NCBI RefSeq assembly: GCF_014279815.1
Contig: NZ_CP047941.1
Span: 1,550,001-1,614,000, forward strand
Source of the DNA: Synechococcus sp. NOUM97013
GTDB taxonomy: Bacteria; Cyanobacteriota; Cyanobacteriia; PCC-6307; Cyanobiaceae
Length of the DNA stretch: 64,000 nt
Reading direction: 5' to 3'
The notes under the pieces were generated by a model. The model was not told where the DNA came from, made no database searches, and was given only the letters and a program-made list of their open reading frames with translations. Positions 1 to 64,000 of the stretch are shown here, one piece after another (position 1 is the first letter of the stretch; the number at the start of each line of letters is the position of its first letter). Both the position numbers and the translations under genes were made by a program.

Positions 1-891
1 TGTCCAGCGACTCTCCAGCGCTCCAAGACCCTGGCCAGCATCCACTGCTGCGGCCATCGAACGCTGGCCTTCACTGCCATCTGCCCAGCATCCACCCATC
101 TGCGGCGGCAGATCATGGGCATGCGTATGCACATCACTCTGGGTGCCGCGATAGGTCTCCAGTTGCTCAAGCGCCGAGAGCCAGCGGTCGATTCCCGGGT
201 GCGCGTTGCGCAGCGCAAAGCCTTTGAAATAAGCCAAGGACGCGTTCATTCGCTCCACATAAGGGATGAACACCAGGTCAGCCGTGCCCGGTATTGCGCC
301 CCCAGGGGACTCAGGATCCAGCCAGGAACCTCCCCCGGCCGCGAGCGCGTCCTCCATCTGTCGTGCCACGACCTGAAACTGATCGCGGGCCTGACGCTCC
401 TGGCGTTCGTTCAGGCCTGGGGTGCACAACCAGATGCACCAGGCACGGAACAGCAAGCGTTCAAGATCACGCAAAGCGCGCACGCGCCGGTCACCCATTG
501 GAACGCCGACAGGCCCGAATGTCCTCTCGAGCGCTTCAAGAATGCGGTCGCTTTCCGTGAGAAGCCGCCCATCCAGTTCAAGTGCCGGGAGCATTCCCGA
601 TGGAACCAAGGCAGTGAACCACGGCTCCTTAGGCCCGTAACAACGCATGGTGACCTTGCGGATCCGATACGGGATCCTGCGAAATTCCAGCCAAAGCCAA
701 ACCTTCTGGCAGTAGGGGCACCAGGCGTGGTGATCGCGAAACAGCGTGACGCGCACCGAAGATTCAGGCTGACCAAACAGACGAAGCGTCGCCTGCGCGT
801 TGGCCGGTCCTTCAACACGCTCCGCAGCGGGCGGTGCCATGGCTTCCAATTCAGACCAGCTCAGAGCCGTGGTGGGATTGGCTTCAACCAT
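1..891 (-). CDS. Glutathione S-transferase family protein (3' end outside window)
   Basis: Read on the minus strand from an ATG at 891; the frame stays open to base 1, so the C-terminus is missing. After a leader of about 48 residues there is a thioredoxin-fold GST N-domain: VTLFRDHHAWCPYCQKVW carries the CPYC motif, and a later ES pair (LLTESDRILEAL) fits glutathione binding. An all-helical C-domain follows (LERLLFRAWCIWL, then FIPYVERMNASLAYFKG). The likely role is glutathione-dependent conjugation or reduction in the cytoplasm; the substrate cannot be told. The divergent gene at 940 starts 48 bases away, so both promoters must lie in this short gap or inside the genes. Confidence 0.88.
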   Translation of the reverse strand, partial: MVEANPTTALSWSELEAMAPPAAERVEGPANAQATLRLFGQPESSVRVTLFRDHHAWCPYCQKVWLWLEFRRIPYRIRKVTMRCYGPKEPWFTALVPSGMLPALELDGRLLTESDRILEALERTFGPVGVPMGDRRVRALRDLERLLFRAWCIWLCTPGLNERQERQARDQFQVVARQMEDALAAGGGSWLDPESPGGAIPGTADLVFIPYVERMNASLAYFKGFALRNAHPGIDRWLSALEQLETYRGTQSDVHTHAHDLPPQMGGCWADGSEGQRSMAAAVDAGQGLGALESRWT

Positions 892-939
892 GACAATCTC
901 GGATCACCACTGCATGATCACCGCCGGAGTGAATCACCT

Positions 940-1410
940 GTGACCATCGAACACCGCCAGCTGCAAGACCTTGAAGATCAGGTCCGTCACCGGGGCACTG
1001 ACCTCCGATGCGAGGACATCCTGGGCTGCTGGCAACTGACGACGATCTGGCCCAAAGGATGCGATCAAAGCAATGCCTTCAATGGTTGGCTTCTGCGCAG
1101 CCTTGGAGCCTGTCTGGACATTGCGGCAGGCCGCAACGCCGATCTTCAGCTGCGCAATGCGGTGAACCTGGGATCACTCTGCCTGCAGTTCCAGGGGCCT
1201 GGTCATCTGCGCGGCAAACGGCCGCTGCTGGTGTTTCAGTTCGAAAAGGTGGAACTGAAGGTTGGCCAACTCACACTGTTGAAACGAACGCTTCCCAGCC
1301 CCGCGAAAGGCCGCGAGCCCTTTTTTGCCTTGATCAGCCGCAGCAACGACGGATGGATGGCAGCCCGAGGCCGCGGTGGGGGGTTGGCGCTCTGGACCCT
1401 CAGGGGTTGA
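940..1410 (+). CDS. Conserved hypothetical protein, weakly fibrillin/PAP-like
   Basis: GTG start at 940, chosen because a GGAG ribosome site lies about 10 bases upstream and because longer versions run antisense through the GST gene. The product is 156 residues. It begins MTIEHRQLQDLEDQ, has a LGCWQLTTIWPKG segment and ends with FFALISRSNDGWMAARGRGGG. The spaced Trp and Gly residues, with alternating beta-strand-like stretches (LLVFQFEKVELKVGQLTL), recall short cyanobacterial plastid-lipid-associated (fibrillin) proteins, but the match is weak. There is no signal peptide or membrane span. The 3' end overlaps the convergent PPOX gene by 11 bases. Confidence 0.65.
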   Translation: MTIEHRQLQDLEDQVRHRGTDLRCEDILGCWQLTTIWPKGCDQSNAFNGWLLRSLGACLDIAAGRNADLQLRNAVNLGSLCLQFQGPGHLRGKRPLLVFQFEKVELKVGQLTLLKRTLPSPAKGREPFFALISRSNDGWMAARGRGGGLALWTLRG

Positions 1411-1987
1411 GCCGCCGTTCTCGCCAGTGGTCCTGACGCTGCCAACAGCGTCGGCAATGGGGGTGAGGCTTCAGATCCAGCTGCTCCACCTGAGATAGAT
1501 GAATGCGCAGCAGCACCAGATGCGGCGAGACAGGTTCGCCATCGACCACCTCGCGAGGCCAAGGCCCTGCCTCGGAGAACAGCTGCCCAGGATCCGGCCA
1601 GGCCCAGACACTGCGGCCGGAGGGCGAGAGCCTGCGCCAGTGATCCGCCAATGCTGCCGGGTCCTGTTCAGGGGTGATCAATCGAGCCGCGCCACGCAAG
1701 CGGAATTGCTCTCTTGCCTTGCGGAACAACCAACACAGCTCCACCTGAGGCTGATGCATCAGTTCAGCGGGTTTCTCGCTGCGAGCATCCGTGAGCAGCT
1801 CCAGCTCACCGGATGGGCTCCACCCACGAAACACCAACGTGCGGACGCGCGGCGTGCCGTCGTGAGCAACGCTGGCCAGTTGAAGCCAACCCGACCCCGG
1901 AGCCCGTCCCTCACGCTGGCGCGCTCCACGCAGCAACGCTCTCCAGGGAGGAAGTAGGTCTGCAGGCCCCTGATCAGTGGACATCAT
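1400..1987 (-). CDS. PPOX-type FMN-dependent flavoprotein
   Basis: A 195-residue protein of the pyridoxamine 5'-phosphate oxidase-like split-barrel fold. The order is typical: GWLQLASVAHDGTPRVRTLV (first strand pair and phosphate-binding Arg), LELLTDARSEKPAEL (the TD..S.K segment that binds FMN), VELCWLFRKAREQFRLRG, and a C-terminal RIHLSQVEQLDL. This fits the cyanobacterial Npun_F5749 type of PPOX flavoprotein rather than true PdxH. It probably binds FMN and reduces or oxidises a small substrate, unknown here. The start overlaps the end of the upstream AhpC-like gene by 14 bases, indicating co-transcription. The last eight residues (WRERRLNP) are basic. Confidence 0.85.
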   Translation of the reverse strand: MMSTDQGPADLLPPWRALLRGARQREGRAPGSGWLQLASVAHDGTPRVRTLVFRGWSPSGELELLTDARSEKPAELMHQPQVELCWLFRKAREQFRLRGAARLITPEQDPAALADHWRRLSPSGRSVWAWPDPGQLFSEAGPWPREVVDGEPVSPHLVLLRIHLSQVEQLDLKPHPHCRRCWQRQDHWRERRLNP

Positions 1988-2708
1988 TCAGCCAAGGATC
2001 AAGGAAGGTCAGCGGACGGGCCATCGTCTCTGAGAAGCCAAGAATGCCTCGATCGCGATAGACGTAAAGGAGCGAATCGTCGCTGTCGAGAAGGAATGTG
2101 CCGCCCCGCTGCGTGATGAAACGATCGTCGGGCACGTAGGTGCCCCAGTGCCGCAGCACTTCATTCATGTTGCGCAGGCGCACCGTGGCCAGTTCAAATG
2201 GACGCTGGAAGCCCGCTCCCCCCGCACGCCGAAACAAGGCGGCAGGAAAGGAGGGCAGCACCCCAGTTTTCACCAGCTCGTCATCACCGAAACGCTGTGG
2301 TGCGGAGCGATCACCGGTATATCCCCGCAGCACTTCCATCAGGGTTCCAGGAGAACCGATACCAGCGCACATCAACAACAACGACGGCCAGGGGCCTCCG
2401 GGCGCCTGAAGCCCTGCTGATAGACCCAGCGCTTGATGCAACTGGTCATCGGGCTCGACCTGCAGCGAGTCCGGCGGAAACCCAGTGAATGCGCAGAAGC
2501 GATCAGCTCCAGCCTGATCACCAATGGCGATAGCCAAAGGACGGATGCCGGCCTGCTCGAGGCTGGGCAGTGCCGGCACCAGCGCCTGGGCATACTCCAT
2601 CGAGTCGAAATCGCCCAGCTGCGTCAACAGCACAACTAACCGCTTAAAACCAGCGTCTGCGCCTGGGTTTTCACCAATTCGTCTTAGCAATGCCTCAGGC
2701 GCTTTCAT
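1974..2708 (-). CDS. AhpC/TSA-like (peroxiredoxin-like, thioredoxin-fold) protein
   Basis: A 244-residue protein of the AhpC/TSA antioxidant type seen in cyanobacteria. RLVVLLTQLGDFDSMEYAQ fits the first strand and helix of the fold, followed by LPSLEQAGIRPLAIAIGDQ (the classic 'how far the enzyme has been reduced' strand) and the C-terminal FLLDSDDSLLYVYRDRGILG, which matches the peroxiredoxin strand that ends in 'gxilyryrd.g'. The usual peroxidatic T-x-x-C is not evident in the first helix; the Cys in FCAFTGFPPD lies elsewhere. Catalysis by the standard mechanism is therefore doubtful. It shares its operon with the PPOX gene downstream and a 45-codon ORF upstream (ATGA overlap). Confidence 0.78.
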   Translation of the reverse strand: MKAPEALLRRIGENPGADAGFKRLVVLLTQLGDFDSMEYAQALVPALPSLEQAGIRPLAIAIGDQAGADRFCAFTGFPPDSLQVEPDDQLHQALGLSAGLQAPGGPWPSLLLMCAGIGSPGTLMEVLRGYTGDRSAPQRFGDDELVKTGVLPSFPAALFRRAGGAGFQRPFELATVRLRNMNEVLRHWGTYVPDDRFITQRGGTFLLDSDDSLLYVYRDRGILGFSETMARPLTFLDPWLNDVH

Positions 2709-2842
2709 CGTTTTGTTGACAACCCGGTTGACAAAAGAGGGCTGTGATCAATAACAGCGTGGCAAATATCGGCATCCAGCCGGGTGATCGCCAACTCAAC
2801 GTCCAGGCGATCCCGCACCATCGCCCTGACCCTGGGTTCCAT
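2705..2842 (-). CDS. Small hypothetical protein, 45 aa
   Basis: A short reading frame starting at ATG 2842 (MEPRVRAMVRDRLDVELAIT...) and ending KR-stop, with the stop overlapping the AhpC-like start by four bases (ATGA). That coupling is the main reason to think it is real. It is predicted to be mostly helical and charged, with one Cys (DADICHAVIDHS). A longer form from ATG 2926 is possible, but it would run into the divergent gene's promoter region. I do not recognise a family. Confidence 0.42.
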   Translation of the reverse strand: MEPRVRAMVRDRLDVELAITRLDADICHAVIDHSPLLSTGLSTKR

Positions 2843-2932
2843 ACCGTTCCAATGACCCAGTGAGTCTCGACAACGTTGTTGAAATCTCACTTTCCTGCTC
2901 CTAAAAACAGACTGACACGTACCCAACCTCCG

Positions 2933-3187
2933 ATGAGAGCTGTTGTTACTTCACTCGTCATTGCCTCTTCAGCCATCGCTGCACCAGCCTTCGCCCAGAA
3001 GGAGATCCCCAAAGCTCCGGGGCATGATCAGTGCCCTCTGGGTTACGTCAACACTCTGGGAACGACCTGCGTCTCTCCCATTTACTACGAGGTGGCGCCT
3101 ACAAATGGCGAGGCGTGCTTAGAAGGATGGATGAACATTGGCGCTGGGTATTGCAAGAAGAAAAAAGGCCCTCTGGGAATTCTCTGA
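2933..3187 (+). CDS. Small secreted Cys-containing protein
   Basis: An 84-residue product with a clear Sec signal peptide at its start (MRAVVTSLVIASSAIAAPAF followed by AQ, cleavage probably after AFA). The mature part has four Cys: DQCPLGYVNTLGTTC, EACLEGW and GAGYCKKKKGPLG. These are likely to form two disulfides in the periplasm. ATG 2933 is preferred over an ATG at 2876 because only the former puts the signal peptide at the N-terminus. Tiny exported proteins of this kind are common and mostly uncharacterised in marine Synechococcus. A weak hairpin with a T-run (CCTC/GAGG, then GGCTTTTTT, 3239-3260) may end the transcript. Confidence 0.72.
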   Translation: MRAVVTSLVIASSAIAAPAFAQKEIPKAPGHDQCPLGYVNTLGTTCVSPIYYEVAPTNGEACLEGWMNIGAGYCKKKKGPLGIL

Positions 3188-3297
3188 CCACACCCAGACC
3201 GATCGGCACAAAAAGCGCTAACACAGGCACCTTCCCGCCTCAGAATCCGAGGGCTTTTTTGATCCGGCACCGGTAACTTGAGACCGACCGTGCAGGG

Positions 3298-3495
3298 TTA
3301 ATAAAAAATGGAAATGCCGCCGAATTGAAGGCAAGCCAATAAATTGGGAGCTAGTTGGAGTTCAGTAATCCCGGACTCCAATATTAAAGAGCCAAGACCG
3401 AAAGCTTCGGCATCGGCTGTGCCTTTGAGCTTATCCGGAAGATCCACATCAAACCTGACGGCTTCGAGGAATGCCTTGGGTTGCTCTTCTGACAT
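3298..3495 (-). CDS. Nif11-like leader peptide (degenerate RiPP precursor)
   Basis: A 65-residue product from ATG 3495. The first 32 residues match the Nif11 leader family: MSEEQPKAFLEAVRFDVDL then PDKLKGTADAEAF, against the family's 'MSEEQLKAFLEkVkaD..LqeKLKaAaDaeavv'. The second half (ILESGITELQLAPNLL) only loosely follows the usual 'AkeaGfsitaeeL' section. A Gly-Gly pair sits at residues 59-60, leaving only ISIFY after it, without the Cys/Ser/Thr core expected of a prochlorosin substrate. No lanthipeptide synthetase or ABC peptidase gene lies in this window. No clear Shine-Dalgarno site is seen. It is therefore an orphan, possibly decayed, precursor gene. Confidence 0.6.
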   Translation of the reverse strand: MSEEQPKAFLEAVRFDVDLPDKLKGTADAEAFGLGSLILESGITELQLAPNLLACLQFGGISIFY

Positions 3496-3556
3496 TGCTA
3501 GACATGGAGCTGCAGCGTGGCCGCAGCCAAGGCCGGCAGCAATGCCTGCAAACAAC

Positions 3557-3579
3557 AAAAAAGCCCGCTCAATGCGGGC
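3557..3579 (-). terminator. Rho-independent terminator of the 3651-3881 gene
   Basis: On the minus strand, GCCCGC-ATTGA-GCGGGC is followed directly by TTTTTT. The stem is perfect and GC-rich. It lies about 72 bases after the stop of the small secreted protein gene, and separates it from the Nif11-like gene. Confidence 0.8.
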
Positions 3580-3650
3580 ATTGACGCCAGATGTTGGAGA
3601 CGAATATGCAGACTTAAGGTTCCAACATTCAAACCTCTGAAACGAAAAGC

Positions 3651-3881
3651 TCAATCCCAATTTACGGTGCAGGTATAAGCCGTCTCTGATCCAACTTCCT
3701 GCGAGCGGCAAGACATGTCAGTCGCTGTCTTGCCTTTGGGGACTTTGGAGAGGGCGCGATTCTTAGCAACCTCCTCATTCATTGCTTGGACCGTATAAGA
3801 GCCAGACCCGGCAATAGCAGCTCCACTGATTGCGAGCAACAAAAGCGGAGTAAAAAACAAAGCGGTGCTGAGTTTCAGCAT
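3651..3881 (-). CDS. Small secreted protein, 76 aa
   Basis: ATG at 3881. The N-terminus is a Sec signal peptide (MLKLSTALFFTPLLLLAISG then AAIAG, cleavage after AIA). The mature domain is about 52 residues: YTVQAMNEEVAKNRALSKVP, then KTATDMSCRSQEVG and ETAYTCTVNWD, with two Cys that could pair. It ends with its own strong terminator at 3557-3579. It is likely periplasmic; no family is recognised. It neighbours several other tiny genes, all of unknown role. Confidence 0.72.
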   Translation of the reverse strand: MLKLSTALFFTPLLLLAISGAAIAGSGSYTVQAMNEEVAKNRALSKVPKGKTATDMSCRSQEVGSETAYTCTVNWD

Positions 3882-3913
3882 GATCCCAAAGACAGTAGAC
3901 AGATCCTTCCTAG

Positions 3914-4012
3914 CTAAGGATTGGATTCAATGCCGTCAAAAATGACAAATTCAGCATCCGCTTGCAGTGCCGCGGGCACTCCATCACGCAGAGCCTTGAA
4001 ATCCTCCAACAT
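3914..4012 (-). CDS. Possible microprotein, 32 aa
   Basis: An ATG-TAG frame with MLEDFKALRDGVPAAL and then EFVIFDGIESNP. Its composition looks protein-like (acidic and amphipathic). An in-frame TGA lies just upstream of the ATG, so the start is fixed if the gene is real. There is no good ribosome site and no family. It lies between two better supported small minus-strand genes. Confidence 0.28.
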   Translation of the reverse strand: MLEDFKALRDGVPAALQADAEFVIFDGIESNP

Positions 4013-4074
4013 TGCTATTCAGACAGATGAAGCTCATCTAAAAAGGGCACCCAGACGAGGCAGGGCACTCGACC

Positions 4075-4251
4075 TCATGCCGCAAGCGTTGAATCAGAGC
4101 CATCGTCAATTTTCAGATGCGTAACCAGACAACTGGTGACACAGTTTTGATCATTGAGGTCACACTCAGTGATGCAGACGAAGTAATCCTCAAGTGCATC
4201 CCATCTTTCTGTCATCGAAGACTGTGAACGCTCACCACCGATCTCATACAT
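4075..4251 (-). CDS. Small Cys-rich hypothetical protein, 58 aa
   Basis: A frame missed at a 60-residue cut-off. It begins MYEIGGERSQSSMTERWDAL and continues EDYFVCITECDLNDQNC, then VTSCLVTHLKIDDGS. Four Cys (CITEC, NCVTSC) are spaced C-x3-C and C-x3-C, the twin CX3C layout seen in helical-hairpin disulfide or metal-binding proteins. There is no signal peptide. An alternative start is the Met at residue 13 (MTERWDAL), and GGTGAG upstream of that could serve as a ribosome site. No family is named; the Cys pattern and clean composition argue that it is coding. Confidence 0.55.
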   Translation of the reverse strand: MYEIGGERSQSSMTERWDALEDYFVCITECDLNDQNCVTSCLVTHLKIDDGSDSTLAA

Positions 4252-4309
4252 AGCTTTGCTCCAAGTGAAAGCTATTTAGTAGAGGTGCCAGCCTAGAGTC
4301 AATTTCAAC

Positions 4310-4408
4310 ATGTCAGAGAATAAACTACCTAGGCACAAACTCACACGAGGATATATTCAACAGCTATTGGCCGAATGGAAGACATGGAAGGTGCCCTGGG
4401 CCCTCTGA
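4310..4408 (+). CDS. Possible microprotein, 32 aa
   Basis: ATG 4310 to TGA 4408: MSENKLPRHKLTRGYIQQLL then AEWKTWKVPWAL. It is basic, with three Trp near the end and a short amphipathic helix. There is no clear ribosome site (AAUUUCAAC upstream). It could be a genuine Trp-containing micropeptide or chance. Confidence 0.28.
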   Translation: MSENKLPRHKLTRGYIQQLLAEWKTWKVPWAL

Positions 4409-4871
4409 AACCTTTATCAACCACAGTCACAACTGCGCAACCAAATAGAAAGACAATATAAAGAGACTCGTCTCAAGCCTTAAAGAGTCGACTCAATCGA
4501 TAGGGTTTCGCCGTGCAGTCAAGACATCCAGGTCACTCTGCGCAAAACAACAGTCTGGCAATCCAATGAGTAGAAGAGGTCTTCATCCCCTCTTGATGGG
4601 TCTTGAGTCTTCTAAGTCTGAGCCATCCTCAGCGAACACTGAGCAACCGAAAAAAGAAGAAGCCAAGACCTCTGGCCTCGAATCAGCCCAGCGGAAGCGA
4701 TTCCTTCGCTCTGAATCAGATCAGGGACCCGAACGGGACTTCAAACAATCCAAGGCTGTGTGAATTCCGCAATGAAAGCAGTTAGTCGCTGCACGGCAGG
4801 GCAATTCCACGTGCTGCCTTGACGCAGGTGCAACCCGAGACCATTGTCACCATCAGAACTGATCGAGCGAG
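4409..4871. other. 463 bases without a convincing gene
   Basis: The best frame here (4566-4763, + strand, 65 codons, rich in Ser, Lys and Glu) has low-complexity composition, no ribosome site and no family, so I do not call it. AGAGACTCGTCTCAAGCC and nearby GAGTCGACTC contain short self-complementary stretches. I see nothing else. Confidence 0.4.
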
Positions 4872-5201
4872 ATGCCTCGGAGAATGTTGGTGCCCTCCAC
4901 TGCGATGCGCCTGGCAATAGTGGCGTCACTCGCAGGGCTCATTGCTCCTGTCGCTCAGGCCCAAGAGCCGGCCACTAAAACCTTTGAACGACGCAATGTG
5001 CCGCTGTCGTGGATCTTCAATGAGTGGCGCCGGAATGGCAACGATGCCAACACCTATCTCTGCGTCTGCGACCAAGATCGTTGCGACACGCGGCCCGGCT
5101 GGCCGTTCCGAAGTTTTGGAACCGGTGAAGCCATCCCAGTTCTGGGGGAATGGAATCTGAACCAAGCTCGGCGCGAGGGGTTTCTCTGCGCGAGACGATA
5201 A
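4872..5201 (+). CDS. Secreted hypothetical protein, about 100 aa
   Basis: The N-terminus is a signal peptide (MRLAIVASLAGLIAPVAQAQ, cleavage after AQA). The start may be ATG 4872, 4884 or 4905; the last places the hydrophobic core nearest the start. The mature part holds LSWIFNEWRRNGNDAN, YLCVCDQDRCDTRPGW and GEWNLNQARREGFLCARR, with four Cys. The domain is probably periplasmic and disulfide-bonded. No family is recognised. It resembles the other lone small exported proteins in this stretch. Confidence 0.68.
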   Translation: MPRRMLVPSTAMRLAIVASLAGLIAPVAQAQEPATKTFERRNVPLSWIFNEWRRNGNDANTYLCVCDQDRCDTRPGWPFRSFGTGEAIPVLGEWNLNQARREGFLCARR

Positions 5202-5774
5202 CTCCAAGGCCGTGCAATCTGAGCTGAGACTCGGCGCGGCTCGATCAAAGGACACGCCGTTTCTACTTTTGATTGTCTCCGCGTAAAAGGCAATGCGCGA
5301 TTTGACCGATGCCAACACGCGCCTCAAGGGTGGAAAGTAAGCCCAACGAGATCGGAGGCGCTGATGACAGCCGACACTCCACCGGCGCAGATTGCAGAAG
5401 CAGACTGACTTTCTGGCCCCTGCTCCAACAGTCTCAACAACGATCCGGGTCGGTCCTTTGGTAGGCACGCAGAGGTAAGCCACGCCAATCGACGCTCCAC
5501 TTGCACCGCCCGAGGTGCCCTCGGAGAAGACGACCCAATCCCTAGAGCGCATGGCCCCAGGGCGCCTCAAGCCAGAAGCTTCGACCCTTCCTGTCGTTCC
5601 AAACGTGATGGGTTGAACGATGCACAAACGAGCGCGCTAGGCCGTCTCTCCTATCCAGGAGGGGCGGCCTCCGCCTTTGATGACTGCAGTGCAAAAGCGT
5701 CCGTCGATCGATACCTGTAACGATGGCCGCAGGCTGAACGCGCTGCTAACGAAAGAGCAGCAGAAAGCTCAACT
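5202..5774. other. 573 bases without a convincing gene
   Basis: A long minus-strand frame (4926-5627) crosses this gap but also lies antisense to the secreted protein gene. Its stretch GVAYLCVPTKGPTRIVVETV (about 5420-5480, minus strand) reads like real protein, so a decayed gene is possible. A hairpin sits at 5640-5669. No plus-strand frame is convincing. Confidence 0.35.
5640..5669. repeat. Inverted repeat / hairpin upstream of the GH13 gene
   Basis: GGCCGTCTCTCCT and AGGAGGGGCGGCC form a 13-base stem (two G-U pairs as RNA) around the loop ATCC. No T-run follows on either side, so it is not a classic terminator. It lies about 105 bases before the GH13 start. Confidence 0.55.
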
Positions 5775-7217
5775 TTGCAAGCAGTGACGGCCTACAGCGA
5801 TCCGCCGGATTGGGTGGGAGAAGCTGTGATCTATCAGATCTTCCCCGATCGCTTCCGCCGCAGCGGACGCGTCAAAGAACAACGCAATCTGCATCTCAAG
5901 CCTTGGGGAAGTGACCCGTCCGAACAAGGATTCCAAGGAGGCGATCTGTATGGCGTGATCGATGCACTGGATCACATCCAGACCATGGGAGTGAACTGCC
6001 TCTACCTGACACCCATCTTCAGTTCAGCAAGCAATCATCGCTACCACGCCTATGACTACTTCCAAGTGGATCCACTCTTGGGTGGCAATGCCTCCCTCGA
6101 CGCGCTGATCACTGCGGTGCATGCAAGAGGGATGCGCCTTGTGCTTGATGGCGTGTTCAATCACTGCGGACGTGGCTTCTGGGCCTTCCATCACGTTGTC
6201 GAAAACGGACAGGCCTCGCCCTATAGAGATTGGTTTCACATCAAAGAGTGGCCCATCAACCCTTATCCGCGAGACGGGGAGAACTGTGGATACGACTGCT
6301 GGTGGTCCATCGCAGACCTGCCGAAGTTCAATCACAGCAACCCAGCCGTTCGGGAGCACCTTCTCGCCGTCGCTCGCCATTGGCTGGAGAAAGGAATAGA
6401 TGGGTGGCGCCTGGACGTCCCCGATGAAGTCCCCCAGGACTTCTGGGTCGAGTTCCGACGTGTCGTACGCGCCGTGAACTCTGATGCGTGGATCGTCGGA
6501 GAAATCTGGGGCGATGCCCATTCATGGCTGCAAGGGCAGCACTTCGATGGAGTGATGAACTACCGCATCGGCTGGAGCACCCTGGGTTGGACGGGAAACA
6601 ACGCCTTAAAAGAGGGCTACCAAAATCTGGAGTATCCCCTTCAAGCCCGCAGCACCGAGGAATTGCTCAACATCTGGAGCAGCACAACAAGTTCCTACAG
6701 ACCAGAAGTCAACCGCGCCCAGATGAATCTTCTGGATAGTCACGATGTGCCAAGAGCCTTGCACAGTCTCAATGGTGATCTGAGAGCGATGAAGCTGGCG
6801 CTGTTGTTGCTGTTCCTCCAGCCCGGAGCTCCTTGCCTCTACTACGGCACAGAAACAGGTCTCGCTGGCGGTCCAGATTCAGAACGTTCCAGCGGGCCAG
6901 AACCAGCCTGCAGAGAAGCGTTTCCATGGGAACAACCCTGGGATGCCGATCTCAGGGCCTACCTCAAGGAATTAGCCGACCTCAGACGCACTGATCCAGA
7001 CTTACGTCAGGGAAACCTGCGCTGGAAAGCCGTTGGAACCGATGGGTTGGTTGCCGAGGCTGAAAGTCTGGAGGTGTGGATCAATCGAAGTCGGATTCAT
7101 CCATTGGAGTTACCCGAAGCCCAAACCACTGCCAGAACTCTGTGGAGCTGTGATGAAGACAACGTGTCGGCTTGTCTGTCACCACAATCAGCAGTCATGC
7201 TTGCAAAACCGTCTTAG
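5775..7217 (+). CDS. Glycoside hydrolase family 13 alpha-amylase-type enzyme
   Basis: A 480-residue TIM-barrel enzyme. AVIYQIFPDRF opens the barrel and GVNCLYLTPIF is strand 3. LVLDGVFNHCG (about 122-132) is conserved region I. GWRLDVPDEV holds the nucleophile Asp214, VGEIWGD the acid/base Glu243 and LLDSHDVPR the transition-state Asp324. The pattern fits the neopullulanase/cyclomaltodextrinase branch, without the extra N-terminal domain of dimeric maltogenic amylases. It probably acts on short or cyclic alpha-glucans in the cytoplasm, alongside GlgB and the glucokinases elsewhere in the window. The start is TTG 5775; GTG 5784 is an alternative. Neither has a strong ribosome site. Confidence 0.88.
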   Translation: MQAVTAYSDPPDWVGEAVIYQIFPDRFRRSGRVKEQRNLHLKPWGSDPSEQGFQGGDLYGVIDALDHIQTMGVNCLYLTPIFSSASNHRYHAYDYFQVDPLLGGNASLDALITAVHARGMRLVLDGVFNHCGRGFWAFHHVVENGQASPYRDWFHIKEWPINPYPRDGENCGYDCWWSIADLPKFNHSNPAVREHLLAVARHWLEKGIDGWRLDVPDEVPQDFWVEFRRVVRAVNSDAWIVGEIWGDAHSWLQGQHFDGVMNYRIGWSTLGWTGNNALKEGYQNLEYPLQARSTEELLNIWSSTTSSYRPEVNRAQMNLLDSHDVPRALHSLNGDLRAMKLALLLLFLQPGAPCLYYGTETGLAGGPDSERSSGPEPACREAFPWEQPWDADLRAYLKELADLRRTDPDLRQGNLRWKAVGTDGLVAEAESLEVWINRSRIHPLELPEAQTTARTLWSCDEDNVSACLSPQSAVMLAKPS

Positions 7218-7232
7218 CGAATAATCGAAGAC

Positions 7233-7529
7233 TCATGATTCAAGATCAAAAACAATCAGATCAGCCAGGAGATCAAGCAAAACAGCCTCAAGAGCCTTGT
7301 GATCTGGATGAACGAGATAAAGGTCTCTGGCCGTCGAATCTGAAAACGTCACCACAACCGAATGTGTAAAATTTTTATTGAGTTTTTCAGGACTTTGATT
7401 AGTGCCGTACTCAATCGATTCAATGCCATCAATACTGACCTTGAGCCCAACAAACTGGGCAAACATGGCATCAATACGATCCTTAGGAGCAGTTGACTTA
7501 AACTGCAGTAGTAAAAGATGCCTGATCAT
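7233..7529 (-). CDS. Dabb (stress-responsive alpha/beta barrel) family protein
   Basis: A 98-residue single Dabb domain: MIRHLLLLQFKSTAPKDRID, then VGLKVSIDGIESIEYGTN, FTHSVVVTFSDSTARDLYLV and HPDHKALEAVLLDLLADL. The pattern of an N-terminal 'hivLfkfk', a central 'G..s.e.g', 't....ftF.s.e....Y..HP.H' and a final 'i.vfDf' matches the family well. Such ferredoxin-like dimers have varied roles, including small-molecule binding, and the function here is unknown. It is convergent with the amylase gene, with 15 bases between the stops. Confidence 0.85.
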   Translation of the reverse strand: MIRHLLLLQFKSTAPKDRIDAMFAQFVGLKVSIDGIESIEYGTNQSPEKLNKNFTHSVVVTFSDSTARDLYLVHPDHKALEAVLLDLLADLIVFDLES

Positions 7530-7706
7530 TGATATCAGCTGGGAAAAGGCTGACCCACCGTAGGCACAAAGACCAGAGAGTCATTGCGAAACCATGTGCT
7601 TCTAGGCATCTGAGCAAGGAAAAATCGTCAACAGTGGCTACAACAAAAAGGTGCGGCCCCTTGCCCTCAGGACAGACGCCCCAGCAGTCCATTGCTCTAT
7701 TGGTCG

Positions 7707-7841
7707 ATGAAAGCGAAACAATGGTTCCTTCTCGCCGCTGCAGTGATCACCGTGACTGGTGCAGGCATCGGCATCATGCTGGGTGAAATCCACCAAGGCG
7801 ATCTACCGAAGGATGCCGCTCTTCCGGTCGCAGGAGACTGA
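7707..7841 (+). CDS. Small membrane protein, 44 aa
   Basis: ATG 7707 to TGA 7841. A short basic N-terminus (MKAKQWF) is followed by a hydrophobic span of about 20 residues (LLAAAVITVTGAGIGIMLGE) and a polar tail (IHQGDLPKDAALPVAGD). This is a typical single-span microprotein with its tail outside. No strong ribosome site is seen. It was too short for a 60-codon cut-off, but its composition is distinctly protein-like. Confidence 0.5.
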   Translation: MKAKQWFLLAAAVITVTGAGIGIMLGEIHQGDLPKDAALPVAGD

Positions 7842-7955
7842 TTCCCGTTAGGCCCACGACGCATCCGCAGTCTTGGTGAACGTGAATTGATCCGACACAC
7901 AAGGCCCGTCACAGAGCACAGGGATGCATCACCCAACGGCAAAGAGGTGCTCGAG

Positions 7956-8147
7956 CTAGTGAGGCAGGCCCTTGCCTTTGCGCACTACTGTCGTCACTTC
8001 ATTGAGAATAGGGTCGATCACGCGATACGTGTTCATTGTGGCCAAAGACTTGGTCCTAGCGCACATGTAGGCCTTGAACTCCGTCTTAAAACAGAGCTCC
8101 TGCACCCATTGATCAGGTGCTTCCTGCCTTTGAATGCAGAACATCAC
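7956..8147 (-). CDS. Small hypothetical protein, 63 aa
   Basis: ATG at 8147, preceded by GTG 8150 and a TTGGAG ribosome site about seven bases upstream. The sequence MMFCIQRQEAPDQWVQELCF and ARTKSLATMNTYRVIDPIL has three Cys (FCI, LCF, MCA) and a basic C-terminal tail (VRKGKGLPH). There is no membrane span. The codon and amino-acid pattern look coding, and plus-strand alternatives here look like its shadow. Family unknown. Confidence 0.5.
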   Translation of the reverse strand: MMFCIQRQEAPDQWVQELCFKTEFKAYMCARTKSLATMNTYRVIDPILNEVTTVVRKGKGLPH

Positions 8148-8277
8148 TCACTCCAACGTCGTTCACAACCTCACTGCTAGCAACAGCATCGACAATTCGG
8201 CACTAGCGATGCCTTAACCCACATCAACGTGACACCACCCCCGAGAGAAAACAGAGCAACAGACTGACAAAAGCCAA

Positions 8278-8475
8278 TCAACCCAACTCAACGGCGTCAT
8301 ATTTCAGATGTGCATCGTTGCCCATCTGCATCAGGAATTGAATTTCTGATTGATCCGACAGCATGATGCAGGTCTCCTCAACACCATCCTTGCGATAGCA
8401 ATACGCATCAAAATGGTGCGGGTCCCTCGATGATTCAAAGACATCCCCGTTGCGCATCACAAAACGCGTCATCAT
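8278..8475 (-). CDS. Small hypothetical protein, 65 aa
   Basis: ATG 8475: MMTRFVMRNGDVFESSRDPH, then FDAYCYRKDGVEETCIMLSD, QSEIQFLMQMGNDAH and YDAVELG. The alternating pattern suggests a small beta-rich fold. Two Cys may be redox active or structural. There is no signal peptide. I recognise it only as the kind of short orphan often seen in marine picocyanobacteria. It stands alone, with about 380 bases to its upstream neighbour. Confidence 0.58.
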   Translation of the reverse strand: MMTRFVMRNGDVFESSRDPHHFDAYCYRKDGVEETCIMLSDQSEIQFLMQMGNDAHLKYDAVELG

Positions 8476-8598
8476 CTTCAGGCGTGTTCTCTCGTGGTAA
8501 TCAATGCTTGAGAGATCGTCAGGTGATTATTGATACTAGGTTTTGATTTAAAGATGTTGGAGCCATCCGCACGGACGACAGCCTCAGCATGCACAATC

Positions 8599-8781
8599 TC
8601 AGCTTTGAGCTGGATCAAACTGATCGCGACGCTCTTTGCGATGCTGCATGCCCAGGGCCATGCGATGCAATTCAGTCGCCGATAGAGGGCGAACCGCCGC
8701 CATCAACGCATCGTCAGTCCAGTAGTCAGGACTATCAAGGGTTCCTAAATGGAGGGGGCAAGACGGACCACCGGTTTGCAT
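8599..8781 (-). CDS. Small hypothetical protein, 60 aa
   Basis: ATG 8781: MQTGGPSCPLHLGTLDSPDY, then WTDDALMAAVRPLSATELHR and MALGMQHRKERRDQFD. The second half is a well-formed amphipathic helix pair. The frame extends upstream to 9024, but that part is antisense to the DUF3303 gene and looks random, so the later start is used. A plus-strand frame over the same bases (8589-8783) is less protein-like. Not recognised. Confidence 0.4.
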   Translation of the reverse strand: MQTGGPSCPLHLGTLDSPDYWTDDALMAAVRPLSATELHRMALGMQHRKERRDQFDPAQS

Positions 8782-8860
8782 GACGGCCACCTTTCGATTT
8801 TCTTCATCATGCTCCAGCGGCTGCCCCAAAGCCAAACACTTGGCGTCAAGACACGCCTCG

Positions 8861-9178
8861 TCACTCAACCGCCGCCGCTGCTTCAACGCCAGGCCAAAGA
8901 GCTGCAAACTCGGCATCGGAAACGACGGCCGTGACCTCGAACTGGATGCCGAAGCCCTTAATCCAAGGACCGAGGTGGGCCCAAACCTTGCCGATGTCCG
9001 TGGCCACGGCAATGGCAACACCACTTCCGCTGATGGGCTCGCAAACGCGATATTTCAACTCGAAGCCATCAAAACGGTCACCAGGGCCACCGGCATTGAT
9101 GTAGTCCGCAAAACCAGGGCATGAGACCCAGGCACCTTCCACGGTCGGAAACGTCCAGACGATCAGATAGTGCTGCAA
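8861..9178 (-). CDS. DUF3303 domain protein
   Basis: A 105-residue product starting MQHYLIVWTFPTVEGAWVSC. The central FELKYRVCEPISGSGVAIAV then ATDIGKVWAHLGPW and the ending GFGIQFEVTAVVSDAEFAAL match the small DUF3303 fold, a ferredoxin-like single domain with the 'g.w....f......p....' layout. These proteins are short, cytoplasmic and of unknown function. It is followed downstream on the same strand by the 60-residue protein at 8599-8781. Confidence 0.78.
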   Translation of the reverse strand: MQHYLIVWTFPTVEGAWVSCPGFADYINAGGPGDRFDGFELKYRVCEPISGSGVAIAVATDIGKVWAHLGPWIKGFGIQFEVTAVVSDAEFAALWPGVEAAAAVE

Positions 9179-9522
9179 AAATTGGAAGCCAGATAACTTC
9201 TCACTAGCGACAGCAGCAGAAACCGTCAGTCATCATCCCGAAATGGGAATGCGGATATCAAAGCGATGCCGGGGGATGGATCAGGAAACCACACGACCTG
9301 CCCTGCTTTTCCCTCGAGGGTTTTGTATGACTTTCAGCTCATCAACTGAGCGTCAGGCTCCCCGGCAGCTGGCCTCAAAGCCAGCGATGGATCATCTGCA
9401 TGGTTTCGAATCCTGTGTGGTGTTGCATGCCAAAACGCGTCTTGGACACCCAGACTTTCCCAGGACTCAGCCATCCCCGCACTGATCCCAATCAGCCTCG
9501 ACGGTGAGCTCGATCACACGTT
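9179..9522. other. 344 bases without a convincing gene
   Basis: A plus-strand frame at 9243-9485 has random-looking composition. A minus-strand frame of 19 codons near 9475-9530 (reading IELTVEADWDQCGDG) could be a remnant. Nothing else is seen. Confidence 0.35.
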
Positions 9523-10023
9523 TCACTGATCCGTCAGCGGATCACGAGGAGCAAGCGGACGCCCTGATCGCGGTACGCCGTTGTACCAGATCTTGACGAC
9601 ATCAGTCCCCCGGGGGCCAATCTCAATTTCCGTTTCTGTGGTCGGCTGACTGCCATCTTCTGGCCAGCCAGGCCGTCCCCCCAGAAAGTTAAAAGTGAAC
9701 CCCCGACCACCACTCACGAAGCAAGCGCCACCACCCGTGGAGGTTTGCACCATGCAGGGCTCAGGCCGATACACGGACAGTCCTCCGTTCTCAGCCACCG
9801 CTGTACCCCGAGCAAGATTCATGGCACGGATCTGGGCCCGCGAAACTACTGCCTCAGACCACACCGGCAGTGTGGCCAGTGTCGGGGATCCAACCATCAC
9901 AGCCGCTGCGGCAAATGCAAGAACGTTCAAAGCACTCAACCTCCTCTCTTTGACATCTTGCAGCTGGTTGAACAACTTGACTGGCAAATCACTGACTAAA
10001 AAACGAATGCGATGCGTCACCAT
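9523..10023 (-). CDS. Secreted hypothetical protein
   Basis: The longest form starts at ATG 10023 (166 residues). A hydrophobic signal-like segment (LNVLAFAAAAVMVGSPTLA) begins near residue 32. An AGAGGAGG ribosome site lies about nine bases before a TTG at residue 35, so the real start may be that TTG, giving an ordinary signal peptide. The mature part includes RAQIRAMNLARGTAVAENGG, PEPCMVQTSTGGGACFVSGG, then FTFNFLGGRPGWP and PRGTDVVKIWYNGVP. Two Cys flank a Gly-rich turn. It is likely periplasmic. Family unknown. Confidence 0.68.
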   Translation of the reverse strand: MVTHRIRFLVSDLPVKLFNQLQDVKERRLSALNVLAFAAAAVMVGSPTLATLPVWSEAVVSRAQIRAMNLARGTAVAENGGLSVYRPEPCMVQTSTGGGACFVSGGRGFTFNFLGGRPGWPEDGSQPTTETEIEIGPRGTDVVKIWYNGVPRSGRPLAPRDPLTDQ

Positions 10024-10042
10024 CGGTTTCTAAGGTCACCCG

Positions 10043-10177
10043 ATGAAGACAAGCCAACGCGGCTGCTGTGGCGCCGGATGCGCGGATTGCCCGTTCAGGC
10101 CTGCACCACCACGAAAACCACCAGCGCCAAACCCGAGCTGCAGCTGCAAGCCAGAACCTGAAAGCAAGGCGCATTGA
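10043..10177 (+). CDS. Cys-rich small protein with CCGxGCxxCPF motif
   Basis: A 44-residue frame, MKTSQRGCCGAGCADCPFRP, then a Pro-rich stretch (PPRKPPAPNPS) and CSCKPEPESKAH. The CCGxGCxxCPF core matches the metal-binding signature of DUF5522-type and oxidoreductase-like small proteins, here with almost nothing around it. The six Cys suggest metal or [Fe-S]/zinc binding in the cytoplasm. It starts 19 bases from the divergent gene at 10023, so the two may share a promoter region. Confidence 0.6.
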   Translation: MKTSQRGCCGAGCADCPFRPAPPRKPPAPNPSCSCKPEPESKAH

Positions 10178-10300
10178 CACATGCGTACTACCGGAATAGA
10201 ACAGGTGTATCAGCAGCGGATCCATGGCTCCCAGCTCGCCCTACGCACCGTTTAAGGCCGAGGAGTGGATGCGTGAATCCCTCGTCACCCCTCGCAAGCG

Positions 10301-10549
10301 ATGTCCCGTCACGGCTGGATCCAGGACCCCCGCACTCAGGAAACGAAGCGTTTCCACGATGACGAAAAAAGTCAAAAACGCGACCCCAGGGTGTTCGTGG
10401 ATTCAGGGCGACCTATTCCAGACGAGCAGCCACTGCTGACAACCCGCGTGCACTTACGGGAATCAACCGCAGACCTGTTATGGCGCGAACTGCTGCGGGT
10501 TGGGTGGCAGCCGTGCTGTCCCCAGTGGAATGCTGACGCCGATATCTAA
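10301..10549 (+). CDS. DUF1651 domain protein
   Basis: 82 residues. GWIQDPRTQETKRFHDDEKS, DPRVFVDSGRPIPDEQPLLT, then ADLLWRELLRVGWQPCCPQW follow the DUF1651 pattern (GW..D......F..D..SW.RDP.VFVD.GRP.P...P.LL..R......A..LW..L...GW..C.PQW). The family is abundant in marine Synechococcus and Prochlorococcus, often near small orphan genes, and has no known function. ATG 10301 puts the conserved GW at residue 5. Confidence 0.85.
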   Translation: MSRHGWIQDPRTQETKRFHDDEKSQKRDPRVFVDSGRPIPDEQPLLTTRVHLRESTADLLWRELLRVGWQPCCPQWNADADI

Positions 10550-10609
10550 AACATGCCGGAAGGCAAACAAGCGAAAACTCTTTTCAAGCGGTGCATCACG
10601 AAGCAGCCA

Positions 10610-10699
10610 TCAAGGAAAATATCGGCCAAAAAAGAGAACAAAGCTGATTAGGGCAACGTTGAACAAAGCCAAGGCACCACAAAAAAGCAACGTCAGCAT
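10610..10699 (-). CDS. Single-span membrane microprotein, 29 aa
   Basis: ATG 10699: MLTLLFCGALALFNVALISF then VLFFGRYFP. Nearly the whole product is one membrane helix, the size of photosynthetic small subunits such as PetN, PsaM or Psb30, though I cannot match it to one. It starts seven bases after the stop of the 33-residue membrane protein upstream, suggesting an operon. Confidence 0.45.
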   Translation of the reverse strand: MLTLLFCGALALFNVALISFVLFFGRYFP

Positions 10700-10705
10700 G
10701 GCGCA

Positions 10706-10807
10706 CTAGCGATCATTATTTTCTGCCTCACGAGCACCAATTGCGAGCGCAGCAATAAAAGGAAGAATCGCAATCGCAGTAAAAATTTCCATCAAACCAC
10801 TGTCCAT
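10706..10807 (-). CDS. Single-span membrane microprotein, 33 aa
   Basis: ATG 10807: MDSGLMEIFTAIAILPFIAA then LAIGAREAENNDR. It has a short outside N-terminus, one membrane helix and a charged C-terminal tail. An alternative start is the Met at residue 6. It lies directly upstream of the 29-residue membrane microprotein. Not recognised. Confidence 0.45.
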   Translation of the reverse strand: MDSGLMEIFTAIAILPFIAALAIGAREAENNDR

Positions 10808-10850
10808 GTTTGCGACCGATGTCCTTGACCCAGGATTAATGCATCCAAGT

Positions 10851-10991
10851 TCATCTTGAGTTCTTGGGATTTTTCAACGAGGGCAGATCCGTTGGTTGTG
10901 CCAGCACGTAAACAACACCCGCAGTGATCACAGCCACAAACGCGATCAGGCCGTAGATGGCAGAGGTGTAATCGGTCACCGCAACACTCAT
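10851..10991 (-). CDS. Single-span membrane microprotein, 46 aa
   Basis: ATG 10991: MSVAVTDYTSAIYGLIAFVA, then VITAGVVYVLAQPTD and PSLKNPKNSR. It has one strong membrane helix (about residues 12-32) and a basic tail. Size and layout resemble low-molecular-weight subunits of photosynthetic complexes. I considered PsbX, PsbY and Psb30, and none fits clearly. It is 44 bases upstream of the 33-residue protein on the same strand, so three membrane microproteins may be co-transcribed. Confidence 0.55.
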   Translation of the reverse strand: MSVAVTDYTSAIYGLIAFVAVITAGVVYVLAQPTDLPSLKNPKNSR

Positions 10992-11073
10992 GAAGTTATG
11001 CAAAGCACGCTAGTCAATTTGTAAAGCTCTGTAACTAGGTGTTTCTACTGAAAAGCGACCTGAATGTGGATGG

Positions 11074-11334
11074 TCAGCTTCGAGGTCGGAGACGGCTGGC
11101 CTTATTCCACATGCTGGCCGCTCCGAGGGCACTCAGTAACGAACAACCCAAATAAGCGAACATCCACGCAAAAACATATGTGCAACGCAGCGTGCCGCTG
11201 TCAAAGCAATAGATCAGGCCCATGATCACCGTGAGGCCAATCGGTAAGGCGAGCGCGATCAAGATGCCCAGCAGAACAAGAAAGCTGAAGGCGAAGATCC
11301 GAAATCGCGTGCGCTCAGAAATCGCCATCTTCAA
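11074..11334 (-). CDS. Membrane protein, two spans, 86 aa
   Basis: ATG 11334 (MKMAISERTRFRIF), with an alternative Met at residue 3. Two hydrophobic helices: AFSFLVLLGILIALALPIGL and, after a loop holding CFDSGTLRCTYVF, AWMFAYLGCSLLSALGAASM. The two loop Cys could form a disulfide on the outer face. The tail is basic (KASRLRPRS). No family recognised; inner or thylakoid membrane is likely. Confidence 0.62.
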   Translation of the reverse strand: MKMAISERTRFRIFAFSFLVLLGILIALALPIGLTVIMGLIYCFDSGTLRCTYVFAWMFAYLGCSLLSALGAASMWNKASRLRPRS

Positions 11335-11426
11335 TCGTGATCAGCACACGTCATCCGTGCGCACAATGCTGTTTCAACGTAGACACGATCGCAATGTGTG
11401 GCAGAGACACCAGGCCAATCTCATGA

Positions 11427-11726
11427 TCAACCGAATTGGTAATGCTTCCTGACCGGTTGATGCACCTCCCAGGTGCAGGAGAGTCCAGCAGGAAACTCCA
11501 CCAGATCACCCGTCGAAAATCGCACCGGCTCCCCTTGATCCGGGGTCACAGTCACGTCTCCCTCCAGCAGCAGACAGGTTTCACGCTGGTCGTAATGCCA
11601 AGGAAAAACACTGACTTCACAAGCCCACACGGGCCAATCTCGTGCACCTAGTGCCAGGATCACGCTCTCCGGACAATTGGCGGTCACACGGATCATCGCT
11701 GGAGAACCTTCAGCGTCATGCATCAA
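11427..11726 (-). CDS. Cupin domain protein
   Basis: A 99-residue small cupin: FPWHYDQRETCLLLEGDVTV, then PDQGEPVRFSTGDLVEFPAG and LSCTWEVHQPVRKHYQFG. This matches the cupin_3 (ureidoglycine-type) layout with 'W.....E....G.v.v', 'GD.v.fP.G....W.v...vrK.y.'. The start overlaps the Rieske oxygenase stop by four bases (ATGA), so the two are translated from one transcript. The role is unknown; a small-molecule binding or isomerase function is possible. Confidence 0.85.
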   Translation of the reverse strand: MMHDAEGSPAMIRVTANCPESVILALGARDWPVWACEVSVFPWHYDQRETCLLLEGDVTVTPDQGEPVRFSTGDLVEFPAGLSCTWEVHQPVRKHYQFG

Positions 11727-13042
11727 CCATGATTACGCGGCGCTTGCCCATCACCAACTCTGAGACCGCGCTCCCAGCGCTTCAAGCGCCGCACCATGGC
11801 CAAGGCAAGCAAGGCCAATCCCAACCCCAAGAAGCTGAGCCAACCCAACTGACCCAAACCGACCAACACAGCACTGATCCATAGCAGTCCCCAACACCAG
11901 GGCTGCAGCCGCCGAACCCAGATCAAAGCGGTTGAACAGCTGCGGCAATGCACGGTGTGGCTGTGGTAGCGATCCATCAAGCTCTCCATCCCCTGACGTG
12001 CAGGGAGAGCCTGTCCAGCAAAGGGCTCGCCGCCATGGGTGTTCACCCAGCGATGCAATGCCGCCACATAACGGTCTGACGCGGTTGGCAAGTAGAAGGC
12101 ACGTTGGGCCTCTGTGCTGCCGCCAGCGGCCTCAAGAACACGTTCCTGCCAGTGGAGGAACACCTGGTCATCTTCCAGAACCTTGTGGTTGCCGATGTGC
12201 TGCAACCAACGCGGCCGCAGACCAATCAAGACCCGTGGCAAAGCTGACTTGAACTGGAAGGGAAAGCGGGCAAAAAGACGGCATTCACCACGACGAATGG
12301 GCACGGCGTAAACCACGGTGAGAATTCGCGCGAAGCCCTTGGCATCGAGGTCGTGCCACATCAATTGCGGTGCACGGAATTGTGTGAGCTGTGAACCCAG
12401 CTTTCCGCGTCTTGGCCCCTCCTCCCACAGCGCTTCGAACCCACGCCAGCTCTCGGATGAAATCACCGCTTCCACGGGCGCAGCATTCTCGCGCCGGCCA
12501 ACGGTCTGGTGATGGGTGAAGGGAACGTGACTCACATCAAGAACATTTTCCAGAAGGGTGAGTGCATCCATCGGAAGATCGCGGAAGGTGTCCTGAACGA
12601 TCCAGCCATCGGCCCAACCCTTCCCTTCTTCCTTGAGCAAAGGGACTAGCGGGAGATCCGCTCGGTTGGCCGAATCGGGGTCACCGCTCCAGACAAAAAG
12701 CAGTCCCTGGGCGGACGCCGTCGGCAGGGTGCGGCAGCTCGCCCGTCGCCCACCTGGAGAGCAGCTCTCCTGCATCTGCGGAATCCGAGTGCAATGCCCT
12801 TCTCCATCAAAACTCCAGCCGTGATAAGGGCACTCGAGCTGGCCAGACGCATTGATCCGCCCTTCACTCAGAGGCACCAGACGGTGTGGACACACATCCT
12901 CAAACGCACGCCATTCGTCGGCTGAAACATCCCACCAGAGCACGAGATCACGCGCGAGCAGCGTGAAGCGGTTGGGTCGGTTGCGCTGAAGATCCCGCAG
13001 ATACGCCACAGGCCACCACTGCTCTGTCCAGGTGGAATGCAT
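11723..13042 (-). CDS. Rieske 2Fe-2S oxygenase, pheophorbide a oxygenase/Tic55-like
   Basis: 439 residues from ATG 13042 (MHSTWTEQWWPVAYLRDL). The Rieske centre is C51-P-H53 and C71-PYH74. A PaO-type domain follows, with NVLDVSHVPFTHH supplying likely mononuclear-iron His and Asp ligands. Near the end are a CxxC (HCRSC, Cys366 and Cys369) and two membrane helices. This order, Rieske, iron site, CxxC, membrane anchor, is that of the PaO/PTC52/Tic55 group of chloroplast oxygenases and their cyanobacterial relatives, so a thylakoid-bound monooxygenase acting on a chlorophyll derivative is plausible. The open frame continues upstream to 13828, but that part is antisense to bestrophin. Confidence 0.9.
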   Translation of the reverse strand: MHSTWTEQWWPVAYLRDLQRNRPNRFTLLARDLVLWWDVSADEWRAFEDVCPHRLVPLSEGRINASGQLECPYHGWSFDGEGHCTRIPQMQESCSPGGRRASCRTLPTASAQGLLFVWSGDPDSANRADLPLVPLLKEEGKGWADGWIVQDTFRDLPMDALTLLENVLDVSHVPFTHHQTVGRRENAAPVEAVISSESWRGFEALWEEGPRRGKLGSQLTQFRAPQLMWHDLDAKGFARILTVVYAVPIRRGECRLFARFPFQFKSALPRVLIGLRPRWLQHIGNHKVLEDDQVFLHWQERVLEAAGGSTEAQRAFYLPTASDRYVAALHRWVNTHGGEPFAGQALPARQGMESLMDRYHSHTVHCRSCSTALIWVRRLQPWCWGLLWISAVLVGLGQLGWLSFLGLGLALLALAMVRRLKRWERGLRVGDGQAPRNHG

Positions 13043-13102
13043 CGTCCAAGCACAGCGGCAGTCATGATCGCTGGAGAAAGGGAGTTGCCGCGACAGAACC
13101 CC

Positions 13103-14035
13103 ATGATTGACCTCGGTGATTACGGACACCCCCCAGCGGTTCGGCGTCAGGACTACGGCGTCGTCCTGCTCAAGCTGGTGTGGCGGATGCGATTCGACCT
13201 GCTTCTTTTGCTGCTGATCAGCGTGCTCGTGGCCAATGGGTTGGTGCCCAGCGGCTGGACGGGGAGTGCCAGCGCGGTGCGAATTCTTGGCATCGCCGCA
13301 TCGATTTTCATCGGCTTCCGCAACACCCAGGCGATTGGCCGCTGGTGGGAAGCACGCAAGCTCTGGGGAAGTGTGGTGAATGTCAGTCGCGAGTGGGCCG
13401 ACAGCTTGCGGGCCCACCTCGATAGCAGCCGACCTCCTGGACGACTGGAACGCAAGCTGTTGCGTCTCCAAGTCGCCACGGTGTGGCAGCTGAACTTCCA
13501 ATTGCGCAATTTCTGGCATCGCGATCTGCGTGCCTTTCAAGACCAGTTGTTGAAGGATCTGAAGTTGCCGAGCAACACCAGCCTCCGCCAGCTGGGGGCT
13601 TTGCGCGGCGTGTGGATTGGTGACCTGCACCGCCAGGGCTTCGTCGATGGATTTGGACGGATGCAGCTCATGACCATCGGAAATGCATGCACCGATGCCA
13701 TCGGTGGCCTGGAGCGGATCCGCAACACCCCGCTGCCTGCGTCCTACGACGTGTTTGTGCGACTGCTCTCTTGGTTTTTCGGGGTGTTGCTGTTGCTCTA
13801 TTTCCACGACCTTGAACCCAACAGTCACGCGCGTGTTGGCGGGGTGGTGATCGTCATGTTGTTTCTGATGGCAGAACGCATCGGCGCTTATGTGGAGGGT
13901 CCTTTTGATGCCGACGGCAGCAGCTTTTCACTCCCGATCGACAGCATCTGTCTCACCATCAGCCATGACTTGCTTGACCATGCAACCGAGCATGTTCAAC
14001 ACCTCAAGTCCAGCGACCCCGTGCGCTGGACTTAA
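13103..14035 (+). CDS. Bestrophin-family anion channel
   Basis: 310 residues from ATG 13103 (MIDLGDYGHPPAVRRQDYGV). Helix 1 is LLLLLLISVLVANGLV. Next comes the family signature ILGIAASIFIGFRNTQAIGR then WWEARKLWGSVVN, followed by IRNTPLPASYDVFVRLLSWF and the C-terminal FDADGSSFSLPIDSICLTI. These match bacterial bestrophins (pentameric chloride/bicarbonate channels). A bicarbonate or ion-homeostasis role at the thylakoid, as for algal bestrophins, is possible but not shown. An ATG at 13064 is an alternative start. Head to head with the Rieske gene, with about 60 bases between starts. Confidence 0.9.
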   Translation: MIDLGDYGHPPAVRRQDYGVVLLKLVWRMRFDLLLLLLISVLVANGLVPSGWTGSASAVRILGIAASIFIGFRNTQAIGRWWEARKLWGSVVNVSREWADSLRAHLDSSRPPGRLERKLLRLQVATVWQLNFQLRNFWHRDLRAFQDQLLKDLKLPSNTSLRQLGALRGVWIGDLHRQGFVDGFGRMQLMTIGNACTDAIGGLERIRNTPLPASYDVFVRLLSWFFGVLLLLYFHDLEPNSHARVGGVVIVMLFLMAERIGAYVEGPFDADGSSFSLPIDSICLTISHDLLDHATEHVQHLKSSDPVRWT

Positions 14036-14102
14036 TCAAAACCCGTCGTTGCACTATCACGGCTGGGCCATCACTGATCTGCTTCACCATTACAGACCTT
14101 CC

Positions 14103-14507
14103 ATGACGTTTTTTTCGGCGATCACGCTTCCGCTGTTGTTGGCGCTGTTCCATTTCGTCGGACCCGTCCCTTCTGACCTGGGCATCCAGGCTGGACATCT
14201 CAGCCCCTGCCCTGGACCGGCGCATTGCGCGAGTGCCACGTGGCCTGTCGCCAATGCGGAAGCAGCCCTAACCAGCTTGGCTGAAGCGATCGATGCAGAC
14301 CCCTCAGCAACCGTTGTCGAGCGGGAAGCGAATTACCTGCACGCCACCTTCAGCAGCAGGATCTTTGGGTTCATTGACGATGTGGAGTTGCTGGCATCCC
14401 AACCCGACAGCTTGGAGGCACGCTCTATATCACGGCTTGGAGACTCCGACCTCGGCGTGAATGGACAGCGACTGCAACACCTCAGTGAGGCGTTGCCTGC
14501 CCATTGA
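14103..14507 (+). CDS. DUF1499 domain protein
   Basis: 134 residues from ATG 14103. A hydrophobic N-terminus (MTFFSAITLPLLLALFHFVG) acts as a signal or anchor. The DUF1499 core follows: CPGPAHCASATWPVANAEAA, then ATVVEREANYLHATFSSRIF and FIDDVELLASQPDSLEARS, ending in SRLGDSDLGVNGQRLQHL. The family pattern 'yi.a...S...gF.DDvEf......... i.vrSaSR.G.sDlGvNr.Ri' is well kept. Function unknown; probably outside the cytoplasmic membrane. Confidence 0.88.
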   Translation: MTFFSAITLPLLLALFHFVGPVPSDLGIQAGHLSPCPGPAHCASATWPVANAEAALTSLAEAIDADPSATVVEREANYLHATFSSRIFGFIDDVELLASQPDSLEARSISRLGDSDLGVNGQRLQHLSEALPAH

Positions 14508-14661
14508 TCTGCATTGCTGAGTGGGCTTCAAGACTCCAACCGCCCGGTTGATCGATCATCTGCGTCAAACGACCGCGTAGCGCCACACAGTCGTGGCACT
14601 GACAGGGGTCGTCGTCATGAACGCTGGAATGAAGCCGCACTGGCTGAAAACGTTGACGCAT
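14482..14661 (-). CDS. Small CxC/CxxC protein, 59 aa
   Basis: ATG 14661: MRQRFQPVRLHSSVHDDDPC, then QCHDCVALRGRLTQMIDQPG. The motif PCQCHDC (C-x-C-x2-C) suggests metal binding. The frame continues upstream to 14721 but the Met at 14661 gives a compact protein. It overlaps the convergent DUF1499 gene by 26 bases. Family not recognised. Confidence 0.5.
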   Translation of the reverse strand: MRQRFQPVRLHSSVHDDDPCQCHDCVALRGRLTQMIDQPGGWSLEAHSAMQINGQATPH

Positions 14662-14739
14662 GATCCACACCCTTTGACCTGTTTTGACGCGAGAAGGGCA
14701 TGACGACCACCACAGCTTCAAAATCCTGTGATGAATTGT

Positions 14740-15870
14740 TCATCGTTCTGCGATCGAAGATCCTGAGATGCGTTCTGCCAGGTTCAAAGCACTCTGAAGG
14801 GCACCCTCAGCCATTCCGAAACCTCGACCTTCGATCCAATCACCGCAAAAGCCGACACGGGTTTGGTGACACCACTGCAGATCAGCTGACAACCCCTGAT
14901 GCAAGGGCTGGGCAGCCCCCCAGCGCATCACACCCAAAGAGCGCGCCTGAGCCAAGGCGCTGCTGAGGACGGGCCAAGGCTGAACCAGCTCAGAAATCGC
15001 CTTGATCAGGTCCTGCTCATGGCGCCGAAGAAGCTCGGGCTGCGAATCCGGCGTGATCACAGCGCCATCGTCGAGTCCATGAACCACCAGACCCAGACGC
15101 TGGTCTTGTTGAGGATGCAGAACGAGACGTTCCACGCCAAACCGCTCCTGGGCCTGAGCCGTCAACCAGATTTGGCGCGGCAAGTGGTGACTGGAGACCT
15201 CTGGTAGTTCCAGCATCAGGTTCCAACGCACACTGGCCTCCAGGCCAGCGATCTGTTGCAGCGCCGCATCGAGCTGGGGATCGACTCCCGCCGGAACGGC
15301 CTCACGCAGCGGAACATGCTGCCAACCGAGCATGGCCAGCGAACGGGGATGCGCCAGCAACGTGCCGCTCAGCACGAGAGCTCTGGCGTGGTGATCACCG
15401 TTGAGATGCCAGACAGAACCGTCATGACAGAGCGTTGTAATCCTTTCTCCAAATCGGGCTTCCACAACTTCACCCCCTTGGGCGAGCAACGCTTCGGCAA
15501 CAGACGCCATGGTGGGCGTGCCTCGCCAGCGCGGACCGCTCAGCAGCACATGGTCCGGCGGCGCCACCTGCTGCCCAAGATGATCAACTCCGACCACGGG
15601 CAAGTCATCGGGGCGGAGGACATCGCTTTGCTGCAGCGATGCGATCAGGTTTGCCAGCTCACCCTGTGGAGTATGCGAGAAACTCAGCGTGGGAGAACCA
15701 TGATCGAGACGCCAGCTGTCGTTATCACGTCGTCGTCGCGTGGCACAGCGTCCCCCTGGGCCCCGTCCCGCCTCAAGCAGCAAGGTCGATCCCTTCCAGC
15801 CACGCCGCCGCAGTGCTGCCAGGAGGGCACAGCCGGATAGTCCAGCGCCGATCACGGCCAGATCAACCAC
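14740..15870 (-). CDS. FAD-dependent oxidoreductase, renalase-like
   Basis: 376 residues from GTG 15870. The N-terminal Rossmann motif (VDLAVIGAGLSGCALLAALR) is followed by LLLEAGRGPGGRCATRR, a GG motif typical of renalase and amine-oxidase-like enzymes. SWRLDHGSPTLSFS and RQIWLTAQAQERF fit the family, and the C-terminal VGFCGDWIEGRGFGMAEGAL is the second FAD-binding motif. Bacterial relatives oxidise reduced nicotinamide isomers; the substrate here is unproved. The frame is open upstream to 16053, but that part is poor and crosses a strong terminator at 15922-15948. GTG is chosen because it lies right before the Rossmann strand. Confidence 0.88.
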   Translation of the reverse strand: MVDLAVIGAGLSGCALLAALRRRGWKGSTLLLEAGRGPGGRCATRRRRDNDSWRLDHGSPTLSFSHTPQGELANLIASLQQSDVLRPDDLPVVGVDHLGQQVAPPDHVLLSGPRWRGTPTMASVAEALLAQGGEVVEARFGERITTLCHDGSVWHLNGDHHARALVLSGTLLAHPRSLAMLGWQHVPLREAVPAGVDPQLDAALQQIAGLEASVRWNLMLELPEVSSHHLPRQIWLTAQAQERFGVERLVLHPQQDQRLGLVVHGLDDGAVITPDSQPELLRRHEQDLIKAISELVQPWPVLSSALAQARSLGVMRWGAAQPLHQGLSADLQWCHQTRVGFCGDWIEGRGFGMAEGALQSALNLAERISGSSIAER

Positions 15871-15920
15871 CTTCAAACCCCTGTCTCCCGCTCCGATCAC
15901 CGAGAGTCTGAGCGATGACG

Positions 15921-16025
15921 CAAAAAAAGACGGGTGGCGGCCCGTCTTGCTCCTTCCCAAGAGCATCCCGGAGTGGAACTCCGTTGAAACCTTTATCGCG
16001 CCAGGGTGCTGACAACGCACTAGGA
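15921..16025 (-). ncRNA. Candidate small RNA or leader RNA ending in a terminator
   Basis: The minus strand ends in AAGACGGG-CCGCCA-CCCGTCTT plus a T-run at 15928-15922. Upstream, GGAGTTCCACTCC forms a second small hairpin. No open frame of the right kind precedes the terminator, and the FAD oxidoreductase starts 51 bases beyond it. The RNA is either a free small RNA of roughly 100 nt or an attenuated leader of that gene. The 5' end is a guess, based on a weak TATCAAT box near 16030. Confidence 0.35.
15922..15948 (-). terminator. Strong intrinsic terminator on the minus strand
   Basis: A perfect 8-base stem (AAGACGGG/CCCGTCTT, six-base loop) runs into seven T on the minus strand. No known gene ends just before it, which is unusual. 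See the small RNA candidate that overlaps it. Confidence 0.8.
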
Positions 16026-16129
16026 ATTGATACTCAACCGAGTTGGCATCCACGCTTCTGCAGAAAGGTGTGCCACGAACAGATCAGGGCCGTCGCAACC
16101 CACAAGCTGGATTCAATGATTCCCGCTCA

Positions 16130-16294
16130 ATGTCCCCCTTGTTTCAGTGCCTGATGTGCGGGCAATCCATTGAACGCTCGATGAAAGTGTTCTGGAAACG
16201 CAAGGGCCATCTGCTGTGCTCCACGTGCAGGGATCGGATGGACAGCGAACAACCTCCCTCGGATGCGCCATCAGCACCAGACCAACCGCGCTGA
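16130..16294 (+). CDS. Small zinc-ribbon-like protein, 54 aa
   Basis: ATG 16130: MSPLFQCLMCGQSIERSMKV, then FWKRKGHLLCSTCRDRMDSE and an acidic Pro-rich tail. Two CxxC pairs (CLMC and CSTC) separated by 22 residues form a likely zinc ribbon. Size and basic loop suggest nucleic-acid or protein binding in the cytoplasm. The frame is open further upstream (to 16043), but that part has no coding look. Function unknown. Confidence 0.58.
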   Translation: MSPLFQCLMCGQSIERSMKVFWKRKGHLLCSTCRDRMDSEQPPSDAPSAPDQPR

Positions 16295-16332
16295 TGGATC
16301 CACCGCCATTGCCAGCCGTTGCAATCGCCTGA

Positions 16333-17004
16333 TTACCAGGAGGCCATGGCCTGCTTCAGGCTCAGCACAGGTTGCTCCGAGGAACTGGTGATCTCGAGAA
16401 TCATGCCGATGGAGTCGGGAGTGTTCACAGCCTCTAGACAACAACGGGCCACAAGACGACGCGGGATGGAATTGCTGGTCTGCTGATCAGCCCCTGTCCA
16501 GAGCACACCCTCTTGCTCCAGCCCTTCTTCCCGCTCCGACAACCCTCCAGGACGAATCACCGTCCAATCCAAACCACTCGCTTCCAACGCTTGCTCGCCG
16601 ACACGTTTCCACACCAGGATCAAGCCGAAGAGATTGAGCATGTGTCGCCAATGTCCTGCACACAGAGACGACACCAGCACCACACGCTTGACTCCCACCC
16701 GCTGACAGCTCTCCACCTGCCGCTTGACGCCCCAGGCATCCACCTTCATGGGACCCGTCAAATCCACCGAAGGGCGTGCACCGGTCGCGATCACTAGCGC
16801 ATCCACTCCCCGCAAGGAGGCATCCAGAGCCTCAGCATCCATCAGGTTGAGACGATGCTGCTCACACCCCTCCAGCGAAGCTGGAATCGTCGACTCGGGG
16901 CGGAGCAGCAGTCTGGCTTGATCACCGGCTGCGAGAAACTCCTCCGCAATCCTGAACCCTGTTTTGCCGGAAGCGCCGCTGACGGCGATGGTGCGAGCGC
17001 TCAT
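16333..17004 (-). CDS. Atypical SDR (NAD(P)-binding, NmrA-like) protein
   Basis: 223 residues. The Rossmann start is TIAVSGASGKTGFRIAEEFL (GASGKTG, atypical SDR glycine motif). Then come LMDAEALDASLRGVDALVIA and VKRVVLVSSLCAGHW, where the usual active-site Tyr-x3-Lys is replaced by a later LNLFGLILVWKRVGEQALEA. LDWTVIRPGGLSER is the family's substrate strand. It is related to plant and cyanobacterial Ycf39/Tic62-type proteins. It probably binds NADP(H); catalytic activity is uncertain. Its 5' end is 104 bases from the divergent Trp-rich gene. Confidence 0.88.
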   Translation of the reverse strand: MSARTIAVSGASGKTGFRIAEEFLAAGDQARLLLRPESTIPASLEGCEQHRLNLMDAEALDASLRGVDALVIATGARPSVDLTGPMKVDAWGVKRQVESCQRVGVKRVVLVSSLCAGHWRHMLNLFGLILVWKRVGEQALEASGLDWTVIRPGGLSEREEGLEQEGVLWTGADQQTSNSIPRRLVARCCLEAVNTPDSIGMILEITSSSEQPVLSLKQAMASW

Positions 17005-17107
17005 CTGTGTTTGCCTTCAGGCGATCTGAACAAGTCTCCAGGTGCCATGCAGACGCCCTCGGCGAGTGCGCCTGCATCATGAACACCCAAAGATGCAAGG
17101 ACGCTAA

Positions 17108-17335
17108 GTGACCTGGAGACCGGCGAAGTCCTGGACCAGCACCGCACCGCGGGCTGGACGCCGTCACTTTCGACTGGTGCTCCAGGGCGGACGCGGCCCG
17201 CAACGCTGGGTGGAGCTGGTGTCGGTTCTGAGCCCTGAAGTGCGTCTGCGTTTGCTCTGGAGCGAAATGCGTGACGCCAGGCTCTGGCAAAGCGGATGGC
17301 AGACCATCCCCCCGGAGCCATCAGAGAGCGACTGA
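17108..17335 (+). CDS. Trp-rich small protein, TIGR02450-like
   Basis: 75 residues from GTG 17108 with an AAGG site eight bases upstream. The pattern is WRPAKSWTSTAPRAGRRHFR, then LVLQGGRGPQRWVELVSVLS and a final RLLWSEMRDARLWQSGWQTI. This is the short cyanobacterial Trp-rich family (TIGR02450), with 'W.....WT....p..g.kHF.vv........vel..vl.......W..L.d...W..GW..i'. Function unknown; often found near chlorophyll or stress genes. It overlaps the convergent methyltransferase by 15 bases. Confidence 0.85.
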   Translation: MTWRPAKSWTSTAPRAGRRHFRLVLQGGRGPQRWVELVSVLSPEVRLRLLWSEMRDARLWQSGWQTIPPEPSESD

Positions 17336-17986
17336 TGGCAGTGGCTTCGCCGCAATCACTGCAAAAAACGGATCGCCCTTGCCTCCGATCCAACCCAGTG
17401 GGCCTGGCCGTTGGGTTTCCTCGGCGATCAGTTCAGGCTTAGACCATCCCTGGGCCATCAGCACCTGGGCCACATAACGGAGGTGATCACCGTCGTCACC
17501 GTCGGTCCAGATCTGCGGAGCCTTCGTGAAAAACATGCGGTTGCTGAATGCGCAGATGACCTGGCCTTTGGGACGGGTAATGCGCAACAACTCAGCAGCC
17601 ACAGCCTCCGGTTGCTGCAGGTACTGCCATCCGGCGACGATCAGGGTGTAATCAACGCTGTCATCCTCCAGCGGCAGGGTCTGATTGGTGTTGAGGTTTT
17701 GCACCCAGTGCCGATCCAAGCGTGGATTGGCCTGCAACTCTTGGGCATTGAGCCCATGGCCGATCACCTGCTCGTAACGCTGATCTTCGGGCAGATGACT
17801 CACCCAGCTGCTCATCAGATCCAGCACCACGGCACAGCTGGGGATGCGTTCTCGATAGAGGCGCGTGAGGCGATCACGAAAAGCTTCATCCAGATGCTGA
17901 ACGAAACGGGGATCGCTGTAAAAGAGCGCGTCGTCACTGCCATCGAGCTTGTAACGCTCGTTGTCGCTCAACACCTGCACGACCAT
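17321..17986 (-). CDS. Class I SAM-dependent methyltransferase
   Basis: 221 residues. The N-terminal part is DALFYSDPRFVQHLDEAFRD. The SAM-binding region is IPSCAVVLDLMSSWVSHLPE (motif I, with D-L-M-S-S in place of D-x-G-x-G), YEQVIGHGLNAQELQAN (motif II), and TLPLEDDSVDYTLIVAGWQY then LQQPEAVAAELLRITRPKGQ (motifs III-IV), the methyltransferase_11 order. The glycine-poor motif I (LDLMSSWVSHLP) is a known variant in cyanobacteria. The substrate is unknown; a small molecule is likely. Confidence 0.85.
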   Translation of the reverse strand: MVVQVLSDNERYKLDGSDDALFYSDPRFVQHLDEAFRDRLTRLYRERIPSCAVVLDLMSSWVSHLPEDQRYEQVIGHGLNAQELQANPRLDRHWVQNLNTNQTLPLEDDSVDYTLIVAGWQYLQQPEAVAAELLRITRPKGQVICAFSNRMFFTKAPQIWTDGDDGDHLRYVAQVLMAQGWSKPELIAEETQRPGPLGWIGGKGDPFFAVIAAKPLPSVAL

Positions 17987-18062
17987 GGGGACGGCCTGCT
18001 GTCAAAAGGCCTGCGGAACCTAAAGAAACCATCAACGAACCGCGTCCCCCCCCCGGATCCCC

Positions 18063-18404
18063 ATGGCTAGTCCAAGGGAGAACCTTCATCGTGCCAATGC
18101 CATGGTTCCTCCCTATGAACATGAGGTCTCCAGCAACGGTCAAGCCGCCGTCGCCGAACCGGAAATGACCGCCAGAACCGGCCTCCGCACCGTGCGTGAG
18201 CATGTGGCGCAAGCCATGGATCCGCTGCAGAGGCAGCTCGATGCCAGGCTGCATGAATTGGATGAGACATTGCGGCCCCGTCTCGAGCAACCCGTCAAGG
18301 ACAAACCTTTGATTGCTATCGCAATTGCCGCTGCAAGCGGAGTGGTGCTGGGTGGTCTCAGTGTGCTGACGCTTCTTGCCGGCGGTCACCGCGCTTCTGA
18401 CTGA
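18063..18404 (+). CDS. DUF883-like membrane-anchored protein, 113 aa
   Basis: ATG 18063. A polar N-terminal half (MASPRENLHRANAMVPPYEH) is followed by a helical region TGLRTVREHVAQAMDPLQRQ then LDARLHELDETLRPRLEQPV, likely coiled coil, and a C-terminal membrane helix PLIAIAIAAASGVVLGGLSV. This tail-anchored layout is that of ElaB/YqjD-type DUF883 proteins, which tie ribosomes or cell-envelope functions to the membrane. The match is by layout more than motif. It is convergent with the desaturase gene, seven bases apart. Confidence 0.62.
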   Translation: MASPRENLHRANAMVPPYEHEVSSNGQAAVAEPEMTARTGLRTVREHVAQAMDPLQRQLDARLHELDETLRPRLEQPVKDKPLIAIAIAAASGVVLGGLSVLTLLAGGHRASD

Positions 18405-18410
18405 GCAAGC

Positions 18411-19946
18411 TCAGAGGGACAGGCTCTCCAGCAACTGTTGCTGAGCCGTCTTGCCGGTAATGGCATGGGCCGCCATCGCACCGCTGGCGGCCACCGGCGG
18501 GATACCGATCCCGGGAAACGTGCTGGCACCGCAGTGCAGCAACCCTTTCAACGGGGTCTGAACACCGGGAAACAAGCCTCGTGCCGCCGACAACGCAGGT
18601 CCGTAACTGCCCTGATGCACCGAGAGAAAATGCCGGTGGGTCAGCGGGGTTCCTTCCATCACCACCTTGCAGCGGCTGCGCAGATCTGGAATGCGCTGTT
18701 CGAGCACCTGCCAAAACACCGAACAGCGTTGTTCACGCACCCGCTTGTAGTCCGCCGAGTTGTGCTCGAGGTCGCTCCAGTAACCCCACGGCTCATTAGC
18801 GGGTGTGTAGGCATGCAGCACGTGATGACCTGCGGGAGCCATCGCCGGATCAAGCACCGATGGAATCGAGACCACCACCGCATTGCGCTCGGCGGTGATG
18901 CCCCGCTCCCAATCACCGACCCAAACGGTGTGAATGGGCAGGTCAGCGAGACCTGTCGCATCGAATCCGAGGTGAAGATGCAGAAACGAACCACAAGCTG
19001 GTGTCTGCCGGCGCTGCTCCTGCCACGACGGTGCACTGGATTCCGGGAGAAGTGCTGCCGTGCTCCAGGCATCGGCATTACTGACCACGTGATCGGCTTG
19101 GATTCGTTCGCCATTCACCAGCTCAACGCCGACGGCTCGCTCACCATCCACTAAGACCTTCTGAACGCGTGCTCCAAGACGAAGTTTGCCGCCATGTTTT
19201 TCAAGTCCTCGCACCAGGGCGGCCACCACCGAGGCACTGCCTCCCCTGGGGAAGTCAAGGCTTGCCTCGGGGTTAAACCATTCGCCGAACAAGGTTGCCA
19301 TCGCCGCGGCATTGGTGTCGGCCATTGGCATGCCGCTGATCAGGAAGCACAGCAAATCCACCCAGTTCCTGAGAAAAGGGTCCTGTAGATGACGATCCAC
19401 CAGAGGCCCGAAGGCACCACTGAGATGACGCAGCGCCGGCAAGTGCGGAAGCAGCTTTCCACTACGACGCAATAAGGGTCCCAGGCCATCCAGTCCGCCA
19501 GGGGGTAGTGCCAGAAGAGGCAAGGCATCGGCAGCAGCGGCAATCGGCTTCAGGACCTCAGCGAAACGACGCCATTGCTCGACCGCCTCTGCACCGCGCA
19601 GCTCTCCCACCACCTGTTCGAAGCCGTCGGCGCCCACGCCGATGCTCAAGTGGCCTTCAGGAAACAGCACGTCCCATTCGCGGTAGGAGATCACCTCAAG
19701 AGGTTCATCCAGTGCTTTTAGGATCTGAGCGAGGGGGTTGTTGCTGGGCCAGCGACCCAGACCACTCCAGAGAGACGGTCCAGATTCGAATTGAAATCCC
19801 TGTCGCTCAAAGCCATGGGCCGCGCCACCGGCATGACCATGGGCCTCCAAGACGAGAACATCGAGCCCTGCCCGCGCACATAGCGCCGCGCAGCACAATC
19901 CTCCGATTCCGCTGCCGATCACGATCACCTGCTGTCTGGTGGTCAT
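18411..19946 (-). CDS. CrtISO/phytoene-desaturase-like FAD oxidoreductase
   Basis: 511 residues. VIVIGSGIGGLCCAALCARA (residues 8-27) is the FAD dinucleotide motif, followed by VLVLEAHGHAGGAAHGF, the GGxxHGF variant shared by prolycopene isomerase and phytoene-desaturase-like enzymes. FPRGGSASVVAALVRGLEKH and GGKLRLGARVQKVLVDGERA fit the family. LLHCGASTFPGIGIPPVAAS is the C-terminal FAD motif. This points to carotenoid isomerase (CrtISO/CrtH) or a closely related paralog. Length and motif order are normal. I cannot tell a true CrtH from a paralog by eye. Confidence 0.85.
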   Translation of the reverse strand: MTTRQQVIVIGSGIGGLCCAALCARAGLDVLVLEAHGHAGGAAHGFERQGFQFESGPSLWSGLGRWPSNNPLAQILKALDEPLEVISYREWDVLFPEGHLSIGVGADGFEQVVGELRGAEAVEQWRRFAEVLKPIAAAADALPLLALPPGGLDGLGPLLRRSGKLLPHLPALRHLSGAFGPLVDRHLQDPFLRNWVDLLCFLISGMPMADTNAAAMATLFGEWFNPEASLDFPRGGSASVVAALVRGLEKHGGKLRLGARVQKVLVDGERAVGVELVNGERIQADHVVSNADAWSTAALLPESSAPSWQEQRRQTPACGSFLHLHLGFDATGLADLPIHTVWVGDWERGITAERNAVVVSIPSVLDPAMAPAGHHVLHAYTPANEPWGYWSDLEHNSADYKRVREQRCSVFWQVLEQRIPDLRSRCKVVMEGTPLTHRHFLSVHQGSYGPALSAARGLFPGVQTPLKGLLHCGASTFPGIGIPPVAASGAMAAHAITGKTAQQQLLESLSL

Positions 19947-20097
19947 CGATGACCCGCTTGGCGCACTCGACTGTTCATAGCTGGTCGCAACGTTGATCCG
20001 TCTTCAGAGCATCGGCATTGGTGGAGATCCGTAGTCTTCCAGTCCGCTTGATGGGCGATGTGGTCATGATCGATTTGCTGAAGTCAGTCCGAACGCT

Positions 20098-20634
20098 GTG
20101 ATTGCACTCCCCCTAATCCTGCTGGGGCTGGCCTGGCTGCAGGAGCTGCTGGACCAGCTGCTGTTCGCTGGACGCTGGAATCTCGCTATGGGTCCAGGCA
20201 CGCCGTGGTGGACCTTGTTCACGGCTCCTTTCAGCCATGCCGGGCTGGGGCACCTTGTAGCCAACAGCCTTGTATTTCTGCCGCTCAGCTACCTGGTGCT
20301 CGCCCGAGGCACCAGCGCTTATCTGGCTGTTTGGATCTCAGTAATTCTTCTGGAGATCCCGATCTGGCTGGTGTGGCCTGTGGGAGCCCATGGTCTGTCT
20401 GGAGTGGTCTACGGGCTGCTGGGGTTTCTTGTGCTGATCGGCTTCCTGGAACGACGTCCGCTGACGATTGTTCTCAGCACAGTGGCTGTGTTGCTTTATG
20501 GCAGCGCTTTGCCGGGTCTGCTGCCCTGGGCCTCTCCTGCTGGCGTGAGCTGGATCGGCCACGCATCAGGATTCATCGCAGGTTTGATCGCTGCGCTGGT
20601 GGTGAGGCGCTCACCTGGTGAGCTCCAGGATTAG
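20098..20634 (+). CDS. Rhomboid-family intramembrane serine protease
   Basis: 178 residues from GTG 20098. It has about five to six membrane helices. The L1/first conserved segment is FTAPFSHAGLGHLVANSLVF. The catalytic Ser is in GAHGLSGVVYGLLG (Ser101), and SWIGHASGFIAG carries the catalytic His155. This is the compact bacterial rhomboid core. The usual second conserved pattern (Asn before Ser) is seen in LVANSL. It is probably active in the cytoplasmic or thylakoid membrane on unknown single-pass substrates. The 3' end overlaps the next convergent gene by four bases. Confidence 0.88.
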   Translation: MIALPLILLGLAWLQELLDQLLFAGRWNLAMGPGTPWWTLFTAPFSHAGLGHLVANSLVFLPLSYLVLARGTSAYLAVWISVILLEIPIWLVWPVGAHGLSGVVYGLLGFLVLIGFLERRPLTIVLSTVAVLLYGSALPGLLPWASPAGVSWIGHASGFIAGLIAALVVRRSPGELQD

Positions 20635-20861
20635 TCGGCACTGGTGTCATCGTCAGAGGTCTGGAGCAAAAACCGCTGGGAGAGCTTCACGGCCAGGACC
20701 GCGGCTGCAGCCCCATAGCCGATAAATGTGGCGGCCTGACCAAAGCTGCCGGTCTCATAGAGATCGGCATTGAGCAGCACCCAATCCACCAATGACGAGG
20801 CGGTGCCCCAGATCACCACCCAGACCGAGACGTAGATCACACCGCGTGTCGTGCTGTTCAC
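20631..20861 (-). CDS. Membrane protein, two spans, 76 aa
   Basis: ATG 20861: MNSTTRGVIYVSVWVVIWGT, then ASSLVDWVLLNADLYE and FGQAATFIGYGAAAAVLAVK, ending in an acidic tail QTSDDDTSAD. Two helices separated by a short outside loop. It is a conserved type of small cyanobacterial membrane protein of unknown function. The 3' end overlaps the rhomboid stop by four bases. Confidence 0.72.
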   Translation of the reverse strand: MNSTTRGVIYVSVWVVIWGTASSLVDWVLLNADLYETGSFGQAATFIGYGAAAAVLAVKLSQRFLLQTSDDDTSAD

Positions 20862-20914
20862 AAAAAAGAAAACCGCCAGCCATGACGTTAAGGGAACTCA
20901 TGCTGCGCATCCTT

Positions 20915-21217
20915 TCAGTCGCGCCTCAACCAGGGATCCGCACCTCCGAACCAATCGCCGAGATCATCGCGATCCGGCCGATGCTCCTGATCAGGTTCTG
21001 AAGCTCCCAGATCCAGCTCATTGAGGAAACCATCCATGCCACTGCGATGGTGCCCAGCGAGTTGTTGCCGACGGGCCTGGCGTAACCACGACGCAACGGT
21101 GCGATCGCAATCCGCAAATTTCTGCAAGTAAACACGTTCCTCGAGGCTGACGCTGGTTCCAGAGGCCAGGCGTCGGAGGATGGCTTGAAGCTTGAGCCGA
21201 GTGCTGGTGGTGAGCAT
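20915..21217 (-). CDS. Conserved cyanobacterial hypothetical protein, 100 aa
   Basis: ATG 21217: MLTTSTRLKLQAILRRLASG, then VSLEERVYLQKFADCDRTVA and SWLRQARRQQLAG. The well-kept first 50 residues form a helical domain. The C-terminal part (ELDLGASEPDQEHRPD) is acidic and probably disordered. I recall this sequence type as widely shared among cyanobacteria without known function. The neighbouring gene at 20861 follows it 53 bases downstream on the same strand. Confidence 0.75.
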   Translation of the reverse strand: MLTTSTRLKLQAILRRLASGTSVSLEERVYLQKFADCDRTVASWLRQARRQQLAGHHRSGMDGFLNELDLGASEPDQEHRPDRDDLGDWFGGADPWLRRD

Positions 21218-21339
21218 GGCCAGATCACGACGTCTTGGAGGCGTTGTAGGCAGCTACAGCGACACCGTTGTTGTGATTCACACCATCTTCCAATCGCGAC
21301 AGTGCGCCGTGCTGTGGCTACAACCGCAGCAGAGAGGCC

Positions 21340-21564
21340 ATGACGATGGGTGATCCCAGCAGCAATCAGGAGCAACGTCCTGTGGTGATTCAGCAGGGAG
21401 GCAATGGTCTCGGCCTTGTGCTGGCTGCCTTGATCGTGGGTGGAGCCATCGTCTACGCCGTGAACATCTGGTCGAACACCCAGCAGCAACGCATCAAAGC
21501 CCCTGCCGAGGCGATTCAAAAAGGCGTTGAATCCGTCAAGGAAGCTCTTCAGCCCGGCTCCTGA
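21340..21564 (+). CDS. Single-span membrane protein, 74 aa
   Basis: MTMGDPSSNQEQRPVVIQQG, then the membrane helix GLGLVLAALIVGGAIVYAVN, and a helical tail IWSNTQQQRIKAPAEAIQKG. The start has an AGAGAGG site. The polar N-terminus followed by one span and an amphipathic tail is a common small membrane adaptor layout. No family recognised. Confidence 0.68.
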   Translation: MTMGDPSSNQEQRPVVIQQGGNGLGLVLAALIVGGAIVYAVNIWSNTQQQRIKAPAEAIQKGVESVKEALQPGS

Positions 21565-21595
21565 GAACTGCCAAACCCTTTTGGTTTAAGCAGGC

Positions 21596-21835
21596 TCAGC
21601 CTCCTTCCATCGATTGCTGATGGCTGTGCTGGCGAAACATATCGCTGGCGTCGTCTGCAGGCAGCGCGGGCTCCGAGGATTGCCGCTCCGAGGATTGGCG
21701 CTTCGAGGAGATGGCCTTGGCGGAGTTAGCACCGCAGGGATTGGCCCCTTCAGCATCAGCCTGCTCTTCACGCTCAACAGCTCGCAGGTAAGCCTGCTCG
21801 GAGCCGGAGTGAACCTTGCGATGGGCGGAGGCCAT
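21596..21835 (-). CDS. Small charged hypothetical protein, 79 aa
   Basis: ATG 21835: MASAHRKVHSGSEQAYLRAV, then EREEQADAEGANPCGANSAK and SSKRQSSERQSSEPALPADD. The first third looks like a helix; the rest is low-complexity and probably disordered. The DNA for KRQSSERQSSEP contains tandem copies of a short unit (GAGGATTG, 21676-21712 on the plus strand), so the repeat may be a recent expansion. The divergent frame on the plus strand is less likely. Confidence 0.42.
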   Translation of the reverse strand: MASAHRKVHSGSEQAYLRAVEREEQADAEGANPCGANSAKAISSKRQSSERQSSEPALPADDASDMFRQHSHQQSMEGG

Positions 21836-21913
21836 GGCTGAACAGCCGGGTCTGCACCCAATGTCTCACTCCTGTTCAATCGCTGCAATCATGACGAGCC
21901 GAGCAGCAAGGCC

Positions 21914-22567
21914 ATGAAAAAGAGAGAACGGGCTGCCCTGGTGCTGGATCGACTGAATGAGCACTACCCGGAACCACCGATTCCTCTCGATCACAGCGAT
22001 GCCTTCACCCTGCTGATCGCGGTGCTGCTCAGTGCACAGTGCACCGACAAAAAGGTCAACGAAGTCACGCCGGCTCTGTTCGAAGCGGGGCCAACGCCTG
22101 AAGCCATGGCCGCACTGGGCGAGGACGTCATTTTCGGCCACATCCGCCAGCTTGGTCTGGCCAAAACCAAAGCGCGCAACGTGCACAAACTGGCGCACAT
22201 CCTGGTGAATGTGCATGGCAGCCAGGTGCCTGCAAGCTTCGAGGAACTGGAGGCATTGCCCGGAGTGGGGCATAAAACCGCCAGCGTGGTCATGGCTCAG
22301 GCCTTCGGGGTCCCTGCCTTTCCCGTCGATACACATATCCATCGGCTCGCCCAGCGCTGGGGATTAAGCAGCGGCGAGAGCGTGGCGCGAACAGAACGGG
22401 ATTTGAAGGCGTTGTTCCCTGAGGAGCACTGGAACCGACTGCATCTCCAGATCATTTTTTACGGACGGGAGTACTGCACGGCCAGGGGATGCGACGGCAG
22501 GGTGTGTCCTCTGTGCAAGGAGCTTTACCCGAACAGGCGCAAACCGGTGATCTGGAACAAGCCCTGA
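21914..22567 (+). CDS. nth: Endonuclease III (DNA glycosylase/AP lyase)
   Basis: 217 residues. The helix-hairpin-helix is ALPGVGHKTASVVMAQAF with catalytic Lys121; the Asp139 of FPVDTHIHRLAQRWG completes the active site. The C-terminal iron-sulfur region is EYCTARGCDGRVCPLC, with Cys at 188, 193, 198 and 201. That is C-x4-C-x4-C-x2-C rather than the C-x6-C-x2-C-x5-C of E. coli Nth. The enzyme removes oxidised pyrimidines in base-excision repair. Its stop overlaps the thiD start (TGATG), so the two are likely co-translated. Confidence 0.94.
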   Translation: MKKRERAALVLDRLNEHYPEPPIPLDHSDAFTLLIAVLLSAQCTDKKVNEVTPALFEAGPTPEAMAALGEDVIFGHIRQLGLAKTKARNVHKLAHILVNVHGSQVPASFEELEALPGVGHKTASVVMAQAFGVPAFPVDTHIHRLAQRWGLSSGESVARTERDLKALFPEEHWNRLHLQIIFYGREYCTARGCDGRVCPLCKELYPNRRKPVIWNKP

Positions 22568-23385
22568 TGCGACCCACCGCGAGAACCATGCAGGCCAACC
22601 ACCTCAAGCCACCGATCGCCCTCACAATCGCCGGAAGCGACTCCGGTGGAGGCGCAGGGCTGCAGGCAGATCTGCGTGCCTTCATGGCCTTCCAGGTGCA
22701 TGGCTGTAGTGCCATCACCTGTGTCACTGCGCAGAACACCTGCGGCGTGGAGCGTGTGGATGCTCTGCCGCCCGACGGTTTGAAGGCGCAGTTCCAGGCC
22801 GTGCAGAAGGACTTGGCCATTGACGCGGTCAAGACCGGGATGCTGCTGAACATCGAGCTGATCAAGGCCACCGCGGCGATGCTCGAACCACTGACGATCC
22901 CGAAAGTGATCGACCCGGTGATGGTGAGCCGCACCGGGGCTGTGCTGCTGGAGGAACAGGCGATCCAAGCCATGAGCCAGGAGCTACTGCCTCAGGCGAC
23001 CCTGCTCACGCCCAACCGCCATGAAGCGCGGTTGCTGAGCGGTCTTGTCTTGGATGACGCCAGTGCCGTTGAAAAGGCGGCGGCCATCATCCATTCCCAG
23101 GGGCCAGCAGCGGTGCTGATCAAGAGCGGCAGCGACCCGGCCCATGGCGGACGCGATCTGCTCTTCGACGGCACAGCACACTGGCTTACCGGGGACTGGG
23201 TCGACACCCCCCACAGCCATGGCACCGGCTGCACGCTGTCGGCAGCGATCACCGCATGCCTGGCGCGTGGAGACACGCTCAGGGATGCGATCGACAAGGC
23301 GCGCAACTACGTCAAACAGGGCCTCAAGCAATCCCTGGCCATCGGCCATGGCCAGGGACCGATCTGCCATTGGGCGATTCGTTAG
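22567..23385 (+). CDS. thiD: Hydroxymethylpyrimidine/phosphomethylpyrimidine kinase
   Basis: A ribokinase-fold enzyme of thiamine synthesis that phosphorylates HMP and HMP-P. PIALTIAGSDSGGGAGLQAD is the N-terminal signature; VTAQNTCGVERVDALPPD, VIDPVMVSRTGAVLLEEQAI and TLLTPNRHEARLLSG follow, and DTPHSHGTGCTLSAAITACL holds the catalytic GTGCT loop. The start used is ATG 22567 (272 residues), which overlaps the nth stop; ATG 22588 is a good alternative closer to the fold. Neither has a strong ribosome site, fitting translational coupling. Confidence 0.94.
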   Translation: MRPTARTMQANHLKPPIALTIAGSDSGGGAGLQADLRAFMAFQVHGCSAITCVTAQNTCGVERVDALPPDGLKAQFQAVQKDLAIDAVKTGMLLNIELIKATAAMLEPLTIPKVIDPVMVSRTGAVLLEEQAIQAMSQELLPQATLLTPNRHEARLLSGLVLDDASAVEKAAAIIHSQGPAAVLIKSGSDPAHGGRDLLFDGTAHWLTGDWVDTPHSHGTGCTLSAAITACLARGDTLRDAIDKARNYVKQGLKQSLAIGHGQGPICHWAIR

Positions 23386-23453
23386 CCAAAAACAAAAGCC
23401 GACAAAGAAAAAGTCAAAAATCCGTTACAGTCCTAAACATTCGCGTTTGATCC

Positions 23454-23690
23454 ATGGACAACCAACAAGCCAGCGAAAAGTGGTTCCAGGATTCCGCTTC
23501 CCATGCCATCCACGCCGAACAGCTGGAACGCGTTGAACGTTTCAATGGCCGTGCCGCCATGCTCGGGTTTGTGATTGGTGTGCTGACGGAAGCCATCACC
23601 GGCCAGGGAATCATCCATCAGATCGGCCTTGGTCCACTGGTGGATGGCTATGCCGCCTGCAGCACCAAGTTCCTGCCGTTCTGTTTCTGA
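23454..23690 (+). CDS. High-light-inducible protein (Hli/SCP)
   Basis: 78 residues. The chlorophyll-binding signature is in EQLERVERFNGRAAMLGFVI, with the ExxNGRxAMxGF motif, then GVLTEAITGQGIIHQIG completes the single membrane helix. Hlips bind chlorophyll and carotenoid, and protect or help repair photosystem II. The leading 24 residues are soluble. A stem-loop at 23708-23735 lies just after the stop. Genes of this family are usually induced by high light; no clear motif here shows it. Confidence 0.93.
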   Translation: MDNQQASEKWFQDSASHAIHAEQLERVERFNGRAAMLGFVIGVLTEAITGQGIIHQIGLGPLVDGYAACSTKFLPFCF

Positions 23691-23707
23691 TCAGTTTCCT
23701 GATCCAG

Positions 23708-23735
23708 CAGCCCTCACCCCTAGGGTTGAGGGCTG
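23708..23735. terminator. Stem-loop after the hli gene
   Basis: CAGCCCTCA and TGAGGGCTG pair perfectly, with a CCC/GGG extension inside. No T-run follows, so it may protect the hli 3' end rather than end transcription, or act with another factor. It sits 13 bases before the next start. Confidence 0.6.
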
Positions 23736-23748
23736 TCAGACCGGAGAC

Positions 23749-24018
23749 ATGGCTCGCAAGCGGCGCAAACTCAGTAAAGACATGGAGGCTGATATCAAAG
23801 CAGCCCAAAAAAAGGTGGAATTCGTTTCGGCCATGATCCGAGACATCCGTGAAGAGGACATTCAGAACGAATACGCCGAAGCTTTTTCCAGAGTCCACGC
23901 TGCCTGCACCCACCTCGCTCAGCTGTATGTCACCGATGGCGTGACCGAAGAAAGTGAAGGCACCCTGGCGCTCTACAAAGGCCTGCTGAGCCGGTTCGAG
24001 GAGGAATACGAGCTCTGA
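23749..24018 (+). CDS. Conserved hypothetical protein, 89 aa
   Basis: ATG 23749: MARKRRKLSKDMEADIKAAQ, then KKVEFVSAMIRDIREEDIQN, EYAEAFSRVHAACTHLAQLY and ALYKGLLSRFEEEYEL. It looks all-helical with strong charge, and no membrane span. It lies close downstream of hli, but the hairpin at 23708-23735 separates the two. The family is not recognised. Confidence 0.68.
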   Translation: MARKRRKLSKDMEADIKAAQKKVEFVSAMIRDIREEDIQNEYAEAFSRVHAACTHLAQLYVTDGVTEESEGTLALYKGLLSRFEEEYEL

Positions 24019-24096
24019 GCTGGCTGAAGTGGCTGCTCATCCATGGATCTGGTGAGGGAACCCGGTAAAAACGAACCGTCACGTCCAGAGCACGCC

Positions 24097-24639
24097 ATGG
24101 CCGACCCCAGCGATCGTTCCTCATCCAGCTCTGACCCGCGCTGGTTTGTGCTGCTGATGGCGAGCCGCTGGCCATTGGCCGTGGCGCTGGCCGCCTGGGC
24201 CGTCGCAGTGGCAGCGATCCAGATTCTGCGCCAGCCCATTCCAATCGGTCTGCCTCTCAGCCAGCCCCTGCCCGTGAAGCTGGTTGGTGGCATCACAGTG
24301 GATCAGCTCACGGCACCTGTGCGGGTCAAAGGCGAAGAACCTTTGATGATCCAGGCCGCTGAAACGCTTCCTGTTGCAGGCGATGTCGCTGTGCCCAAGG
24401 GCGTGGCTGTCAGCACACCTGTGCAGGTTGAAGGGGGTGTGGCGCTTTCAGGTCCCGTCACGGTGAATGAAGTGACCCAACCCGTGACTGTGCAAGGTGA
24501 GGATGGTGATGCGGTTTTGGTCGCAACCCCGGACGGAGAGCGCTTGAACGTGTTCGGTGGCGTGAGAGTGGATTCGGTCGGCGGCAAGATCAGCGTCCAA
24601 CTCCGCGATGCCGCCAAATCTCTGCTGCCCATCCCCTAG
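24097..24639 (+). CDS. Membrane-anchored protein with beta-repeat domain
   Basis: 180 residues from ATG 24097 (MADPSDRSSSSSDPRWF); ATG 24043 would add 18. One membrane helix, WPLAVALAAWAVAVAAIQIL, is followed by a periplasmic part made of short beta repeats: PLPVKLVGGITVDQLTAPVR, AGDVAVPKGVAVSTPVQVEG, VALSGPVTVNEVTQPVTVQG. Each repeat alternates V/T/P residues, like a stacked beta fold. Its 3' end is two bases from the start of the PfkB kinase, so the two are in one operon. Function unknown. Confidence 0.7.
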   Translation: MADPSDRSSSSSDPRWFVLLMASRWPLAVALAAWAVAVAAIQILRQPIPIGLPLSQPLPVKLVGGITVDQLTAPVRVKGEEPLMIQAAETLPVAGDVAVPKGVAVSTPVQVEGGVALSGPVTVNEVTQPVTVQGEDGDAVLVATPDGERLNVFGGVRVDSVGGKISVQLRDAAKSLLPIP

Positions 24640-24641
24640 CG

Positions 24642-25478
24642 ATGACTTCCACACCATCCGTCGGCGACCTGCGATCTTTGCGCCTGGCGGTGGTGGGACA
24701 TCAGGAGTGGGTCACTTTCCTAGAGGTGGACGCTTTGCCACAACCAGGCTGCATCAGTCGAGCGAGCCGTTCCCTTGAGGAGCCAGCCGGTGCGGGCGCT
24801 GTTGTCGCCGTGCAACTGGCACGCCTGACTGGTCAACCCGTGCTCTTCTTCACGGCCCTTGGTCGTGATGCGATTGGCGAACGCAGCGTCCAACGCCTGA
24901 AAGAGCTGGGAGTGGAACCCGTTGTGGCCTGGCGTGACGGCCCAAGCCGTCGAGGGATCAGCTTGACGGACCCAGGAGGAGACAGGGCGATCACGGTGAT
25001 CGGCGACCGGCTCACGCCCATGGCCCATGACGCACTCAGCTGGGAACGGCTCGCTGACTGCGACGGGGTCTTCGTGTCCGCAACCGATGCGGCTGGGCTG
25101 CGACTGGCGCGGCAAGCCAAGATGCTGACGGCGACACCCAGGCTGCGCTTACCCGTGCTGCAGGAAGCCTGCTTGCCACTGGATGCCCTGATCGGCAGTG
25201 GCCTCGACCCTGGTGAGCAACTGCCGCCAGGGTGCCTGGATCCATCCCCCAAATTGCAGATCGCCACCGAGGGCGACGCCGGCGGAGTGCTCATCCCTGG
25301 TGGCCGTTTCAACGCCGAGCCTCTGCCTGCGCCGATGGTGGAGTCCTATGGATGTGGCGACAGCTTTGCTGCAGGGGTCACGGCAGGACTGGCCGCTGGC
25401 TGGTCGGTGAACGATGCCGTGGCACTGGGTGCTCGCTGTGGTGCAGCTTGTGCAACACGCTTTGGCCCCTACGGCTAG
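24642..25478 (+). CDS. PfkB-family carbohydrate kinase
   Basis: 278 residues of ribokinase fold. AVVGHQEWVTFLEVDALPQP is the opening strand. GAGAVVAVQLARLTGQPVLF and LGRDAIGERSVQRLKELGVE are the family's GG helix region. GVFVSATDAAGLRLARQAKM follows, and the active-site MVESYGCGDSFAAGVTAGLA (catalytic Asp240) is in place of the usual DTTGAGD. The SYGCGDS variant keeps the base and the anion-hole Gly. The substrate sugar or nucleoside is unknown. Confidence 0.86.
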   Translation: MTSTPSVGDLRSLRLAVVGHQEWVTFLEVDALPQPGCISRASRSLEEPAGAGAVVAVQLARLTGQPVLFFTALGRDAIGERSVQRLKELGVEPVVAWRDGPSRRGISLTDPGGDRAITVIGDRLTPMAHDALSWERLADCDGVFVSATDAAGLRLARQAKMLTATPRLRLPVLQEACLPLDALIGSGLDPGEQLPPGCLDPSPKLQIATEGDAGGVLIPGGRFNAEPLPAPMVESYGCGDSFAAGVTAGLAAGWSVNDAVALGARCGAACATRFGPYG

Positions 25479-25503
25479 AACCAAACCATCCTGGGGCCCC
25501 GCG

Positions 25504-26028
25504 ATGAGCACCGATCTGCATTCTCTGGTGATCCCCCAGCTGGAACGGGTGCTCACCAACCTGCGCGACATCCTCGAGCGAGCCAGCCTTGATCTCGAGC
25601 AACGGGAGATCCCCGAGTCGGTTCTGCTCTCCAGCAGGCTTTACCCGGACATGTTTGATCTGCAGCAACAGGTTCAGGCCGCAACGGACATCGCCCGCAG
25701 AGGCACCGCGCGGCTGATCGGCGAGGAGCCGTCGTCAATGCCCGACAGCGAAGCCAGCTTCCCTGGCCTGATCAACCGCATCGACACCACCCTCAGCGCC
25801 TTGCGGGCGTTCCCGCCTGAAGCCTTTGTCGGCGGAGAACAACGGGGTGTGGTCATGCCGATCCCACGCAGCTTCGGTGGCGGCCAGCTGGAGTTCAAAG
25901 CCCTCGAATTCTTCACTGATTTCCTGCTGCCCAACGTCTACTTCCATTGCTCCATGGCCTACGCCATCCTTCGACACAACGGCACATCCATTGGCAAAGC
26001 GGATTTCCTGGGGATGAAAACAACGTGA
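25504..26028 (+). CDS. DUF1993 family protein
   Basis: 174 residues from ATG 25504. The order MSTDLHSLVIPQLERVLTNL, PESVLLSSRLYPDMFDLQQQ, VQAATDIARRGTARLIGE, FPGLINRIDTTLSALRAFPP and FKALEFFTDFLLPNVYFHCS then MAYAILRHNGTSIGKADFLG matches DUF1993 throughout. This is a DinB-like four-helix bundle, with His in FHCSMAYAILRHNG likely for metal or substrate. The function is unknown. It lies just upstream of katG on the same strand, 76 bases apart. Confidence 0.87.
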   Translation: MSTDLHSLVIPQLERVLTNLRDILERASLDLEQREIPESVLLSSRLYPDMFDLQQQVQAATDIARRGTARLIGEEPSSMPDSEASFPGLINRIDTTLSALRAFPPEAFVGGEQRGVVMPIPRSFGGGQLEFKALEFFTDFLLPNVYFHCSMAYAILRHNGTSIGKADFLGMKTT

Positions 26029-26104
26029 CGAAGATCGTTGCCGTTAATGGTCATGTTCAGAAGCTCTGAATACGGTGCTGAAGAGCGTCGATCCGAAGCG
26101 TCTG

Positions 26105-28300
26105 ATGTCTGAAATGAAATGCCCTTTTAGTGGTCATACCGGTGCCGTCACGCCCGCTGGTGGCACCAGCAACGACCACTGGTGGCCCAATCAGATCAAC
26201 CTGGGGATCCTGCATCAGCACCATCCGGCCTCCAATCCACTAGGAGACGACTTCGACTATCCGAAAGCCTTCGCCAGCCTTGACTACCAGGATCTCAAGG
26301 CCGACCTGCGGGCCCTGATGACGGATTCGCAGGATTGGTGGCCTGCTGATTGGGGGCATTACGGAGCGCTGTTCATCCGCATGGCCTGGCACAGTGCTGG
26401 CACTTACCGGACAGGCGATGGCCGCGGCGGGGCTGGTCATGGGAACCAGCGATTTGCGCCTCTCAACAGTTGGCCGGACAACACCAATCTCGACAAAGCA
26501 CGACGTCTGCTCTGGCCGATCAAGCGCAAATACGGCAATGCCATTTCTTGGGCGGATCTGATCATCCTCACGGGCAACGTGGCGCTGGAGTCGATGGGAT
26601 TCCGGACCTTTGGATTTGCCGGAGGGCGCGTCGACATCTGGCAACCCGAGGAGGATGTGTTCTGGGGTCGCGAAACCGGATGGCTTGACCACGATCGGAC
26701 TGACGCACAGGGAAACCTGGATCAGCCGTTGGCAGCCGTCGAGATGGGCCTGATCTATGTCAATCCTGAGGGACCTGGCGGCGAACCCGATCCCGTCGCC
26801 TCCGGCCGGGATGTGCGCGAAACGTTTGCGCGCATGGGCATGAGCGTGGAAGAAACCGTGGCTCTGGTGGCCGGCGGACACACCTTCGGCAAATGCCACG
26901 GTGCCGCACCACCGTCACACCTCGAGACAGAACCGGAAGGTGCACCACTGCATGCACAGGGCCTTGGTTGGCACAACACCTTTCATTCCGGAAAAGCCGA
27001 GCACACCATCACCACAGGCATTGAAGGAGCCTGGAAACCGAACCCCACCCGCTGGGACCAGGGCTATTTCGAAATGATGTTCACCTACGACTGGGAACTC
27101 ATCAAAAGCCCTGGCGGTGCCTGGCAATGGGTCGCCAAGGACGTGAAACCCGAGCACATGATTCCTGACGCCCATGTCGCCGGAAAGTCATCCGCTCCGA
27201 TCATGACCACCGCCGACCTGTCGCTCCGGCACGACACGGTGATGGAACCGGTGGCACGAAGATTTCATCAAGACCAGGATGCCTTTGCCGATGCCTTTGC
27301 CCGGGCCTGGTTCAAACTGACGCACCGTGACCTTGGGCCCCGCGCGCTCTACCTGGGCCCCGAGATCCCTCAAGAGGTCCAGATCTGGCAAGACCCCGTT
27401 CCAAGTGTCGATCACACACTGATCGACACTGCCGACATCGCCAACCTGAAGCAACAGCTCCTGGACACTCGGTTGGGGGTCCCCGCGCTGGTGTCCACGG
27501 CATGGGCTTCGGCCTCCACCTTCCGCGGCTCCGATCGTCGTGGGGGCGCGAACGGCGGGCGGCTGCGACTGCTGCCGCAGCGAAGCTGGGAGGTCAACAA
27601 CCCTGAACAACTGCAGGCGGTTTTGAAGGCCATCGAAGCCGTGCAGCAGCAATTCAATGCAGCTGCCACAGGCGGCAAGCAGGTGTCCATCGCCGATCTG
27701 ATTGTGCTGGCGGGCTGCGCTGCGGTGGAAAAAGCGGCAGCCGACGGCGGCCACAGCATCACCGTTCCATTCCGGCCGGGACGCACCGATGCCAGCACGG
27801 AGCAGACCGACACCGCATCGTTCAACACGCTCAAACCTCTGGCGGATGGATTCCGCAACTGGCAGCGCCAGGGTCTACCGATTCGAGCGGAAGAGCTCTT
27901 GCTGGACAAAGCGCAGCTGCTCACCCTCAGCGCTCCTGAAATGACGGTGCTGGTGGCGGGTCTGCGGGTGCTTGGAGCCAACAGCGGCAACAATCGCCAG
28001 GGCGTGTTCACCAAGCGAATCGGCGTGCTCAGCAACGATTTCTGCATGAATCTGCTGGACATGACCACACACTGGACACCCGCCAGCGAAAGCCAGGACA
28101 GCTACGTAGGCCGGAACGGAGCCAACGGCGCCGAACGCTGGATCGCCAGTCGTGCAGATCTGGTGTTCGGGTCCAACAGCCAGCTCCGAGCCATCGTTGA
28201 GGTGTATGCCCAGAGTGACGGAGCTGCACGCTTCATCTCCGATTTCGTGCGGGCCTGGACCAAAGTGATGGAATTGGATCGCTTCGATCTAAACAGCTAG
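26105..28300 (+). CDS. katG: Catalase-peroxidase KatG
   Basis: 731 residues. The distal heme pocket is [13 protein letters not shown] (Arg92, Trp95, His96). Tyr218 ([12 protein letters not shown]) and Met244 (FARMGMS) complete the Met-Tyr-Trp adduct needed for catalase activity. [15 protein letters not shown] gives the proximal His259. The duplicated C-terminal half (after about residue 430) is complete, and no residue is missing. It removes hydrogen peroxide in the cytoplasm. Start [11 protein letters not shown] at 26105 is chosen by family alignment. KatG has a patchy distribution in marine Synechococcus. Confidence 0.96.
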
Positions 28301-28794
28301 CGATCCATGCTGAACGCCCCCTCAAAAAGGTCCGGCGCCACGGCTCTGGCTCGCGCCATCCAGTCCCGGACCTTGGCGTCGGAGGCTGCGACGGTGCGAC
28401 CTTCCTCGACGTTGCGGTAGTGATCAGCAACGGCCCAGGCCGTGGTGCGTGCATCACCGCCTACACGGGGAATGAGATGCAGGTGCAGATGACGGGCCCC
28501 CTCACCAAAGGCAATCGCGTACACGCGGTCACAACCTGACACCCGCTGCACCAGCTTTGAGGCCTGCTGCACCACCAGTCCCCACTCCCTTGCTTCCTCA
28601 GGGACAAACTCCATGGGGCCGCCGCAGTGTCGGCGTGCATCCAGGAGACACCAACCCGTCAGGGGTGCGGGGCCGGGATGATGCCGCAGCAACCAACGAT
28701 CACTGCGCCAGATCTCATGAGTCTTGAGATGGTCTTCATCGCGATGGAGCGCACAGATTGCACAGACCTCATCGCCGGAAGAAGCATCCATCAA
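28297..28794 (-). CDS. HIT-family protein
   Basis: 165 residues. [20 protein letters not shown] holds a CxxC pair. The histidine triad is [10 protein letters not shown] (His102, 104, 106), and [20 protein letters not shown] is the preceding conserved helix region. HIT proteins hydrolyse nucleotide-linked substrates. The position of the CxxC suggests the zinc-containing HINT-like type. Its 3' end overlaps the katG stop by four bases. Confidence 0.88.
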
Positions 28795-28871
28795 CGCAAA
28801 TCACAGATTTTTATCCACTCTGTCTGCGTCCCCAGAAAGGAGGCGGTTGTCTTCTCAGATGTTCTCTATAA

Positions 28872-29906
<1,035 letters not shown>

Positions 29907-29949
29907 CCAACCACCAGTGCGATGACAATGGATTAATCCAACATCAACG

Positions 29950-29968
29950 CACTGATCGAAGATCAGTG
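29950..29968. repeat. Small perfect hairpin after gap
   Basis: CACTGATC-GAA-GATCAGTG forms an 8-base perfect stem. It lies just ahead of the larger gap terminator and may add to it or stabilise the transcript end. No T-run follows it directly. Confidence 0.6.
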
Positions 29969-29973
29969 ATCAA

Positions 29974-30026
29974 AGCTTTTGGGCGGAGTGACTAAGTCAT
30001 TCCGTCTAAAAGCTCCTCTTTTTTTG
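29974..30026 (+). terminator. Intrinsic terminator of gap
   Basis: A long stem pairs AGCTTTT...GCGGAGTGA with TCATTCCGTC...AAAAGCT, with a few G-U pairs, followed by CCTCTTTTTTTG. It lies about 70 bases after the gap stop. Confidence 0.75.
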
Positions 30027-30109
30027 TTGATCTGGGTTGACTTGAAGTCCCGCAATCAGAGGATTGCTCAAGAACGACTGATCACGTGATTGACCGCTTT
30101 CCAAGCAAT

Positions 30110-30137
30110 AAAAAAGCCCCCTCGTGAGAGGGGGCTT
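30110..30137 (-). terminator. Intrinsic terminator of psbA
   Basis: On the minus strand AAAGCCCCCTC-TCAC-GAGGGGGCTTT runs into a T-run (TTTTTTATT). The stem is perfect, 11 bases, very GC-rich. It lies about 55 bases after the psbA stop. Confidence 0.88.
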
Positions 30138-30191
30138 TCCGATTCAACCGAAGCTGAATCTTTTTGAGACTTCAGCCTCAGGCTGTCTCGA

Positions 30192-31268
30192 TCAACCGAT
30201 GGCGGGAGCTTGCAGAGCCACAGGAGTGGTCTCAGCAGCAGCCAGGTCGAGGGGGAAGTTATGAGCATTGCGCTCGTGCATCACTTCCATGCCGAGGTTG
30301 GCGCGGTTCAGCACATCAGCCCAGGTGGGAAGCACCCGTCCTTGCGCATCAAGGATGGACTGGTTGAAGTTGAAACCGTTCAGGTTGAACGCCATGGTGC
30401 TGATGCCCATGGAGGTAAACCAGATGCCGACAACGGGCCAGGCAGCCAGGAAGAAGTGAAGGCTGCGGCTGTTGTTGAAGGAGGCGTATTGGAAGATCAG
30501 GCGACCGAAGTAACCGTGGGCAGCCACGATGTTGTAGGTCTCTTCCTCTTGGCCGAACTTGTAGCCGTAGTTCTGGGACTCGCTCTCGGTGGTTTCACGC
30601 ACCAGGGAGGAGGTCACCAGGGAGCCGTGCATGGCGGAGAACAGGGATCCACCGAACACACCTGCAACACCCAGCATGTGGAAGGGGTGCATCAGGATGT
30701 TGTGCTCAGCCTGGAACACCAACATGAAGTTGAAGGTGCCAGAGATGCCCAGGGGCATGCCGTCAGAGAAAGAACCCTGGCCGAAGGGGTACACCAGGAA
30801 CACAGCCATGGCAGCTGACAGAGGTGCGCTGTAGGCAACGCAGATCCAGGGGCGCATGCCGAGGCGGTAGGAGAGCTCCCACTGACGACCCATGTAGGCC
30901 GAAATACCGATCAGGAAGTGGAAAACAACCAGCTGGTAAGGACCGCCGTTGTACAGCCACTCGTCGAGAGAGGCAGCTTCCCAGATGGGATAGAAGTGAA
31001 GGCCGATGGCGTTCGAGGAGGGCACAACAGCACCGGAGATGATGTTGTTGCCGTAGATCAGGGAGCCGGCGACGGGCTCACGGATTCCATCAATATCAAC
31101 TGCGGGAGCAGCGATGAACGCGATGATGAAACAGATGGTGGCTGCGAGCAGGCAGGGAATCATCAGCACGCCGAACCAACCCACATAAATGCGGTTGTTG
31201 GTGTCGGTGACCCACTGACAGAAGTTTTCCCAGCCGCTGCGGCGACCGCTGCGAATTGCAGTAGCCAT
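30192..31268 (-). CDS. psbA: Photosystem II D1 protein (D1:1 type)
   Basis: 358 residues with five helices. The Gln at the position equivalent to D1 residue 130 ([13 protein letters not shown], residue 129 here) is the mark of the low-light/normal D1:1 isoform; D1:2 has Glu. Iron and QB ligands ([19 protein letters not shown]) and the manganese-binding C-terminus ([10 protein letters not shown], then processing before AAETTPVA) are present. It carries the reaction-centre pigments and binds QB. Its own terminator is at 30110-30137. The upstream region has a palindrome at 31366-31389. No strong Shine-Dalgarno site is seen; TTTTGCTTT precedes ATG. Confidence 0.97.
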
Positions 31269-31365
31269 AAAGCAAAAGAGAACGGATAAAAATCAGAACT
31301 CCCGCAGAGAGAGCAATGATTCGAATTCAGGCTATGGAGTGATTGATTTTTATCTGACGAATCAC

Positions 31366-31389
31366 ATCATTCGAGTCATCTCGAATCAT
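31366..31389. promoter_or_regulatory. Inverted repeat upstream of psbA
   Basis: ATCATTCGAG-TCAT-CTCGAATCAT gives 10-base arms with one mismatch. It lies about 100 bases before the psbA ATG, in the 237-base psbA/DUF697 region, so it could be a regulator site or part of the psbA leader. No protein is known to bind it. Confidence 0.45.
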
Positions 31390-31505
31390 TGGTTCATGTC
31401 AGCTTCATAAACACTTCATGAACAAACGTGAAGCGACAAAACAAGCGTTACCTCCTCTCTCGTGCAAAAGAGGATGAGGGAAAGATCAACCGATCGTGAT
31501 CGGGC

Positions 31506-32870
31506 TCAGGTGGTCGACCAGCTCTGACCGTTCTGCAACCACTGACGCGCCTGCTGAGCAAAGCCATGGAGATCCAGACGCTCCTGCTCTGCAGCACGCG
31601 CCACCAACAAAGGAGCCTGACGCTTCAGCTCCTCAAGGTCAGGTTCGGAAACACCAGCATTCAGCGCCATCCAATCCGCCATGGATGCACCCACCACGCG
31701 GGTGAGATAGGCCGCACTGAGCGCTTGCATGGCTCCAGCCGCCAGCCAACTGCCGCCATCGAGCTTGGCCAGGCCAAGCAGCGCCTGACCGGTCCACTCC
31801 ACCACGCCCTGGGCCAGAGCGGCGACCGCCAGCTGACGGGCCACCGCTTGCAACACATCTGCGCTCCAAGGGCAGGCCCAGATCTTGGCCATCTCCTTCA
31901 CGAGCAAACCGTTGCCCACAACAACGGCCATCAGGTCAAGGCTGGGAACAGGGGATGCAGCCACGACGCCTGCCACAACCCACTGACTGCGCTGCAACAG
32001 CGACCGGAATTGCGTTCGACGCAACGCTTCCAGCTCCGCTTGCCATTGACGATGAAGATTGCCCAGCAAACGCTGGCGGGTGCGCTGACGCACCCGTTCC
32101 GACTGGATGAGCTGTTGCCGCACCGGTTGCAGCACCCCACGCAACTGACTGGGATCACCGGACCAGGTGAGAAGGTTTCGATGCCAGCGTTCAGGCAACT
32201 GGCAGCGCAAGGCATCGAGTGGATCGGTCGATTCCGTGCAACCCGAGGATTTCAACAACAGCCAGACCGGGCGGTCAAAGGGAAGCTGTTCTAGCCAGAG
32301 CAGATCGGCCGCACGGAGCGGTAGCGGCAACACGTGCAGCAGCACGTCCAGCTCTTGCAGATCCTCCGGCCAACGCCACGCTGTTGCAGTGACGGGAAGA
32401 GGCTTGGCGATGCAGAGATCCAGAGCTTTGACACCAGCCATCGCGCTCTGGAGCTGATCGGTGGCTGGAAGCTCGGTTCCCTGAGTCGCCACAACCCCAA
32501 GACTGAGAGGCGCATCGAACTGCTCAATGCGTCGCAGCTCGGTCTCACGCGGTACACGCAATGCCGTCAGACCAAGGGCTGACTCCAGTTCGGCGAACTG
32601 ATGCAGCACTTCCTCGCAGCGTTTGACCCATCCCTGCAGTGAGACGGGTTCGCGGAAGCTGGGGCGCTTCGGCGGCTTCGCCAACCACCAGATGCCGACC
32701 CCTGCCGCCAGCACGCTCAGGCCACCGCCTGGAAGATGCATCACGTCGGCCAGCAGCCACTGCCCACTGATGAGGACACCAGCGGACACAGCCAGAGGTC
32801 CCAACACCCGAGGAGTCACCAACGCGTCCTTCAACGACTGGGAAGGGATCGTGGGTACCGGAAGCTGCAC
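31506..32870 (-). CDS. DUF697 membrane protein (YcjF-like)
   Basis: 454 residues. There are two N-terminal membrane helices (LGPLAVSAGVLISGQWLLAD, GGGLSVLAAGVGIWWLA). A long soluble middle holds an Arg-rich coiled helix (LIQSERVRQRTRQRLLGNLH). The C-terminal DUF697 region is VVAGVVAASPVPSLDLMAVV, VGNGLLVKEMAKIWACPW and AGAMQALSAAYLTRVVGASM. DUF697 proteins often go with a GTPase; the middle here has no Walker motif that I can see, so it is the membrane half only. Function unknown. Confidence 0.82.
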   Translation of the reverse strand: MQLPVPTIPSQSLKDALVTPRVLGPLAVSAGVLISGQWLLADVMHLPGGGLSVLAAGVGIWWLAKPPKRPSFREPVSLQGWVKRCEEVLHQFAELESALGLTALRVPRETELRRIEQFDAPLSLGVVATQGTELPATDQLQSAMAGVKALDLCIAKPLPVTATAWRWPEDLQELDVLLHVLPLPLRAADLLWLEQLPFDRPVWLLLKSSGCTESTDPLDALRCQLPERWHRNLLTWSGDPSQLRGVLQPVRQQLIQSERVRQRTRQRLLGNLHRQWQAELEALRRTQFRSLLQRSQWVVAGVVAASPVPSLDLMAVVVGNGLLVKEMAKIWACPWSADVLQAVARQLAVAALAQGVVEWTGQALLGLAKLDGGSWLAAGAMQALSAAYLTRVVGASMADWMALNAGVSEPDLEELKRQAPLLVARAAEQERLDLHGFAQQARQWLQNGQSWSTT

Positions 32871-33043
32871 TGGGATTTCACTGACGAGGCTTTCCTAGCT
32901 CACCTTCAGCGCTGCGCACCAGGAAACAGAACGATTTCTCTTCTAACGACCTGAAAACTCATCCAGAGCGGGAAACGGATCAGCAGGCCCCTGAAACCGT
33001 GGGGTGATGCGTCACACTTGCGCCTGACACCAGGCCTCAGGCC

Positions 33044-33571
33044 ATGACTGATTCCTACAGCGATTCCCGCCAACAGGGCGGACAGGGCGATGGCGGCCGC
33101 GAAGGCGGACGTGGCGGCCGCGGAGGACGGGGCCAGGGAAACCGCGAAGGCGGTGGGTTCAGAATCAGACTGAGCGACAACGAAATGCGCTCCGTTCGCG
33201 CACTGCAGGAAGCCTTCAACCTGCGCTCGACCGTGGCAGTGCTGGGCTTTGCCGTCAGAACTCTCGGCCAGATGCTTGAGGAGGGCAAGCTCGATGAGCT
33301 GGTGGCTCAGCAACGCGCCCAAGGCAACCGTGGCGGCGGTCGTCGCGATGACGAACGGGGTGGACGCAGGGGAGAGAGTGGCCGAGGCCCTCGCCCTGAC
33401 CCCTTCGCTCGCCCCGCCAAGCCACAACCAGCCGCGGCCGAGTCAGAACCCAGCACTGAAGACGAGTCCAACGCTGACGTCGAGCCCAGCACCTCCGAAG
33501 TGCCGGCAACAGACGCTGAAGCGATGGCTGACGCAGCGGATTCCGCCAAGGACGCAGCAACCGAGGCCTGA
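33044..33571 (+). CDS. RGG-rich protein with short conserved helical core
   Basis: 175 residues. The N-terminus is Gly/Arg-rich (REGGRGGRGGRGQGNREGGG). A conserved core follows: FRIRLSDNEMRSVRALQEAF then NLRSTVAVLGFAVRTLGQML, which looks like a ribbon-helix-helix DNA-binding fold. Then come GGGRRDDERGGRRGESGRG and an acidic tail rich in Ala, Glu, Ser, Asp. Arg-Gly repeats normally bind RNA. It sits three bases from trpS, so the two probably share a transcript. The role is inferred only from composition. Confidence 0.75.
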   Translation: MTDSYSDSRQQGGQGDGGREGGRGGRGGRGQGNREGGGFRIRLSDNEMRSVRALQEAFNLRSTVAVLGFAVRTLGQMLEEGKLDELVAQQRAQGNRGGGRRDDERGGRRGESGRGPRPDPFARPAKPQPAAAESEPSTEDESNADVEPSTSEVPATDAEAMADAADSAKDAATEA

Positions 33572-33574
33572 TTC

Positions 33575-34588
33575 ATGGGGCGGCCACGCGTTCTCTCGGG
33601 TGTTCAGCCGACCGGTGCCCTGCATCTGGGCAACTGGCTGGGGGCGATTCGCAACTGGGTGGATCTCCAGAACGATCACGACACCTTTTTCTGTGTTGTG
33701 GATCTGCATGCGGTCACGGTTCCCCATGATCCGCAACGGCTGGCTAACGACACCCTGACGACCGCCGCTCTGTATCTGGCCTGCGGGCTGGATCCAGAGA
33801 AATCCACTGTGTTCGTGCAGAGCCAGGTGACCGCCCACAGCGAACTCTGCTGGCTTCTGAACTGCATCACCCCCTTGAACTGGCTGGAGAGAATGATCCA
33901 GTTCAAGGAAAAAGCCCTGAAACAAGGAGACAACGTCTCTGTGGGTCTCCTGGACTACCCGGTGCTGATGGCCGCGGACATCCTTCTCTATGACGCAGAC
34001 CTCGTGCCGGTCGGTGAAGACCAGAAGCAGCATCTCGAGCTGGCACGCGATATCGCCCAGCAACGGATCAACGCGCGCTTTGGCTCGGAGGAGACCCCGA
34101 TCCTGAAAGTGCCCAAGCCGATGATCCTTAAAGAAGGGGCCCGGGTGATGAGCCTCACCGACGGTCGCAGCAAGATGAGCAAAAGCGACCCCAATGAGGG
34201 CAGTCGCATCACTCTGCTTGACCCGCCAGAGCTGATCACCAAGAAGATCAAGAAAGCCAAGACAGATCCCGAGCGCGGCCTGGAATTCGGAAACCCCGAT
34301 CGCCCGGAAACCGACAACCTGCTCGGTCTCTACGCCATTCTCAGCGGCAAAGGTCGCGACGCTGCGGCCCTGGAATGCGCAGACATGGGATGGGGACAGT
34401 TCAAACCCCTGCTTGCAGAAGCTGCCGTGGCGGCCCTGGAACCAATCCAACAGCGCTATCGGGAGCTGATGAACGACAGGTCCCAACTGGAATCTGTCCT
34501 GCGCGACGGACGCGAACGCGCCAGCGTCGTTGCAGAAGCCAATGTTCAACGCGTGCGGAAATCGATGGGCTTCCTGAGTCCCAGCTGA
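33575..34588 (+). CDS. trpS: Tryptophanyl-tRNA synthetase
   Basis: 337 residues, class I synthetase. The HIGH-equivalent is QPTGALHLGNWLGAI (residues 11-25). The KMSKS signature is SKMSKSDPNEGSRI (Lys200 to Ser204). VDLHAVTV, LGDEDQ-like VPVGEDQKQHLELARD and VMSLTDGRSK fit the family. It charges tRNA-Trp in the cytoplasm. It begins three bases after the RGG protein stop (spacing GATTC). Length normal for bacteria. Confidence 0.96.
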   Translation: MGRPRVLSGVQPTGALHLGNWLGAIRNWVDLQNDHDTFFCVVDLHAVTVPHDPQRLANDTLTTAALYLACGLDPEKSTVFVQSQVTAHSELCWLLNCITPLNWLERMIQFKEKALKQGDNVSVGLLDYPVLMAADILLYDADLVPVGEDQKQHLELARDIAQQRINARFGSEETPILKVPKPMILKEGARVMSLTDGRSKMSKSDPNEGSRITLLDPPELITKKIKKAKTDPERGLEFGNPDRPETDNLLGLYAILSGKGRDAAALECADMGWGQFKPLLAEAAVAALEPIQQRYRELMNDRSQLESVLRDGRERASVVAEANVQRVRKSMGFLSPS

Positions 34589-34836
34589 TCAATTACGCAG
34601 CAATTAAAAAGTTTCGCTAATCCTTAAAGACAGCTGAGAGCGGAACCCGTATCAACAGCCACAAACCCAGGGGTTGCGCGGCTTCAGGCCTGTCTTACAA
34701 GTCCAAAGACAAGATTGACCTGAGTTTTTCTACCCATGCACACGCTCTGCTCTCCGTCAAGGGGGGCCGGGACACTCTCGCCAGAGGGCCGCGATGTTGA
34801 CGAAGGTAACGACTCCTTTGTTTCGGAGCGTCCCGT

Positions 34837-35523
34837 TTGCTTCATCGCGTCACCAAACAGATCCGTCCTCTGACACAACCCGCTCCTCAGCTGCTGGGCA
34901 TCGGCGCCCTCAGCCTCGGACTGATGCTGTGCATGGGACAGAGCCTGCAGGCAGAACGCTCAATCGAACGGGAACAGCAACAACGCACGGTGGCTCAAGC
35001 TCTGAACCCCCACCGTTCAACGGCCACCTCTACAGGACCCTCCGACGCGGCTTACGCGATTACTCCCGAACGTCGTGCACTGCTCAACACCATCCGCTAT
35101 GCCGAAGGCACCTGGAAAGAAGGGAAGGATCTGGGCTATCGCATCCTCTACGGAGGCGGACAATTTCAGGACCTCTCACGCCATCCTGATCGCGTGGTTG
35201 TGAAGCGATACGCCTCTGCAGCCGCAGGCGCCTATCAATTCCTTCCCGGTACCTGGAGAGACGTCTCTCGCAACCTGGATCTTCCCAGCTTCGCCCCTGA
35301 GCACCAGGACCAGGCAGCGCTGCACCTGGTGAAGAAACGCGGTGCACTTCAGGAGGTTGACCGCAACGGCCTTACGAAGACAGCCATGAACAGTCTGGCC
35401 CCCGAATGGGCGTCCTTCCCAACGCATGCCGGCCACAGTGCCTACGGCCAACCGGTGAAGACCCATGCCGAGTTGCTGGCCTTCTACAACGACAACCTGA
35501 ACCAACTGCGCCAGGGAGCCTGA
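34837..35523 (+). CDS. Secreted lysozyme-like protein (lambda endolysin fold, GH104-like)
   Basis: 228 residues from TTG 34837 with GGAG about eight bases before it. The N-terminal signal segment is LLGIGALSLGLMLCMGQSLQ then AERS. The lytic domain follows: LLNTIRYAEGTWKEGKDLGY (Glu90 likely catalytic), ILYGGGQFQDLSRHPDRVVV, then SAAAGAYQFLPGTWRDVSRN and QDQAALHLVKKRGALQEVDR. These match phage-lambda-type endolysins (muramidases that cleave peptidoglycan by transglycosylation). A periplasmic cell-wall remodelling role is likely. No phage genes surround it. Confidence 0.85.
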   Translation: MLHRVTKQIRPLTQPAPQLLGIGALSLGLMLCMGQSLQAERSIEREQQQRTVAQALNPHRSTATSTGPSDAAYAITPERRALLNTIRYAEGTWKEGKDLGYRILYGGGQFQDLSRHPDRVVVKRYASAAAGAYQFLPGTWRDVSRNLDLPSFAPEHQDQAALHLVKKRGALQEVDRNGLTKTAMNSLAPEWASFPTHAGHSAYGQPVKTHAELLAFYNDNLNQLRQGA

Positions 35524-35529
35524 CGCCCA

Positions 35530-35928
35530 TCAGGCGGGCTGGGGCCACCCCAGCGTCAACCAGCCCCATAGACGCACCAACCAGTAGATCAGCAGCGCGG
35601 CTATCACCATCCCCAGAAGCTTGGCGCGCCGACGCGTGAGCTTCGGCAGGGAATCCCCCCTCACGCCCTGCCGCCAGCCGATCCAGGCCAATCCGACCAC
35701 ACTGGGTGGACCGAACACGTGCAGCTCGAGGGCTTCGCCAAGATCGCCATGGAGCGAGGCCATCACCGAACGGGTCAGAAAGCAGGTGGGGCAGGGAATG
35801 CCCGTCCATGCCCGCCATGGACATCCAGGCAATGGAAGCGGCCAACCTTTGGACCGCAGCCACAACAGAGCCAAGAGAGCCAGGCTGGCCAGCCCTGTTG
35901 ACCGCGTCGACCGGCTCGGACCTGTCAT
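35530..35928 (-). CDS. DUF2752 domain membrane protein
   Basis: 132 residues from ATG 35928. The core is CPWRAWTGIPCPTCFLTRSV, then MASLHGDLGEALELHVFGPP, the DUF2752 pattern of 'G.pCPtCG.TRa......Gd...A...np.gp', with the final Gly-Gly replaced. Two or three membrane helices follow (LGMVIAALLIYWLVRLWGWL). Its ATG overlaps the stop of the DUF2605 gene (ATGA). Function unknown. Confidence 0.85.
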   Translation of the reverse strand: MTGPSRSTRSTGLASLALLALLWLRSKGWPLPLPGCPWRAWTGIPCPTCFLTRSVMASLHGDLGEALELHVFGPPSVVGLAWIGWRQGVRGDSLPKLTRRRAKLLGMVIAALLIYWLVRLWGWLTLGWPQPA

Positions 35929-36242
35929 CGCGATGCCTTCGCAACGCGCGCGGACAGGCCCCAAACCTCCATCACCAATTGATGCCAGGGAGCCATCGCT
36001 TCCATCGACACCGCTATCGCCTCGGGGCTGGCTCGAACCAGGGCGCGCGTGGCTTCGATCGCTCTGAGCCCCTCCTCGACCCTGACCGCCATGCGCTCAC
36101 GTTCCTGCGGTCCCATCACCGAATCCGGACAGTCCTGCAACAGCTCTTGGCCCCGGTGAAACCAGTGGTCAAAGTCCTTCAGCAGAGAGTCGAGCAGCGA
36201 CTCCAGCAGTTCGTCGGCATCGGCATCCCGACCAGGCTTCAT
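35925..36242 (-). CDS. DUF2605 domain protein
   Basis: 105 residues. LLESLLDSLLKDFDHWFHRG then QELLQDCPDSVMGPQERERM is the family signature (LL.slLdDF..WF.RG..LL..CP...m....r). The rest, VEEGLRAIEATRALVRASPE and MAPWHQLVMEVWGLSARVAK, is a helical extension. The family is found only in cyanobacteria and usually next to DUF2752 as here (four-base overlap). Function unknown; the pairing suggests a shared role. Divergent from thrS, 28 bases apart. Confidence 0.88.
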   Translation of the reverse strand: MKPGRDADADELLESLLDSLLKDFDHWFHRGQELLQDCPDSVMGPQERERMAVRVEEGLRAIEATRALVRASPEAIAVSMEAMAPWHQLVMEVWGLSARVAKASR

Positions 36243-36270
36243 TGCATCAGCCAGACAGCATCCCCATAGG

Positions 36271-38106
36271 ATGGCGAATCACGAGCAGCAGACGGTGAGC
36301 AGCGCGGCAGCAACAACTTCAGCCCCCTCGACGACGGTGGTGCTGCCTAAAACCAGTGAGAGTGAGCAGCTGCTGAAGATCCGACACTCCATGAGCCACG
36401 TGATGGCCATGGCGGTGCAGCAGCTCTTTCCCCAGGCCCGCGTGACCATCGGCCCCTGGACCGAGGGCGGTTTCTACTACGACTTCGATAATCCCGACCC
36501 CTTCACCGAAGCCGACCTGAAGGCGATCAAGAAGGGGATGATCAAGATCATCAACAAGAAGCTTCCGCTCGAGCGTGTCGAAGTGACGCGCGCCGAAGCA
36601 GAAAGCAAAATCAAAGCCCAGAACGAGCCCTACAAACTCGAAATCCTCGAGGGCCTGCAAGAGCCGATCACCCTTTACACCCTCGGTGAACAGTGGTGGG
36701 ATCTCTGTGCTGGCCCCCACGTGGAGCACACGGGTCAGCTCAACGCCAAGGCCTTTGAGCTGGAGAGCGTTGCTGGCGCCTACTGGCGCGGTGATGAAAC
36801 CAAAGCCCAGTTGCAGCGCATCTACGGCACGGCCTGGGAAACCCCCGAACAGCTGGCGGAGCACAAGCGCCGCAAGGAGGAGGCCCTACGCCGAGATCAC
36901 CGCCGGATCGGCAAAGACCTTGACCTCTTCTCCATCGAAGACGAAGCCGGGGCAGGTCTGGTGTTCTGGCACCCCCGCGGCGCCCGCATGCGCCTGTTGA
37001 TCGAGGAGTTCTGGCGCCAGGCCCACTTCGAGGGTGGTTACGAGCTTCTCTACACCCCCCATGTGGCGGACATCAGCCTCTGGAAAACCTCCGGCCACCT
37101 CGACTTCTACGCCGAAAGCATGTTTGGCCCGATGGAGGTGGACGAGCGGGAATACCAGCTCAAGCCGATGAACTGCCCGTTCCACGTGCTCACCTACGCC
37201 AGCAAACTGCGCAGCTACCGGGAACTGCCGATCCGCTGGGCGGAGCTGGGAACGGTTTATCGCTACGAGCGCCCCGGCGTGATGCACGGTCTGATGCGCG
37301 TGCGCGGCTTCACCCAGGACGATGCCCACGTGTTCTGCCTGCCCGAGCAGATCAGCGACGAAATCCTGAGGATCCTCGATCTCACCGAGCGCATTCTCTC
37401 CACCTTCGACTTCAGCAATTACGAAATCAACCTCTCCACCCGTCCGGAGAAGTCGATTGGTGAAGACGCCGTTTGGGACCTGGCCACCAAGGGACTGGTT
37501 GAGGCCCTGGAGCGCAAGGGTTGGGCCTACAAGATTGATGAAGGCGGCGGCGCTTTCTACGGGCCCAAAATCGACCTCAAGATCGAAGACGCCATCGGCC
37601 GGATGTGGCAGTGCTCCACGATCCAGCTGGATTTCAACCTTCCGGAACGCTTCGAGCTCGACTACATCGCCGCTGATGGCAGCAAGCAGCGGCCGATCAT
37701 GATCCACCGCGCCATCTTCGGTTCGCTGGAGCGTTTCTTCGGGATCATGACCGAGAACTACGCCGGCGATTACCCCTTCTGGCTGGCCCCTGAACAGGTG
37801 CGCCTGCTGCCGGTCACCGATGAAGTGCAGCCTTACGCCGAACAAGTGTTGGACCAACTCACCAGGGCTGGCGTTCGCGCCACGATCGACCGCAGCGGTG
37901 ACCGGCTCGGCAAGTTGATCCGCACCGGCGAACAGATGAAGATCCCGGTGCTGGCAGTGATCGGTGCCAAGGAAGCGGAGCAGAACGCCGTGAGCCTGCG
38001 CAGCCGTCGCGATGGAGATGTCGGTGTCACACCAGTGCAGGATCTCCTGACTGCCGCAACAACCGCCAACGCCGAACGCGCTGCAGGCCTGCAGTTCCCC
38101 GCATGA
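36271..38106 (+). CDS. thrS: Threonyl-tRNA synthetase, without TGS domain
   Basis: 611 residues. The editing domain (HSMSHVMAMAVQQLFPQARV, and the Zn-site LYTLGEQWWDLCAGPHVEH) starts near residue 38. The catalytic core has MNCPFHV (Cys302 zinc ligand), RYERPGVMHGLMRVRGFTQD (motif 2 region) and MIHRAIFGSLERFFGIMTEN (motif 3). The anticodon domain is at the end. The N-terminal TGS domain of E. coli ThrS is absent, as in many cyanobacteria. Its stop overlaps the DUF1824 start by four bases. Confidence 0.95.
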   Translation: MANHEQQTVSSAAATTSAPSTTVVLPKTSESEQLLKIRHSMSHVMAMAVQQLFPQARVTIGPWTEGGFYYDFDNPDPFTEADLKAIKKGMIKIINKKLPLERVEVTRAEAESKIKAQNEPYKLEILEGLQEPITLYTLGEQWWDLCAGPHVEHTGQLNAKAFELESVAGAYWRGDETKAQLQRIYGTAWETPEQLAEHKRRKEEALRRDHRRIGKDLDLFSIEDEAGAGLVFWHPRGARMRLLIEEFWRQAHFEGGYELLYTPHVADISLWKTSGHLDFYAESMFGPMEVDEREYQLKPMNCPFHVLTYASKLRSYRELPIRWAELGTVYRYERPGVMHGLMRVRGFTQDDAHVFCLPEQISDEILRILDLTERILSTFDFSNYEINLSTRPEKSIGEDAVWDLATKGLVEALERKGWAYKIDEGGGAFYGPKIDLKIEDAIGRMWQCSTIQLDFNLPERFELDYIAADGSKQRPIMIHRAIFGSLERFFGIMTENYAGDYPFWLAPEQVRLLPVTDEVQPYAEQVLDQLTRAGVRATIDRSGDRLGKLIRTGEQMKIPVLAVIGAKEAEQNAVSLRSRRDGDVGVTPVQDLLTAATTANAERAAGLQFPA

Positions 38107-38495
38107 GCAGTTCACCCGTGCAATGCCTCAAGGATCTTGAGCGGCTGCGATCAGCTCCCGACCTCAGCGCTGAGGTTGTGGCCAACCTTCGCAAGGAACT
38201 GCTGGAAGCCCTCGCCAGCACCAGTTGGTGCACGGTCGGCGTGATGGCCCCATCCGCAGACCAGGCGCTTGAGACGCTTCGATCGCTCGAGACGGCCTTG
38301 GCATGGCCCGCCCTGGAGGTTGTGGAGGGAACCGATCAGACCGGTCCAGTTTTTCTCAAAGCCAATCAGCAGATGGGCACGGTCAGGGTGCGCATCGAGC
38401 ACGGTCTGGGCGAGGGAATTCTGATCACCGGTCATCACAACGATGAGGCACAGATCAGCAGCACCTGGGGGCCGCTGCCGCTGGATTTCTTCTGA
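38103..38495 (+). CDS. DUF1824 family protein
   Basis: 130 residues. The pattern LKDLERLRSAPDLSAEVVAN, STSWCTVGVMAPSADQALET, then PVFLKANQQMGTVRVRIEHG and GEGILITGHHNDEAQISSTW, ending WGPLPLDFF, matches DUF1824, a cyanobacterial and plastid-lineage family of unknown function. It overlaps the thrS stop (ATGA), which points to coupled translation. No signal peptide. Confidence 0.9.
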   Translation: MSSSPVQCLKDLERLRSAPDLSAEVVANLRKELLEALASTSWCTVGVMAPSADQALETLRSLETALAWPALEVVEGTDQTGPVFLKANQQMGTVRVRIEHGLGEGILITGHHNDEAQISSTWGPLPLDFF

Positions 38496-38614
38496 TCCTC
38501 GACGCCAGCCAGCCAGGTGTCCTACTGCTGATCAGCGGAGTCCAGCAGCACGAAAATGCTTGCCGATTGTGCGGGCCAGCATCAGCCTTGATGGATGAGG
38601 CCTGACCCGCACCC

Positions 38615-39691
38615 ATGGCAGCCAAGACCTATCTCGCCGGAGATCTTGGAGGCACGAAAACCTTCCTTGCTCTCTACCGAGACGCGCATGGGCAGCTCGA
38701 GCAAGCCCACAGTCATCGCTACATCTCGGCGGAATGGCGTGATCTGGAATCGATGCTCGTTCACTTTCTCGAGCAGGCTCCGGAGGAACTGTCCAAGCCC
38801 GACACCAGCTGCATTGCAGTAGCAGGGCCCGTGCGTCATGGCTCGGCACAGCTGACCAACCTGTCATGGACGATGAGTGAGGCGTCGCTGCAGGCCGCCA
38901 CAGGCCTGCAGAAGCTCGAACTGGTGAACGACTTCGCCGTTCTCATCCATGGATTGCCCCACTTCAACGATCAACAGCAGGTGGTGCTGCAGATCGGTCG
39001 TGGTCGCACCACTCCGGCACCCGCAGGCGACGACAACGGTGCGGTCGCGATCCTTGGAGCAGGCACCGGCCTGGGGATGGCCCGTGGCCTTCCAGCTCCC
39101 GATGGCTGGCTGGCTCTGCCCAGCGAAGGCGGCCACCGGGAGTTCGCCCCGCGAACAGACGATGAATGGGCTTTAGCGCAATGGTTGCGCAAGGACCTGA
39201 ACCTTGAACGCCTCTCGATCGAGCGGATCGTGAGTGGCACCGGCCTCGGCCACGTGATGCACTGGTTGCTGCAGCACGACCAGGCCGCGGGTCATCCCTT
39301 GGCCAAGCATGCCCACGCCTGGCGCAACATCCCTGCCGATCAAGCCGGTTACGAAGATCTGCCGGCGCACACCGGCAAGGCGGCGGCGGCGGGCGATCCC
39401 ATCGCCGCCGCCGCGCTCCGCATCTGGCTAGGTGCCTATGGATCAGCGGCCGGGGATCTGGCGTTACAGGAGCTCTGCGTCGGTGGACTTTGGATTGGGG
39501 GTGGAACCGCTGAAAAAAACCTGGATGGACTGCAATCCGAACAGTTTCTGGAACCCCTGAGAGCCAAAGGTCGCTTCCGCCCCCTGATCGAGTCCATGAC
39601 CATCCGTGCGGTGATTGATCCAGAGGCTGGACTTTTTAGTGCGGCCTGCCGGGCGCGTGATCTGGCGGAGTCGGGTGGGACACTGGCCTGA
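38615..39691 (+). CDS. glk: Glucokinase
   Basis: 358 residues. The ASKHA ATP-binding loop is YLAGDLGGTKTFLALYRDAH. SCIAVAGPVRHGSAQLTNLS is the connecting segment, LVNDFAVLIHGLP holds the catalytic Asp, and GAVAILGAGTGLGMARGLPA is the second phosphate loop. This is the Glk (Pfam02685) type rather than ROK. It phosphorylates glucose to glucose-6-phosphate, and so feeds glycogen and pentose-phosphate metabolism. It begins 119 bases after DUF1824, and thrB follows 15 bases on. Confidence 0.94.
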   Translation: MAAKTYLAGDLGGTKTFLALYRDAHGQLEQAHSHRYISAEWRDLESMLVHFLEQAPEELSKPDTSCIAVAGPVRHGSAQLTNLSWTMSEASLQAATGLQKLELVNDFAVLIHGLPHFNDQQQVVLQIGRGRTTPAPAGDDNGAVAILGAGTGLGMARGLPAPDGWLALPSEGGHREFAPRTDDEWALAQWLRKDLNLERLSIERIVSGTGLGHVMHWLLQHDQAAGHPLAKHAHAWRNIPADQAGYEDLPAHTGKAAAAGDPIAAAALRIWLGAYGSAAGDLALQELCVGGLWIGGGTAEKNLDGLQSEQFLEPLRAKGRFRPLIESMTIRAVIDPEAGLFSAACRARDLAESGGTLA

Positions 39692-39706
39692 GAAGAACCG
39701 AAGGGG

Positions 39707-40654
39707 ATGTCGCAGCCGCGTATAGGTCAGACCGTGGTCGTGGATGTCCCAGCCACCACTGCCAACATTGGCCCAGGCTTCGACTGCCTTGGTGCAGCCC
39801 TGGATCTCAACAACCGCTTCAACATGCGCCGCATCGAGGGCAACGGCGAACGCTTCGAACTGATCATCGAAGGGCAGGAAGGCTCCCATCTCCGCGGTGG
39901 CGCCGAAAACCTGGTGTACCGAGCAGCACAACGGGTCTGGAAAGCGGCGGGTGAAGAACCCATAGCGCTCGAAGCACGGGTCAGGCTTGCCGTGCCTCCC
40001 GCTCGCGGCCTTGGCAGCAGTGCCACGGCCATCGTGGCCGGACTTGTCGGTGCGAATGCCCTTGTCGGCGAACCGCTGAGCAGGGAGAAGCTGCTGGAAC
40101 TGGCCATCGACATCGAAGGACACCCCGACAACGTGGTGCCCTCGCTGCTCGGCGGCCTTTGCATGACGGCCAAAGCCGCTTCACAGCGCTGGCGGGTGGT
40201 GCGCTGTGAATGGATGCACAGCGTCAAGGCCGTCGTGGCGATTCCGGCGATTCGCTTGAGCACCAGCGAAGCCAGACGTGCCATGCCCAAATCGATTCCG
40301 GTGAGCGATGCGGTGGTGAATCTCGGAGCACTCACCCTGCTGCTTCAAGGGCTGCGCACGGGCAATGGAGATCTGATCTCCGATGGCATGCACGACAGGC
40401 TCCACGAGCCTTACCGCTGGCGCTTAATCAAGGGTGGCCAGGAAGTGCGCGAAGCGGCACTGGCCGCCGGTGCATGGGGATGCGCCATCAGCGGGGCCGG
40501 GCCCAGCATTCTCGCGCTTTGCTCTGAAGAGAAAGGCGCCGCCATCAGCCAGGCCATGGTGCGGGCATGGGAGTCCGTTGGCGTCGCCAGCCGCGCGCCC
40601 CTGCTCAGCCTGCAAACCGCAGGCAGTCACTGGCAGCCAAAAGACAATTGCTGA
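39707..40654 (+). CDS. thrB: Homoserine kinase
   Basis: 315 residues, GHMP kinase. The N-terminal VVDVPATTANIGPGFDCLGA is the homoserine kinase signature. VRLAVPPARGLGSSATAIVA is the glycine-rich ATP loop (PxxRGLGSSA). NVVPSLLGGLCM and AGAWGCAISGAGPSILALCS (the C-terminal GHMP motif) complete it. It makes O-phosphohomoserine for threonine synthesis. It follows glk by 15 bases with AAGGGG near the start, so the two are likely one operon. Confidence 0.95.
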   Translation: MSQPRIGQTVVVDVPATTANIGPGFDCLGAALDLNNRFNMRRIEGNGERFELIIEGQEGSHLRGGAENLVYRAAQRVWKAAGEEPIALEARVRLAVPPARGLGSSATAIVAGLVGANALVGEPLSREKLLELAIDIEGHPDNVVPSLLGGLCMTAKAASQRWRVVRCEWMHSVKAVVAIPAIRLSTSEARRAMPKSIPVSDAVVNLGALTLLLQGLRTGNGDLISDGMHDRLHEPYRWRLIKGGQEVREAALAAGAWGCAISGAGPSILALCSEEKGAAISQAMVRAWESVGVASRAPLLSLQTAGSHWQPKDNC

Positions 40655-40727
40655 GCCTTGGCCTGGGTAGAAGTACCCAATCGCCCCCCTGGAGCTGATA
40701 AGTTCGGTCACAATTAAGGGGAGTGTT

Positions 40728-42299
40728 ATGGACGCCAACCTGCCGCTGACGGCTGCGTCCGACCCCGGCTTTCCCTGGCTTTCACTGATCGTGCTGCTCC
40801 CGGCAGCCGCGGCTCTGGTTATGCCGCTGTTGCCGGGTGACGACGAGAAGCCTTCGCCGATTCCACGCAACCTCGCCTTCGGCGTTTTGCTGGCAGACCT
40901 CGGCCTGATGCTGGGGGTGTTCAGCCAACACTTCGATCCACTCAGCAGCGAACTTCAACTGGTGGAGCGGGTCAGCTGGCTGCCGGCTATCGGCCTGGAG
41001 TGGTCTCTCGGCGCCGATGGGCTTTCAGCTCCTCTGGTGGTTCTGAGTGGACTGGTGACGCTGCTGTCCGTGGCCGCCAGCTGGAACATCGAGCGCAAAT
41101 CACGGCTGTATTTCGGTCTGCTGCTGGTGCAGGCATCAGCCCAGGGTCTGGTGTTCCTATCGCAGGATTTTCTGCTCTTCTTCCTTGCCTGGGAACTGGA
41201 ACTGGTGCCGGTTTACCTGCTTATTGCCATCTGGGGCGGAAAGAACCGCCAGTACGCAGCGACCAAATTCATCCTCTACACGGCCCTCGCCTCCCTGTTG
41301 ATCCTCATCAGTGGCCTGGCGTTGGCCCTCTCGGGTGACTCATTCACCCTGAATCTGACCGAACTGGCCCAGCGCTCTCCGGGCGGGACCTTCGGTTTGC
41401 TTTGTTACCTCGGCTTCCTTGTGGGCTTTGGCGTGAAGCTGCCGATGTTCCCTCTTCACACCTGGCTGCCCGATGCCCATGGTGAAGCCAATGCGCCCGT
41501 ATCAATGTTGCTGGCGGGCGTGCTGCTGAAGATGGGCGGCTACGCGCTGCTTCGTTTCAACGTTCAGATGCTGCCCGACGCACACCTGGTGTTGGCACCA
41601 GCCCTGATCATCCTCGGCATCGTGAACATCGTTTATGGCGCCCTGAATGCTTTTGCTCAGGACAACGTCAAACGGCGGATTGCCTGCAGTTCCGTCAGCC
41701 ACATGGGCTTCGTGCTTCTGGGGATCGGCGCCGTGGATGCGCTCGGTCTGAGCGGCGCCATGCTCCAGATGGTCAGTCATGGCCTGATCGCGGCTGCGAT
41801 GTTCTTCACCACAGGCGTGTTTTACGAACGCACCAAAACCCTGTCGATCCCCAACATGGGCGGTTTGGCCAAAGCGCTGCCGATCACGTTCGCCTTCTTC
41901 CTGGCGAGCTCCCTGGCTTCGCTCGCACTGCCCGGCATGAGCGGCTTCATCAGCGAGATCACCGTGTTCCTCGGTGTCACAAGCCAAGAAAGCTTCACAA
42001 CCTTCTTCAGGGTGACCACCATCGTTCTGGCAGCGATCGGCCTCGTGCTCACACCGATCTACCTGCTCTCGATGAGCCGTCGCGTCTTCTTCGGACCCAG
42101 GATTCCGGCGCTTGCATTCGTGCAGGACATGCGCCCCCGTGAACTTGTGATCGGTCTGACCCTGCTCGTCCCCACCCTGGTGATCGGCATCTGGCCCCGC
42201 GTGGCCATGGACCTCTATGAAGCCTCGACCGATGCACTCGCATCGGATCTGGCCACCCACACGGTGGTGGCTGTGCGTGCCCTTCTTCCCCTCGGCTGA
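40728..42299 (+). CDS. ndhD: NAD(P)H-quinone oxidoreductase subunit 4 (NdhD)
   Basis: 523 residues and about 14 membrane helices. [40 protein letters not shown], and [20 protein letters not shown] then [20 protein letters not shown] are the proton-channel hallmark segments (the Glu and Lys in helices 5 and 7). It belongs to the photosynthetic complex I (NDH-1) of the thylakoid. Which D paralog (respiratory D1/D2 or CO2-uptake D3/D4) cannot be told by eye; length and sequence suit the D1/D2 type. A strong AAGGGGAG site lies before the ATG. Confidence 0.95.
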
Positions 42300-42304
42300 T
42301 CACC

Positions 42305-44422
42305 ATGAGCACTTCGGAACTGCTGCGAGGCGAGGGCCTTCCCCGCTTTGATGCCATTGACGCTGACCAGGTCGACCGGGAGATCCCAAATCTCCTGCAC
42401 ACCCTCAGCGAAGAACTAGAGACGCTGGAGTCATCCCTCGAGCAGCGCCTTAACAACCCGGCACCACTGACCTGGGACACGTTGATGTCGCCTCTTCACG
42501 CCTTGGGTGAGCGGCTGAACTGGAGCTGGGGCGTCGTCAGTCATCTCACCTCAGTGCGCAACACACCGGAATTGCGCGAAGCCCATGCGCGCCAGCAACC
42601 GGAGGTGGTTCGTTTCAGCAACCGCGTGGGGCAGAGCCAGATCATTCACAAAGCCCTCAGCCGTCTGCTCTCCGATCCCGCCCAACCTCTCGATGCCACA
42701 CAAAAGCGCATCCTGGATGCGGAACTGCTCTCCATGCAGCACCGGGGCGTTGGTCTTGAAGGTGAAGACCAGGCTGCCTTCAACCGCACCAGCGAGCGGC
42801 TGGCCGCTCTCTCCACCAGCTTCAGCAATCACGTGCTGGATGCAACGCAGCAGTGGAACCTGGTGATTCACGAGCGTGATCGGTTGCGTGGCATCCCAGA
42901 GCGAGCCATGGAGATCCTGGCGGGAGCCGCGGCAGAAGCCGGCGATACCCAAGCCGATGGGTCCGCCCCCTCCGCGGCCGATGGCCCCTGGCGTCTGGGT
43001 CTGGATATGCCCCGATACCTGCCGGTGATCACCCATGCGCAGGACAGGTCCCTGCGCGAAACGCTTTACAAAGCCCAAGTGAGTCGAGCCAGCAGCGGCG
43101 ATCTCGACAACGCTCCTCTCATTGAAGAGATCCTGCAGCTGCGACGCGAGCAGGCTGTGCGCCTCGGTTACAGCAACTGGGCTGAACTGAGCCTGGCTTC
43201 GAAGATGGCCGACGACGTCCAAGCCGTTGAAACACTGCTGGAGGAGTTGCGCAGCTCAGCGATGCCGGTGGCTCAGAACGAACTCACCGAGTTGAAAGCC
43301 TGTGCAGCCAACCAAGGCGCTGACGCAGCGGACGACCTCGCTCCCTGGGATGTCAGCCACTGGGCTGAACAGCTGCGGCGGGAGCGCTTTGACCTCGATC
43401 AGGAGGCTCTGCGCCCCTGGTTTCCGCTTCCCCGTGTGCTCGACGGCCTATTTGGACTGTGCGAACGCCTGTTCGGTATCCGCATTGAGGCCGCCGATGG
43501 CGAAGCTCCCGTCTGGCATGAAGACGTGCGCTTTTTCCGGGTGTTGGACCGTGACCATGCTCCCCTGGCCGCGTTCTACCTCGACCCGTTCAGCCGTCCC
43601 GCCAGCAAGCGCGGCGGTGCCTGGATGAATGAATGCCTGAGTCGCAGTCGTGATCGCAATGGGGAACCTGTCCTTCCGGTTGCATACCTGATCTGCAATC
43701 AGACGCCCCCAGCCGGGGACACACCGAGCCTGATGAGCTTTGAAGAGGTGGAAACCCTCTTCCATGAATTCGGTCACGGGCTGCAGCACATGCTCACCAC
43801 CGTCGACCACCCCCAGGCTGCAGGCATTAACAACGTGGAATGGGATGCAGTGGAGCTTCCCAGCCAGTTCATGGAGAACTGGTGCCTTGACCGCAGCACC
43901 CTCATGGGCATGGCCCGTCACTGGCAGACCGATGAACCGCTCCCCGAAGCGGATTACCGCAAACTCTGCAGCAGCCGCACCTTCATGCAAGGCAATGGCA
44001 CCCTGCGTCAGGTGCACTTCGCCCTCACTGATCTGCGACTGCACAGTCAGTGGACTGCAGATCTCGGCTTAAGCCCGGATGCCTTCCGTCGTCAGATCGC
44101 CGACTCCACAACAGTGCTGGCACCCGTACCTGAGGATCATTTTCTCTGCGCCTTTGGCCACATCTTTGCGGGGGGGTACGCCGCTGGCTATTACTCCTAC
44201 AAGTGGGCGGAAGTGCTCAGCGCCGATGCTTTCGCCGCCTTCGAAGAGGTGGGTCTTGAACAAGACGACGCAATCGCCGCCACAGGCGAACGGTTCCGCA
44301 ACACGATCCTCAGCCTGGGTGGCAGTCTCAAGCCTGCCGACGTCTACCGCCAATTCCGCGGCCGCGACGCCACCAGTGAGGCCCTCATTCGTCACACAGG
44401 CTTGGCTCAGGCCATGGCCTAA
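42305..44422 (+). CDS. prlC: M3-family oligopeptidase (OpdA/PrlC-like)
   Basis: 705 residues. The zinc site is FHEFGHGLQHML (His487, Glu488, His491), with the third ligand in NNVEWDAVELPSQFMENW. The N-terminal three-quarters are helical, as in the thimet oligopeptidase family. GHIFAGGYAAGYYSYKW is the conserved substrate-cleft segment. It breaks down short peptides, including cleaved signal peptides, in the cytoplasm. The ATG is five bases after the ndhD stop, so readthrough from ndhD is likely. Confidence 0.93.
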   Translation: MSTSELLRGEGLPRFDAIDADQVDREIPNLLHTLSEELETLESSLEQRLNNPAPLTWDTLMSPLHALGERLNWSWGVVSHLTSVRNTPELREAHARQQPEVVRFSNRVGQSQIIHKALSRLLSDPAQPLDATQKRILDAELLSMQHRGVGLEGEDQAAFNRTSERLAALSTSFSNHVLDATQQWNLVIHERDRLRGIPERAMEILAGAAAEAGDTQADGSAPSAADGPWRLGLDMPRYLPVITHAQDRSLRETLYKAQVSRASSGDLDNAPLIEEILQLRREQAVRLGYSNWAELSLASKMADDVQAVETLLEELRSSAMPVAQNELTELKACAANQGADAADDLAPWDVSHWAEQLRRERFDLDQEALRPWFPLPRVLDGLFGLCERLFGIRIEAADGEAPVWHEDVRFFRVLDRDHAPLAAFYLDPFSRPASKRGGAWMNECLSRSRDRNGEPVLPVAYLICNQTPPAGDTPSLMSFEEVETLFHEFGHGLQHMLTTVDHPQAAGINNVEWDAVELPSQFMENWCLDRSTLMGMARHWQTDEPLPEADYRKLCSSRTFMQGNGTLRQVHFALTDLRLHSQWTADLGLSPDAFRRQIADSTTVLAPVPEDHFLCAFGHIFAGGYAAGYYSYKWAEVLSADAFAAFEEVGLEQDDAIAATGERFRNTILSLGGSLKPADVYRQFRGRDATSEALIRHTGLAQAMA

Positions 44423-44441
44423 TTCGTTCGAGGCCTGAGCC

Positions 44442-45926
44442 ATGGCAGATGAACTGCTCAGGCTCAGCCCCGAATGGGGCCAACGCGCCGAGGATGGAAC
44501 CGATCTTGCTCCTCTGCTGGCCCTCGACCAGGCGCTCGAGCTGAGCAGCTTGCGCCAAGGCATCAGTCGTGATGCCTTTCTTAAGGACCTTCTCAGGGAT
44601 CTTCACCACCAGCAGCTGATCCCCTTGCTGCTGATGCTTCCGCGTCGTTGGAAGCTGCAGCAGGCCAGCTTGCCGGAGCATTTGCGCTCGATCGGCAACG
44701 TGCTGGAAACAGGCCTGATCAGTCCATTGCTGCTGGCCACGGTGGCGGATGACCTGCAACATCTGCTGCCCCCATCACCCAAGCGTCAACAACGGGGTGC
44801 CATCGATCGATGGAGTGAACGTGATGTAGCGCTCAGCGATCACGACACCGTGCCGCTGCCCGAAAGCCTGGACGCGCTCGAAACGATCACGGCAACAGAC
44901 CTTGCAGGCCCCGCTGAGGGCTCAAAACCTGGCACCTTGGCCAAGATCAGTGCCCTCGGGAGCACGCTCTGCTGGCGCAATCAAGGGCTTCCTTCACTTC
45001 AATCCGAGCGTGCAAAACGGCGCAACCGGGTGATGGCCCAGGTGCTGAATGCACTCGGCAGCAATCGATTGCCCTCGATGCCTGGCGAATCCAAAACGGG
45101 CGGAGCCACGCCTTATCAGTTCTGTGGAGTGAGCAGTGGGCGAGCCCTGCTCCAACACCTGCGTGACCGCGGATGGCAGTGCCATGCCCGAATCCGAGCC
45201 AGCGTCGCCAGCTTCGGACTCGGTGCCAGCACGCACAACGGTGAGCATTGGCAGCAGGTCCCTCTGGCCGTTCCCTATCGGACCGGACTACTGGATGCGA
45301 ATGGGGAGGAAATCAATGCACTTCTCCCCCACTGCTCTCTGGAACTGGAACTACAGCCTCCAGACCCGGAGGCTGAGAGCGTGATGGTGCAGTACTACCA
45401 GGGGACAGAGGGGCTCAATGGCTGGGCCGCTCTGAATGATCAACATCGCCCCTGGCAAAACGACCGCAGCAACGGAAGCGTGGCCTATCCGACGGATGAA
45501 CTCCGCGACCACCCCTTAGAGGAGGCCCTCGATCTCTGTGAACTGATGGGAGCCGTGCATAACAGCGAAGCCCAGTTCAGTGATCTTCATGGGGGTGGGT
45601 ACGGAGCTCTGGGCTTCTGCATTGACTCCACCGCCTTGGTGGAGCTGGCCATCACAGGAACAACCAGCTTGTTTCCTCTCACCCTCGGCGACCTCTGGCG
45701 AGAGCGACTGCTTCGCCAGCTCCAGCATCTGCTTGATGCGGGGCTTGAGGCACCCAACAGCTGTGTGGAGCGCTACCGCGTCAGTCTCGAGCAGCTGCCC
45801 CAGGATCTCTTCCACACCAGCAACTCTCGCTCCGATGCACAGCGCAGACTGCGGCTCAGCCAGCCCCGTCACAGTCCGTTCGCCCTCGTGCGAGCCCTCA
45901 ACGGGGAGACAGCGCAGATGCCGTGA
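44442..45926 (+). CDS. Conserved cyanobacterial hypothetical protein, 494 aa
   Basis: Starts MADELLRLSPEWGQRAEDGT. The first 200 residues are helical (ALELSSLRQGISRDAFLKDL, HHQQLIPLLLMLPRRWKLQQ). Then GALGSNRLPSMPGE-like loops precede a mixed domain, PYQFCGVSSGRALLQHLRDR, IRASVASFGLGASTHNGEHW, ALLPHCSLELELQPPDPEAE. No enzyme motif is obvious. The second half looks beta-rich. It follows the M3 peptidase by 19 bases. The 3' end overlaps a minus-strand gene by 29 bases. Confidence 0.78.
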   Translation: MADELLRLSPEWGQRAEDGTDLAPLLALDQALELSSLRQGISRDAFLKDLLRDLHHQQLIPLLLMLPRRWKLQQASLPEHLRSIGNVLETGLISPLLLATVADDLQHLLPPSPKRQQRGAIDRWSERDVALSDHDTVPLPESLDALETITATDLAGPAEGSKPGTLAKISALGSTLCWRNQGLPSLQSERAKRRNRVMAQVLNALGSNRLPSMPGESKTGGATPYQFCGVSSGRALLQHLRDRGWQCHARIRASVASFGLGASTHNGEHWQQVPLAVPYRTGLLDANGEEINALLPHCSLELELQPPDPEAESVMVQYYQGTEGLNGWAALNDQHRPWQNDRSNGSVAYPTDELRDHPLEEALDLCELMGAVHNSEAQFSDLHGGGYGALGFCIDSTALVELAITGTTSLFPLTLGDLWRERLLRQLQHLLDAGLEAPNSCVERYRVSLEQLPQDLFHTSNSRSDAQRRLRLSQPRHSPFALVRALNGETAQMP

Positions 45927-47037
45927 GGTCCGAGCGCTCCAGTTCACGACAGATGGCTTTCACCACCTCGCCGCGGTAAGCCACCGAAAAGGGGCCTGAG
46001 CCACCGTTATGACTCATCCCCTCAATGGGGTAGCGGTGGAGAGGATTTTTTCGCTGCCAGCGGTTCCAGTTCGAAAGAAGCAACAGCGACAGGCGGCCGG
46101 GATAGGCGATTCGTCCCAGTGCCGCGACGGGATCCCGACTGCCCACCACCATGGCCACATCCCGGATCGTTTCCAAGGCGCCGTTTCCACTGAACACACC
46201 ACAGACAGTGATCACCTGCACGGGCACGCGGCAGAGCTGCTGAAGAATCTCCGCCGTACCAATGGCCATTTCTCCACCACCGCTGTACCCAACAAGAACG
46301 ATGCGAGCGGCGCGGCTGGGGTGAAAGCCCGCCGACTCCAGACGGCGCGCGATCTTCAACGCGAGCTCGTAATTCATCACGGGGCCGTAACGACGATCGG
46401 AGGAAATGCCGACCTTGATCACATTGTTGGCCTGCACACAGAAGGAACAGATGAAACGGATCAGACCATTGGGGTGATGTTCCTGCAGAGCGAAGAGACG
46501 CTGCCAGAACCAACCACCCAGCGTCGTGGAGCGCAGTCCTGCATTGGTAATGGTGTAAGCCTCAATGCCTTTGACCAAGAGCGTGTCGGCAGCGATGGCG
46601 TCATCCAGGCAACCCAGAAATTCGCTGACACGCGGCGGATGACTTTCCTCGCTCTGATGAATGCCATCGAGATACACCAAGTAATGACGATGGCGGCCTT
46701 CCGGCCCCTCCTCTGCGGAAAACAATCGGCTGGGGTCAGGGAGACCCTGCATCCAGCCTTCCCAGAACACGAAATCCACCATCACCGAATACACACCGAC
46801 CAGAGCGGTCACAATCACCACAACCGAGCCGAACCAGGTCAGCAGTTCAAACAGTGATTGCGGCGCCAGCAGCGAGGACGCATCCCGACGCACGGCCGTG
46901 AACCCGAGCAAGCCGAGCATCGCCACACACACCACCGCCACGACCAACCAACGGCGCCCACGACGCAGGCGACGCCGCTGATGCTGCACCGCAGACGACC
47001 GAACATTGGCGGACGAGTTGGCGGATGAACCACTCAT
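45898..47037 (-). CDS. Membrane protein with alpha/beta-hydrolase-like domain
   Basis: 379 residues. Two membrane helices near the start (WLVVAVVCVAMLGLLGFTAV and LLTWFGSVVVIVTALVGVYS) leave a soluble domain from about residue 115. HYLVYLDGIHQSEESHPPRV and RAARIVLVGYSGGGEMAIGT hold a GYSGGGE nucleophile-elbow-like motif (GxSxG). LLVKGIEAYTITNAGLRSTT and PVQVITVCGVFSGNGALETI follow. A final His lies in GMSHNGGSGPF. This suits an alpha/beta-hydrolase, perhaps periplasmic or cytoplasmic; a lipid-like substrate is a guess. The ATG overlaps the upstream gene's stop by four bases. Confidence 0.78.
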   Translation of the reverse strand: MSGSSANSSANVRSSAVQHQRRRLRRGRRWLVVAVVCVAMLGLLGFTAVRRDASSLLAPQSLFELLTWFGSVVVIVTALVGVYSVMVDFVFWEGWMQGLPDPSRLFSAEEGPEGRHRHYLVYLDGIHQSEESHPPRVSEFLGCLDDAIAADTLLVKGIEAYTITNAGLRSTTLGGWFWQRLFALQEHHPNGLIRFICSFCVQANNVIKVGISSDRRYGPVMNYELALKIARRLESAGFHPSRAARIVLVGYSGGGEMAIGTAEILQQLCRVPVQVITVCGVFSGNGALETIRDVAMVVGSRDPVAALGRIAYPGRLSLLLLSNWNRWQRKNPLHRYPIEGMSHNGGSGPFSVAYRGEVVKAICRELERSDLTASALSPR

Positions 47038-47585
47038 GGCTGGGTGAGAGCTGCCACTTCACGGGCGAGCATGTCGTAGCTGGTGCGCCAACGCTGGGCA
47101 AACAACAGCCCGACCAAGAGCAAGGCAACCACAAAGCCGGGAGTGGCCACCACCAAACCAGTTAAAAGCGGAATGCCGTAGACGGCCTGCAGCAACAGCA
47201 GAACATTGAGGTGGATCCAGGCCAAGAGGCTGACCGCAATCAGATCACTCACATAGGGAGCCGCGGCCAGCACGTAAAACAGTCCGGGCCAGAGGGCAGC
47301 CCCCATGCGATTGGCAAATGTGATCGGCTGAAGAGGCACGCCCTCCAACAGCATCAGCATCAAGCTGTGGCAAAGAATTCCCAGCAGAAAGGCCAGGCTC
47401 AGCACCAGCCCATCCACCACCATGTGCATCAGGATCTGTGCTGGCGAAAGCCGATTGGCCAGGAGAGAAAACAGATGCGAAGCCGACATCGAAAGGCCGA
47501 CGCCAATCAAGAGACCGACGCCGGAGTCCATGGCCAGCAGAAGCTGACCCATGGATTCCAGCGATGCCACCAGCTGCTCTGCCAT
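47034..47585 (-). CDS. Multi-span membrane protein
   Basis: 183 residues from ATG 47585 (MAEQLVASLESMGQLLLAMD). About four to five hydrophobic segments: GVGLLIGVGLSMSASHLFSL, MHMVVDGLVLSLAFLLGILC, LWPGLFYVLAAAPYVSDLIA, WIHLNVLLLLQAVYGIPLL and LVVATPGFVVALLLVGLLFA. The last is followed by a cytoplasmic RTSYDMLAREVAAL. Its stop overlaps the next gene's start, so it shares its operon with the hydrolase-like protein. Family not recognised (Yip1-like layout is possible). Confidence 0.75.
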   Translation of the reverse strand: MAEQLVASLESMGQLLLAMDSGVGLLIGVGLSMSASHLFSLLANRLSPAQILMHMVVDGLVLSLAFLLGILCHSLMLMLLEGVPLQPITFANRMGAALWPGLFYVLAAAPYVSDLIAVSLLAWIHLNVLLLLQAVYGIPLLTGLVVATPGFVVALLLVGLLFAQRWRTSYDMLAREVAALTQP

Positions 47586-47590
47586 CGGCT

Positions 47591-48274
47591 TCAGGCCTGA
47601 CGGAGGTGGGGGCGATTCACGATCCAGATCACCATGATCGATAGAACGGCGCAGTAGAAGCACCACACGGAATTAAAGGCGATGCTGTAGGTGAACCAGG
47701 TGAGAAAGATCGACACAAAGATCAGGATGCCGAACAACTTGACCGCGCGGTCACTGAGTGCAACCAGCGGCAACACAATGAATCCCCAATAGGTAAGTTG
47801 ACCGACTGGTTCGGTGTTCACAAAGTTGTGCCAAGTGGTATCCACTTGATAGTGAATGCGACCGGATTCGATAGCGGGTTGCACAAGGTCGGCCTGAAAC
47901 AGCACGGGAATGTAAAAACCGATCCCCAGCACCGTGGCCACAATCGCCACCCATTTGAGCCGCCGTTGCAATCCCTTGGAGTCGGTACTTCGACTGATGG
48001 ACCAGGCACTCCATGGAATCCAGATCATCCAGAAGCAATAGGCAAAGAACAGAAACCCCTTCGCAGCAATGCTTCCCAGAGGCTCCAATCCGCCGTTATC
48101 GATGGCCGTCCACTCCAATCCTTCGACGAGCTGCTGCACACCGAAGAAAAAGGGCACCAAGGCCAGAGGTTTGTAATCCGGCCGCTCATGGCGGGTGGCC
48201 AGATGGTTTGAATACAAACCGAGAGGAATCAGCACGGCCGATGCCGTGAAACTTGCCGAGGCCGAAAAACACAT
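47591..48274 (-). CDS. DUF6629-type membrane protein
   Basis: 227 residues from ATG 48274. It begins MCFSASASFTASAVLIPLGL, the hallmark of DUF6629. Helices follow: LVPFFFGVQQLVEGLEWTAI, FLFFAYCFWMIWIPWSAWSI, WVAIVATVLGIGFYIPVLF, QLTYWGFIVLPLVALSDRAV and CFYCAVLSIMVIWIVNRPHL. Six to seven membrane spans. Function unknown. The frame stays open to 48343, with Met at 48310; the 48274 start is favoured by the family signature. Confidence 0.78.
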   Translation of the reverse strand: MCFSASASFTASAVLIPLGLYSNHLATRHERPDYKPLALVPFFFGVQQLVEGLEWTAIDNGGLEPLGSIAAKGFLFFAYCFWMIWIPWSAWSISRSTDSKGLQRRLKWVAIVATVLGIGFYIPVLFQADLVQPAIESGRIHYQVDTTWHNFVNTEPVGQLTYWGFIVLPLVALSDRAVKLFGILIFVSIFLTWFTYSIAFNSVWCFYCAVLSIMVIWIVNRPHLRQA

Positions 48275-48343
48275 GCGCGGCTCTGGATGGAACCCCCAAA
48301 GTGTGCCCATAGGAACACAATCTGTCACCGCTGAAGCAACCAA

Positions 48344-48958
48344 TCAGTCACGCAGAAGCGCTTGCTCCAACCGATCGAGGGCGCGCGGATCACTGATCAG
48401 TTGTTGGTGCGTGAGCACAGGGACACTGTGCACGGCCCCCACCGGAAGATGGGCTTGCCAGCCCGGCACCACCATCAGGTCCCAGCGGCAGTAGTAGCTG
48501 AGACAGTCGATCTGACGGAGCGAGGCCACATCGTCATTGAGAGAGCGCAGCAACGGACTGCCCCGCTTCATGTCCGCCAGGCCGGCAAACAGCCAGGGAG
48601 GGATCCACTGCGCGGTGATCGTGCCGCGCTGGGGACTACCGACGCTGATGAAGCGATGGGTGCGATGCACACCTCCGAGCTGTTGAAGCCAGATCCTGGA
48701 GATGACACCACCCATCGAAAAGCCGAGCAGATCAATGGTCTGCTCATCGCCGAAATGACGACGGATGTGCTCATCAAGCTGTTCCGCCAGGTTGGATAGA
48801 GGAACCGCGCCCAGGCGATGGGGCAGGTGCGGCACCAGCAGTGGAAAGGCATGGGCTTCGAGCTGCCGCTCCAGACGGCGGAACAGGCGCGGTGTATCCC
48901 ACAGCCCATGCACAAGAACCAAGGGTCGCCTGGTGGCTGACGGCGCCGAGGAGGTCAT
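48344..48958 (-). CDS. Alpha/beta hydrolase, lipase-like
   Basis: 204 residues. RRPLVLVHGLWDTPRLFRRL is the oxyanion-hole HG region. IDLLGFSMGGVISRIWLQQL has the nucleophile motif GFSMGG. FISVGSPQRGTITAQWIPPW resembles triacylglycerol lipase/acyltransferase-type enzymes. SYYCRWDLMVVPGWQAHLPV gives the acid, and HSVPVLTHQQLISDP the final His. A triad is thus complete. It lies one base from folB, in the same operon. The lipid substrate is unknown. Confidence 0.88.
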   Translation of the reverse strand: MTSSAPSATRRPLVLVHGLWDTPRLFRRLERQLEAHAFPLLVPHLPHRLGAVPLSNLAEQLDEHIRRHFGDEQTIDLLGFSMGGVISRIWLQQLGGVHRTHRFISVGSPQRGTITAQWIPPWLFAGLADMKRGSPLLRSLNDDVASLRQIDCLSYYCRWDLMVVPGWQAHLPVGAVHSVPVLTHQQLISDPRALDRLEQALLRD

Positions 48959-48959
48959 C

Positions 48960-49337
48960 TCAGGACGGTTTGCGGCGCCAGCGTTCGATGCTCACCGTAC
49001 CGACGAATCCTGGGATGGGAGGGTGGCACTTGCAGAGACGCAGCTGAATCGGAATGGAGCCATAGAGCTGTTCGAGCACGTCGAACATGCGTTCACTGAA
49101 ATGTTCAATCGTCTGGCATCGAATGTCAGCGGCCAAGTTTTGAAGGGCCTTCACCGCCTGGCTGTAATCGGCGGTGGCCTCCAGCGAATCGGCCAACGCC
49201 GCCTGGCTCACATCAAGGTGCAGCGCCAGGTCAACACGAAACCACTGGCCATCGCGGCGCTCATGATCCAACACGCCAACATGGGCCCAGAGACGCAGAT
49301 CATCGACCCGAATCACATCCAACGGTTGCTGAGTCAT
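48960..49337 (-). CDS. folB: Dihydroneopterin aldolase
   Basis: 125 residues. [20 protein letters not shown] is the family start (with 'l.g.vGv...Er'). [35 protein letters not shown] (the Tyr and Glu of the substrate site) and [18 protein letters not shown] follow. [20 protein letters not shown] has the Lys and Pro usually seen near the C-terminus. It makes the pterin precursor for folate. Its stop is one base from the lipase-like ATG, and its start overlaps the proA stop by four bases. Confidence 0.93.
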
Positions 49338-50647
49338 GCCGTCAGATCCCGATGGGTGAACTGACGATCACCGGAGGCATAGTCGGCAGCGATATGCCCA
49401 TCACCTCGCAAGCGGTAGCGATAGGTGACTAAACCCTCAAGCCCCACAGGACCACGGGGAGGCAACGTCTGCGTGCTGATGCCCACCTCCGCGCCGAATC
49501 CATAACGGAATCCATCAGCAAAACGGGTCGAGCAGTTGTGGTAGACCCCTGCGCTGTCAACAGCTCGCAGGAACCGTTCCGCCGTGGCGCGATTGCGGGT
49601 GGAGATCGCTTCGGTGTGACGGGATCCATAACGGCGGATGTGCTCCAAGGCCATCTCGAGATCGTCCACGATTCGCACCGACAGGGTGAGATCGAGATAC
49701 TCCGTGCTCCAGTCCGCATCAGTCGCCACGTCCTGGATGCCGAGACGGCAGGCTTCCGGGTCGCCGAGCAGACCCACACCCTTGGCCTGGAAGACCGGAA
49801 TGGCCCTCTCTAGGAAGGCGGCGGCGATGGAGCTATGCACCAGCAACGTCTCGATGGCATTGCAGGCAGCGGGGTACTGCGTCTTGCTGTCGATGGCAAT
49901 CCTCACAGCTTGGTCAGGATCAGCCTCGGCATCGACGTAAAGGTGACAGACCCCATCCGCATGCCCAAGAACCGGGATGCGGGTGTTGTCCTGAATGAAA
50001 CGCACGAGCTCATTGCTGCCGCGGGGGATGATCAAATCCACCAATCCATCGAGCCGCAGCAGCGCCAGGCTGTCTTCTCGGGTGGTGAGCAAGGCGAGCG
50101 CATCAGGCGACACGGCGGTTGCCTTGAGCCCGTCTTGAAGGGCGCTCATGACCGCCTTGTTGGTGCACTCGGCTTCGCGTCCACCTTTGAGAATCGCGCC
50201 ATTCCCAGATCGGATCGCCAGTGATGCGATCTGGATCACAGCATCAGGGCGTGCCTCGAAGATCACACCCACAACCCCGAGAGCCACGCTCACCCGCTCG
50301 AGCACCAGCCCTTCATCCAGTTCGCGATGCAGCTGACGCTGGCCGAGGGGGTCCGGCAATTCCGCCAGCTGACGCACACCGGCAATCGCACCATCCAGCT
50401 TGGTTGCATCGAGCTTGAGACGTGCCAGCAAGGCCGGAGCCAAGCCGCTCTGCTCAGCCCTCTGACGATCCTCAAGATTGGCCGCCACGATGGCGTCCGC
50501 GTGGGATTGGAGTGACTGGGCCATGGCCAGCAGAGCCTCACGGCGCTCCTGATCACTTGTCTGGCCCAGATCAGTCGCAGCCCGGCGCAATCCAACCGCT
50601 AGCGACAGAAGCTCCGGGGAGGGTTCTGGAACGGCCTGCACGGGCAT
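49334..50647 (-). CDS. proA: Gamma-glutamyl phosphate reductase
   Basis: 437 residues, aldehyde-dehydrogenase fold. [20 protein letters not shown] is the N-terminal strand. [20 protein letters not shown] is the conserved NADP-site region, [20 protein letters not shown] follows, and catalytic Cys262 is in [35 protein letters not shown] and [17 protein letters not shown] complete it. It reduces gamma-glutamyl phosphate to the semialdehyde, the second step of proline synthesis. Co-translated with folB downstream (ATGA). Confidence 0.95.
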
Positions 50648-50667
50648 GGATCAGCGACGACGCACCA

Positions 50668-51582
50668 TCATCCCGCCTGGGGTGGCGCAGACGGAAGCAA
50701 ACGCTGAATTGCTAGACGAGCCGCCCCCAGACGTCCAGCTCCATTGCCCAAGGCACATGCCTTGATCTGAAGACCCTCACGACTGATGGCCTGCACGCGA
50801 GACATCACCTCACGCCGCACGGCAGGCAGGAAATGGGCACTCGCCCCGGCAAGGCCACCACCCAGCAGCACCAACTGGGGCGTGAACAGATACACCAGAG
50901 AACTGATCCCGGTCCCCAGCAGCTCTCCGTAGCGATCCCAAATCGCCAGGGCGTCTTGATCGCCACGGGATGCGGCCGCGGCCAGCGCGGCAGGGTCGTC
51001 GGCGCCGAGGCGTTGCAGCCCCGTGATGCTGGCGAATTGCTCCAGAGAGCCGCGATTGCCGCTGTTGCAAGCGGGTCCTTCAGGGAACAGCGTGATCAAA
51101 CCAGGCTCGGCCGCGGCACCGTGATGGCCCGTGAACAACTCACCGGAGAGCATCACGCCACCCCCGACACCAGTGCCCAGGGTCAGCAGCACCACGTCAT
51201 CAAAGCCGCTGGCAGCTCCTTTCCAGGCTTCACCCACAAGCGCACAGTTGCCGTCATTGGCGAGGGTGACGCGACGGTTGAGACGGGGTTCTAGCCAGGC
51301 CGCTAGGGGCACCTCTTCCCAGCCGGGCAGGTTGATGCACACACGGGCGATGCGGGCCTCAGCATCCATCGGCCCCGGCAAACCGATCCCCACCACCGAC
51401 GCGCGGCCATCGGGGTCGAGCACTCCAATGGCCTCAACGATCTCCATGCAGACAGCCCCCGGTGTGGCCGGTTGCGGGGTCGGGCGTTGATGTTCTGCCT
51501 GCAGAACACCCTCCAGGCTGAACAGCCCGAGCTTGATGGCCGTCCCTCCCAGATCAACCCCGATCACACAAGGATCTGGCAT
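50668..51582 (-). CDS. ROK-family sugar kinase with degenerate zinc site
   Basis: 304 residues. VIGVDLGGTAIKLGLFSL is the phosphate-1 loop. LANDGNCALVGEAWKGAA has catalytic Asp110. VVLLTLGTGVGGGVMLSGEL is the phosphate-2 loop. The ROK zinc signature is broken: EIGH becomes EPGL (Leu162) and CxCGxxGC becomes CNSGNRGS (Ser174, Ser179), so zinc cannot bind as usual. It is still likely to phosphorylate glucose or a related sugar. It sits three bases from the tamB stop and 20 bases before proA. Confidence 0.9.
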   Translation of the reverse strand: MPDPCVIGVDLGGTAIKLGLFSLEGVLQAEHQRPTPQPATPGAVCMEIVEAIGVLDPDGRASVVGIGLPGPMDAEARIARVCINLPGWEEVPLAAWLEPRLNRRVTLANDGNCALVGEAWKGAASGFDDVVLLTLGTGVGGGVMLSGELFTGHHGAAAEPGLITLFPEGPACNSGNRGSLEQFASITGLQRLGADDPAALAAAASRGDQDALAIWDRYGELLGTGISSLVYLFTPQLVLLGGGLAGASAHFLPAVRREVMSRVQAISREGLQIKACALGNGAGRLGAARLAIQRLLPSAPPQAG

Positions 51583-51585
51583 GAA

Positions 51586-54500
51586 TCAGAACCGGAAGAA
51601 CAACTGAAGCTGGCTTTGCCAAGTGCCCTGGGTGTCCACGGACCCGGATGCACTGAGATTGGAATTGATCTGGTAAGTCAGGGTGCTCTGCGCGGGAATG
51701 TCATTGCGATTGGGCGCTGCCAGAACAGAGAAATCAAAGCGGTCCGTCACGGAGACGCCGATGTCGGTGACCAGAGCCAGCTGTGGAGGAACCTGGCCAG
51801 AGATGCGCTCGGATTCACTCTGAACCACCGGTGTCACGTAGGTGGGGTAGAGAGCGAACTGCAGCCGCTGACTGAAAGCATCCGTGAGCGTGCCCAACAC
51901 CGGCGACAACAGCGACTGGCCGAGCACCGCTGCAATCGCTGTGCCAGCGCCGGCACCCGACAAACCAGCCAGAGAGTTCCCACCAATCAGGGCCATCAGC
52001 TGGGGCTGTGAGAGAGCCGGTGTGCTGCGCAGCTGAATGTTCTTCACCAGGCGATCGGCGGGTCCTGTCGCCACAAGCAGCACCTTGATCAGTCGCAGTT
52101 GACCGCCCGCGCCAAGATTTCCCAGACCGTTGGAGTCAAACACTGTGGTGGAGAACGCATCGTTCTCCACCGGGATCGTGACGTTGTCCGACACCCGGGT
52201 GGTCATGGCGACATCCACATAGGGGATCAAGCCCATCGATGGCGTGAACACCGCCACGTTGGAGGCCCGACGATCGAGCGTGAAGGTGGTCGTAAACATG
52301 GACACCCGTCCGGAGAGGAGCTCCACCACCCCGCGCAGTTGCAGGTTGGGGTCCAAGGCCCCGTTCACCGTCAGCAGACCTTGGGTCTTGAACGTGGCTA
52401 AGAAGGGGACTTCAACCCGCAACTTGGGACCGAAGGACAAGCGCAGATCGCGGAATCCAATGAATGGAAGCTTGGGCATTGCGGCCTTGATCGACCGGCT
52501 TGTGTCCGCTTCGACATCAGCGCCCTGCAACACCAAAGGCTCATTGAAAGTCCACTGCTCCTCCAGCAACGCATCCACTGTGGTGGCCGATGCGGCATCT
52601 CCAGCGTTGGCCACCATCGTTGGCGATTGATCCTGACCCGAGGAGGAGGGGTCACGCGTCACCTTGGTGCGGCGGGGCTTGATCGCCCCGTGGCTGATCT
52701 CCAGTCGTCCCCCGATCTGGGGGTTCACCAGAGCACCGGTCACGATCAGGTCAGCACCGACCTCCACGTCAGCCACCGGCACCTTGATCCTGGCCTTCTC
52801 CAGCTGGAGCCGTAGCGGCTCTGGCTCCACGACCGGTTTCAGCAGCGACAGTGCCCCACTGCCGGTGAGCTGACCGCCTGACGCGAACCGGCCAGTGAGC
52901 GACTGCACCTCAAGGCGGTCGAAATCAAACACCATCGAGCCATTGACCTTGGCGAGCGACTGCCCCTGGGCCTCGAAGGCACCGTCCTTGATCACCACAT
53001 AACCGTTGGCCTTGGGCGATCCGAGCGTGCCCCCGAGCAACAGGCGCAGATCCACTTCCCCTTCGTTCCAGGTCACCGCGTCGTTAGACAGTCCCGTAAG
53101 GAAACGCAGCCCATCGCCCAGGCTGACAATGCGAACATCAAGAGGCTGATCCGCGACCAATGGAATGCGACCGGTCACCGTCACCGGCTCAGACGATGAC
53201 TGGGATGTGAGAGCCAGATCCAGCGTGAGAGCCTGATCCTTCAGCAGCACCTGACTGCGTTGGAAGGCAATCGGATTGGCTCCAACCTTGGCGTCTTCGA
53301 GCACGAGCTCGCTGGTGATCTCCGAGTTGGCACCGTTGAGCCGGTAGGTGCCACGCATGCCAAGAGCGCCCTTCAAGGCCGCGGGCATCGGGGCGACCAG
53401 CCCCAGCAACGCAAAGGGCAAATGCGCCAGCGAGAAGCGCCCCTCTCCACCGACAAGAGGGCCTTCAAGGCGGGCCGTAAACGGCTTGACCTGCAAGGCG
53501 TAATCCGCATCCTCTCCTTCAAGCCAGAGGTGCCCCCGGGCATTGAGCTCAAGGTTGAGGTCTGCAATCTCTGGACCCTGGAGATCAATCACCGCATCCA
53601 GCTGACCCCTGAGATCCTCTAGATGAAAGGGTTCGAGGTCGCGGTTGTCGTTCTTGGCCTTGAGCAGTGCATCACGCGCATCGCGCAAGGCACGCAACTG
53701 ACCATCCAGCGTTCCGCCGAAAGTGTTCATCAGAAGGGTGCCCAGATCCGCCGCGGTGCCTTTCATCAGAGGCAGGTCCTGACTGAGCTGCAGCAAGCTG
53801 AGGGCACTGTTGCTGAGCCAGCGGGCACTGACACCCCGCGCAACGGCCTGCGCCTGCACAGCGCCGCCCATTCTGCCTTCACCCTCCAGGGTGATCTGTC
53901 CCGTGTCAGGAGGCAGAAGTTCACTGGTCAAGCTGTAACGACGATCGGAGTAGCGACCGCTCAGCAGAATCTGCTGCAGCTGCACACCCATCAGACCTGG
54001 ACGCTTGAGCGTGAGGTCGGCCTGCATCGCCAGCGGCTGCAACCCCAGCGAGCCTTGCCCACTCAGCAGGCCATAAATGCCTTCCCAACGCTGCTTGGGA
54101 GGCAAGGCCAGCTCGAGACCATCCACAGCAAGATTGGTCGCCATCCAGCGATAGTCCGCCGGAGAGCCTTGCAGGCGCAGCTGACCATTGCGGCGTCGAA
54201 GCAGCACATCGGAGGGCATCCAGTCGGAGCCGAACTGAGCCTCCAACGCCCCTGGGATGACAGACCCCACTGAGGCCATCGATAACGCGCCACCACCACC
54301 GGATCGGCCCTCAAACCGACCCTTCCAGTTCTCCATCAGGCGCAGTGCACCGGCGCGTGGATGAACCACAGCGATCTGAAGATCCGGACGCAACGTCCGA
54401 AGAGGGCCACGGATCGCACCGGACGCACTGAATGTGCCATCCATCACGGTCCCCAACAGAGGACCCAGCCGTTCCAGTGGATAGGCCTCCAACTGCAGCG

Positions 54501-56019
54501 AGGCTTGCAGATCTCCGGTCTTGATTCCACCGTCGGCCAAAGCCAGGGGAAGCTGTGCCTCAGCATTCAGTTCGGGGCTGCGCCATTGCTCCAGACGCAG
54601 CAGCCCGGACTGGGCTGTCCATCCACCTTGGAGCGACCATTCCTTCAGCAGGGGGTTGCGGGTCTGCTGCAGGCTGAGCGCTACTTCCGGCTGGACGCTT
54701 TGACCGCGCAGGGTCAACACACCAGAGACGGGGGCTGCCGTTCCCAGCAACTTCGGCACCAGAGGCAGGCGCTTCCAGGCAGGACCGGCCAACTGAAGCT
54801 GCTGAGTCGTGACGTTCAGCCGAGGATGCAATTCACCCTTGGCCTCAACCACCAGCCCAGGGGCCCTGAGATCGAGCTGCTCGAGCGTGGCGGACCATCG
54901 CGGCCCCTGACGCCAGTCAGCCTGGAGTTCAGCACCGAGCTCCACCGGGCCATCCAGCGGGACCGCTGAAGGCAGAGCCCAGCGGCCATCCACGCGAACC
55001 CGAGGCTGACGCCAGGCGCCATCGAGATGAAAGGCCAAGCGGCGATTCTGATTGGGCTCTTCCAAAGCCCCCTTCAGATCGAAGGAACGGTTGAGACGCA
55101 CGCCACCACCCACACGTGCCTGGTAGGGCCCATAGACCCAACGGCTGGTGGGCAACGAAAGCTGATCGCCAAGGCAACTGAGGCGCAGTTGCGGGGTTTG
55201 GAGGGAATGGTCCAGGGATTCACCGCTGACCGTCACATCCGCCAGCGAGAGTCCGCCGTCGCATTGGGCGCGGCCATCACGCCAGGCAAGGCGCACCTGG
55301 CCGCCCAGCTGACCCTTGAGCTGCACAGGGAAGCTGTCAGGCAGAAGGCCTTGATAACGCCCAAGCTGAAGACGCTCCAACCGCGTGCTGAGTTCCACTT
55401 CGGGTTGATCCCAGCGCCCCTCCCCCTGAACCATCACCCTGCCTCTGTCGGGAAGCATGAGCTGAAGAGACCCCTGGGCGCGCCTCTCATCCAGCTGGAT
55501 TCCGCTCCAGCCAGCTGCGGACAGCGTCAAGCCAGCGGGTGCAATCCTGATCCTGGCTGGATCGAGCAAGCGCACTTGCAGGTCAAGACGCGGTGGCGCC
55601 CCTCCCTGCGGCAGGGGGCCAGGGATCCAGTAAGCCCCTTGCGCATTGCGACGCAAGTCCAGCTGAACGCCCTGAATCCTGACCGGAAGGACCGGACGCA
55701 GTCGCAACAGGCTCTCCAACGGATTGAAGCCAATGCTTAAGCGCTCGATGGCTGCGGTGGACTGGTCGGCAGATCCCGCTTGCGCCGCAATGGGACCGAA
55801 GCTGATGCCCTGAAAACCCAGTCCTCGATAGCGACCCAGACTGACCGGATGACCAAGCGGTTCGGACACCCGCGCTTCAATCACGGGGCGAAGACGTTCG
55901 AATTGCGTGGCGATCACCCGATCTGCCACGAGCCAGAGCGTCGCACCCCCAACAAAGCTTCCTCCCAGAAGGGAAAGAAACAGCTTCTGTCTGTGCGTGA
56001 CGATTCCTCCTCGACGCAT
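51586..56019 (-). CDS. tamB: TamB/Tic236-like translocation and assembly protein
   Basis: 1477 residues. A membrane anchor at the start (LFLSLLGGSFVGGATLWLVA, residues 13-32) is followed by an AsmA-like region and a very long beta-taco domain of repeated strands. The C-terminal DUF490 region is SNVAVFTPSMGLIPYVDVAM, TTRVSDNVTIPVENDAFSTT and PALSQPQLMALIGGNSLAGL, ending in QSQLQLFFRF. The final Phe is typical of outer-membrane insertion signals. It probably bridges inner and outer membranes for outer-membrane protein or lipid transport. Start ATG 56019; GTG at residue 7 (VTHRQKLF) is an alternative. The ROK kinase follows by three bases. Confidence 0.92.
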   Translation of the reverse strand: MRRGGIVTHRQKLFLSLLGGSFVGGATLWLVADRVIATQFERLRPVIEARVSEPLGHPVSLGRYRGLGFQGISFGPIAAQAGSADQSTAAIERLSIGFNPLESLLRLRPVLPVRIQGVQLDLRRNAQGAYWIPGPLPQGGAPPRLDLQVRLLDPARIRIAPAGLTLSAAGWSGIQLDERRAQGSLQLMLPDRGRVMVQGEGRWDQPEVELSTRLERLQLGRYQGLLPDSFPVQLKGQLGGQVRLAWRDGRAQCDGGLSLADVTVSGESLDHSLQTPQLRLSCLGDQLSLPTSRWVYGPYQARVGGGVRLNRSFDLKGALEEPNQNRRLAFHLDGAWRQPRVRVDGRWALPSAVPLDGPVELGAELQADWRQGPRWSATLEQLDLRAPGLVVEAKGELHPRLNVTTQQLQLAGPAWKRLPLVPKLLGTAAPVSGVLTLRGQSVQPEVALSLQQTRNPLLKEWSLQGGWTAQSGLLRLEQWRSPELNAEAQLPLALADGGIKTGDLQASLQLEAYPLERLGPLLGTVMDGTFSASGAIRGPLRTLRPDLQIAVVHPRAGALRLMENWKGRFEGRSGGGGALSMASVGSVIPGALEAQFGSDWMPSDVLLRRRNGQLRLQGSPADYRWMATNLAVDGLELALPPKQRWEGIYGLLSGQGSLGLQPLAMQADLTLKRPGLMGVQLQQILLSGRYSDRRYSLTSELLPPDTGQITLEGEGRMGGAVQAQAVARGVSARWLSNSALSLLQLSQDLPLMKGTAADLGTLLMNTFGGTLDGQLRALRDARDALLKAKNDNRDLEPFHLEDLRGQLDAVIDLQGPEIADLNLELNARGHLWLEGEDADYALQVKPFTARLEGPLVGGEGRFSLAHLPFALLGLVAPMPAALKGALGMRGTYRLNGANSEITSELVLEDAKVGANPIAFQRSQVLLKDQALTLDLALTSQSSSEPVTVTGRIPLVADQPLDVRIVSLGDGLRFLTGLSNDAVTWNEGEVDLRLLLGGTLGSPKANGYVVIKDGAFEAQGQSLAKVNGSMVFDFDRLEVQSLTGRFASGGQLTGSGALSLLKPVVEPEPLRLQLEKARIKVPVADVEVGADLIVTGALVNPQIGGRLEISHGAIKPRRTKVTRDPSSSGQDQSPTMVANAGDAASATTVDALLEEQWTFNEPLVLQGADVEADTSRSIKAAMPKLPFIGFRDLRLSFGPKLRVEVPFLATFKTQGLLTVNGALDPNLQLRGVVELLSGRVSMFTTTFTLDRRASNVAVFTPSMGLIPYVDVAMTTRVSDNVTIPVENDAFSTTVFDSNGLGNLGAGGQLRLIKVLLVATGPADRLVKNIQLRSTPALSQPQLMALIGGNSLAGLSGAGAGTAIAAVLGQSLLSPVLGTLTDAFSQRLQFALYPTYVTPVVQSESERISGQVPPQLALVTDIGVSVTDRFDFSVLAAPNRNDIPAQSTLTYQINSNLSASGSVDTQGTWQSQLQLFFRF

Positions 56020-56083
56020 CGTTGCCCGTCAACAAGCCCGAGGTCGACGCAATATAAAGACCACATCCAAACGACACCAGCCC

Positions 56084-56527
56084 ATGCCGCTCGAGGACCT
56101 GCTCGAAACCGCCACAAGCTGGCTCGTCAAGGGCGGTGCAGTGTCGTTGGCGCTCACGCTGGTGGCGTTCATCGCCAAATGGGGTTTGCGTTTCCGGCTG
56201 GTAGGGGTGACCAGCTTTACATTCGTTCTGGCGATCAGCTGCTGGGCCTTCGGCCTCAGTTACACCCCCACCGTCATCATCGAGGGCGCTCTCAGGGCTC
56301 CTGTGGTGTTCGACAACGGCGACGACCTGATCGTTGCCCAGGCCAGTTCGGACTTTCCCCGCGAAGCCATCGAGCCGACGCTGCAACAACTCGCCCAGAA
56401 CGTGCGTCCCGGAGGTCGCGGCAGTGCGGAAGTGACCGTTCGACTGCGGCAGCTGCAGCCTGCTGGTGATGGGGCTTCGAAACCCGTGGTCCTTGGCGAA
56501 ACAACCCGGAGCTTTTCCGCCGGATGA
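56084..56527 (+). CDS. Ycf51/DUF2518 family membrane protein
   Basis: 147 residues from ATG 56084. It begins MPLEDLLETATSWLVKGGAV. Two helices, VSLALTLVAFIAKWGLRFRL and GVTSFTFVLAISCWAFGLSY, precede a periplasmic or stromal part: TPTVIIEGALRAPVVFDNGD, LIVAQASSDFPREAIEPTLQ, and SAEVTVRLRQLQPAGDG. This matches DUF2518 (Ycf51), a family shared with some plastid genomes. Function unknown. It overlaps the DUF4332 gene start by four bases. Divergent from tamB, 64 bases apart. Confidence 0.87.
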   Translation: MPLEDLLETATSWLVKGGAVSLALTLVAFIAKWGLRFRLVGVTSFTFVLAISCWAFGLSYTPTVIIEGALRAPVVFDNGDDLIVAQASSDFPREAIEPTLQQLAQNVRPGGRGSAEVTVRLRQLQPAGDGASKPVVLGETTRSFSAG

Positions 56528-56928
56528 AACCGGATGACCAGCTGCATGAATTGCCGCAAAACCTCCGCCACGAGCGCGATGCTCTCCAGGATGCAGGCCT
56601 GAACACTTGGGGACAGGTCCGCCAGCTCGATGAGATCCGGATCAGCCGTCTGGCTGCCTCGGGGCGCGCATCAGCCCGCAACCTCAAGCGTGTAAGAGGC
56701 ATGGCCGAGTTGGTCTGTGCTCTCGACCTGGCCCCGGCCGATGCCGCGTTGTTGATGCATGCCGGGCTGGCCACGGTGGCAGCCATCGCAGGGTCGAGTC
56801 CTCAGGACGTGGTCAACCGAACAGGTCGACTGGAGCGGCAGCTACGCAGCGGTCGGCCTCCAGTGGTCGACCTGGCTGTTGCGCGTCGCTGGATCCGTCG
56901 TGCACAAGAGAGGCAAAACACGAACTGA
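56524..56928 (+). CDS. DUF4332-like helix-hairpin-helix protein
   Basis: 134 residues. The sequence LPQNLRHERDALQDAGLNTW, GQVRQLDEIRISRLAASGRA, NLKRVRGMAELVCALDLAPA and DAALLMHAGLATVAAIAGSS then PQDVVNRTGRLERQLR is an array of helix-hairpin-helix-like units ('L..aGi.t...la......l'), as in DUF4332. These are probably DNA- or RNA-binding. The start overlaps the Ycf51 stop (ATGA), so the two are in one operon. Function unknown. Confidence 0.82.
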   Translation: MKPDDQLHELPQNLRHERDALQDAGLNTWGQVRQLDEIRISRLAASGRASARNLKRVRGMAELVCALDLAPADAALLMHAGLATVAAIAGSSPQDVVNRTGRLERQLRSGRPPVVDLAVARRWIRRAQERQNTN

Positions 56929-56994
56929 CCGCCAACCACGGCCATAGCCGTCTCATCAGTTTCAAATGAGTGCAGTTTCGGACGGAGGATTCCG

Positions 56995-57282
56995 ATGCGC
57001 TCCCTCCACAATCTGTCGTTTGCAGTCCTGGCAGCAGTCGCAACCGTGCTCGCCATCAGCCCTGAAACGCAAGCGCAGTCGTCGCTTCTGGAAAGCGTTA
57101 AGCGCAATCCGAGCGAAGCGCGGGCGCTTTGCCAGCAATTCAAGTCCTTCAATGCTCGAGGCGAGTCCGCACTATCTCCTGAATCGATCGCCCTGGTTGC
57201 CGGTCAGCGCAACCTCAGCAACACCGATGCTGAGATCGTGGTGACTTACGCCATCGGCATCAACTGCCCGGATGTTCGCTGA
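56995..57282 (+). CDS. Small secreted protein, 95 aa
   Basis: Signal peptide at start: MRSLHNLSFAVLAAVATVLA, then ISPETQAQ, cleavage after AQA. The mature part is SSLLESVKRNPSEARALCQQ, FKSFNARGESALSPESIALV and LSNTDAEIVVTYAIGINCPD, with two Cys. A ribosome site GGAGG lies about nine bases before the ATG. It is likely periplasmic. The family type is seen in cyanobacteria; function unknown. Its end overlaps the start of the CocE hydrolase by 11 bases. Confidence 0.75.
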   Translation: MRSLHNLSFAVLAAVATVLAISPETQAQSSLLESVKRNPSEARALCQQFKSFNARGESALSPESIALVAGQRNLSNTDAEIVVTYAIGINCPDVR

Positions 57283-58894
57283 CGCGGATCTGATCACCCA
57301 AGACGGGACGACCCTCGTTTCCAGGCTTTGGCGCCCTCAGGGTGAGGGCCCCTGGCCGACCCTGTTGATGCGACAGCCCTATGGCAGGGCCATCGCCTCC
57401 ACTGTCACCCTGCCGCATCCCCAGTGGTGGTGCCGGCATGGGTTCCTGGTGGTCGTTCAGGACGTGCGCGGCCAGGGCGATTCACAGGGATCCTTTGCTG
57501 GCTTCTCGCAGGAAGCCAATGACACCGCCGACACGCTCAACTGGCTGCGTGGACTGCCGGAGGTCAATGGTCGCATTGGCCTTTATGGCTTCTCCTACCA
57601 AGGCCTGACCCAACTACTGGCACCGGAGGAGTGTCCACCGCCAGATTGCATCGCACCAGCCATGTGCGGGCTGGACGAACGCAATCACTGGAGCTGCGAG
57701 GGAGAAGCGCACTGGTGGCATCTGGGATTGGGATGGGGGCTGCAGCTGGCGGCCCTGCAGGCGCGACGCCGTGGCGAACAGTCGTCCTGGGAGGAAATCC
57801 GCCGCAGCCTGGAGGACGGCAGCTACCTGCGAGATGGCCTACGCCTCCTGGAAGAGCACGATCCGCACGGCATGGCCGTGCGCTGGTTGCATCAGTCAGC
57901 GCACGATGCATCCGCTTGGATCCGGCATTCCGTTCCGGAGCGCTGGTTGCAGACGCCCATGCTTCTGCTCGGCGGCTGGTGGGACCCGCATCTGCGCGGC
58001 CTGCTGGACCTCGCAGAACGCTCCTATGCGGTCGGAGGCCAACCGGCTCTGCACATTGGTCCAGCCACCCATCTCCAGTGGTGGCCGCAAAGCAGCAACC
58101 TGCTGCTGAACTTTTTCCAGCAACATCTACAAAATCACCCCTCAACGCAAACCAGTGATGAGATCGCCATAACCGGCGTGCATCTCTGGAACCAGACCAA
58201 CGCGTGCTGGGAGCGCACCCACACCACGAATCCAGCCCATCAGCCCACTGAAGCCAGTCCAGGCTGGAGCTTGAGCAGCGCCGGCCTGGCCTGTCTTGAC
58301 CCCAGCGAAGGAGCTCTCATCAACGATGGATCCAACGGCAGTGGCCAGGTCGTGATCGTCCACGACCCCTGGCGGCCCGTCCCAGCGGTCGGAGGCCACC
58401 TGAGCCCAACCGCAGGTCCTGTCGACCGGGCATCCGTTGATCAGCGCAGCGATGTGGCGCTGTTCACCGGCGCTCCGGTCAGCCAAAGACTCCAGCTGAG
58501 CGGCAGGCCGATGTTGCAGCTGGTTGGCTTCGCCGATCAACCTGGCTTTGATCTCTCCGTGGCCCTCTCTCGCTTGCCCGCTGGGTCCGAGGCTGTTCAG
58601 CAGCTGAGCACGGGTGTACTGCGCACCATCGGTGAGAGCGCGCTCAATCCCAGGCCCCTGACGCTCGAATTACAGGCATTGCATGCCACTTTGAACCCTG
58701 GCGATCGACTGCGCCTTTCCATTGCAGGGGCCGCCTGGCCAGCGATTGCAGTGAATCCCGGTGATCCGAACGTTCCCTGCGGTGCACCCAATGCCGACTG
58801 CCGCGTGATCAGCATTGCGTTGCACCTGGAATCAGCGCAATTGCAGATGCTGCCGCTGCTGTTGCCCCAGACCGGAGGAACTCCGGCAGACTGA
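57272..58894 (+). CDS. CocE/NonD-type hydrolase (peptidase S15 family)
   Basis: 540 residues. The alpha/beta-hydrolase core: PTLLMRQPYGRAIASTVTLP, WWCRHGFLVVVQDVRGQGDS (family hallmark DVRGxGxS), IGLYGFSYQGLTQLLAPEEC (GFSYQG, nucleophile Ser). TPMLLLGGWWDPHLRGLLDL holds the acid (GGWWD), and ALHIGPATHLQWWPQ the final His. The C-terminal jelly-roll (QRLQLSGRPMLQLVGFADQP to DRLRLSIAGAAWPAIAVNPG) fits CocE/NonD and X-Pro peptidases. It may cleave an ester or amide; substrate unknown. Start ATG 57272 overlaps the upstream small gene by 11 bases. Confidence 0.9.
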   Translation: MFADADLITQDGTTLVSRLWRPQGEGPWPTLLMRQPYGRAIASTVTLPHPQWWCRHGFLVVVQDVRGQGDSQGSFAGFSQEANDTADTLNWLRGLPEVNGRIGLYGFSYQGLTQLLAPEECPPPDCIAPAMCGLDERNHWSCEGEAHWWHLGLGWGLQLAALQARRRGEQSSWEEIRRSLEDGSYLRDGLRLLEEHDPHGMAVRWLHQSAHDASAWIRHSVPERWLQTPMLLLGGWWDPHLRGLLDLAERSYAVGGQPALHIGPATHLQWWPQSSNLLLNFFQQHLQNHPSTQTSDEIAITGVHLWNQTNACWERTHTTNPAHQPTEASPGWSLSSAGLACLDPSEGALINDGSNGSGQVVIVHDPWRPVPAVGGHLSPTAGPVDRASVDQRSDVALFTGAPVSQRLQLSGRPMLQLVGFADQPGFDLSVALSRLPAGSEAVQQLSTGVLRTIGESALNPRPLTLELQALHATLNPGDRLRLSIAGAAWPAIAVNPGDPNVPCGAPNADCRVISIALHLESAQLQMLPLLLPQTGGTPAD

Positions 58895-58905
58895 TCGCGA
58901 CCGAT

Positions 58906-59664
58906 TTGTCGATTGCCGTGAAGCTCACCCCCTGTCTTCTGGCCGCAGCCCTGGCCACCTGCACGGTGGAGCTGATCCCCGCGGCGAGCGTCAATGCCGA
59001 ACTTCGCGTTGCTCAGGCCCAGAGCGCAACACGCACCTCCCTGACAGCAGCCCAGGCCAACGCCTCAGCCACTGCACTGCTGAAAGCGATCCAGACGCGT
59101 GACGCCCAGGCCATCTACGACCTTCTGTCCCCCCCCCTGAAGTCAGCTAGCAGCGTCGAAGCGATCGCCAAGCGACTGGAAAGTGCGCCGGTCATCGACT
59201 CCTTCCGTGTCGTGGAGATCAATCCAGGACTGGACGACACCACCGTTGACACGGTGACCGTGACCAATGAAGGAACCCGGGAACTTCCCTTGATCCTGGT
59301 GCTGGATGACGACGGCAAACTGCTGGCTTGGAAGTGGGTCGGCACGATGCTGCCGATCGAGCAAACCGCACTGAACTTCGTCAAAGATCTCCAAGCCGAT
59401 CGCTGGATCGCAGCCCGCTACTACCTTGATCTGGAGTTTCAGAAAGAGATTTCGCCCGCCGACCTGGAGCGCAAATGGTCGAAGCTGGAGCGAGTGCTCG
59501 GTGGAATGAAGCGGGTCAAAAGTGCGCTTGTGGCAAGCCAGGGCAGCGAGCAGCAACTGGTGCTGGTGACCATTGAATTCGGCAATGTCACCGACAACCT
59601 CTTCGTGATCTTCAACAGCCAGGGGCGGATCATCAATGTCGACTTCTCAGCGGATCTGGTCTGA
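58906..59664 (+). CDS. Secreted DUF3887-like protein
   Basis: 252 residues from TTG 58906 (GTG 58918 is an alternative). A signal peptide, CLLAAALATCTVELIPAASV, with cleavage after NAE or SVNA, is followed by two similar halves: NASATALLKAIQTRDAQAIY, DLLSPPLKSASSVEAIAKRL, and ALNFVKDLQADRWIAARYYL, DLEFQKEISPADLERKWSKL. The layout matches DUF3887-type NTF2-like folds, probably duplicated. It is likely periplasmic. Function unknown. It lies 11 bases after the CocE hydrolase and 69 bases before glgB. Confidence 0.78.
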   Translation: MSIAVKLTPCLLAAALATCTVELIPAASVNAELRVAQAQSATRTSLTAAQANASATALLKAIQTRDAQAIYDLLSPPLKSASSVEAIAKRLESAPVIDSFRVVEINPGLDDTTVDTVTVTNEGTRELPLILVLDDDGKLLAWKWVGTMLPIEQTALNFVKDLQADRWIAARYYLDLEFQKEISPADLERKWSKLERVLGGMKRVKSALVASQGSEQQLVLVTIEFGNVTDNLFVIFNSQGRIINVDFSADLV

Positions 59665-59733
59665 ATCCCTGGCATGAAGGGAGTTTGAGGGAACTTTCCG
59701 CTTAAGCTCCCGCCCAATTGAACGTCTGACGGC

Positions 59734-62031
59734 ATGCCCAGCACGGTGCTCGACTGGATGGCTGATGACGCACAGCGTCTCGCTGAATGCCGACACGACC
59801 ACCCTTTCTCCATTCTCGGCCCCCAGCCTTTGGAGAGCGGCACCTGGGTGACAAGGGTCTGGATGCCGGAAGCGCATCGCGTCACCTTGCTTCTTGGTGG
59901 TCAGGAGATCGCCATGACGACCCCTCACCATCCTTGGATTTTTGAGGCCGAGCATCCCACGGATCCCGGTTGCAACTACAGCGTGCGGGTCGAACGGGGT
60001 GGGATCACCCATGAACAGCACGACCCCTGGGCCTTCCGAGAGGAATGGATGGGCGAGATGGACCGCCATCTCTTTGCTGAGGGCAACCATCACCACATCT
60101 GGCGCAGGATGGGTGCCCATCGCTGTGAGCGGGCTGGCGTCGAGGGCGTGATGTTCTGCCTCTGGGCACCCAACGCCCTCAGCGTCAGCGTGATCGGTGA
60201 CCTGAATTCCTGGGATGGACGTCAGCACCCGATGCAGCAACGCGTCGGAGGGATTTGGGAACTGTTCATCCCCGGCCTGCCCGAAGGCCATCTTTATAAA
60301 TACGAGATCCGGACCCAGAACGGCCACTGCTACGAGAAGGCCGATCCCTACGGCTTCCAACACGAGGTGCGTCCGGACACCAGTTCCATCGTCAGTCATC
60401 TGGATGGATTCCACTGGACCGACGCCAGCTGGATGCAGACACGCGACAGCAAGAATGCTCTCGACCAGCCCATCTCCGTGTACGAGATGCATCTGGGCAG
60501 CTGGATGCATGCCTCGGCTGAAGAGCCCTACCGCGAGGCGGATGGCAGCCCACGCGCACCGGTGCCCGCAGCTGACCTCAAACCAGGGGCCCGTCTACTC
60601 ACCTATCCGGAGCTGGCCGACCGGTTGATTCCCTATGTGAAGGAGAGGGGATTCACTCACATCGAACTGATGCCGATCACCGAGCATCCGTTTGATGGGT
60701 CCTGGGGCTATCAAGTCACCGGTTGGTACGCGCCTACAAGCCGCTACGGGACACCCGATGAATTCAGGGCCTTCGTGGATCGCTGCCATGCGGAAGGCAT
60801 CGGCGTGATCATCGACTGGGTTCCTGGTCATTTCCCTAGGGACAGCCATGGTCTTGCCTTCTTTGATGGCTGCCATCTCTATGAGCACGCCGACCCGCGC
60901 ATCGGCGAGCACAAGGAATGGGGAACGCTGATCTTCAATTACAGCCGCAACGAAGTGCGCAACTTCCTTGTGGCCAATCTGGTGTTCTGGTTTGACCAGT
61001 TCCACATCGATGGCATCCGGGTGGATGCTGTCGCCTCAATGCTCTACCGCGATTACCTGCGGCCTGACGGGGAATGGCTTCCCAACGAAAACGGTGGTCG
61101 AGAGAACACTGAAGCCGTGCGTTTCCTGCAACAGGCCAACCATGTGCTGTTCCAGCATTTCCCTGGAGCTCTCTCCATTGCTGAGGAATCCACCACCTGG
61201 CCGATGGTGACGCAACCCACGGATATTGGAGGTCTGGGATTCAACCTCAAATGGAACATGGGTTGGATGCACGACATGCTCGATTACTTCGAGCTCGATC
61301 CCTGGTTCCGGCAATTCCACCAGAACAACATCACCTTCTCGATCTGGTACACCTACACCGAGAACTTCATGCTTGCCCTCAGCCACGATGAAGTGGTGCA
61401 TGGCAAGAGCCATTTGCTGCACAAGATGCCAGGTGACGACTGGCAGAAGTACGCGAACACCCGTGCGCTGCTCGCCTACATGTGGACGCATCCAGGCAAG
61501 AAAACCATCTTCATGGGGATGGAGTTCGGCCAGCGCTCTGAATGGAACGTGTGGGGTGACCTGCAGTGGGATCTGCTCAACTTCGAGCCCCATCAGGGAC
61601 TGCAGCTGATGGTCGGCGACCTGAATGCGCTGTACAAGTCAGAGCCGGCGCTGTGGCGTGATGACTTTGATCAGTTCGGCTTCCAATGGATCGACTGCAA
61701 TGACAACCGCCACTCCGTGATCAGCTTCATGCGTCGGGAGAGCGCCAGCGGCACCTGGCTGGTGGTAGTGGCGAACTTCACCCCGCAAAGCCACTCCCAC
61801 TACCGAGTGGGCGTTCCGCTTTCCGGCTTCTACGAGGAGATCTTCAATTCCGACGCCTCCAAGTACGGCGGCAGCAACCTGGGCAACATGGGCGGTAAAC
61901 CAACTGATGAGTGGGGCATCCATGGCTATGAGAACTCCCTGGATCTCTGTCTGCCGCCGCTCAGCCTGATGGTGTTCCGCCACGATCCCAAGCGCAGTCT
62001 CGCTGCACAGACTCCGACAACCGAGGACTGA
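59734..62031 (+). CDS. glgB: 1,4-alpha-glucan branching enzyme
   Basis: 765 residues. The N-terminal carbohydrate-binding part ([20 protein letters not shown]) is followed by [20 protein letters not shown] (CBM48). The GH13 barrel holds [37 protein letters not shown] (nucleophile Asp431), [14 protein letters not shown] (acid Glu484) and [20 protein letters not shown] (Asp552). It adds alpha-1,6 branches to glycogen. Length fits the longer type with an extra N-terminal domain. It lies upstream of hemE, with an inverted repeat between them. Confidence 0.97.
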
Positions 62032-62093
62032 CAACCCTCACCATGTGACGAACAGCTCAGCATGGCGAGAAACCTGGCCGGGAGCATGGAATC

Positions 62094-62120
62094 TTCAGGT
62101 AGGTTTCCGACTTACCTGAA
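62094..62120. promoter_or_regulatory. Inverted repeat in the hemE leader
   Basis: TTCAGGTA and TACCTGAA form a perfect 8-base repeat with an 11-base spacer. It ends nine bases before the hemE ATG, so it could cover the ribosome site as an RNA hairpin or be a DNA operator site. Confidence 0.5.
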
Positions 62121-62129
62121 TTCGGCTTG

Positions 62130-63188
62130 ATGAGCGACTCTCTGCCCCTGCTGCTGCGCGCAGCCCGCGGTGAAGCGGTGGAGCGTCCTCCGGTGTGGAT
62201 GATGCGCCAGGCAGGCCGCTACATGAAGATCTACCGGGATCTGCGTGACAAGTACCCCAGCTTCCGCGAACGCTCGGAGAACCCGGATCTCTCCTACGAG
62301 ATCTCCATGCAGCCGTTCCACGCCTTCAAGCCCGATGGCGTGATTCTGTTCTCTGACATCCTCACGCCCCTTCCGGGCATGGGCATCGATTTCGACATCA
62401 TCGAGAGCAAAGGCCCTCAGATCGGCGATCCGATCCGCAGCATGGCCCAGGTCGATGCTCTGCGCCCTCTGGAACCAGCCGAATCCATGCCCTTCGTGGG
62501 TGAGGTGCTGGGGCGTCTGCGTCAGAGCGTCGGCAATGAAGCGGCCGTTCTCGGCTTCGTTGGTGCCCCCTGGACCCTGGCCGCCTACGTGGTGGAAGGA
62601 AAGAGCAGCAAAAACTACGCCGTTATCAAGGCGATGGCGTTCCAGGAGCCGGAGATCCTCCACAAGCTGCTGGACCACTTCGCCGAATCCATCGCCAACT
62701 ATCTGCGTTACCAGATCGATTCCGGTGCACAGGTGGTGCAGATGTTCGATTCCTGGGCAGGCCAACTCAGTCCAGCGGACTACGACACTTTTGCTGCGCC
62801 CTATCAGAAGAAGGTCGTCGATCTGGTCAAACAGACCCACCCCCATACACCGTTCATCCTCTACATCTCCGGCAGCGCCGGAGTGATCGAACGGATGGCA
62901 GCTACCGGCGTCGACATCGTTTCCCTTGACTGGACGGTTGACATGGCCGAAGCGCTGGCACGCCTGCCGGAGCACATCGGTGTTCAGGGCAACGTTGATC
63001 CCGGTCTGCTGTTCGGCACTCCAGAAGCGATCCAGGCGCGCATCGACGACTGCGTGCGCAAGGCCCGTGGCCGCAAGCACATCCTCAACCTCGGTCACGG
63101 CATCCTTCCCGGAACTCCTGAGGAGAACGGCGCTTCCTTCTTTAAGGCTGGCAAGAGCGTCATGGACCGCGTGGGTGCCCTCGCTTGA
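62130..63188 (+). CDS. hemE: Uroporphyrinogen decarboxylase
   Basis: 352 residues from ATG 62130. The signature [20 protein letters not shown] is at residues 23-42, holding the PVWxMRQAGR and the RY pair. [20 protein letters not shown] gives the substrate-cleft Asp. [20 protein letters not shown] is the second signature. [35 protein letters not shown] and [20 protein letters not shown] follow. It turns uroporphyrinogen III into coproporphyrinogen III for heme and chlorophyll. TTG 62127 just upstream is a less likely start. The stop overlaps the epimerase start (TTGA). Confidence 0.96.
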
Positions 63189-64000
63189 GTCAGGCTTCAA
63201 CCCCAGCGCGCATCCTGATCACTGGTGCCAGCGGCTGCGTCGGTCAATACACCACGGCCTGGCTGCTCGAGCACAGCGATGCGGACTTGCTTCTCTGGCT
63301 TCGCGATCCGGAGAAGCTGAGCGCTATTCCCGCGGATCACCCGCGGGTGAAGCTGCTGGTCGGCGACCTAAGGGATACCGACCGCTTCGCAACCGAGTTG
63401 GCCACGGTGACGCGCGTGATTCACACAGCGACGGCATGGGGCGACCCTGAACGCGCGCTGCAGGTGAATGTGGTGGCAGTGAAACGCATGCTGAGCCTGC
63501 TGGATCCTGATCGGATCGAGCAAATCACCTATTTCTCAACCGCCAGCATCCTCGACCGGCATCTTCAACCCCTCAGAGAAGCCCTGGCCTACGGCACGGA
63601 ATACATCCAGACCAAGGCCCAATGCCTCAAGGACCTGGAAGCGCATCCACTGGCCGAAAAGATCGTTGCCGTCTTTCCAACGCTGGTGTTCGGCGGTCGC
63701 GTGGACGGCACCAGTCGCTTCCCAACGAGCTACCTGACCGAAGGCCTTGCGGAAGCCAGCAAATGGCTTTGGCTGGCCCGGTTCCTGCGAGCCGATGCCA
63801 GTTTCCACTTCATCCATGCCGCCGACATCGCTGCTATCTGCGGTCATCTCGCCACCACACCGCACCAACGCAATTCGGAACCGGGTCAAGGCGCGGTGCG
63901 CCGCATCGTGATGGGCCAACGCGCCATCAGCGTCAATGACGCCGTGGCCACCCTGTGTCGCTGGCGTGGCGTGCGGCTGACCCCAGGCATCCCCCTGTGG
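63185..64000 (+). CDS. NAD-dependent epimerase/dehydratase (3' end outside window)
   Basis: Start TTG 63185 overlaps the hemE stop by four bases. [20 protein letters not shown] then [20 protein letters not shown] is the extended-SDR Rossmann start (GASGCVG). [40 protein letters not shown], and [16 protein letters not shown] then [20 protein letters not shown] hold the likely Tyr and Lys (YGTEYIQTK). The frame stays open to base 64000, at about residue 272. It belongs with nucleotide-sugar or membrane-linked SDRs; substrate unknown. It likely shares a transcript with hemE. Confidence 0.88.

Follow-up and report, generated by a model that had tools for sequence, protein, structure and literature searches.

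The question raised by this locus is whether a small open reading frame encodes a lanthipeptide precursor, the remains of one, or a peptide kept for another use. The frame lies on the minus strand at 3495-3298 of the window (the whole 64,000-nucleotide stretch of DNA that was analysed) and, in translation, runs from ATG to TAA over 65 codons. An earlier note described it as an orphan Nif11-type leader with almost no core, with a strong match to the leader family in its first half and a second half that departs from that family.

Leader likeness and the shared 5' region

The TIGR03798 model comprises 68 positions and was applied with its curated cut-off over the full leader. The frame scores 20.5 bits (E 4.2e-4) over residues 1-31, where the cut-off is 32.3, and with PF07862 it scores 22.3 bits (E 1.7e-4) over positions 1-32 of 48, where the gathering score is 23.8. 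The likeness to the Nif11 leader is real, but it is limited to the front part of the frame and passes neither curated threshold. The strong match claimed by the earlier note holds for residues 1-31/32 and is borne out at the DNA level (E 5.3e-35, below); it does not extend to the family scores.

For the DNA comparison a profile was built from 40 precursor loci, namely the best ten of the 33 matches in the same genome and the best thirty of the 56 matches in G004, the closest relative among the 30 genomes searched with the region. This profile matches the target at 3619-3403 (nhmmer): the match begins 124 bases ahead of the ATG, ends with codon 31 and goes no further. The match includes the first 31 codons of a Nif11/prochlorosin-type leader (3403..3495, minus strand; ATG at 3495-3493), which TIGR03798 and PF07862 also detect, and a 5' module common to intact precursor genes (3496..3619, minus strand), which is found again in repeated blastn matches. 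The longer blastn matches of 3496..3619 to other copies are ~70-79% identical. This module is probably a spacer together with a promoter or 5' untranslated stretch. In its 5' region and leader start the target thus carries the common features that mark descent from ProcA/SyncA precursors. A search with the common 5' region can also bring up broken or remodelled copies to which protein models give a low score or none.

A terminator-like hairpin followed by a T run lies at 3563..3579 (minus strand), with a stem of the form CCCGC(2-6)GCGGG. A conserved RNA hairpin upstream of the frame was considered and rejected: among 38 intact genes (the 40 loci of the profile minus L016, which has an early stop, and L102, which has no ATG) the exact stem occurs within 130 bases upstream in only 7, and a 61-base stretch around the hairpin folds no better than its shuffles (z -0.84). 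The same pattern is present 200-700 bases after the ATG in 10 of the 38, and its positions upstream and downstream of precursor genes are consistent with terminators between members of tandem arrays. Since the stem is rare upstream and the folding resembles that of the shuffles, the terminator of a neighbour is a simpler explanation than a conserved RNA hairpin. The hairpin probably once terminated a neighbouring gene of a tandem array, which suggests an origin of the copy within an array of this kind.

The retained 31 codons contain no stop and no frameshift. Their median pN/pS against the 38 intact genes is 0.39; the medians for the intact genes against one another are 0.18-0.46, with four of the 38 exceeding 0.39. 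Five target residues (P6, R14, F15, V17 and P20) are absent from all the intact leaders, three of which (3/38) have five or six private residues of their own. The 5' region scores 16.9, within the intact range and above the scores of 14 of the 38 intact genes. In 27 of the 38, a CTAT motif lies 24-37 bases ahead of the ATG; the target has none there, and the prolines at positions 6 and 20 have no equivalent in the intact set (0/38 with Pro at either position). The absent CTAT and the two prolines are the only hints of lost function in the retained part, and P6 may predate the break, as it is also present in the short-leader peptide P0002 of G004. Without visible decay beyond the truncation, the retained part is compatible with a cut made recently and also with residual constraint. 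This evidence does not favour decay, so the weight for reading the frame as a relic rests on the truncation.

The end of homology at codon 31

In blastn searches over the start of the target, none of the 37 DNA matches extends more than 12 bases beyond codon 31. With the identical database (seven stretches of the five genus genomes G004, G012, G019, G025 and G028) and settings, nine intact precursors of the same genome (L011-L015 and L017-L020) gave 27-38 matches each, of which 22-36 go past that limit. Other limits of the query gave the same end point, at the furthest 3399-3407.

The frame then continues as a tail of 34 codons and a stop (3298..3402, minus strand), which shows no relation to Nif11 leaders or to anything else found. 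Aligned with the second half of the G004 copy (see below), the tail scores 26 against a shuffle mean of 24.3, and 325 of 1000 shuffles reach this score; in the same test six intact controls gave z values of 7.0-11.1. Against 40 other copies its mean z is 0.33, the two best values being 2.9 and 2.7. With the filters off, nhmmer reported nothing in the tail, and no match better than E 0.43 was found for it in its own genome (itself excepted) or in G004. When 31 genus genomes were searched with 3190-3660, none of the matches listed, apart from the target itself, covered more than four bases of the tail. At E 1e-6 the full frame is unmatched among 59 other genomes, and it has no confirmed relative in genome_contigs or viral_contigs as searched by weak tests with short exact-peptide seeds. 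A phage origin of the frame was rejected, there being no match in the phage collection. The length of the tail is unexceptional, as 28% of its dinucleotide shuffles stay open equally long.

A frameshift reading of the tail was also considered, as a local alignment to the G004 copy ran past the break, and was rejected when the shuffle test gave no support. By sequence comparison, the second half of the frame is a break in homology and not a simple frameshift, in agreement with the observation of the earlier note that it leaves the family with no frameshift to be found.

The Gly-Gly codons (3316..3321, minus strand) that had been read as the leader cleavage site are inside this tail, in which homology is not detectable, and so are not the cleavage site of the family. 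The cleavage motif of TIGR03798 is given as ELSDEELEAVAGG in Table 3 of PMC2887384; the frame has no motif of this type at the end of a leader, and its Gly-Gly sits in another context. The residues after the pair are ISIFY, with no Cys and no Ser/Thr-rich stretch, just as had been claimed, and the frame therefore lacks the core with Cys and Ser/Thr for lanthionine rings of a prochlorosin. The description as a leader with almost no core is inaccurate, since besides the core the frame also lacks half of the leader and the cleavage site. A Gly-Gly that occurs in frame by chance is no ground for annotating a sub-threshold Nif11 match as an orphan leader.

The genome and the corresponding interval in relatives

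At E up to 1, TIGR03798 has 33 matches on the chromosome that contains the window, one contig of 2.55 Mb, and 22 of them are over the cut-off; within the window the target is the only match at that limit. Internal stops occur in three of the 33, and another two are partial, spanning only profile positions 2-39 and 1-16. The genome encodes two LanM-type proteins (DUF4135 and LANC_like) of 1123 and 1065 residues, each with the CCG motif that is described as the mark of ProcM-like enzymes (PMC10783134). Their genes are ~770 kb (the first) and ~760 kb from the target, and an ABC exporter frame is directly upstream of the first. Matches to C39 peptidase were obtained in two frames, of 755 and 746 codons: one precedes the first LanM gene by ~4 kb, and the other is ~26 kb from the target, outside the window. 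The content of precursors and synthetases identifies the genome as of the prochlorosin type, and the prochlorosin content suggests a marine picocyanobacterium. According to PMC10783134, precursors of this type occur singly or in tandem and are dispersed across the genome. The target is consequently no orphan at the scale of the genome, where two LanM-type genes and two C39-peptidase frames are present. The statement that there is no synthetase or transporter nearby agrees with these distances, the nearer C39-peptidase match being the one ~26 kb away.

The second LanM-type gene belongs to a separate lanthipeptide locus (L041 412-1023 and 1606-5888; G000:C1 ~2312411-2317887). Upstream of it is an NHLP-leader precursor (TIGR03793, 65 bits, cut-off 50.9), and a putative JmjC/cupin-type hydroxylase frame overlaps its end.

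In G004 the genes on both flanks are collinear with those of the window and 82-86% identical, with 2.2 kb between them. This interval contains a Nif11 copy in the same orientation (L073 about 4482-4726), which matches TIGR03798 positions 22-51 with 21.5 bits, under the cut-off, and the DNA profile with E 8.3e-46. None of its three frames is free of stops: in one, a stop separates the leader start from the second half of the leader, and in another a two-Cys stretch comes after a Gly-Gly. It is 67% identical to the target over 94 bases, and its position suggests that the two are orthologous. The corresponding stretches of eleven other relatives (L081-L091, 6-6.5 kb each) contain no Nif11 module at E 1e-3 with the DNA profile, so that a copy is present in this interval in one of the twelve relatives examined. 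Stops in close relatives, which the earlier note had named as evidence against its reading, are thus found in kind, in the one relative that has a copy. In the simplest history, a precursor copy was inserted once in the common ancestor of the two lineages and was then lost independently in each; given the identity of just 67% over 94 bases, two separate insertions, in the lineages of the target and of G004, are a less simple possibility.

Several other features were noted in and around this interval. Beside the broken copy of G004 there are two isolated pieces resembling the 5' module (L073 3799-3903 and 4740-4805; E 2.5e-4 and 8.5e-5), which may be traces of other copies at the same spot. The region 2816-4872 of the window looks like a rearrangement spot: its flanks are collinear with G004, and its inner pieces (2771-3212; 3650-3928; 4074-4158 with 4559-4720) match three G004 places. 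A small secreted-protein-like gene at ~2933-3187, on the plus strand and convergent with the target, is contained in a stretch (2771-3274) with a 79% identical counterpart elsewhere in G004, beside Nif11 precursor genes. Parts of both ends of this stretch, 2774-2825 and 3185-3299, are found again at G000 2053109-2053756 and, in a less complete form, at G004 594.5-595.1 kb. Directly upstream of the target, at 3651-3881 on the minus strand, is another small secreted-protein-like gene, of 76 codons; the stretch that includes it (3650-3928) is 79% identical to the G004 locus L075, in whose 2.5 kb the precursor profile finds no module. A pyridoxamine-oxidase-like protein neighbours the target.

Origin of the frame and comparison with known systems

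Taken together, the frame is very probably a truncated relic (pseudogene fragment) of a dispersed prochlorosin-type (Nif11-leader, LanM-modified) precursor gene. A precursor copy comprising the leader and its 5' region, with a terminator upstream, would have arrived in the intergenic interval. Everything 3' of its codon 31, including the cleavage site and core, would have been lost or replaced by deletion or rearrangement, an event proposed to account for the observed break. Codon 31 would thereby have been joined to unrelated DNA, through which the frame would run on by chance for 34 codons to a stop. If translated, it would yield a peptide of 65 residues that contains half a leader but neither the cleavage site of the family nor a core open to modification, and no lanthipeptide is therefore expected. 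With the frame cut after 31 codons and followed by unrelated DNA, there is most likely no peptide product. As a broken copy of a large gene family it is most likely an expected, ordinary gene relic. Of the two possibilities left by the earlier note, a decayed precursor is supported, and for a leader with a different use no positive evidence was obtained.

It is unlikely that the frame encodes a functional small protein, in which half a Nif11 leader and a new tail are kept for another role, for example competing for the leader-binding site of the synthetase. Such a reading would agree with an open frame, with pN/pS of the 31 leader codons inside the intact range and with the presence of synthetases that the peptide could bind; the short-leader peptides of the genus, some with the prochlorosin 5' region, likewise suggest that leader remodelling occurs. 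Against it, the tail is known from the target genome alone in what was searched, its open length is that expected by chance (28% of shuffles), and prolines occur at residues 6 and 20 where none of the 38 intact leaders has them. The more specific proposal that the half-leader peptide (31 residues and the new tail) is kept as a decoy or regulator of a promiscuous lanthipeptide synthetase is very doubtful.

Decay by a frameshift that left the second half of the leader in place but out of frame is a distinctly improbable origin. Copies of this kind do exist, that of G004 in the same interval among them, and two of the 40 copies reached z values of 2.9 and 2.7 against the tail, but the alignment of the tail to the G004 copy is equalled by 325 of 1000 shuffles, the mean z is 0.33 compared with 7.0-11.1 for the controls, and nhmmer with its filters off is silent in the tail. 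That the frame is a genuine precursor with ISIFY as a minimal core is barely credible: the Gly-Gly pair does stand five residues before the stop, but it follows NLLACLQF, where the motif of the family is given as ELSDEELEAVAGG, in sequence without detectable leader homology, and ISIFY offers no Cys for a lanthionine ring.

As a truncated precursor gene, which it is here taken to be, the target is one more sharply bounded broken copy in the turnover of prochlorosin precursor genes, and that is little by itself. The expansion and scatter of the precursors are already known (PMC2887384, PMC10783134), and the terms truncated, pseudogen, upstream, intergenic and orphan are absent from the main text of PMC10783134.

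More interesting than the target itself are the short-leader Gly-Gly peptides of the genus. One group has short K/E-rich leaders of about the form MSEEQ.KK...EL.EDEL.G.(S/A)GG (L076 675-830, G004:C1:1889674-1889826; matches L156-L165), with 11 matches (itself included) in five of the 31 genus genomes and none in the genome of the window; eight of the nine distinct frames examined have no Cys after the Gly-Gly. In G004, three short-leader frames (L155, L160 and L164) carry upstream the TTGCTATG(A)CCAGGCTGTAGCTC 5' region known from prochlorosin precursors. P0002 matches TIGR03798 weakly and at positions 44-68 alone (E 0.046), as if the middle of a Nif11 leader had been deleted in frame. These peptides are possibly an unmodelled precursor group. 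CCRG-2 is presumably the name of a short-leader family.

Among known systems, the target resembles ProcA/SyncA (N11P, TIGR03798) in its 5' region and first 31 codons, and in its occurrence in a genome with a ProcM-like LanM and with precursors in single copies and tandem arrays; unlike them, it has no leader sequence beyond residue 31, no ELSDEEL..GG cleavage motif and no core, and scores below both cut-offs. With the broken copy of G004 it shares the flanking genes, the orientation and a Nif11 leader that cannot be read through in one frame. By contrast, G004 keeps the second half, the Gly-Gly and the core region distributed across frames, while the target keeps its frame and lacks the second half. 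The start and 5' region of P0002 are 79% identical to those of the target over ~125 bases, and both peptides begin with MSEEQP. The short-leader Gly-Gly peptides, however, lack the middle of the Nif11 leader and keep the Gly-Gly half, whereas the target lacks the Gly-Gly half and keeps the front.
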